DNA of 30,902 nucleotides from Burkholderiales bacterium RIFCSPHIGHO2_12_FULL_61_11 (GTDB taxonomy: Bacteria > Pseudomonadota > Gammaproteobacteria > Burkholderiales > Burkholderiaceae_C): NCBI GenBank assembly GCA_001770785.1, contig MERZ01000114.1, forward strand, positions 1-30,902, read 5' to 3'. Under the pieces are notes generated by a model. The model saw nothing but the letters and a program-made list of their open reading frames with translations, did not search any database and had not been told where the DNA came from. The position numbers and the translations under genes were made by a program. This document shows, piece after piece, positions 1 through 30,902 of this stretch. The stretch's first letter is position 1; every line of letters starts with the position of its first letter.

Positions 1-204
1 AAGCTGCTCAATGAACTGAGCGACCCCGATGAGCCCTACAAGGTGGGTGACGTGGTGCAGTTTCCCACCCCCGACGGGATGGGTCAGTACGCCGGCACGG
101 TGCAGCAGGTCAAGGGCAGCGACGACGCCGTGCAGTTTGATTTCAACCATCCTCTGGCCGGCCAGCCGGTGGTTTTTGAAGTGCAGGTGATTGGGATCTT
201 ATGA
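1..204 (+). CDS. fkpB: FKBP-type peptidyl-prolyl isomerase, 3' end (FkpB/SlpA type)
   Basis: Only the last 67 codons are in the window, open from base 1 to a TGA at 202-204. The visible part has the SlpA-type pattern: a flap segment (KVGDVVQF) followed by the C-terminal FKBP strand FDFNHPLAGQPVVFEVQVIG, which is very characteristic of this family. FKBPs of this type catalyse cis-trans isomerisation of peptidyl-proline bonds and act as folding helpers in the cytoplasm. The stop overlaps the start of ispH by four bases (ATGA), so the two genes are translationally coupled. The fkpB-ispH pair is a conserved proteobacterial arrangement, which supports the call. The N-terminal half and start lie outside the window. 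Confidence 0.88.
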   Translation, partial: KLLNELSDPDEPYKVGDVVQFPTPDGMGQYAGTVQQVKGSDDAVQFDFNHPLAGQPVVFEVQVIGIL

Positions 205-1202
205 ACGCGGCAAATACCGGCCCGCAAGAAATTCTTTTGGCCGAGCCGCGCGGTTTTTGTGCCGGCGTGGACCGCGCCATTGAAATCGTCGAGCGGGCCC
301 TGAGCAAGTTTGGCGCGCCGATTTACGTGCGCCATGAAATCGTTCACAACACCTATGTGGTGAACGATCTCAAGACCAAAGGCGCCATCTTCATCGAAGC
401 GCTGTCCGACGTGCCGCCGGGCGCCACGCTGGTGTTCAGTGCCCACGGCGTGAGCCGGGCCGTGCAGCAGGAAGCAACGGCGCGCGGCTTTCAAATCTTT
501 GATGCCACCTGCCCGCTGGTCACCAAGGTGCATGTGGAAGTGGCCAAGCTGCACAAGGAAGGCTACGAGTTCATCATGATCGGCCACAAGGGCCATCCCG
601 AGGTGGAAGGCACCATGGGCCAGCTCGACAGCGGCATTCATCTGGTCGAGGGTGTCGCCGATGTGGCGCGTATCTCGCCTTTGCAGACCGAGCGGCTGGC
701 GGTGGTGACGCAAACCACGCTGAGCGTTGACGACGCGGCCGAGATCAGCGCGGCGATCAAAGCGCGGTTTCCCCAAGTGCGTTCGCCCAAGCAGCAAGAC
801 ATTTGCTACGCCACGCAAAACCGGCAGGACGCCGTCAAGCTGCTCAGCCCGCAGGTCGATATCTTGATCGTGGTCGGCAGCCCCACCAGCTCCAACAGCA
901 ATCGCCTGCGCGAGTTGGCGGCCAAGCTCGGCACGGCGGCCTACATGGTCGATGACGCCAGTGAGTTGCGCGAAGAATGGTTTGAGGGCAAGAGCCGCGT
1001 CGGCCTGACCGCCGGTGCGTCGGCCCCCGAAGTTCTGGTCAAGCAGGTGATTGATCGAATCAAGTCGCTGGGTGCCGTGTCGGTGCGCAAAATGTCGGGC
1101 ATCGAGGAGACCCTCAAGTTCCCGCTGCCCAAAGGCCTGAAGATCGACGCGCAGGGCCACAGGCTGGCGCTCGGCAGCAGCCAGCTCCATCATCTGAGTT
1201 AA
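201..1202 (+). CDS. ispH: 4-hydroxy-3-methylbut-2-enyl diphosphate reductase
   Basis: IspH performs the last step of the non-mevalonate (MEP) isoprenoid pathway, reducing HMBPP to IPP and DMAPP with an Fe-S cluster. The 333-residue protein has the three cluster cysteines in their expected settings: C20 in EPRGFCAGVDRA, C104 in DATCPLVTKVH and C202 in DICYATQNRQ. The substrate-binding H49 (HEIVHN), H132 and E134 (GHPEVEGT) and the SNSNRL phosphate-binding segment near 231 are also present. Length and motifs match a complete enzyme. The ATG at 201 overlaps the fkpB stop. The next gene starts three bases after the ispH stop, so all three probably share one transcript. Nothing looks damaged. Confidence 0.98.
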   Translation: MNAANTGPQEILLAEPRGFCAGVDRAIEIVERALSKFGAPIYVRHEIVHNTYVVNDLKTKGAIFIEALSDVPPGATLVFSAHGVSRAVQQEATARGFQIFDATCPLVTKVHVEVAKLHKEGYEFIMIGHKGHPEVEGTMGQLDSGIHLVEGVADVARISPLQTERLAVVTQTTLSVDDAAEISAAIKARFPQVRSPKQQDICYATQNRQDAVKLLSPQVDILIVVGSPTSSNSNRLRELAAKLGTAAYMVDDASELREEWFEGKSRVGLTAGASAPEVLVKQVIDRIKSLGAVSVRKMSGIEETLKFPLPKGLKIDAQGHRLALGSSQLHHLS

Positions 1203-1205
1203 TTC

Positions 1206-2150
1206 ATGACCGTGACACGCCATGAAATTGAGAGCTGCAATAGCAAATTTTCAAAGGGTTACAGCCACTTTATTCGTACAACACCGCTGTGGAAGCTGCC
1301 CGGCAAAGCGCTTGGCGTGGACTGCGGCGAAGTCTGGCTCAAGCTTGAACATTTGCAGACGGGTGGCAGTTTCAAGGCGCGTGGCATGCTTAACCGCCTG
1401 CTCTCAAACGTTGTGCCGCCCAGCGGCGTGATTGTGGCCTCGGGCGGCAATGCCGGCATTGCCACTGCCGCGGCGGCCCGCGAATTGGGCGTTCCGTGCG
1501 AGGTGTTTGTGCCGGAAGTCTCCAGCCCGGCAAAGCGGGCCAGGCTCGTTGCGCTGGGCGCGCGCGTGGTCGTCACGGGGGCCGCCTATGCCGACGCGCT
1601 GCAAGCCTGCCTGGCCCGCCAGCAGGAAACCGGCGCGCTGCTCACCCATGCCTATGACCAGAGCGAAGTGCTGGCTGGTGCCGGCACGCTGGCGCTTGAA
1701 ATCGAGCAGCAAGGGGGTGTGCCTGACGCGGTGCTGGTCAGCGTCGGTGGCGGTGGTCTGATTGGCGGCGTGGCCAGCTGGTTTGAAGCGCGCAGCCGCG
1801 TGGTGGCGCTGGAGCCGGAGGGGGCACCCACTCTTTTCGGGGCGCGCCAGGCCGGTCAGCCGGTTGATGTGGCCGTCAGCGGCATTGCCGCCGACTCGCT
1901 GGGTGCCCAACGCATTGGCGCTCTGGCTTGGCAAGCCACCCAGGCCCATGTGCGCGATGCGCTGCTGCTCACCGACGCGTCGATTCGGGCGGCGCAGCGG
2001 TGGCTGTGGAATGAGCTCAAGCTCGCTGTCGAACCGGCTGCCGCGTTGCCGCTGGCGGCGCTGCAGAGTAGCCGCTACCTGCCGCGCGCCGACGAGAAAG
2101 TATGCCTGATTATTTGTGGCGCCAACCTGGACCCGGCCAGCCTGAACTAA
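1206..2150 (+). CDS. PLP-dependent threonine/serine dehydratase-like protein
   Basis: The 314-residue protein has the fold-type II PLP-enzyme signature. The Schiff-base lysine is K57 in GGSFKARG. An Asn-containing cofactor loop, SGGNAG, lies at about 79-84, and the glycine-rich phosphate loop SVGGGGLIGG at about 179-188. This is the layout of threonine dehydratase/serine deaminase catalytic domains (beta-elimination to a 2-oxo acid and ammonia). No C-terminal ACT regulatory domain is present, so it resembles short catabolic or EutB-like members rather than IlvA. The substrate cannot be fixed from sequence. The start three bases after ispH suggests co-transcription, although no strong ribosome site is visible. 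The stop codon's last base is also the first base of the downstream inverted-repeat element. Confidence 0.88.
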   Translation: MTVTRHEIESCNSKFSKGYSHFIRTTPLWKLPGKALGVDCGEVWLKLEHLQTGGSFKARGMLNRLLSNVVPPSGVIVASGGNAGIATAAAARELGVPCEVFVPEVSSPAKRARLVALGARVVVTGAAYADALQACLARQQETGALLTHAYDQSEVLAGAGTLALEIEQQGGVPDAVLVSVGGGGLIGGVASWFEARSRVVALEPEGAPTLFGARQAGQPVDVAVSGIAADSLGAQRIGALAWQATQAHVRDALLLTDASIRAAQRWLWNELKLAVEPAAALPLAALQSSRYLPRADEKVCLIICGANLDPASLN

Positions 2151-2388
2151 GCCTAGAAACGGCAGTTGACCGCATGATTACTTTGGTAAATCCGCATGAA
2201 GCCCGGCTTTTTTTGTCTTCGATAATGTTCACCTTTTGGGTGAGAGCGCTACGCACCCGATGGCACTGCGCTTGCCGCGCCATACGGCGTTGCTCCGCCT
2301 TGCGGGCAGTAGCCCGCCGCGTTGTCGCGTCTTGTCTGGCACGCCAATCACAGCACCCTCGGGCGCGCCCAACTGCCGTTTCTAGGCT
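2150..2388. repeat. 239-bp intergenic element with 19-bp perfect terminal inverted repeats
   Basis: AGCCTAGAAACGGCAGTTG (2150-2168) and its exact reverse complement (2370-2388) bound a segment containing no plausible gene. The left arm begins on the last base of the preceding stop codon. The right arm ends 41 bases before serS. No clear target duplication is visible at the outer edges. It could be a MITE-like miniature element or a long-range pairing structure involved in termination between the ispH unit and serS. The inverted arms are seen directly; the interpretation is inference. Confidence 0.6.
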
Positions 2389-2390
2389 GA

Positions 2391-3779
<1,389 letters not shown>

Positions 3780-3819
3780 AAACGGGGCTGCCAGCCTGTT
3801 AGAATTGCTGCTCGACACA

Positions 3820-3909
3820 GGAGAGGTGGCAGAGTGGTCGAATGTACCTGACTCGAAATCAGGCGAAGGGGCGACCCTTCCGAGGGTTCGAATCCCTCCC
3901 TCTCCGCCA
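3820..3909 (+). tRNA. tRNA-Ser (anticodon CGA)
   Basis: This is a 90-nt cloverleaf with encoded CCA. The acceptor stem GGAGAGG (3820-3826) pairs with CCTCTCC before GCCA. The anticodon stem CCTGA/TCAGG encloses loop CTCGAAA, with anticodon CGA at 3854-3856 decoding UCG. A long variable arm (GGGGCGACCCTTCC) of the serine type and a T-arm with GGTTCGAATCC are present. It lies immediately downstream of serS and ends in its own terminator. Confidence 0.97.
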
Positions 3910-3916
3910 AATTAAG

Positions 3917-3948
3917 ACCCTAAGTAATTGATTTACTTAGGGTTTTTT
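3917..3948 (+). terminator. Rho-independent terminator after tRNA-Ser
   Basis: A perfect 11-bp stem, ACCCTAAGTAA (3917-3927) with TTACTTAGGGT (3933-3943), surrounds a five-base loop and runs into a T-tract ending at 3948. It begins eight bases after the tRNA 3' end, so it should terminate the serS/tRNA-Ser transcript. Confidence 0.92.
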
Positions 3949-4107
3949 CTTGCCTGTCTTTTGCTACCCACGTTCTAATCCACGTCGCTAAAAAATGAGC
4001 GGTAGTGCAGGCTGCACTTTGGCCGATCAAGTCATCCCGGCTGGTGGTCGAGGTCAACATCCGCTGCATGTCACCTGGTCATTGCCTCATCATCAATAAT
4101 CAGCCAG

Positions 4108-6372
4108 ATGAGTTTGTTCACAACCCCGCCAGCGCTTAAGCACGTGCCCACCGCGATTCCTCCTGCCGAGCCCCCTGCAGTCGTGCCGGCATATGCGTCG
4201 GAGCAGGGCATCGATCCCGATCTGCTGGAGACGGCCCGCATCCGCCTGGAACTTCTGTACGGCGAGGTCGCCGCCTCCTGGCCCGGCTTCATCGCGCGTC
4301 CCGGTCAGTACGAGATGATGCAGGCATGCCTGCTGGCCTTCTTTTCGGCCAAGGCCCCCGACGACCAGGACCGCCCAGGCAACAACCTGGCGCAGCTCGA
4401 AGCGGGTACCGGCACCGGCAAGACGGTGGCCTACTGCCTGGCAGCGATCGTGGCGTCCGAGCTGCTTAAAAAGACCGTCATCGTCTCCACCGCCACGGTG
4501 GCTTTGCAGGAGCAGCTGTTCCACAGAGACCTGCCGCGTCTGGCCGAGATCATCCCGGAGCTGCGTTACGACATCCTCAAGGGCCGTGCCCGGTATGTCT
4601 GCGAAAGCCGCCTGGAAGGCGTGATCAACGACGTGGCGCAGGACAGCCTGCTGACGGGTGAATTCCAGGATGCCTTTGCCGACGCCCGTTCGCAAGCCAG
4701 GGGCGTCCCGCGTGACCGTCTTGAAGCCATGCGTTGGTTCAAGAGCAGCGCCAAAAAGCTGCATTCCGGTAGCTGGGACGGCGACATCGACAGCCTGGCC
4801 CAGCCGCCCGAGCCCGAAGACTGGCGTCTGGTAGCGGCCAATGCCCATGCCTGCAATGGCGGGCAATGTGAACATTTCAGAAGCTGCGCCTTCTTCAAGG
4901 CCCGCCGCCAAGCCGCCAGCGCCACCCTGCAGGTCGCCAACCATGCCCTGGTCCTGGCCACCCTGCAAACCGACAGCACTTTGATCGATCCGGGCAACAC
5001 CCTGTTCATATTTGACGAGGCCCACCACCTGCCCGGCATTGCGGCCGATCAGTTCTCCTACCGCGCGCGCCTGGGCACCAGCGTCAAGCTGCTCACCAGT
5101 CTGCGCACCGTGGCGCTGCGCCATGGCCGCGTGCTGCCGGCCTCCCGCCGCCCGGACCCGGTGGCCTTTGCCCAGCTCATCACCGGATGTACCGACAAGC
5201 TGGCGATTTTTGAAAACTACTGGACCGAGGCCAACCTCGTCAGCGCCGACAAGGCCGTCTACCGCTTCACCCAGGGCCGGATCCCCGATGCCTTGATTGC
5301 CGAATGCGAACAGCTCGCCAGCCTCATCCGCGCCATCACCTCGGTGGTCTCCAGCATTGCGGCTGCATTGACGGAGCCCGACGAATCCCAATCACCGGCC
5401 GAGCGCGAGGAGCAAAGCCGTGCCGGGGTCGAGCTGGGTGTTTATCTCTCGCGACTGGATACCCTGGAGAAGCTGTTCAGCGCCTGGGCCACCCACGACA
5501 AGGTGCCGTGGGCCAAGTGGCTGGAATGGGTCGAGGACGCGGGGGATACCACGCCCGATGCATGGCTGTGCGCCAGCCCCATGACCGCAGCCCAGGTCCT
5601 GTCGAAAAACCTTTGGAACCGCGTCAGCGCCGCCGTCTGCACCTCGGCCACACTGACGGCCTGCGGCAGCTTTGACTTCTTTGACCGCCTGAGCGGTATG
5701 AACCGCTTCCCCGAACGCCGCGCCCTGGTCGTGGCCTCGCCCTTCGACTACGCGACCCAGGGCGAACTGCGCATCGCCCCCATGAAGCACTCGCCCAAAA
5801 GCCCCGGCTTCTCCGACGAGCTGTGCGAAAAACTGCCCGAGTTGCTGCGTGAGCACCCTCATGGGCAACTGGTGCTGTTCACGTCCAGGCGCCAGATGCA
5901 AGCCTGCCACGCCGCCCTGCCCAGGGACTTGCTGAGCCAGGTGCAGGTACAGGGCGTGCGCTCACGCACCGAACTGCTCAAAGAGCACAGCCGGCGCATC
6001 ATCGCCGGCGAGCGCAGCATCATCTTTGGCCTGCAATCCTTTGGCGAAGGCATCGATCTACCGGGCCAGCTGTGCGAGCATGTGGTCATCGACAAACTGC
6101 CCTTCATGCCACCGAACTCGCCGGTGGAAGAAGCGCTGGCCGAATGGCTGAGCGCGCAAGGGCGAGACCCCTTCACAGAACTGTCCGTGCCTAGAGCCGG
6201 CATGAAGCTGGCCCAGTGGGCCGGGCGGGGGGTGCGCACCGTGACGGACCGGGCCGTGATCACCGTATGCGATACGCGCTTGGCAACGATGCGGTATGGG
6301 AGGGAAATATTGGCAGGGCTACCGCCGTTTCCTGTTGTACGGACGACAGCTGGGTACGATCTATCCACCTGA
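4108..6372 (+). CDS. dinG: DinG-type ATP-dependent DNA helicase with Fe-S cluster
   Basis: This is a superfamily 2, XPD/DinG-type 5'-3' helicase of 754 residues. Walker A is GTGTGKT at 100-106 and the Walker B/DEAH box is DEAHH at 303-307. Four cysteines at C165, C249, C254 and C260 have the 5- and 6-residue spacing expected of the DinG iron-sulfur ligands. VANHALVL follows near 277. The C-terminal helicase half carries SFGEGIDLPG near 643 and QWAGRGVRT near 703. DinG enzymes unwind R-loops and damaged or forked DNA. The residues before about 50 are not conserved-looking, so the exact start is less certain. No strong ribosome site precedes 4108. No CTGT-N8-ACAG box was found in the 150 bases upstream, although dinG is SOS-regulated in E. 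coli. Confidence 0.9.
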   Translation: MSLFTTPPALKHVPTAIPPAEPPAVVPAYASEQGIDPDLLETARIRLELLYGEVAASWPGFIARPGQYEMMQACLLAFFSAKAPDDQDRPGNNLAQLEAGTGTGKTVAYCLAAIVASELLKKTVIVSTATVALQEQLFHRDLPRLAEIIPELRYDILKGRARYVCESRLEGVINDVAQDSLLTGEFQDAFADARSQARGVPRDRLEAMRWFKSSAKKLHSGSWDGDIDSLAQPPEPEDWRLVAANAHACNGGQCEHFRSCAFFKARRQAASATLQVANHALVLATLQTDSTLIDPGNTLFIFDEAHHLPGIAADQFSYRARLGTSVKLLTSLRTVALRHGRVLPASRRPDPVAFAQLITGCTDKLAIFENYWTEANLVSADKAVYRFTQGRIPDALIAECEQLASLIRAITSVVSSIAAALTEPDESQSPAEREEQSRAGVELGVYLSRLDTLEKLFSAWATHDKVPWAKWLEWVEDAGDTTPDAWLCASPMTAAQVLSKNLWNRVSAAVCTSATLTACGSFDFFDRLSGMNRFPERRALVVASPFDYATQGELRIAPMKHSPKSPGFSDELCEKLPELLREHPHGQLVLFTSRRQMQACHAALPRDLLSQVQVQGVRSRTELLKEHSRRIIAGERSIIFGLQSFGEGIDLPGQLCEHVVIDKLPFMPPNSPVEEALAEWLSAQGRDPFTELSVPRAGMKLAQWAGRGVRTVTDRAVITVCDTRLATMRYGREILAGLPPFPVVRTTAGYDLST

Positions 6373-6502
6373 AGCAGGGTATGCAATGAGGCGATTACCA
6401 GAAGGCTTTTCGGCTTACGTCGGGTCCAACTCCGTGACTCAACGTCGAAAATTTGGAAAAGGCTGCGTGTCATGACAACTCTCGCAAAACTTCATGTCTT
6501 GC

Positions 6503-6946
6503 TCAGCGACACTCGATCCAGTCACCGGTGCGGACGCAGAGTTTTCCAGTGGGACCAATCAGAGTCGCGCCCGTGCCGTTGTAGCGGTTCCCGAGATTGT
6601 CCCAGCAGCCGCCGGCATCACATGTCGTAAGCACGCTCGGCGCGCTGGGAATCACAATTGTTGGGGCTACAGGTGCCGCCTTGACGGGCGCATCGGCTTT
6701 GCGGTCTGCGCCGATCGAGATAGGTTCCTGCAAACTCGGTGTCCTACCTGACCCTGTATAACACTCTTGAAGAACCCGAGTCCTGGCAGCCGCAGTCGCC
6801 TCCACATTGCCACCTCGGACAGCGGCATCGTGGTCTCGAATCGCATCATTGCACGCCTGCAAACTGGCTTTTGGTATTGGCTCATGAGCGCAAGCAACCA
6901 AACAGACGGTTGCCAATAACATGGCAATGACAATCCGCGTTTTCAT
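6503..6946 (-). CDS. Small hypothetical lipoprotein
   Basis: A 147-residue protein of unknown function. The N-terminus MKTR is followed by a hydrophobic stretch ending in the lipobox LVAC with C19 as the predicted lipidated residue, so it should be an exported, membrane-anchored lipoprotein. The mature part is 128 residues with an alanine-rich, probably helical first half, then a Pro/Ala linker and a small C-terminal region with four cysteines (TTCDAGGCWDNLGNRYNGTG, then LCVRTGDWIECR). Those could form two disulfides in the periplasm. The ATG at 6946 gives the canonical signal peptide; a TTG two codons upstream is possible but unnecessary. It is alone on the minus strand and I do not recognise the family. 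Confidence 0.7.
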   Translation of the reverse strand: MKTRIVIAMLLATVCLVACAHEPIPKASLQACNDAIRDHDAAVRGGNVEATAAARTRVLQECYTGSGRTPSLQEPISIGADRKADAPVKAAPVAPTIVIPSAPSVLTTCDAGGCWDNLGNRYNGTGATLIGPTGKLCVRTGDWIECR

Positions 6947-7032
6947 TGTCAATATTTGTCATCAAACATATGGCCAGTCTACGACGAGAAGACGACATGC
7001 GCGGCCTTTCCAAGACAGGCAACCTACCGTTC

Positions 7033-7159
7033 AAAGGCGCCTGGAAATATCTCTAACCGCGCAGTGGACAAGGAAGGCAAGACGGTCGACTTCCTGCTGA
7101 CAGCCAAGCGCGACAAGGCCGCAGCCCAGCGCTTTTTTGATAAAGCCATGAAGGCCAAC
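7033..7159 (+). pseudogene. IS6-family transposase fragment, frameshifted
   Basis: The segment reads KGAWKYL and then hits a TAA (7054-7056). After removing one A at 7055-7056 it continues RAVDKEGKTVDFLLTAKRD, then KAAAQRFFDKAMKAN. That is the catalytic-core signature of IS6/IS26-family transposases (W-x-YLYRAVD, DFLL-x-A-RD). Both flanks lose the similarity, so only about 40 codons survive. The upstream 'MRGLSKTGNLPF' residues in the first frame are not clearly part of it. No terminal inverted repeats were located. The second-frame part is open into the downstream methyltransferase gene, which makes that gene look falsely longer. Confidence 0.75.
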
Positions 7160-7258
7160 GATGATCAGGCATGGCTCGAATTGTCGTTTATGCTTATTGC
7201 TTCACAACCGGCTTGCTTTACCATTGGAGCTGCACCAAGTGAACCATCGGAGAATCCC

Positions 7259-8383
7259 ATGACCCAGCCCGTCGTCAAGTTACCTGCCCACTATGATCAC
7301 GTAGGCAGCTTTTTGCGCCCCAAATACTTGCTGGAGGCGCGCGAACAAAAAGCCAGGGGCGCGATCAACCCCGCGCAGTTGCGTGTGGTGGAAGACAAGG
7401 CCATCACCGAGATCGTGAAATTTCAGGAAGATGTGGGCTTAAAGAGCATCACGGACGGCGAGTTCCGCCGCACCTACTTTCACATCGACTTTCTGGAGCA
7501 GATCGGTGGCGTGAAAACCGACATCCCGGTGACTATTAAAAGGCCCGACGGGACGCAGGAGCTGGCTCCTCCGGTGATGCGCGTGATCGACAAGGTGCGC
7601 CATGTCAAAGACATTCAGCTGGCGGATTTTCAGTACCTCAAGAGTCAGGTGTCCAAAGGCAACACGCCCAAGGTCACCATCCCATCCCCCACCATGCTGC
7701 ATTTTCGCGGCGGCCGGGCTGGCATCAGCAAGCAGCATTACCCAGAGCTCGACCCTGATTTTTACCAGGACGTCGCCAACGCCTATGGTGACGAGTTGCG
7801 CAGTCTGGCTGGGGCCGGCTGCACCTATGTGCAGATGGACGACACCAATCTTGCCTATCTTTGCGACGAGAAAATGCGCGAAGCCGCGCGCCAACGCGGT
7901 GATGACCCCGACGAGCTGCCACACCGTTACGCAAAATTCATCAACCTGGTGGTGGCGCAAAAGCCGCCCGGAATGTTGCTGGCCATGCACCTGTGCCGCG
8001 GCAACTTCAAAAGCACGCACGCTGCCAGCGGCAATTACGAGCCGGTGGCCGAAGCCCTGCTCAAAGAGATGAACCTGGACGCCTACTTCATGGAGTACGA
8101 CGATGACCGCAGCGGCGACTTCAAACCGCTGCGTTACCTGCCCAAAGGCAAGACCGTGGTGCTGGGTCTGGTGACCACGAAGTTTGGCGCGATGGAAAGC
8201 AAGGACGACCTGAAACGCCGCATTGACGAGGCCGCCCGCTATGCGCCTCTGGAGCAGCTCGCGCTGTCACCGCAGTGCGGTTTCAGCAGTACTGTGCACG
8301 GCAACGACATTGCCGTCGAAGCCCAGCGCGCGAAGCTGCGGCTGGTGGTAGAGACGGCGCAGGAGATTTGGGGCAGCAACTGA
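7259..8383 (+). CDS. MetE-like cobalamin-independent methyltransferase (YxjG/YxjH type)
   Basis: The 374-residue protein resembles the C-terminal catalytic barrel of methionine synthase MetE without the N-terminal half (COG0620, YxjG/YxjH type). The zinc ligands can be placed: H244 and C246 in MHLCRGNF, E279 in MEYDDD and C340 in SPQCGFSS. The E-to-C spacing equals that of MetE. Such stand-alone enzymes move methyl or alkyl groups onto a thiol; the physiological donor and acceptor are unknown here. ATG 7259 was chosen because GGAG lies about six bases upstream and the protein then begins just before the conserved HYDHVGSFLRP. The open frame continues upstream only through the IS6 remnant. The transposase scrap 100 bases upstream means the promoter region may have been rearranged. 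Confidence 0.88.
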   Translation: MTQPVVKLPAHYDHVGSFLRPKYLLEAREQKARGAINPAQLRVVEDKAITEIVKFQEDVGLKSITDGEFRRTYFHIDFLEQIGGVKTDIPVTIKRPDGTQELAPPVMRVIDKVRHVKDIQLADFQYLKSQVSKGNTPKVTIPSPTMLHFRGGRAGISKQHYPELDPDFYQDVANAYGDELRSLAGAGCTYVQMDDTNLAYLCDEKMREAARQRGDDPDELPHRYAKFINLVVAQKPPGMLLAMHLCRGNFKSTHAASGNYEPVAEALLKEMNLDAYFMEYDDDRSGDFKPLRYLPKGKTVVLGLVTTKFGAMESKDDLKRRIDEAARYAPLEQLALSPQCGFSSTVHGNDIAVEAQRAKLRLVVETAQEIWGSN

Positions 8384-8398
8384 TCTAACCCGGCTTGA

Positions 8399-8423
8399 CG
8401 AGCTGGTGCAGTGCACCAGCTCG
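8399..8423. repeat. Perfect 12-bp palindrome downstream of the MetE-like gene
   Basis: CGAGCTGGTGCA and TGCACCAGCTCG (8399-8410 and 8412-8423) are exact reverse complements around a single G. There is no T-tract, so it is not a standard terminator. It could be a protein site or a cruciform at the edge of the cassette cluster. A related GCACCAGCTCAGCC occurs in the attC-like site at 9723-9800. Confidence 0.55.
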
Positions 8424-8498
8424 GTGACCCTCGGTCAGCGAGGGGTCGACTGACTTCTAAAGACTGGAAGCCGACCTTCAGATTTCCGGATACCTGTC

Positions 8499-8588
8499 AT
8501 TCAACGTGAAAATGACCGGCGACCAAGGCCAGGTGCGCGCGCAGTGCGCGGACGCACTTGGGCGTCCGTGTCGATTGCCATGTTAAAC
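8499..8588 (-). other. attC-like recombination site 1
   Basis: This 90-bp site reads, on the plus strand, ATTCAAC at the left edge and GTTAAAC at the right edge (8582-8588), matching RYYYAAC and GTTRRRY exactly. The inner part contains GCGGACGCACTTGGGCGTCCG, a hairpin. It shares TGACCGGCG, CCAGGTGCG and GCGGACGCACTT..GCGTCCGTGT with the site at 9097-9186, as expected of related attC sites. The stop codon of the minus-strand ORF lies in its GTTTAAC core. Confidence 0.72.
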
Positions 8589-9089
8589 CTCAACTCCCGG
8601 ATAGAGCCAGTCGATGACTTGCAAGCGGAATTTGTCAAGCTGCCCTGAAGCACGCGCGAGGCGTTCAAGGTCGGCATCGAATGCGTGCGGCTGAAGTTCC
8701 TCTTCTGACTCCTCTCGTTCCCCCGCCTTACCCCGGAGCTTGGAATTGCGGCGGAGTAGTCCCTCGTTGCCATTGACGTCGATCCACGAGTGGTATCGAG
8801 AGTGGACCATGTCATTCCGCCGTTCCCCTAACTCGTGAAGCTCAGCCATGAGTTTGTGAAATTCAGCCTTCGCTGCGGGATCAGTGTTCGTTCGAATGTC
8901 CACGAACCGAGCAAACAGCACGTCAGCCGTCTTGAGGCGTCTGCTGTACTCCAAGTCATTCACCAAGATTCGCGTGGCCTCGCAATCCCCTCCAGAGAGC
9001 AACTCGAAGAGGTCGTTCACGGCTCCTTCGAGATGCTGGAACAACACGATGAAACGCCCGAGTTGGTGGTATGCGGTGTGCGGCGACAT
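8583..9089 (-). CDS. Cassette ORF: HEPN-like protein of unknown function
   Basis: A 168-residue, mostly helical protein. The N-terminal helix (LGRFIVLFQHLEGAVNDLFEL, about 10-30) and the later ERRNDMVHSRY segment, with R91-N92 and H96, give the R-x4-H arrangement of HEPN-fold proteins, many of which are RNases in toxin-antitoxin and anti-phage systems. An acidic/basic stretch follows (about 115-130), then a last helix ending LDKFRLQVIDWLYPG. The ATG is preceded by the attC-like core and TCAGAC, with only a weak ribosome site. The stop TAA is in the next attC-like core. The HEPN assignment rests on motif and helix pattern only; it could be a non-catalytic relative. No partner antitoxin is encoded in the same cassette. 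Confidence 0.62.
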   Translation of the reverse strand: MSPHTAYHQLGRFIVLFQHLEGAVNDLFELLSGGDCEATRILVNDLEYSRRLKTADVLFARFVDIRTNTDPAAKAEFHKLMAELHELGERRNDMVHSRYHSWIDVNGNEGLLRRNSKLRGKAGEREESEEELQPHAFDADLERLARASGQLDKFRLQVIDWLYPGVEV

Positions 9090-9096
9090 GTCTGAG

Positions 9097-9186
9097 GGTT
9101 AACGTCGGACTTGACCGGCGCACAAGCCAGGTGCGACCGAAGGGAGCGGACGCACTTTTGCGTCCGTGTTGAAGGACTTGTTAGGC
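9097..9186 (-). other. attC-like recombination site 2
   Basis: This 90-bp site has plus-strand GGTTAAC at the left (9097-9103; first variable base deviates) and GTTAGGC at the right (9180-9186, exact GTTRRRY). Inner boxes CTTGACC and GTTGAAG are imperfectly complementary, and AGCGGACGCACTTTTGCGTCCG forms a hairpin. It has the same length as, and extended similarity to, the 8499-8588 site. The TAA stop of the ORF ending at 9181 lies inside GCCTAAC, a classical cassette feature. Confidence 0.78.
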
Positions 9187-9717
9187 ATCAGCCTCACGCA
9201 GCGTGGCAACAAAGTAATCCCACATAAGGCCGATCGCATCCTTCGCGTCTGCCTCCAACATTCGCATGGGATGAATCCTAAGTTTGCGAAACCGTACGCC
9301 CATATTGTGCTTATGATCGGGCTCCTTCAGGTGTGAAAAGGGATTCCTCTTCAATCGAAGCGCGTCCGTACGGGCCAGCCAGTCTTCCGGGAAGACTTTG
9401 TGCTTGCGTGCTATTGCAACAGCGTTTGCGAAGTTCGGACTGTCAGTGACGTGGCCGAGAAGTTGAAGTTCTTCCGCCAGCGTGTGCTCGATGAATGAGG
9501 TTGCCAATAGCAGCGCCGCCACAAAGTGGCCGTCGATAAACGTTTCGCGCGCTTCGGAAAGGATCCGCATCGTTTCAGTGCGTCCAAGGATAGCGCCCGG
9601 GCGACGCTCGTGAAGCGACAACCACTTGATGCGTTCAACGCGAGCGTGCCTGCTGTCAGCGTCAGCCCGCTCCAAGGCCTCTGACAACTGCTCGTCAATT
9701 GAAGTCTCGTTCGCCAT
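9181..9717 (-). CDS. Cassette ORF: HEPN-like protein with RNxxxH motif
   Basis: A 178-residue predicted helical protein. The core ARETFIDGHFVAALLLATSF followed by IEHTLAEELQLLG (about 57-88) resembles the first HEPN helices. LRLKRNPFSHLKEP carries R124-N125 and H129, the conserved R-N-x3-H signature of HEPN RNases and HEPN-associated defence proteins. The ATG starts immediately after the GTTAGCC core of the site at 9723-9800, and the stop TAA is in the next core. It shares the motif but little obvious sequence with the neighbouring cassette protein. The N-terminal about 45 residues are charged and unrecognised. A role in defence or growth control is inference from the family and cassette context. 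Confidence 0.68.
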   Translation of the reverse strand: MANETSIDEQLSEALERADADSRHARVERIKWLSLHERRPGAILGRTETMRILSEARETFIDGHFVAALLLATSFIEHTLAEELQLLGHVTDSPNFANAVAIARKHKVFPEDWLARTDALRLKRNPFSHLKEPDHKHNMGVRFRKLRIHPMRMLEADAKDAIGLMWDYFVATLREADA

Positions 9718-9722
9718 CCGAT

Positions 9723-9800
9723 GGCTAACGCACCAGCTCAGCCGCGGCCCTGACGACGCGAAGCGGCGGCAGGGACGTCGGCTGGAGCGTCTAGTTGGGC
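9723..9800 (-). other. attC-like recombination site 3
   Basis: A 78-bp site with plus-strand GGCTAAC at the left (9723-9729) and GTTGGGC at the right (9794-9800). On the minus strand CAGCCG near one end pairs with CGGCTG near the other, and CCCTG pairs with CAGGG further in, giving an attC-like stem. It differs in sequence from the other two sites. The 3' end of the ORF at 9738-10256 runs into it. Confidence 0.62.
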
Positions 9801-10256
9801 ACCGAAAACACTCTCGGCAACGTTCGAAAGCAGGAAGCGCTCGAACTCGTGCGCGTGAACAAGATTTTCTGTTTTCCGTGAGCGAACCGTAGGGTCCGTG
9901 TACATGTAGATGTGAAGCCGCCCGCTGGACCGCTGCTGGGCATGGGCCTGTAACTCTTGGGGTGTGAAAAGCCAGACTTTCTCTGTTGAAAGATCAGCAA
10001 GTGCCACAAAAGCTGCCGGGGTCGTTTCCGGCACCCACCAATCAAGAGCGAGCTTTCCCTTGCCCCCTCCAGGCTTGGGCTTGAGATTGGTTTTTACCTG
10101 GACAGTGACGGGCTGCGCCCTGATCGAAGAGTACGCGACCAGATCAATTCCGGTATCCGTGCTCATAGGCGCGGATTCAACGCCGAGGAGTAGTAGCCGG
10201 TACTGAACAAGCAGCTCGCCGCATTTACCAATTTGCGCAGTACTCAGCGACACCAT
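9738..10256 (-). CDS. Cassette ORF: PD-(D/E)XK nuclease-like protein
   Basis: The 172-residue product begins MVSLSTAQIGKCGELLVQYR. E14 in the first helix, D38 in TDTGIDLVAYS and Q53-x-K55 in VTVQVKT have the order and spacing of the PD-(D/E)XK nuclease/endonuclease-like fold, with Q in place of the usual D/E of the ExK pair. A strand/helix region with WVPETTPAAFVALADLSTEKVW follows. ATG 10256 was chosen because AGGGAGG lies six bases upstream and the cassette core GTTGGGC lies just beyond; the open frame extends further upstream but through a palindrome. The final about 20 residues (Ala/Arg-rich) are encoded by the attC-like site, so the original C-terminus may have been shorter. Function, possibly DNA cleavage in defence, is inference. 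Confidence 0.66.
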   Translation of the reverse strand: MVSLSTAQIGKCGELLVQYRLLLLGVESAPMSTDTGIDLVAYSSIRAQPVTVQVKTNLKPKPGGGKGKLALDWWVPETTPAAFVALADLSTEKVWLFTPQELQAHAQQRSSGRLHIYMYTDPTVRSRKTENLVHAHEFERFLLSNVAESVFGAQLDAPADVPAAASRRQGRG

Positions 10257-10291
10257 TCGGCCTCCCTCTTCGGCGCCCAACGTAATGTAGA

Positions 10292-10327
10292 TCGTTGGAT
10301 ATTCTGGCATCCCAGAATATCCAACGA
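10292..10327. repeat. Perfect 16-bp stem / 4-nt loop palindrome next to the first cassette
   Basis: TCGTTGGATATTCTGG (10292-10307) and CCAGAATATCCAACGA (10312-10327) are exact reverse complements around CATC. The structure lies 11 bases from the GCCCAAC core at 10275-10281, where an attI or a further attC would be expected. Its own ends (GTTGGAT, ATCCAAC) resemble cassette cores but face the wrong way. Confidence 0.75.
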
Positions 10328-10956
10328 GATATACCCGAATTCCACCTGCGGATGCCGATGACCGGTGAAGCGGCAAGGCGCATGCCGCCTTGGTTCGTAG
10401 CCAATTCCCCAAGAAATTGAAGTCATTTCCATCCCTTCAAACCCTGTCGCCTATCCTGGCGAAATTTGGTCAATGTCGAGTTCATTTTCTCGACGCTTCA
10501 TATTGCCCGACTATAGCCCAGTGGACAACGCATCTGAATATCGGCTTCCGCTGCAATGCAGTCGCTCAAGCGGAAAAGCGACGAAACCCATGTGAATGAC
10601 GGCTTCAGACTGAGCCTGTGTGTGAAAACTCCGGCGAAAACATTCACTTCATATTCGGTTGAAAAATCGACCTCATAGAACCGTCCACAATCGACGATCA
10701 CACCTTCGGCAATGGTTTGGGGACCCTCAATTTTTTGACCGTAGCGCGACCTTTTGTGTTTTCACACCCCCTCGACTGAGAGCCGTCATTCGGGAATTGC
10801 GACTGGCTGTCGGCTGAGTGCCCAAAGGCGACGACATGGAGCATGGAGAAAAGCGGTCGGTCGACCCCTTTGTCGCAGCGCGACTGATCCGCCTCGAAAC
10901 AACGATAACATCCACAGTCACCAAGCCAATACGCCAGCTCCTACCAGGGAATTTCC
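10328..10956. other. Gene-poor stretch between cassette cluster and aldo/keto reductase
   Basis: No convincing gene is seen here on either strand. The short open frames lack recognisable motifs and good ribosome sites. GTGTGTGAAAAC near 10618 has an imperfect inverted counterpart, GTTTTCACAC, near 10763-10772. The region 10780-10880 has the look of degraded repeat-derived DNA. An integrase gene, which would be expected here in a complete integron, is absent. Confidence 0.5.
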
Positions 10957-11952
10957 ATGCAATATCGCAACCTCGGCAAAAGCCCGCTCAAAATCTCCGC
11001 CCTCTGTCTCGGTACCATGATGTTCGCCGATCAGACCGATATCACCGAGGCGCGCAGCATCGTTGCGCATGCCCGGGAGCAGGGTGTCAATTTCATCGAC
11101 ACCGCCGACGTGTACTCCACCGGCAAATCGGAAACGATGGTGGGCGATATTCTCAAGGGCGCACGCGCCGACTGGATCCTCGCCACCAAGATCGGTAACA
11201 AGATGTCCGGCCGGCCGAATGAATCGCAATATTCGCGAAGCTGGATGATGCGCGAGTGTGACGCCAGCCTGCAGCGGCTGGCCACCGACTACATCGACAT
11301 CTATTACCTGCACCGCGACTTCAATGGCATGGACCTGGAAGAACCGCTTCGGGCCATAGACGCGCTGCTGCGGGCGGGCAAGATTCGCTACTGGGGTGTG
11401 TCGAATTTTCGCGGATGGCGCATCGCCGAAGTGGTCCATCTCGCGCGCGAGCTCAACATGCCCGGCCCGGTGGTGTGCCAGCCGTGTTACAACCTGCTCA
11501 ACCGGCAGCCGGAGGTCGAAGTGCTGGCAGCCTGCGCGCATTACGGCATCGGCGTGGTGCCCTATAGCCCGATCGCGCGTGGGGTACTTTCGGGAAAATA
11601 TGCGCCCGGCAGCAAGCCCGCTGAAGGCACCCGGGCCGGACGTGGTGACAAACGCATGATGGAAACGGAATTCCGCGAGGAATCGCTAGTGATCGCCCAG
11701 ACGCTGAAGGCACATTGCGACAGGAAAGGCGTGTCACTGACCCACTTTGCCACCGCTTGGGTTCTGGCAAACAAAGCCGTGAGCGCGGTGATCGCCGGGC
11801 CGCGCACGCTCGCGCAATGGCAGGACTATTTTGCCGCGCTCGATTGCGTAATTAGCGCCGAGGATGAAGCACTCGTGGATTCGCTGGTGAAGCCGGGACA
11901 TCCGGCCACTCCGGGCTACAACGATCCTGCGTATCCGCTAAACCGCCGCTGA
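10957..11952 (+). CDS. Aldo/keto reductase
   Basis: A 331-residue NAD(P)H-dependent oxidoreductase of the aldo/keto reductase superfamily, built on a TIM barrel. The catalytic tetrad can be read as D48 (NFIDTAD), Y53 (ADVYSTGKSE), K78 (ATKIGNK) and H119 (YYLHRD). GVSNFRGW near 139-146 and the C-terminal VIAGPRTLAQWQDY, which contacts the cofactor phosphate region, are intact. The overall pattern is of the YajO/voltage-gated-potassium-channel-beta-like group (AKR family acting on small carbonyls or sugars). AGGGA lies about six bases before ATG 10957. The following remnant of an RpiR-type regulator on the opposite strand suggests a former sugar-metabolism locus; the substrate is unknown. Confidence 0.93.
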   Translation: MQYRNLGKSPLKISALCLGTMMFADQTDITEARSIVAHAREQGVNFIDTADVYSTGKSETMVGDILKGARADWILATKIGNKMSGRPNESQYSRSWMMRECDASLQRLATDYIDIYYLHRDFNGMDLEEPLRAIDALLRAGKIRYWGVSNFRGWRIAEVVHLARELNMPGPVVCQPCYNLLNRQPEVEVLAACAHYGIGVVPYSPIARGVLSGKYAPGSKPAEGTRAGRGDKRMMETEFREESLVIAQTLKAHCDRKGVSLTHFATAWVLANKAVSAVIAGPRTLAQWQDYFAALDCVISAEDEALVDSLVKPGHPATPGYNDPAYPLNRR

Positions 11953-11964
11953 CCGGAAACGGCA

Positions 11965-12364
11965 TCAGTTGAGCCAGGAACTTCCCATGGGTTCGATCTG
12001 GGCCGATGGGCATTCCAGAATGGTCCGTAGGCTGATTTCCTTGTTGCCTTTTCCCGGACGGTTGGCGCGGATACGGCTGGGCAAGGTCGGTACGGCGACG
12101 AAAGTCGATGGCAAACAGGACATCGCCCTCGGCCATGTCGGCCAGAATCTCGGCGCTTTTGTCAGCCGCTTCGTTGATCAGCGTTACATCGGCCTTGGCA
12201 TGAGAAAATAGCGCGTGCACATAAAAGAAAGTGGCATAGCTGTTACGGTAGCCCACAACCCAGAGACGACGAGCCTTTTTTAGAAGGGTCAAGGCCTTAT
12301 GCATGTCTCGCAGTTCGCTGGATAGCGGCGCTTTTCGGGCCGCATAATCTGAGCCGGACAACAA
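11965..12364 (-). pseudogene. RpiR-family regulator remnant (SIS domain fragment)
   Basis: The minus strand encodes ALTLLKKARRLWVVGYRNSY, then an SIS-domain-like continuation through ADVTLINEAADKSAEILADM and GDVLFAIDFRR. The frame is then broken. A second frame resumes SRIRANRPGKGNKEISLRTI and ends PMGSSWLN at a TGA (11967-11965). The N-terminal helix-turn-helix domain of an RpiR regulator (about 100 residues) is missing before 12364. So this is a 5'-truncated, frameshifted gene of a phosphosugar-sensing regulator. The nearby aldo/keto reductase could have been its target; that is inference. Confidence 0.72.
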
Positions 12365-12395
12365 AAAAATAATCAGACTGGGAAGACGCTACGGC

Positions 12396-13962
<1,567 letters not shown>

Positions 13963-13973
<11 letters not shown>

Positions 13974-15339
13974 AAGCTTGCGCGAGAGCGAAACCGTCGA
14001 GCTGAAAAAAAGCCTGGCCGAACTCAAGGAAGGCTTGGTGTCCATGGTCGCCATTCTGAACAAGCACGGCGCCGGTGAGTTGTGGTTTGGCGTGGCGCCC
14101 AGCGGCAAAGCCGTGGGCCTGGACGTGACCGACAAAACCCTGCGCGACCTGTCCCAAGCCATCGCCGCCCATATCGAACCCAAGGTGTACCCGCACGTCG
14201 CCGCACAAACTGTTGATGGTAAAACCTGCATCCAGGTGCGCTTCAGCGGCCAAGACACGCCGTACTTCGCCCATGGCCGCGCCTGGATGCGCGTGGCCGA
14301 TGAAGATCGCCAGCTCAGCGCCAAAGCGCTGCAAAACCTCATCCTGGTCAAACACCGGCAAGGCCTGCTCTGGGACAACCAGCCCACCGACTTGCCGTTG
14401 ACGGCGCTGGACGAAGCCAAAATCCGCCGCTTCGTCGAGCGCGCCGGTCTGCCGTGGGACACCCCGGCCAACGCCCTGGCCAAGCTGGAACTGATGCAAG
14501 ACGGCCGTCTGCTCAACGCCGCCCGGCTGTTTTTTGCCAAGGCCGCGCCCATTCAGTTGCGCTGCGCCGTGTTTGCCAGCACCGACAGCGCCACCATCAT
14601 CGACCGCCACGACTTTGACGGCGACATCCTGGAGCTGATTGAAGAGGCACAAAAATACATCCTGAAAAACATCCACATTGGCATGCGGCTAGAAGGCATG
14701 TACCGCGTGGACGTGCCCGAAATTTCCACTGCCGCGCTGCGCGAGGCCGTCATCAACGCCTTTTGCCACCGCGACTGGCGCGACCCCGACTACATCCACA
14801 TCGCCGTCTTCAAAGACCGGGTTGAAATCCGCAACCCCGGCATCCTGCTGGACGGCCTGACGATTGACGACATCCGCCAAGGCAACGTCTCGCGCCGTCG
14901 CAATCCGCTGATTGCCGACCTGCTGCGCCGCATCCAGATGGTCGAAGCCTGGGGCCGCGGCATGCCCCTGATGCTGGAAAACGCGCCCACGGTGAAGTTT
15001 CGGCAAGTGGCAGGGCTGTTTATCGCTAGTTTTGATCGACCGTCTTTCCTGGAGGAAGTCCCTCAAAAAACTGTCGATAAGTCCAAAGAAACTACAGGAA
15101 AGACTACAGGAAGGACTACAGGAAAAGCCGCCGAGCTACTGGCCCTTTTGCGCTTGCAGCCCCAAACGACCACCCCCGAACTGGCTGCCGCGCTGGACTT
15201 GACCGTGGACGGCGTGAACTACCACCTGCGCAAGCTGCAGAAAATGGGCTTGTTGCAGCGCGTGGGCGGGAGAAAATCTGGGAATTGGGAAGTCTTGGAG
15301 CCGGCTGATTCGGCGCAAGCTGGGAGGGTTGGGGTATGA
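13963..15339 (+). CDS. AlbA/Schlafen-domain ATP-binding protein in hsd operon
   Basis: A 458-residue protein of the COG2865 type. An N-terminal AlbA_2 (Schlafen-like) domain, about 7-125, starts with [13 protein letters not shown] and contains [21 protein letters not shown] middle RecG-C-terminal-like ATPase segment has [13 protein letters not shown] near 258-268 and [13 protein letters not shown] near 287-299. After a [12 protein letters not shown] linker (about 377-388) a winged helix (about 390-450; [20 protein letters not shown]) binds DNA. Such genes are frequent guests of type I loci and are thought to regulate or add a defence layer; the exact role here is unknown. Its last codons lie in a copy of the hsdM 3' end read in another frame, indicating insertion between hsdM and hsdS. 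Confidence 0.88.
15091..15126 (+). repeat. Three 12-bp tandem repeats in the AlbA gene linker
   Basis: ACTACAGGAAAG, ACTACAGGAAGG and ACTACAGGAAAA follow one another and encode the [12 protein letters not shown] linker before the winged-helix domain. Copy-number change would keep the reading frame. Confidence 0.85.
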
Positions 15340-15341
15340 GT
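15304..15341 (+). repeat. 38-bp direct repeat, copy B (AlbA gene 3' end / hsdS start)
   Basis: This copy matches 13931-13968 at 37 of 38 bases. Here it is read in a different frame ([11 protein letters not shown]) as the C-terminus of the AlbA protein and supplies the ATG of hsdS. It is best explained as a relic of the original hsdM 3' end. Confidence 0.93.
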
Positions 15342-16574
15342 ACTGAGTGGCGCGACTGCACGCTCGGTGAATTTGTGCGGCTCCAGCGGGGACACGACCT
15401 GACTGCATCCGAGCAGCAATCAGGCAATATCCCAATCATGGGGTCAGCAGGCCCAAACGGAACTCACAACAAAGCATTGGCTTACGGACCTGGCGTAGTA
15501 GTTGGCCGTAGCGGTGCATCTGCTGGTCGAGTGCATTTCAGTGCACTTGATTACTGGCCACACAACACATGTTTGTATGTCACCGATTTCCTGGGGAACA
15601 GTCCGCGATTCGCCTACTACCTGCTGCAAACGCTTGATCTGGCCTCATTCAACTCAGGCAGTGCACAACCATCATTGAATCGAAACTTCCTGTATTCGAT
15701 TCCTCTCAAAATTCCGACACGTTTGGAGCAAGATGGCATCGTTGCACTGCTATCGACCCTCGATGACCGCATCGCCCTCCTGCGCGAAACCAACGCCACG
15801 CTCGAAGCCATCGCCCAGGCGCTGTTCAAGTCGTGGTTTGTTGATTTCGACCCCGTCCGCGCCAAAATGGAAGGCCGCGCCCCCGAAGGCATGGGCGAGA
15901 CCACCGCCCGGCTGTTTCCCGACAGCTTCGAGGAATCGGCGCTGGGCTTGGTGCCGAGGGGGTGGCGGGTTGGCACGCTGGGTGAACACACAAGCTACCT
16001 CAGCCGTGGAATTTCACCCAAATATATCGAGGATGGCGGCGTTATTGTCATCAACCAAAAGTGCATTCGAGACTTCTCTCTGGACTTGAGTAAGGCTCGC
16101 CGTCACGACCCAGCACAGAGAAAAATTGATGGTCGAGGGTTGTTAAAAGGCGATATTTTAGTGAATTCAACTGGCGTTGGAACGCTTGGCCGTATCGCGC
16201 AAGTTCTGTCTTTAGATAACCCCGCCATCGTTGATTCGCATGTCACGGTGATGCGTACAGATTCCTCGCTTACCTGGAATTACCTTGGGCTATCAATAAT
16301 GCGCAGGCAGGCAGAAATTGAAGGCATGGGCGAAGGCTCAACAGGGCAGACCGAGTTAAGTCGAGGAAAACTGGCTATTCTCAAATTGCTCATTCCTCCT
16401 ATTGCAGTACTTCAAAATTTTGATGACGTTGTGTTGCCATTGCGTGAACGTTTCTCAGCAAACCAGACGCAAGCACAATCCCTCGCCACCCTGCGCGACA
16501 CCCTGCTGCCGCGCCTGATCTCGGGCCAGCTGCGGCTGCCGGACGCCGAAGCCGCCGAGGAAGCACTTGCATAA
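15336..16574 (+). CDS. hsdS: Type I restriction-modification specificity subunit
   Basis: HsdS provides the DNA target recognition for both methylation and restriction. The 412-residue protein has two target-recognition domains (about 5-130 and 200-350). They alternate with two conserved helical spacers: LLSTLDDRIALLRETNATLE followed by AIAQALFKSWFVDFDPVRAKM (about 138-185), and NQTQAQSLATLRDTLLPRLI (about 375-400). The recognition domains are visibly richer in A/T than the spacers, as expected if they were exchanged by recombination. ATG overlaps the preceding stop by four bases (ATGA). The bound sequence cannot be predicted from here. Confidence 0.95.
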   Translation: MSTEWRDCTLGEFVRLQRGHDLTASEQQSGNIPIMGSAGPNGTHNKALAYGPGVVVGRSGASAGRVHFSALDYWPHNTCLYVTDFLGNSPRFAYYLLQTLDLASFNSGSAQPSLNRNFLYSIPLKIPTRLEQDGIVALLSTLDDRIALLRETNATLEAIAQALFKSWFVDFDPVRAKMEGRAPEGMGETTARLFPDSFEESALGLVPRGWRVGTLGEHTSYLSRGISPKYIEDGGVIVINQKCIRDFSLDLSKARRHDPAQRKIDGRGLLKGDILVNSTGVGTLGRIAQVLSLDNPAIVDSHVTVMRTDSSLTWNYLGLSIMRRQAEIEGMGEGSTGQTELSRGKLAILKLLIPPIAVLQNFDDVVLPLRERFSANQTQAQSLATLRDTLLPRLISGQLRLPDAEAAEEALA

Positions 16575-16590
16575 ATTCAACGCCCTGCAG

Positions 16591-16650
16591 TCACTATGCT
16601 TTCAATAGCTTCTCACGCACATTCCACGGGGGCTACAGGCCAGTTTGGCA
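16591..16650. repeat. Comamonadaceae-type intergenic repeat
   Basis: The segment has CAATAGCTTCTCACGC and GGGGGCTACAGGCCAGTTTG separated by a few bases. It resembles the abundant 'AATAGCT...CGCA...GGGGCTACAGGCCA' element found between genes in Rhodoferax, Polaromonas and Acidovorax genomes. The recognition is from memory of the family, not from a search. Confidence 0.5.
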
Positions 16651-16701
16651 CTTAATTTCGCGCAGTATCTCCGCCAACGGCCTCACCTCAGGGTGGAAAC
16701 G

Positions 16702-16754
16702 ATGTGTATAGAAATTTCCCCTTTTTATACACATGAGCGCTATCATGTGAAAAA
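16702..16754 (+). promoter_or_regulatory. Putative regulatory region upstream of fic
   Basis: ATGTGTATA (16702-16710) and TATACACAT (16726-16734) form a 9-bp inverted repeat with a 15-base spacer. CATGA/TCATG and the element TATCATGTGAAAAA (16741-16754) follow. The same 14 bases recur upstream of hsdR at 17914-17927. These are candidate operator or promoter sequences for fic; no clear -35/-10 pair could be assigned. Confidence 0.45.
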
Positions 16755-16797
16755 AATTGATTTTTCTTTACATTATTAGCCCGATTCAGAGGTTTCC

Positions 16798-17880
16798 ATG
16801 TCGTTTGACCGCCAGCTTCCTTTCAACGATTTGCCTTTGCTGCCACCGCCGGTTGATCTGGAAACCAAGGCGGTGCTCAAGCAGGTCATTGCCGCTCGCA
16901 CAGCGCTGGCAGAGCTCAAAGGCGCTGCCCAGCTTCTGCCCAACCAAGGGGTTTTGATTCAGGCCATTGGTCTGCAAGAAGCCAAGCTGTCGTCCGAGAT
17001 TGAAAACATCGTGACCACCAACGACGACTTGTTTCGCGGTTTCGCCAACGATGGCGAGGGTGCCAGTGCGCAGACCAAGGAAGTGTTGCGCTACAAGGAC
17101 GCGCTCTGGCAGGGGCACCAGTGGATCAAGCAGGGCATGCCCCTGACCACGCGACTTTTTGAAACCCTTTACCAGACGGTCAAGCAAGCGGACGATGGGG
17201 TGCCGCGTACATCAGGCACCAAGCTTGCCAACCCTGCTACCGGCGAGGTGGTGTATTGCCCGCCTGAGGGCGAAACCGTGATTCGGGACAAGCTGGCCAA
17301 TCTGGAAAGGTTTATAAATGAGCCCTCTGAGCTTGACCCGCTGGTTCGCATGGCGGTGATGCACTATCAGTTTGAAGCCATTCACCCGTTTCCAGACGGC
17401 AATGGCCGGGTAGGGCGGATTTTGAACATTCTGCAATTGCAGTCTGAAGCTTTGCTGGACGTGCCCATTCTCTACCTGTCGGGTTACATCATTGAAAACA
17501 AGGGCGCCTATTACCGTGGTTTGACGGCGGTGACCGAACGCGGGGAGTGGGAAGCATGGGTGTTGTACATGCTGCGTGGGGTCGAGACGATGGCCCACTT
17601 CACCCGCCAGCGCATCCGAGCCGTGATGGACCTGATGCAGACCGCCCGCGTACAAGCTGAAAAAGTGTTGCCCAAAGTGCAGGTTCCCGCCATTTTGGAC
17701 GTGGTGTTTCGACACCCCTATTGCAAAGTACGTTTTCTGGAGGAAGCAGGCTTGGGCTCCAGGCCCACCTGCACCAAATATTTGCGTGCATTGGTAGCGG
17801 CAGGTTTGCTGCGTGAACAAGCCGTCTGGCGCGAAAACTATTTCATCAATGACGCATTTTTTGAGGCACTGGCGCGATGA
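16798..17880 (+). CDS. Fic-domain protein (probable AMP transferase), class II
   Basis: A 360-residue Fic protein. The active-site loop HPFPDGNGRVGR (196-207) matches HPFx(D/E)GNGRxxR with catalytic H196, so it is expected to transfer AMP from ATP to target hydroxyls. An N-terminal inhibitory motif, S65-x3-E69-N70 (SSEIEN), marks it as a self-inhibited class II enzyme. The C-terminal region (about 295-360) looks like a winged helix (KVRFLEEAGLGSRPTCTKYLRALVAAGLL). ATG 16798 has GAGG upstream. It sits between hsdS and hsdR on the same strand but with its own AT-rich flanks, so it may be transcribed separately. Fic proteins are known guests of type I loci; the target here is unknown. Confidence 0.93.
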   Translation: MSFDRQLPFNDLPLLPPPVDLETKAVLKQVIAARTALAELKGAAQLLPNQGVLIQAIGLQEAKLSSEIENIVTTNDDLFRGFANDGEGASAQTKEVLRYKDALWQGHQWIKQGMPLTTRLFETLYQTVKQADDGVPRTSGTKLANPATGEVVYCPPEGETVIRDKLANLERFINEPSELDPLVRMAVMHYQFEAIHPFPDGNGRVGRILNILQLQSEALLDVPILYLSGYIIENKGAYYRGLTAVTERGEWEAWVLYMLRGVETMAHFTRQRIRAVMDLMQTARVQAEKVLPKVQVPAILDVVFRHPYCKVRFLEEAGLGSRPTCTKYLRALVAAGLLREQAVWRENYFINDAFFEALAR

Positions 17881-17985
17881 AATGTCATGTGCAGGGTTTG
17901 AACATGATCCAAATATCATGTGAAAAATATGACATATATTTATCATGAAAGGCCTGTCGTGCTAACTTTCTTCGCATGACCCACC
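17881..17985 (+). promoter_or_regulatory. AT-rich region upstream of hsdR
   Basis: This 105-base gap has repeated TCATG-like words and TATCATGTGAAAAA at 17914-17927, identical to 16741-16754 before fic. The gene downstream probably has its own promoter here, and a shared regulator acting on fic and hsdR is possible. Inference from repeats only. Confidence 0.4.
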
Positions 17986-20900
17986 ATGACCGAAGACCAA
18001 CTCGAACAAGAAACGCTGACCTGGCTGGCCGATGTGGGCTACACCCACGCTTTTGGCCCCGACATTGCCCAGGACGGCCCCACCCCTGAGCGTGCCAGCT
18101 ATGGCCAGGTGCTGCTGACTGGGCGGCTGCGTGCCGCCATCGACCGGCTCAACCCCACCATCCCTGCCGCCGCCCGCGAAGACGCGATCAAGCAGGTACT
18201 CGACCTGGGCATTCCCGCACTGCTGACGGCCAACCGGCATTTCCACCGCTTGCTGGTGGCCGGTGTGCCGGTGCAGTACCAAAAGGACGGCGAGACCCGG
18301 GGCGACCTTGTGCGGCTGATCGACTGGGCAGCGCCTGCCCACAACAACTGGCTGGCGGTGAATCAGTTCAGCATCAAAGGCCCGCACCACACGCGGCGGC
18401 CCGACATCATCCTGTTCGTCAACGGCCTGCCGCTGGTGCTGCTGGAGCTGAAGAATCCGGCCGACCTGAACGCCGATGTGTGGAAGGCGTACGACCAGAT
18501 TCAGACCTACAAGGAGCAGATTCCCGACGTGTTCCAGACCAACGAAATGCTGGTCATCTCGGACGGCACTGAGGCGCTGCTGGGTTCACTGTCCGCAGAC
18601 CCGGAGCGCTTCATGGCCTGGCGCACCATCGATGGCGTCACGCTGGACCCGCTGGGCGAGTTCAACGAGCTGCAGACGCTGGTGCGCGGCGTGCTGGCGC
18701 CCAAGTATCTGCTGGACTACCTGCGCTACTTTGTGCTGTTCGAGGACGACGGCGGCATCGTCAAAAAGATAGCGGGCTACCACCAGTTTCACGCGGTGCG
18801 TCTGGCGATTGGCCAGGTGGTGGCGGCTTCGCGCCCCGGCGGCTCTCAAAAAGGCGGCGTGGTCTGGCACACGCAGGGCAGCGGCAAGAGCATCACCATG
18901 ACCTGCTTTGCCGCCCGCGTGATGCAGGAACCGGCGATGGAGAACCCGACCATCGTCGTCATCACCGACCGCAACGATCTGGACGGCCAGTTGTTTGGCG
19001 TGTTCAGCCTGGCGCAGGATTTGTTGCGCGAGCAGCCGGTGCAGGCGCGCACAAGGCAGGAGCTGCGCAGCCTTTTGGCCAACCGGCCTTCGGGCGGCAT
19101 CGTGTTTGCCACCATCCAGAAGTTCATGCCGGGGGAAGACGAAGACATGTTCCCGGTGCTGTCTGCCAGGGGCAACATCGTGGTGATCGCCGACGAGGCG
19201 CACCGCACGCAGTACGGCTTTGAGGCCAAGCTCAAAACGCGCAAGTCTTCAGTAGGTCGGGTTAGCCCGCGGGGCGTAACCCGACAAGGCGACGAACCGT
19301 TGTCGGGTTACGCTGCGCTAACCCGACCTACCAAAGTCATAGCTACCGGCGACGGCATGACGCCTGAACACCGAGTTGAATTTGCGCCGCCAGACTACCT
19401 CGTTCGCCCTGAGTTTGTCGAAGGGCTTCGACAAACTCAGCCCGAACGGTTCAATGAACATTACCAAGCGGGCTACGCCCAGCACCTGCGCGACGCCTTG
19501 CCGCATGCCACCTTTGTTGCCTTCACCGGCACGCCCGTCAGCAGCACCGATCGCGACACCCGGGCCGTGTTTGGCGACTACATCCATGTCTATGACATGC
19601 AGCAGGCCAAGGAAGACGGCGCCACGGTCGCGATCTACTACGAGTCGCGCCTGGCCAAGCTCAGCTTGAATGAGGCCGATCTGCCGCAGCTCGACGAAGA
19701 GGTGGACGAGCTGGCCGAGGACGACGAAGAAAGCCAGCAAGCCAGGCTCAAAAGCCGCTGGGCCGCGCTGGAGAAGGTCGTGGGAGCAGAACCCCGTGTC
19801 GCCAGCGTGGCAGCCGACCTGGTGGCCCACTTCGAGGAACGCAACAGCACGCAGACCGGCAAAGCCATGGTGGTGGCCATGAGCCGCGACATCTGCGTGC
19901 ATCTGTACAACGAAATCGTGAAACTGCGTCCCGACTGGCATGACGCTGACCCCGAGCGGGGCGCCATCAAGATCGTCATGACCGGCTCGGCCAGTGACAA
20001 GCCTCTGCTGCGCCCGCACATCTACAGCGCCCAGACCAAAAAGCGGCTGGAAAAGCGCTTCAAAGACCCGGCCGACCCGCTGCGCCTGGTGATCGTGCGC
20101 GACATGTGGCTGACCGGCTTTGACGCGCCCTGCGTGCACACCCTGTACGTGGACAAGCCCATGAAGGGCCACAACCTGATGCAGGCGATTGCCCGCGTCA
20201 ACCGCGTGTTCAAGGACAAGCAAGGCGGCCTGGTGGTGGACTACATCGGCATCGGCAACGAGCTGAAAGCCGCCATGAAGGAGTACACCGCCAGTCAAGG
20301 CCGGGGCCGCCCGACGGTGGATGCCCACGAAGCCTACAGCGTGCTGGCTGAAAAGTTGGACGTGCTGCGCGCCATGCTGCACGGCTTTGATTACAGCGGC
20401 TTCCTCACCGGCGGTCACAAGACGCTGGCAGGCGCCGCCAACCATGTGCTGGGTCTCAAAACAGGCGAAACCCGTGACGGCAAAAAACGCTTTGCCGACA
20501 CCGCGCTGGCCATGAGCCAAGCCTTTACCCTGTGCTGCACATTGGACGAAGCCAAGACGGTGCGCGAGGAAGTCGCTTTTTTGCAGGGCGTCAAAGTCAT
20601 CCTGACCAAGAAGGACACCACGGCCAAAAAGCGCACCGACGAGGCTAGAGAGCTGGCCATCCGCCAGGTCATCAGCCAGGCGGTGGTGTCCGAGAGCGTG
20701 GTGGATATTTTTGACGCCGTCGGCCTGGACAAGCCCAATATCGGCCTGCTGGACGACGAATTTCTGGCCCAGGTGAAGAGCCTGCCAGAGAGAAATCTGG
20801 CGGTGGAACTGCTGGAGCGCCTGATGGAAGGTGAAATCAAAAGCCGCTTCGCCAGCAACGTGGTGCAGAACCGCAAGTTCTCAGAGCTGCTGGCCAGCGT

Positions 20901-21297
20901 CATCACCCGCTACCAGAACCGCTCCATCGAAACCGCACAGGTGATGGAAGAGCTGGTTGAGATGGCGAAGAAGTTTCGCGAAGCGGCAACGCGCGGCGAA
21001 ACCTTGGGACTGACCGAGGACGAAGTGCGCTTTTATGACGCTCTGGCCAACAACGAGGCCGCCGTTCGCGAGCTGACCGATGAAACCCTCAAGAAGATCG
21101 CCCACGAGCTGACCGAGAACCTGCGGCAGAGCCTGACTGTGGACTGGTCAGAGCGCGAAAGCGTGCGTGCCAAGCTGCGTTTGATGGTCAAGCGCATTTT
21201 GCGCAAATACAAGTATCCGCCAGACCTGCAGGACGCTGCGGTGGAGCTGGTGCTGCAGCAGGCGCAGGTGATGGGGGAGAGCTGGACGGAGATGTAA
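17986..21297 (+). CDS. hsdR: Type I restriction endonuclease subunit
   Basis: HsdR is the translocating, cleaving subunit. The 1103-residue protein has the N-terminal nuclease domain with D140, E154 and K156 ([20 protein letters not shown]). Walker A is QGSGKS near 297, DEAH is D403-H406, AFTGTP lies near 513, and LTGFDAP and AIARVNRVF form the second RecA domain. A C-terminal helical HsdM-contact domain ends at 1103. Residues about 421-495 (225 bp, frame kept) between FEAKLKTRK and [11 protein letters not shown] are made of two palindromic repeat units that normal HsdR proteins lack; without them the length would be about 1028, ordinary for the family. The insertion lies just after the DEAH motif, so activity could be affected. 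Confidence 0.95.
19251..19332. repeat. Palindromic repeat unit 1 inside hsdR
   Basis: GTAGGTCGGGTTAGC (19252-19266) is the exact reverse complement of GCTAACCCGACCTAC (19317-19331). Two smaller hairpins (GTCGGGTTA with GTAACCCGAC, and TGTCGGGTTA with TAACCCGAC) lie nested between them. This 'GTCGGGTTA...TAACCCGAC' type is usually an intergenic repeat. Here it is translated as [18 protein letters not shown] and following residues. Confidence 0.88.
19401..19448. repeat. Palindromic repeat unit 2 inside hsdR
   Basis: The arms 19401-19423 (beginning CGTTCGCCCTGAGTTTGTCG) and 19426-19448 (ending CTCAGCCCGAACG) pair with two mismatches in 23. The 'GTTCGCCCTGAG-TTGTCGAAG' motif is a widespread repeat of beta- and gammaproteobacteria. 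It is read in frame as [16 protein letters not shown]. Confidence 0.88.
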
Positions 21298-21328
21298 GAC
21301 GGCTTTGCAGATATTCAGTTCAAGCTCT

Positions 21329-23413
21329 TCAGCGCCAAGCCGAACGGGCACGCTCGCGAACCTGGATGCTGGCTGAGCCGGCCGGTTGTGCGCCAGTTCC
21401 TTCAGCGGTTGCAGAGGGCCAGACCAGGGTTTCAAATTTCGTCGCCAGCGCGTCGGAAATGAAACGTGTGCGCGAGGCGTAGAGGTGACGGTCACCCAGG
21501 GCAGACTGCTGGGTCACATAGAAACGGTGCGGCACCAGCAGCTGCAGATGCTCTTTGGCGCGGGTCATGGCGACGTAGAGCAAGCGGCGCTCTTCCTCGA
21601 TCTCAACTTGCGAGCCGGTGCTCAGGTCCGATGGGATGCAACCGTCCACCACATTGAGCACATGGACTGAAGTCCACTCCTGCCCCTTGGCCGAATGAAT
21701 GGTCGAGAGGATCACATAGTCCTCATCCCGGTGCGGCGCGCCAGACTGGTCGCTGGTGGCATCCGGTGGGTCCAGCGTGAGCTCACTGAGGAAGCGTTCG
21801 CGGCTGGCGTAACCCGAGGCGATGCGCTCCAGGTTGTCCACATCGGCACGCCGTGCTGGCGCATCGTCATGGAGCCGCTCCAGGTGCGGTCCATACCAGC
21901 GCTTGGCCAGATCCATATCAGCCGGCCACGCCCGCTCCGAATGACGCAGTGCGCGGTACACCTGCACAAATGCTTGCCATTGAGTGGCGGCGCTCGCTGG
22001 CATCTGGAAACTCTCAAGCGTGGCAGTCGGGTCGGCGGCTACATCCATCGCATCAAGCAAGCGCGTGGCGTGCGCCGGTCCGATGCCGGGAATGAGTTGC
22101 ACCACGCGAAACCCCGCCATGCGGCCCCTCGGATTCTGGGCAAACCTCAAGATCGCCAGCATGTCTTTGACATGCGCCGCTTCGAGAAACTTCAAGCCCC
22201 CGAATTTGACGAACGGAATCTGGCGGCGCGTGAGTTCAAGCTCCAGCGCGGCGCTGTGCGAAGAGGCGCGAAACAACACCGCCTGGGATTTGAGGGTGAG
22301 CCCGGCTTCACGGTGCTCCAGGATGCGATTGGCCACCCAGCGCGCCTGCTCGGCCTCATCCGGCACCATGACCAACTGGGGCCGGGAACTGCCAGCCTTG
22401 TCGGTCCAGAGATTCTTGGCATGGCGCTCGGTGGCCTGCGCGATCACCGCATTGGAGACATCCAGAATAGGCTGGGTTGATCGGTAGTTGCGCTCCAGCG
22501 TCACAAGGCGCGCTGGCTGGCTGAACTGGTGAGGAAAGTCCAGGATGTTGCGCACCGTGGCGCCCCGAAAGCTGTAGATGCTTTGGGCATCGTCACCCAC
22601 TACGGTGACGCCCTGGCCGGTCGGTTTGAGTCCCAGCACAATGGACGCCTGCAGCCGGTTGGTGTCCTGGTATTCATCGACCAGCACATGGTCAAAGCGA
22701 GCCCCCACCTCGGAGCCGAGCTCCGGGTCGGCCATCATCTCGGACCAGAACAGCAGCAGGTCGTCGTAATCGAGCACGTTCTGCTCCTGTTTGGCTTCGA
22801 CGTAGGCACCGAACAGCTTCTTGAGTTCGCTCTCCCACTGGGCACACCAGGGGAATATCTGCTGCAGAACTTGCACAAGTGGCTGCTGGCTGTTGACCGC
22901 GCGCGAGTAGATGGACAAACAGGTGCCTTTTTGCGGGAAACGGTTCCTGGTGGACGAAAGTCCAAGGTCATGTCGCACCAGGCCCAGCAGGTCCTCGGAG
23001 TCGCTGCGGTCATGGATGGTGAAGGATTCATCCAGACCAATGCGCCCGGCATAGTCGCGCAGCAATCGAGCGCCGATGCTGTGGAAGGTGCCGGACCAGG
23101 GCAGCGATGGCAACTGACGCGCGGTGCTCTGGCCCAGCACCCGGTTCAGCACACTGCCGACACGCCTTTGCATCTCCATGGCAGCGCGGCGCGAGAAGGT
23201 CAGTAGCAAAATGCGCTGAGGGTCTGCCTGATTCATGATGAGATTGGCAACGCGATAGGCCAGGGTATTGGTCTTGCCGGAGCCAGCTCCGGCAATGATG
23301 AGCAGGGGCCGGGCGTCATCGCAACACCCGCCCAGGCCGTGTTCGACCGCCAGGCGCTGCGGGGCATTGAGCGACTCGAACGGATCAATGCGGGAGGGAG
23401 CGGTGGTTTCCAT
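21329..23413 (-). CDS. UvrD/Rep-family ATP-dependent DNA helicase
   Basis: A 694-residue superfamily 1A, 3'-5' helicase. It has motif I AGAGSGKT (41-48), LTFSRRAA near 71-78, motif II DEYQD (246-250), motif III GDDAQSIYSFRGA near 274-286, motif IV ERNYRSTQ near 305, motif V TIHSAKGQEW near 597 and motif VI LLYVAMTRAKEHL near 628. It is complete for a helicase core but lacks the UvrD C-terminal Tudor-like region, so the exact member (UvrD, Rep, or a stand-alone UvrD-like) is open. ATG 23413 precedes the first motif by a normal distance. A perfect CTGT-N8-ACAG box 48 bases upstream suggests SOS control. It converges on hsdR with 31 bases between stops. Confidence 0.94.
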   Translation of the reverse strand: METTAPSRIDPFESLNAPQRLAVEHGLGGCCDDARPLLIIAGAGSGKTNTLAYRVANLIMNQADPQRILLLTFSRRAAMEMQRRVGSVLNRVLGQSTARQLPSLPWSGTFHSIGARLLRDYAGRIGLDESFTIHDRSDSEDLLGLVRHDLGLSSTRNRFPQKGTCLSIYSRAVNSQQPLVQVLQQIFPWCAQWESELKKLFGAYVEAKQEQNVLDYDDLLLFWSEMMADPELGSEVGARFDHVLVDEYQDTNRLQASIVLGLKPTGQGVTVVGDDAQSIYSFRGATVRNILDFPHQFSQPARLVTLERNYRSTQPILDVSNAVIAQATERHAKNLWTDKAGSSRPQLVMVPDEAEQARWVANRILEHREAGLTLKSQAVLFRASSHSAALELELTRRQIPFVKFGGLKFLEAAHVKDMLAILRFAQNPRGRMAGFRVVQLIPGIGPAHATRLLDAMDVAADPTATLESFQMPASAATQWQAFVQVYRALRHSERAWPADMDLAKRWYGPHLERLHDDAPARRADVDNLERIASGYASRERFLSELTLDPPDATSDQSGAPHRDEDYVILSTIHSAKGQEWTSVHVLNVVDGCIPSDLSTGSQVEIEEERRLLYVAMTRAKEHLQLLVPHRFYVTQQSALGDRHLYASRTRFISDALATKFETLVWPSATAEGTGAQPAGSASIQVRERARSAWR

Positions 23414-23461
23414 GGAGGCAGGGATTCAGGCGATGCAATGAGACTTGGATGCGTTCTTGGG

Positions 23462-23477
23462 CTGTACATTAACACAG
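23462..23477 (-). promoter_or_regulatory. LexA-type SOS box upstream of the UvrD-like helicase
   Basis: CTGTGTTAATGTACAG on the minus strand is an exact CTGT-N8-ACAG match with an AT-rich centre, 48 bases before the helicase ATG. AT-rich promoter-like DNA (TTAAAATACTG) overlaps it. This fits LexA repression of a DNA-repair helicase. Confidence 0.78.
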
Positions 23478-23592
23478 TATTTTAAGCAACCGGCCGAGAG
23501 ACCTGCCGGTTCAACCGTGGGGTGCTGCTGCTTGAAAGCGATCGGTCTGTGCGTTCAGTCCGAAAAACTGGGGGACGCCAACCAGTGGGGCA

Positions 23593-24819
23593 TCAGCGCT
23601 TCTCCAGGCGGATCAGATCGCCACGACGACGCAGCGCCTGCGCGAAGAACAAACCCGCCGCCGTCAGCACCCCACCGCCCAGCGCGATAACGGCGCCGGA
23701 ACCGATGCGGTCAACCAGGCTGGCGGCCAGCAGCACGCCCACTGACTGACCCAGGAACAGCGCCGAGGCAAACAGCGACACCGCCGTGCCGCGCGCACCC
23801 GGTGCCATCTGCGTGGCGTTGACCTGCATGGTGTTGTGGAACATGAAAAAGCCAAAACCCGCCAGCAGGCTCGCCGGAACAGTGAACAGCCAGTATGGGG
23901 TGAAACCCAGAACCAGGGCCGACAGCCCAACCAGGCAGACCCCCAACACGGCCAGCCCCTGTTGACCAAAGCGGTGAATCAAATGGCGCGCCACTGCCAT
24001 GTAGAGCATGCCGCCCAGGCCGAACAGCGCCACGATGGCGCCGGCTGCCGAGAGCGACAGGCCCAGCACCCGGTGCAGGTGCGAAGCCCAGATGGCCAGC
24101 ACGCCAAAGCCCGCCGCGCCCTCGACAAAGGCCACCAGGAGCACGATGCGCGACCACGAGCCGGTGATGATGATCAGCGCCTGCGCCACAAAGCCCGGTC
24201 GCACCAGCGACGGGGCACTGGCCGCTACCACGGGTACAGCCGGCTGGCGGCGCCAGTCGGCATAGAGCAGAGAACCCACGACGCCGAACAGCAGCGTCAT
24301 GAACCCAAAAGCCCAGCGCCAGCCCAGGGTGTCGGTCAATAGACCACCCACCAGCTGGCCGCCCACAATCCCCAGCGTGGTGCCCAGCCCGACGCGCGCC
24401 AGCGTCTCCTGAAGGTGATCGTGGGCCACTGCGTCCCCGACCCAGGCCATCGAAAGCGGAATGATGGCCGCAGCCCCCAGCGCAACCAGCACGCGCGCCA
24501 ACACCAGCAGATCCAGGGTTGCGGCAAAAACGGCCATGATGCTGCCTACACTGCACGCCAGCGTGGCGAAGGTCACGATGCGGAACTTGCCCAGCCGGTC
24601 GCCCAGCGGGCCGTAGAACAGCTGCGCCAGTCCGTACACCACCGCAAACACCGATACCACCTGCGCCGCCTGCGCCAGGCTCACGGAAAAAACGCGGGAA
24701 AGCTCGGGCAGCATGGCGTCACAAATGCGCTGCGCCGCCATGCTGGAGAACGTGGCAAAGGAAAGCAGCAGGATGGAATGTCGCGTGGCCGCGGAGATGG
24801 TGGCAGAGCTGGTGGTCAT
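23593..24819 (-). CDS. MFS transporter, 12-TM type
   Basis: A 408-residue major facilitator superfamily permease with about 12 hydrophobic segments. The signature GPLGDRLGKFRIV lies between TM2 and TM3. RVLVALGAAAIIPLSMAWVGDAV follows, then the TM5 antiporter-like GTTLGIVGGQLVGGLL (GxxxGPxxGG-type), which points to a drug/proton-exchange-like efflux pump of the Bcr/DHA group. The substrate cannot be told from sequence. ATG 24819 was chosen because the residues upstream are unlike a protein N-terminus; no strong ribosome site is visible. It is transcribed toward the UvrD-like gene but separated by 179 bases holding that gene's SOS box. Confidence 0.9.
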   Translation of the reverse strand: MTTSSATISAATRHSILLLSFATFSSMAAQRICDAMLPELSRVFSVSLAQAAQVVSVFAVVYGLAQLFYGPLGDRLGKFRIVTFATLACSVGSIMAVFAATLDLLVLARVLVALGAAAIIPLSMAWVGDAVAHDHLQETLARVGLGTTLGIVGGQLVGGLLTDTLGWRWAFGFMTLLFGVVGSLLYADWRRQPAVPVVAASAPSLVRPGFVAQALIIITGSWSRIVLLVAFVEGAAGFGVLAIWASHLHRVLGLSLSAAGAIVALFGLGGMLYMAVARHLIHRFGQQGLAVLGVCLVGLSALVLGFTPYWLFTVPASLLAGFGFFMFHNTMQVNATQMAPGARGTAVSLFASALFLGQSVGVLLAASLVDRIGSGAVIALGGGVLTAAGLFFAQALRRRGDLIRLEKR

Positions 24820-25035
24820 GTGCAATGGAGGTTCAAACAGATCGGGCGCACCGCAAGCTGACGCCTGATGCACATGCCGCTTTATTGTATGCAGACCGGC
24901 CCCCTGGCACGCTGCGGCAGGCCGAAGCAGGGTCGCCAAGCGATAGCGCCACTCGGGTCTGCTTAATCTGGCGCTTTGTCCCGGTCTCGGCGGTTTGTTT
25001 TCGATTGCTTCATTGTTGCTGCGATCGTAGGGTGT

Positions 25036-25302
25036 TCATTGGGTGCCTTCCGGTTGAGACGGAGGGGGTGCAAGACCAGGTAACGCTTTACAGTCCAAAG
25101 TCACGCCATAGCTCAGATTCGTCGCGTGATCGCGACTTTCCACGAAGCCGCCCGCCTCCAGCGCATCCATTAGGTGCTGGACTTCGTGGGGTGAGCAGCT
25201 CCGCTTCCAGTGATGCATGAGCATGTCCAGCGTCCACCAACCGCCGTCCGCGCGCAGCCGCAGCCATAGGGCGCGCACGTCCTGAGAGATGGAATTACTC
25301 AT
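25036..25302 (-). CDS. Small winged-helix-like protein, phage-type
   Basis: An 88-residue protein. WWTLDMLMHHWKRSCSPHEV followed by QHLMDALEAGGFVESRD (about 21-60) looks like a winged helix-turn-helix. The Pro-rich tail is unstructured. The start codon overlaps the end of the Ner-like gene (ATGAGTAA), so the two are translated together. Similar small wHTH proteins occur in the early regions of transposable phages. The function is unknown. Confidence 0.68.
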   Translation of the reverse strand: MSNSISQDVRALWLRLRADGGWWTLDMLMHHWKRSCSPHEVQHLMDALEAGGFVESRDHATNLSYGVTLDCKALPGLAPPPSQPEGTQ

Positions 25303-25657
25303 GATTGACCTCTGGTTCTGACCAGGAGTGCCCGATGCGATCGGCGCTAATTTTGGGGGGTTTTTGCTTGCGCTGGTGCGGCATGGTCACGGCGATCTTG
25401 CGGGTCTGCTGAAAAGCAAGTGCCCGATTAGCAGGATTGACGTAGCGCGACGGCCACAGGTCTTCAGGCTTTTTATCAAGCGCTTTCGCCACCAATTGCT
25501 CGGCCGCCAGCCAGGGGCTCGTCAGTACGCGCTGGATGTGGCTGTAGCCGTTCTCGATCGCTATTTTCCGAAGGCTGGTGCCGCGCTTGTGCAGAGCAGC
25601 AATGACATCGGCGGGGTGCATATCTTCTTGGGCTGATGTCGATTTCTTTGTGCTCAT
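25295..25657 (-). CDS. Ner/Nlp-like DNA-binding protein
   Basis: A 120-residue regulator. Residues about 13-72 (HPADVIAALHKRGTSLRKIA, then GYSHIQRVLTSPWLAAEQLV and DKKPEDLWPSRY) are the helix-turn-helix of phage Mu Ner and the host Nlp/SfsB proteins. In Mu, Ner represses the early promoter and the divergent repressor gene. The C-terminal 45 residues are basic and unassigned. ATG 25657 is the natural start; the open frame upstream is only antisense to the repressor gene. Upstream lies a divergent S24-type repressor and operator-like inverted repeats, with one half-site overlapping this gene's own start codon. Confidence 0.85.
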   Translation of the reverse strand: MSTKKSTSAQEDMHPADVIAALHKRGTSLRKIAIENGYSHIQRVLTSPWLAAEQLVAKALDKKPEDLWPSRYVNPANRALAFQQTRKIAVTMPHQRKQKPPKISADRIGHSWSEPEVNHE

Positions 25658-25678
25658 ACCCACTATTTTGAGCACAAA
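25647..25678. promoter_or_regulatory. Operator-like inverted repeat at the ner start
   Basis: TTTGTGCTCA (25647-25656) and TGAGCACAAA (25669-25678) are exact reverse complements 12 bases apart. Related half-sites TTTGTGCTGA at 25711-25720 and TGAGCACAAA at 25800-25809 lie in the same divergent region. The first half-site covers the ner start codon and the last covers the repressor start codon. Confidence 0.75.
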
Positions 25679-25769
25679 TAAACTGAAGTCAACCCATTTT
25701 TGCTTTCTTGTTTGTGCTGACGCTGATGAATTTATGTTTTTCCGTTGATGCATGGCGCGCATTTGCTTT

Positions 25770-25809
25770 TTTGTGTCCATCGACACAGAATGGTGTTCAT
25801 GAGCACAAA
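25770..25809. promoter_or_regulatory. Second operator-like site at the repressor start
   Basis: TGTGTC and GACACA (25772-25777 and 25782-25787) form a 6-bp inverted repeat around CATC, inside TTTTGTGTCCAT. They lie 12 bases before ATG 25799, where TGAGCACAAA repeats the half-site seen at ner. Probable binding site for the repressor or Ner itself. Confidence 0.55.
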
Positions 25810-26656
25810 TAAAACAGCGCCGCTGCGGCCAAGTGACGCCAGGCCCTATTCCCTCGAGCCGGTGCCACCGGTCAGCGTTGAAGAGCCGATTGCCTGGTAT
25901 CTCCAGCAAGCCGCTGCAGCGGCTGACAAGGCAGGCCTGAAAACGGCGCGGACCGAAGCCAGAACAGCGTTCATGCGCCAGTTTGGTCAGCGCTGCAAGC
26001 TGGTGCGGGGCGCCAGGGAGATCAATGACGTGGCGGCCACTGTCGGTGTTCACCGAAACACCATATGGAACATCGAGCGTGGCGACAGCCTGCCGGATGC
26101 ATTTGAGCTCGAGGTGCTCGCCAAGGAATACAACACGACACCCGCCTATTTGCTGGGCGGCGAGCGGCAGCAGGGCAAGGCCCAGCCCACCGCAAGGGTG
26201 TCCAACAGCGTGCGTGCGGTGCCGGTGGATGCCTTTATTTATGTGCCATTGTTCGACTTCCGGTCCTCGGCCGCCAAGGGTGCGTTCAACGACGTCGAAT
26301 CGGTTGTTGCGATGCGCCCCTTCGATGCCAACTTCATCAGGGACGACCTGGACATCCCCCACAACGACATTGCCATGTCACTGGTGGTGGGCGTCTCCAT
26401 GGAGCCTTGGCTGCATTCAAAAGACGCCATCCTGACAGACTTGCAGGACCGCGATGTCCTCGCCGAGGGCGTTCATGTTATAAAACTCGACGGCGCCCTG
26501 CTCGTGAAAAAACTCCAGAGGCTGCCAGGGAAAATACTGCGTGTGAGCAGCTATAACCAAGCCTATGAGTCGTTTGACGTTCAGGGCCATGACTATCCTG
26601 ATCGGGATTTCGCGGTGCTTGGCCGGGTGCGCTGGGCGGGGGTGACTTTTAACTGA
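25799..26656 (+). CDS. S24-type CI/LexA-like repressor
   Basis: A 285-residue regulator. A helix-turn-helix (about 65-120; VAATVGVHRNTIWNIERGDS, then LEVLAKEYNTTPAYLLGG) is followed by an S24 peptidase-like domain. It has the nucleophile serine S200 in VVGVSMEP and the general-base lysine K237 in LLVKKLQRL, as in LexA and lambda CI. No clear Ala-Gly or Cys-Gly self-cleavage site was seen in the linker (130-160), so cleavage by RecA is uncertain. ATG 25799 is preferred over starts further upstream because those lie in the operator region. It is divergent from a Ner-like gene, as in transposable phages. The histidine kinase gene begins 16 bases after its stop. Confidence 0.9.
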   Translation: MSTNKTAPLRPSDARPYSLEPVPPVSVEEPIAWYLQQAAAAADKAGLKTARTEARTAFMRQFGQRCKLVRGAREINDVAATVGVHRNTIWNIERGDSLPDAFELEVLAKEYNTTPAYLLGGERQQGKAQPTARVSNSVRAVPVDAFIYVPLFDFRSSAAKGAFNDVESVVAMRPFDANFIRDDLDIPHNDIAMSLVVGVSMEPWLHSKDAILTDLQDRDVLAEGVHVIKLDGALLVKKLQRLPGKILRVSSYNQAYESFDVQGHDYPDRDFAVLGRVRWAGVTFN

Positions 26657-26672
26657 CTCAAGGCACGTTGAC

Positions 26673-28055
26673 ATGAACTCTCCTGAAGCGATTGGCCCCA
26701 CCGGGAGCGTTCAAAACCTCCCGCGCGAGGACTGGGTCGAGATGCAGTTGATTCAAACGTTCATGCACAACGCCGGGCCTGCGCACTATGCATCCGCCCT
26801 CATGCTCGTCGTCATGGTGATGGTCCTTTATCGGCATGTGGAGCCGACCGGTCTTTGGGCGTGGGCCGTGGCGGTCGTCGCCGTTACGCTGGCGCGCACG
26901 CTCGTCATCAGGCGCTACCAGCGCCAAGGGGCCGGGGTCAGTGGCCCGCGGCTGCGGGCCTTCATGGCGCGCTATTCCTGGCTATGGCCGCTGAGCGCCA
27001 TGATCTGGGGCTCTTCGATGTTTGTGTTTTTTCTCAAGGCGCCAATCTACGACCAGTTTGTCTGCCTGCTGGTGCTGGTTGGAATGGGTGGTTTTGCCAT
27101 CGGGACTTTTTCGGCTCACTGGCGCTGCTTTTCAGGCTATGTCGACGGACTGGGGGCGTCCGTGATGGCTGCGCTGGCCTATCACTTGTTCATGGCACGC
27201 GGCATTTCCTCCACCTTCAACCTCTACGGCATGGCGGCGCTGGTGCTGACTTACTGGGTGGTGATCCGCGTTTGGGGAAAACGCTTTCATCAAGCACAGC
27301 GCGCCAATCTTCAATTGCATTTTGACAATTCGGCATTGATCGCCTGCCTGACTGAAAAGAGCCGCGCGGCGCTGGAAGCGATAGCCATCAAGAATCGCTT
27401 TATTGCCAGCGCGGCCCATGATTTGCGCCAGCCGGTCCACGCCCTGGACTTGTATGCTGGCTGGCTGGCCGCGGAGCCGCAATTTGTTGCGCAGATCGCG
27501 CCAAAAATCGTCCGGTCGACCAAGGCGGTCAACGAGTTGTTCAACTCGCTGTTCGACCTGGCGGGGCTGGATGCAGACCCTTTGAGAGTTCACTGGCAAG
27601 ACGTTGATCTGGCCGGGTTGCTGCAGGACCTGGAAGTGCAATATGCGCCGGTCGCGCTGGAGCGTGGTTTGCGCCTGAAAACCCGGGCAGCGCCGGGGCA
27701 TGTCCTGTCTGACCCCGTGCTGCTCAAGCGGCTGGTGAGCAACCTGCTGTCCAATGCCTTGAGAAACACGCACCAGGGCGGCGTTTTGCTGGCGTTGCGG
27801 CGCCGCCGCAGCGTGTGGTGCATTGAAGTCTGGGATACCGGCATGGGCATTGCCAAAGAGCACCAGCAAGCGATTTTTCAGGAGTTTTATCGCATTCCCC
27901 TGCAGGGCACGGAGGAAGGTTTCGGGCTGGGGCTGGCGATCGTCTCGCGCTTGAGCCAGGCGCTCGGCCACCCGGTAGGCATGGCTTCAAGGCCCGGCCG
28001 CGGCAGCGTCTTTTGGGTGGCGTTGAACAGCCCTGTGGCAACGCCGCTTGCCTGA
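26673..28055 (+). CDS. Membrane sensor histidine kinase
   Basis: A 460-residue inner-membrane kinase. Six hydrophobic segments are seen at about 38-54, 61-79, 102-120, 126-147, 158-174 and 183-201. A short coiled region and the HisKA box with phospho-acceptor H249 (ASAAHDLRQPVHAL) follow. The ATPase has an N box near 355-365 (VSNLLSNALRNT), G1 DTGMGIA near 388 and G2 GFGLGLAIV near 412. No periplasmic sensor loop of size is present, so the signal may be sensed within the membrane. It starts 16 bases after the phage-like repressor and may be co-transcribed with it. The convergent NarL-type regulator 15 bases downstream is the probable partner. Confidence 0.93.
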   Translation: MNSPEAIGPTGSVQNLPREDWVEMQLIQTFMHNAGPAHYASALMLVVMVMVLYRHVEPTGLWAWAVAVVAVTLARTLVIRRYQRQGAGVSGPRLRAFMARYSWLWPLSAMIWGSSMFVFFLKAPIYDQFVCLLVLVGMGGFAIGTFSAHWRCFSGYVDGLGASVMAALAYHLFMARGISSTFNLYGMAALVLTYWVVIRVWGKRFHQAQRANLQLHFDNSALIACLTEKSRAALEAIAIKNRFIASAAHDLRQPVHALDLYAGWLAAEPQFVAQIAPKIVRSTKAVNELFNSLFDLAGLDADPLRVHWQDVDLAGLLQDLEVQYAPVALERGLRLKTRAAPGHVLSDPVLLKRLVSNLLSNALRNTHQGGVLLALRRRRSVWCIEVWDTGMGIAKEHQQAIFQEFYRIPLQGTEEGFGLGLAIVSRLSQALGHPVGMASRPGRGSVFWVALNSPVATPLA

Positions 28056-28070
28056 CGCCCGGCGCCTTTG

Positions 28071-28655
28071 TTAAAGCAAGCCCTGCGTGCGGGCAAGATG
28101 GCTGGCCTGAGAGCGGCTCTTGACGTTGAGCCGCTTGAACAGACGCCATAAATGCACCTTGACGGTGTGCTCGCTGATTTGAAGTTCTTCGGCAATGTCC
28201 CGGTTGCTCAATCCCCGGTCGAGCATCACCAGCAGTTGCTTCTGGCGCTTGGACAGCTTTTCGGTCGGCGCGGCGGGCTCCGGTTCCAGCTCGCCGTTCA
28301 AAAAAATGCGCAACACATTGCTGATTTCGGTGGCCCCCGCGGATTTCTCGATATAGGCGTCGGCACCCGCTTCAATGGCCAGCTCTTCATACTCTTCGGC
28401 CGGTGTTGCCGAAAGAACGACGAGCGGCACCTCGGGGAACTGCCGCTTGAGTTCGCGAATGCCCGACACACCTTGGGTATCTGGCAGTTTCAGATCCAGG
28501 CAGATCAATTCGGGCACGCCGTGCTGCTGGACGGCGGGCATGACAGCGGCCAGATGGTCCAGCTCGATCACCGTGGCCTTGCTGTTCAGGCGGCGAATCA
28601 GCATGACCACCGCTTCACGCATCAGGGGATGGTCATCGATGATAAAAATTCTCAT
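28071..28655 (-). CDS. NarL/FixJ-family response regulator
   Basis: A 194-residue regulator. The receiver domain (about 1-120) has the acidic pair D7-D8, phospho-acceptor D54 (ICLDLKLPD), S82 in VLSATP and K104 in YIEKSAG. A LuxR-type helix-turn-helix follows (about 133-190; LSKRQKQLLVMLDRGLSNRD then IAEELQISEHTVKVHLWRLF). ATG 28655 gives the standard MRIFIIDDH start. It is transcribed toward the histidine kinase gene (15 bases between stops); a convergent kinase-regulator pair is unusual but the pairing is likely. A 145-base AT-rich gap upstream separates it from trpS, on the same strand. Confidence 0.93.
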   Translation of the reverse strand: MRIFIIDDHPLMREAVVMLIRRLNSKATVIELDHLAAVMPAVQQHGVPELICLDLKLPDTQGVSGIRELKRQFPEVPLVVLSATPAEEYEELAIEAGADAYIEKSAGATEISNVLRIFLNGELEPEPAAPTEKLSKRQKQLLVMLDRGLSNRDIAEELQISEHTVKVHLWRLFKRLNVKSRSQASHLARTQGLL

Positions 28656-28800
28656 TGATTCAGATTGGGAATGTCGTTTTTGTAGCCGTGAGCATAACTG
28701 CTGAAAGTCGATTTTTGGAAATAAGAAAATCAGAAATTCCAAAATTTTGCCGCTTGGCTGCTTCTAAAAACAACACGCGCGCAAGCCTTCGCTGCCTATC

Positions 28801-30147
28801 TCAGATCGCGACGGGTGCAAAAAACTGCAGGGCCGCATCGAGTTCGCCTGCCGCGATTCCGTTCGCGGCCGCCACCTCGCCCCGCAGCGTCGCCAAGGCG
28901 GTCGAGCCCTCCTTTTGCAGCCTGGCGATGGTCAGGGCCGCCTCCCTGGGCGATTCAAAGCCCTGGCTCTGCAGCAGCACTCTGGCGTTGGCATCGACGA
29001 GCTTGAAATAGAACTTGCCGTCTTTTTCGCGGTATTGCTTGAAAGCCGGTGCAGCGGTCCTGGCGGCTTTGCTTTTTGGGGCAGCAGCGGACAGAGAGTC
29101 CAGGTTGCGCAGTCCCACCGCTTGGCGCAGCTCGCGCAGGAAGGGGGTTGCCACGGCGCGTGCCTTCTCGGCGCCCGCCTGCAGCAACGCTTCGATGCTG
29201 GCTGGATCGTTGATGAGCGCGTGGTAGCGCTCGCGCATCGGGGCGACATCACGCTCGATGCGCTCAAACAGCAACTGTTTGGCATCACTCCAGGCAATGC
29301 CGTCGGCATAGGCCTGGCGCAGCGCTGCGGTCTCGGGGGCGCTGGCAAACGCCTGGTAAATCTGGAACAGCGCGGAGCCCTCGACCTCCTTGGCCTCGCC
29401 CGGTGCGCGCGAGTCGGTGACGATGCCGGCGATCAGCTTGCGCAACTGCTCACGCGGCGCAAACAGTGCAATGGTGTTGTCGTAGCTCTTGCTCATCTTG
29501 CGCCCGTCCAGACCAGGCAGCAGCGCCACGGACTCTTCGGTGACCGCTTCTGGAAGCACAAAATGTTCGCCATAAAGATGGTTGAAACGCTGTGCCATGT
29601 CGCGCGCCATTTCAATGTGCTGGATCTGGTCGCGCCCGACCGGCACCTGGTGCGCCTTGAACATCAGGATGTCGGCCGCCATGAGCACCGGATACATGAA
29701 CAGGCCCGCGCTGACATCGACATCCGGGTCGTTGCCGGCAGCCAGGTTTTTATCGACCGCGGCTTTGTAGGCGTGGGCGCGGTTGAGCAGTCCCTTGCCG
29801 GCGATGCAGGTCAGCAACCAGGTCAGCTCGGGAATTTCAGGAATGTCGGACTGGCGGTAAACCGTCACGCGGTCCGGCTCCAGCCCGGCGGCCAGCCAAC
29901 TGGCCGCGATTTCCAGGGTGGAGCGCTGGATGCGCGCGGGCTCATCGCATTTGATCAGCGCGTCATAGTCGGCCAGAAAGTAAAAACCCTGCACACCAGC
30001 AAGTTGGCTGGCGGCCACCGAGGGGCGGATGGAGCCCACGAAGTTGCCCAGGTGGGGCGCGCCCGTGGTGGTGATGCCGGTCAGAAAGCGCAGCGGCGAG
30101 GTGTTTGGGCTGGAACGCCCGCCGGCGTCAGTTTGTCGGTTTGTCAT
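28801..30147 (-). CDS. trpS: Tryptophanyl-tRNA synthetase with YegP-like C-terminal extension
   Basis: TrpS charges tRNA-Trp. The class I motifs are TTTGAPHLGN (HIGH equivalent, about 26-35) and GRKMSKSYDN (KMSKS, K217-S221). The core ends near residue 340. The extra about 100 residues contain FKQYREKDGKFYFKLVDANA (and RVLLQSQGFESPREA), which resemble a YegP/DUF1508 repeat. That is common in Comamonadaceae TrpS by recollection and absent from E. coli TrpS. ATG 30147 was chosen because it shares a base with the stop of the M50 protease gene (TGATGA), showing translational coupling; the open frame upstream is not protein-like. Confidence 0.95.
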   Translation of the reverse strand: MTNRQTDAGGRSSPNTSPLRFLTGITTTGAPHLGNFVGSIRPSVAASQLAGVQGFYFLADYDALIKCDEPARIQRSTLEIAASWLAAGLEPDRVTVYRQSDIPEIPELTWLLTCIAGKGLLNRAHAYKAAVDKNLAAGNDPDVDVSAGLFMYPVLMAADILMFKAHQVPVGRDQIQHIEMARDMAQRFNHLYGEHFVLPEAVTEESVALLPGLDGRKMSKSYDNTIALFAPREQLRKLIAGIVTDSRAPGEAKEVEGSALFQIYQAFASAPETAALRQAYADGIAWSDAKQLLFERIERDVAPMRERYHALINDPASIEALLQAGAEKARAVATPFLRELRQAVGLRNLDSLSAAAPKSKAARTAAPAFKQYREKDGKFYFKLVDANARVLLQSQGFESPREAALTIARLQKEGSTALATLRGEVAAANGIAAGELDAALQFFAPVAI

Positions 30148-30815
30148 CAATTCACCAGCAGGGCCAGAGGCGTCAATACGATTTGAATAAAGCCGTAGGT
30201 CAGTGACATCAGGGGGAGCAACCACAGCCTGGTGACAACCCCGGTAATCACCAGCGCCATCACGATGAAGAAACCCCAGGGTTCGACGCGTGACACCAGC
30301 GCGGCCTGCTTGTAGGGCAGCAGGCCCACCAGAATACGGCCGCCGTCCAGCGGCGGCAGCGGGAACAGGTTAAAGACAAACATCACGACATTGACCAGTA
30401 TGCCGCCCTGGCACATCTTGAGGAAAAAAGCCTCGGTGACGCCGGCGCCTTGCAGCAGGACCAGCAAGATACCCCACAACAAGGCCTGGGCCAGGTTGGC
30501 GCCTGGACCGGCGAGGGCGACCCAGACCATGTCGCGCTTGGGGTTGCGCAATTGGCCGAAATTCACTGGAACCGGCTTGGCGTAACCAAACAAAAAAGCC
30601 CCGGAAGTCGCAAAATAAAGCAGCAGCGGCATCGCAATGGTGCCGATCGGGTCGATGTGCTTGAGCGGGTTCAGCGTCATGCGGCCCAGCAGGTAAGCCG
30701 TGTTGTCGCCAAAGTGGCGGGCGACGTAGCCGTGCGCGGCTTCATGCACCGTGATGGCGAACAGCACGGGAAGCGCATAAATGGCGACAGTTTGAATCAG
30801 GTTGGCAATATCCAT
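30147..30815 (-). CDS. Site-2-type M50 membrane metalloprotease
   Basis: A 222-residue polytopic membrane protease of the M50/S2P group (rhomboid-unrelated, zinc-dependent). H24-E25-x2-H28 (VHEAAHGYVARHFG) forms the zinc site, and N149-L-F-P-L-P-P-L-D157-G-G supplies the third ligand. Between and after these are four or more hydrophobic segments. The short form lacks a PDZ domain, so it is not RseP. It is coupled to trpS (overlap of one base) and follows a Sua5/YciO-like gene, a conserved set in betaproteobacteria. The natural substrate is unknown. Confidence 0.92.
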   Translation of the reverse strand: MDIANLIQTVAIYALPVLFAITVHEAAHGYVARHFGDNTAYLLGRMTLNPLKHIDPIGTIAMPLLLYFATSGAFLFGYAKPVPVNFGQLRNPKRDMVWVALAGPGANLAQALLWGILLVLLQGAGVTEAFFLKMCQGGILVNVVMFVFNLFPLPPLDGGRILVGLLPYKQAALVSRVEPWGFFIVMALVITGVVTRLWLLPLMSLTYGFIQIVLTPLALLVN

Positions 30816-30848
30816 CCCCGGATTGTCTCAGACGCGGCCGATGGTTGG

Positions 30849-30902
30849 TTACAGCCCCAGCGGCGCCAGATCGCCGCGGCCTTGCCGGATCAGCACCGGC
30901 TG
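30849..30902 (-). CDS. Sua5/YciO/YrdC-like protein, 3' end
   Basis: Only 17 codons and the TAA are present, ending PVLIRQGRGDLAPLGL. The segment resembles the C-terminus of YciO/Sua5 proteins (threonylcarbamoyl-AMP synthesis family). Its position just upstream of the M50 protease and trpS is the usual neighbourhood of that gene in Burkholderiales. The fragment is too short for certainty. Confidence 0.6.
   Translation of the reverse strand, partial: QPVLIRQGRGDLAPLGL

Follow-up and report, generated by a model that had tools for sequence, protein, structure and literature searches.

In MITE-flanked integron mobilisation units, part of an integron is moved without a transposase of its own. A cluster of attC sites that lacks an integron integrase is termed a CALIN, and PMC9024848 reports a proposal that such integrase-less cassette arrays are degraded integrons. 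According to the same paper, attI sites outside class 1 are poorly described and are not detected by IntegronFinder 2.0, so that array leaders built on such sites would go unseen. Delta-attI cassettes are the subject of PMC12901181.

We analysed a window of 30,902 bp (the whole stretch of DNA under study) from Burkholderiales bacterium RIFCSPHIGHO2_12_FULL_61_11, whose genus is taken to be Polaromonas. The window carries an array of three cassettes that is an attI-headed CALIN. The cassette cluster had been noted in a sequence-only reading, which overlooked the leader with an attI and a truncated intI (10267-10563); this leader, present again at other loci of the genus and on a plasmid, is the more unusual part of the locus. 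The earlier observation was confirmed, and its interpretation was partly supported. We consider it probable that the locus is an integrase-less integron, made up of an attI, what may be a cassette promoter (Pc), a stub left from the lost intI and three unrelated single-gene cassettes. Its features are as follows.

8452..8505, minus strand: conserved distal end of the array, beyond its last attC (GTTGAATGACAGGTATC...CAGTCTTTAGAAGTC), with related ends in G016:C67, G029:C34 and on the JS666 plasmid
8499..8588, minus strand: attC of cassette 3, 90 bp; covariance model E 8.4e-16
8583..9089, minus strand: cassette 3 gene (C), 168 aa; HEPN-type motif RRNDMVH, R91 and H96
9097..9186, minus strand: attC of cassette 2, 90 bp; covariance model E 2.8e-15
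9181..9717, minus strand: cassette 2 gene (B), 178 aa; HEPN-type Rx4H motif RNPFSH, R124 and H129
9723..9800, minus strand: attC of cassette 1, 78 bp; covariance model E 7e-10; also from the simple scan
9738..10256, minus strand: cassette 1 gene (A), 172 aa; PD-(D/E)XK-like, E14, D38, Q53 and K55
10267..10563, minus strand: orphan leader of ~290 bp with attI, promoter candidate and intI 5' remnant; common to other loci of the genus
10275..10330, minus strand: attI; predicted R core GTTGGGC at 10281-10275, L box CCAACG at 10298-10293 and a further box inside the hairpin 10292-10327
10440..10518, plus strand: likely remnant of the first ~26 intI codons; AACCCTGTCGCCTATC and ACTATAGCC at the 54-nt spacing of intact intI
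10510..10538, minus strand: Pc candidate TTCAGA-17-TATAGT; consensus match, 0.9 expected by chance

All three attC sites are real. They had been proposed as attC-like sites at these coordinates, and exactly these three ranked first to third over the whole window with a covariance model run unfiltered, the fourth-best match having an E value of 0.11. The model, which was purpose-built and is neither HattCI nor IntegronFinder, accepted all three. It was trained on ten attC sites from other genomes and none from the window or its own genome; five of the ten were picked with a pattern that two of the window sites also fit, which biases the result, and the remaining five, scan hits chosen by hand, belong to the same 87-bp length class, so that the model is skewed towards this type. 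Although it lies outside the training pattern, the 78-bp site was matched at the E value given above. A simple attC scan placed the same sites first, second and third among 52 candidates (22.9, 22.8 and 19.6), with the second-ranked one called in the opposite orientation. Since 0.03 chance hits per window were obtained from random sequence at scores of 22 or above and 1.4 at 19 or above, the middle site of the array (19.6) is not significant by the simple scan alone; a stricter first version of the scan recovered one of the three.

The structure of the sites was that of a cassette array. The two 90-bp sites, described earlier as related, shared 77% identity over 65 bases, and each of the three folded better as DNA than at least 196 of 200 shuffles on one strand. 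Classical attC sites have two unpaired bases in the L'' arm; read by eye from the sequence, the L'' arm of each window site has two, a C and an A on the top strand. The cassette geometry also held up, with the stops of genes B (gene end 9181) and C (8583) lying inside the R'' cores GCCTAAC and GTTTAAC, respectively, and the last ~22 codons of gene A consisting of attC DNA.

The array is headed by a recognisable attI, as judged from sequence likeness. The R core at 10281-10275 forms the first cassette junction and the end of the leader attI; the boxes were assigned by reading the sequence. The hairpin at 10292-10327 is a perfect 16-bp inverted repeat with a 4-nt loop, and related imperfect hairpins occur in other leaders. 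The window attI was 79% identical over 57 bp to an attI on contig C376 of the same genome, where it adjoins three pieces of a broken integron integrase, and was also similar to the attI that accompanies the intact integrase in G074 and to those beside intI pieces in G016:C308 and G029:C11. It is because of this likeness to attI sites beside intI or its pieces in the same genus that we read 10275-10330 as attI. Likewise, a 53-bp stretch of the attI of G016:C299 is 100% identical in G028:C27, where it lies beside an intI piece. An analysis of conserved RNA structure in the leader gave an unfavourable overall covariation term (+1.59); the pairs of the attI hairpin did vary together among leaders in this analysis.

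Upstream of the attI, positions 10440-10518 are likely the stub of a lost intI. AACCCTGTCGCCTATC and ACTATAGCC occur as exact words, at exactly 54 bases from each other, within the initial codons of the G074 integrase, which is intact, and the reading rests on these two exact blocks at equal spacing. The middle between them has diverged and is not alignable to intact intI; over 79 bp the ungapped identity was 37, no better than chance given a best value of 38 elsewhere in the window. Read in the direction of the cassettes, the ACTATAGCC block contains TATAGT, the -10 element of the Pc candidate, which is kept in 10 of the 11 leaders compared below and absent from G104:C46. The candidate is the sole promoter-like site in 8300-10960, a weak match with the chance expectation listed above. 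Pc is typically placed within intI, according to a Xanthomonas study (PMC12444791), which would explain why this end of intI is kept.

That the array lacks an integrase, as the sequence-only reading had it, agreed with our searches. No integron integrase match was found on the contig of the window, and an intact intI adjoining the window attI is absent, with just the probable stub in its place. A tblastn search (E 1e-3) found no intI in ten leader loci, and the best match in the JS666 stretch had an E value of 0.34. Among 61 genus genomes (own included), the profile TIGR02249 scored above its cut-off in eight (G012, G014, G035, G062, G069, G072, G074 and G080), which included none of the six leader-bearing genomes in the search set (G000, G016, G020, G024, G029 and G036; G102 and G104 stood outside it). 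Many of these genomes, own included, are draft or incomplete assemblies in which an integrase could be missed; G024 consists of nine contigs and is rated 100% complete. The window's own genome holds a second integron remnant on G000:C376 (L009 1-720), with attI at 40-96 and intI in three pieces, the middle missing.

The leader was found repeatedly within the genus. Leader or attI matches occurred in 8 of 61 relatives, all eight within the genus, to which 37 of the 61 belong (own included), and a second query, run on 87 genus genomes, gave matches in 10. We compared 11 leader loci: the window, G016:C299, G016:C67, G024:C9, G102:C1, G020:C80, G020:C286, G029:C34, G104:C46, G036:C1 and plasmid 1 of Polaromonas sp. 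JS666, which is typed conjugative. Matches to the attI part or to a short piece were left out (G003:C79, G008:C247, G029:C11, G016:C308, G000:C376, G121:C27, G024:C3, G028:C27 and G074:C36). A plasmid search with two leader queries gave one partial match each; the match on CJ2 covered the attI part and was not counted. This attI-like fragment lies at ~46053-46147 of the CJ2 plasmid (NC_008759.1), with no convincing attC nearby.

An attI or attachment core was recognisable in 8 of the 11 loci and was broken or lost in G102:C1, G020:C286 and G036:C1. By our own reading, the attI of the G102 leader seems broken (L187 6894-7955, ~8300), and the adjoining gene resembles an insertion-sequence transposase. 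The leader was followed by attC in eight loci (the window, G016:C299, G016:C67, G024:C9, G102:C1, G029:C34, G104:C46 and JS666), although the training set of the covariance model included the attC of G102 and, at each of G016:C67 and JS666, one of the two sites. Of the three loci without a following attC, G020:C80 has a contig end 1.4 kb away, and G020:C286 and G036:C1 have lost attI. The eight first cassette genes were unrelated to one another (blastp, best E 0.82; JS666 by the annotated gene start). Among proteins from the other leader arrays, 5 of 15 matched Pfam at 0.01, namely a TIR protein, a WapI-type immunity protein, a phosphatase-like protein, an ankyrin protein and an Mrr restriction enzyme, the last standing after a leader that has lost its attI; 3 of 10 tested proteins matched PADLOC profiles.

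The recurrence of the leader with unrelated first cassettes suggests that the platform spread and that its cargo changed after intI was lost, probably by means of an integrase from elsewhere. Under our preferred reading of the locus as an integrase-less integron, the candidate promoter in the leader would drive the minus-strand cassette genes, the nearest most strongly, and cassettes would enter or leave only when an integron integrase is present in trans. Such an enzyme might come from another integron that is now broken, such as the one on contig C376 with its intI pieces, or from incoming DNA, and the leader would have moved as one unit, by copying or by transfer, from site to site and from species to species. 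A broader proposal, which we put forward tentatively as a possibility short of an even chance, is that solo attI platforms are a class of their own among the non-autonomous integrons of Polaromonas and are propagated as such: a compact attI and promoter without the former integrase would spread between chromosomes and plasmids and go on exchanging cassettes by means of integrases borrowed in trans.

Comparisons between loci indicate that the leader has moved. Leaders were 95.2% identical between G016 and G024 and 95.3% between G016 and G102, with serS at 84.2% and 84.6%, respectively; between the sister species G024 and G102, serS was 96.8% and the leaders 94.8% identical. The leader was more alike than third codon positions of serS in 13 of 15 pairs, for which either transfer or constraint could account, and not in the other two. 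G024 and G102 have the array at different places, each being without a leader at the place occupied in the other; no clean empty site and no target duplication were seen at these alternative sites, where the compared sequences carry other DNA, and the pattern may reflect old copies lost in turn instead of movement. The upstream flanks of ten chromosomal or contig loci had no long similarity in common, except that the arrays of G016:C67 and G104:C46, in two species, both lie in the same priA region, where they are oppositely oriented. Upstream of G016:C67 there is also a stretch of 340 bp that is found again downstream in G102. For the window, no empty site was found: none of 80 reductase loci and none of 29 other metE-like loci (the metE-like loci extending just ~1.5 kb to each side) had both neighbours of the array, a metE-like gene and an aldo-keto reductase.

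The same evidence weighs on two other explanations of the leader. Each array could descend from a complete integron at that place whose intI was lost independently, the leader being the part that survived. Decay of this kind has precedent, as intI pseudogenes made up about a third of intI genes in a 2008 survey (PMC2426708), and in Polaromonas it is in keeping with the partial intI beside attI in the window's own C376, G016:C308 and G029:C11 and with the attI lost or broken in 3 of 11 leaders. However, the leaders are of one form, with a similar non-intI sequence joined before GGGCTATAGT in most of them; the distal end is also common to four loci, its 17-mer GTTGAACGACTGCTATC being exact in G016:C67, G029:C34 and JS666 and having three mismatches in the window; and leaders of 95% identity stand at unrelated sites. 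One leader form with like ends and such identity at unrelated sites is not expected from independent decay, which we therefore consider unlikely. The conserved left and right ends would also suit a transposon-like unit, in which the leader, the cassettes and the distal end would together be a non-autonomous element, bounded by terminal inverted repeats and moved by an outside transposase, as would the presence of the leader on a plasmid and at several chromosomal sites. In the window the ends of the array (8466-8483 and 10532-10549) form an 18-bp inverted repeat with 16 matches, which only 0.003 of shuffles equalled. As a general feature, however, terminal inverted repeats were rejected, because the window was the only one of four loci in which they were significant (0.92, 0.83 and 0.48 of shuffles as good in the other three), and no target duplication was seen at the compared sites; we regard such a unit as distinctly improbable.

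About 2 kb from the array, at 12396-21297 of the window, lies a type I restriction locus with hsdM, an AlbA/ATPase-HTH protein, hsdS, a SoFic-type Fic protein and hsdR. Palindromic repeat DNA at 19231-19450 lies inside the hsdR frame and is read through in frame; a similar repeat occurs at L125 501-597, right at the end of the intI match of G016:C308.

The types assigned earlier to the cargo, two HEPN-motif proteins and one PD-(D/E)XK-like protein, were borne out by conservation among relatives. In protein A, D38, Q53 and K55 were invariant and E14 was kept in at least 90% of 32 aligned sequences out of 1088 relatives found, and 27 of the 32 matched Mrr_cat_2 weakly (best 6.5e-4). R124 and H129 of protein B were invariant in all 31 aligned of 34 relatives found, as were R91 and H96 of protein C in all 31 aligned of 232, so that both proteins have the conserved Rx4-6H motif of the HEPN family. 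Five of the 31 relatives of C matched HEPN_RiboL-PSP weakly (best 0.0041); for relatives of B, the matches were single and weak. No match above the curated Pfam cut-off was obtained for A, B or C, their relatives matching weakly, and a PDB sequence search for structures of B and C gave nothing useful. A profile comparison of B with C gave a probability of 1.4%, with no likeness beyond the motif itself.

The cargo is three independent single-gene cassettes and not a system. Relatives of A were found in 10 plasmid records, of B in 50 and of C in none, in different genera; 7 of the 50 with B relatives covered most of its length, all from Xanthomonas. Gene C, the one searched for fixation in the family, had relatives in 2 of 399 family genomes (own included), the other being 45% identical and inside an attC array; this gene is thus not fixed in relatives. 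Relatives of A stood beside attC in two of seven viral-collection loci; in L251 the relative is flanked by two sites, and in L253 it precedes one. The L251 record (IMGVR_UViG_2834908352_000001) has 13 attC matches in 8.5 kb and is perhaps a misfiled chromosomal integron. No adjoining attC was found for the A relative on a Variovorax plasmid, for two plasmid relatives of B that were examined, or for the sole viral-collection relative of C.

Nuclease-like and HEPN-motif proteins are frequent in defence. One could accordingly take the three genes as a single undescribed defence system, given that A is nuclease-like, that B and C have HEPN motifs and that the restriction locus is close by. Against this, relatives of A, B and C occur apart, A and C having some that form lone cassettes at other loci, and PADLOC gave no match for B or C and a best E of 0.034 for A, with no known-defence profile matched; a joint system is highly improbable, and the earlier suggestion of a functional set was not supported. 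The anti-phage role proposed with it survives as a possibility for each gene, although no profile library names it. A defence or toxin role is plausible for each protein taken alone. The three most likely act singly, A as a PD-(D/E)XK nuclease-type protein and B and C as HEPN-type proteins (possible RNases), all being candidate toxins or anti-phage effectors. In Vibrio cholerae, 20% of function-unknown cassettes were anti-phage in work cited in PMC12444791, which gives a fair prior for A, B and C.

A common, transferred leader with changing cargo suggests that some integrase-less arrays are working platforms. Such leaders allow a direct test of the idea that an integron can persist on integrases borrowed from elsewhere. 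If the broader proposal is true, solo attI platforms would give a host new genes without its keeping the enzyme. The arrays are also a source of small cassette genes to screen, and defence-type domains are present in some of these.

Compared with a complete integron, the window has an attI with predicted L and R boxes and is without an intact adjacent intI. Its cargo resembles the HEPN proteins and PD-(D/E)XK/Mrr-like nucleases of Pfam in the invariant Rx4H motifs and the E/D/QxK residues, and differs from them in having no Pfam match above the curated cut-off. MITE-flanked units are alike in that an integron part moved without its own transposase, and differ in that terminal repeats are unconfirmed here, being seen in one of four loci. 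We found no paper on integrase-less attI platforms in Polaromonas in the open-licence PMC literature. Integrons with intI pseudogenes share the loss of integrase function, but in PMC2426708 the pseudogenes are usually not common to related species, whereas here one truncated form occurs in several. In the Shewanella prophage M16-3, a CALIN with its own attI likewise has an attI at the head of an integrase-less array; in the paper on phage integrons that describes it (PMC9892861), this is a single case, and the prophage has an intact integron as well, while the leader with its likely intI stub is present in several species and on a plasmid. As in the CALINs described in PMC9024848, the window has at least two attC sites (here three) and no integrase nearby, but its array is headed by a recognisable attI leader that is common to several loci.
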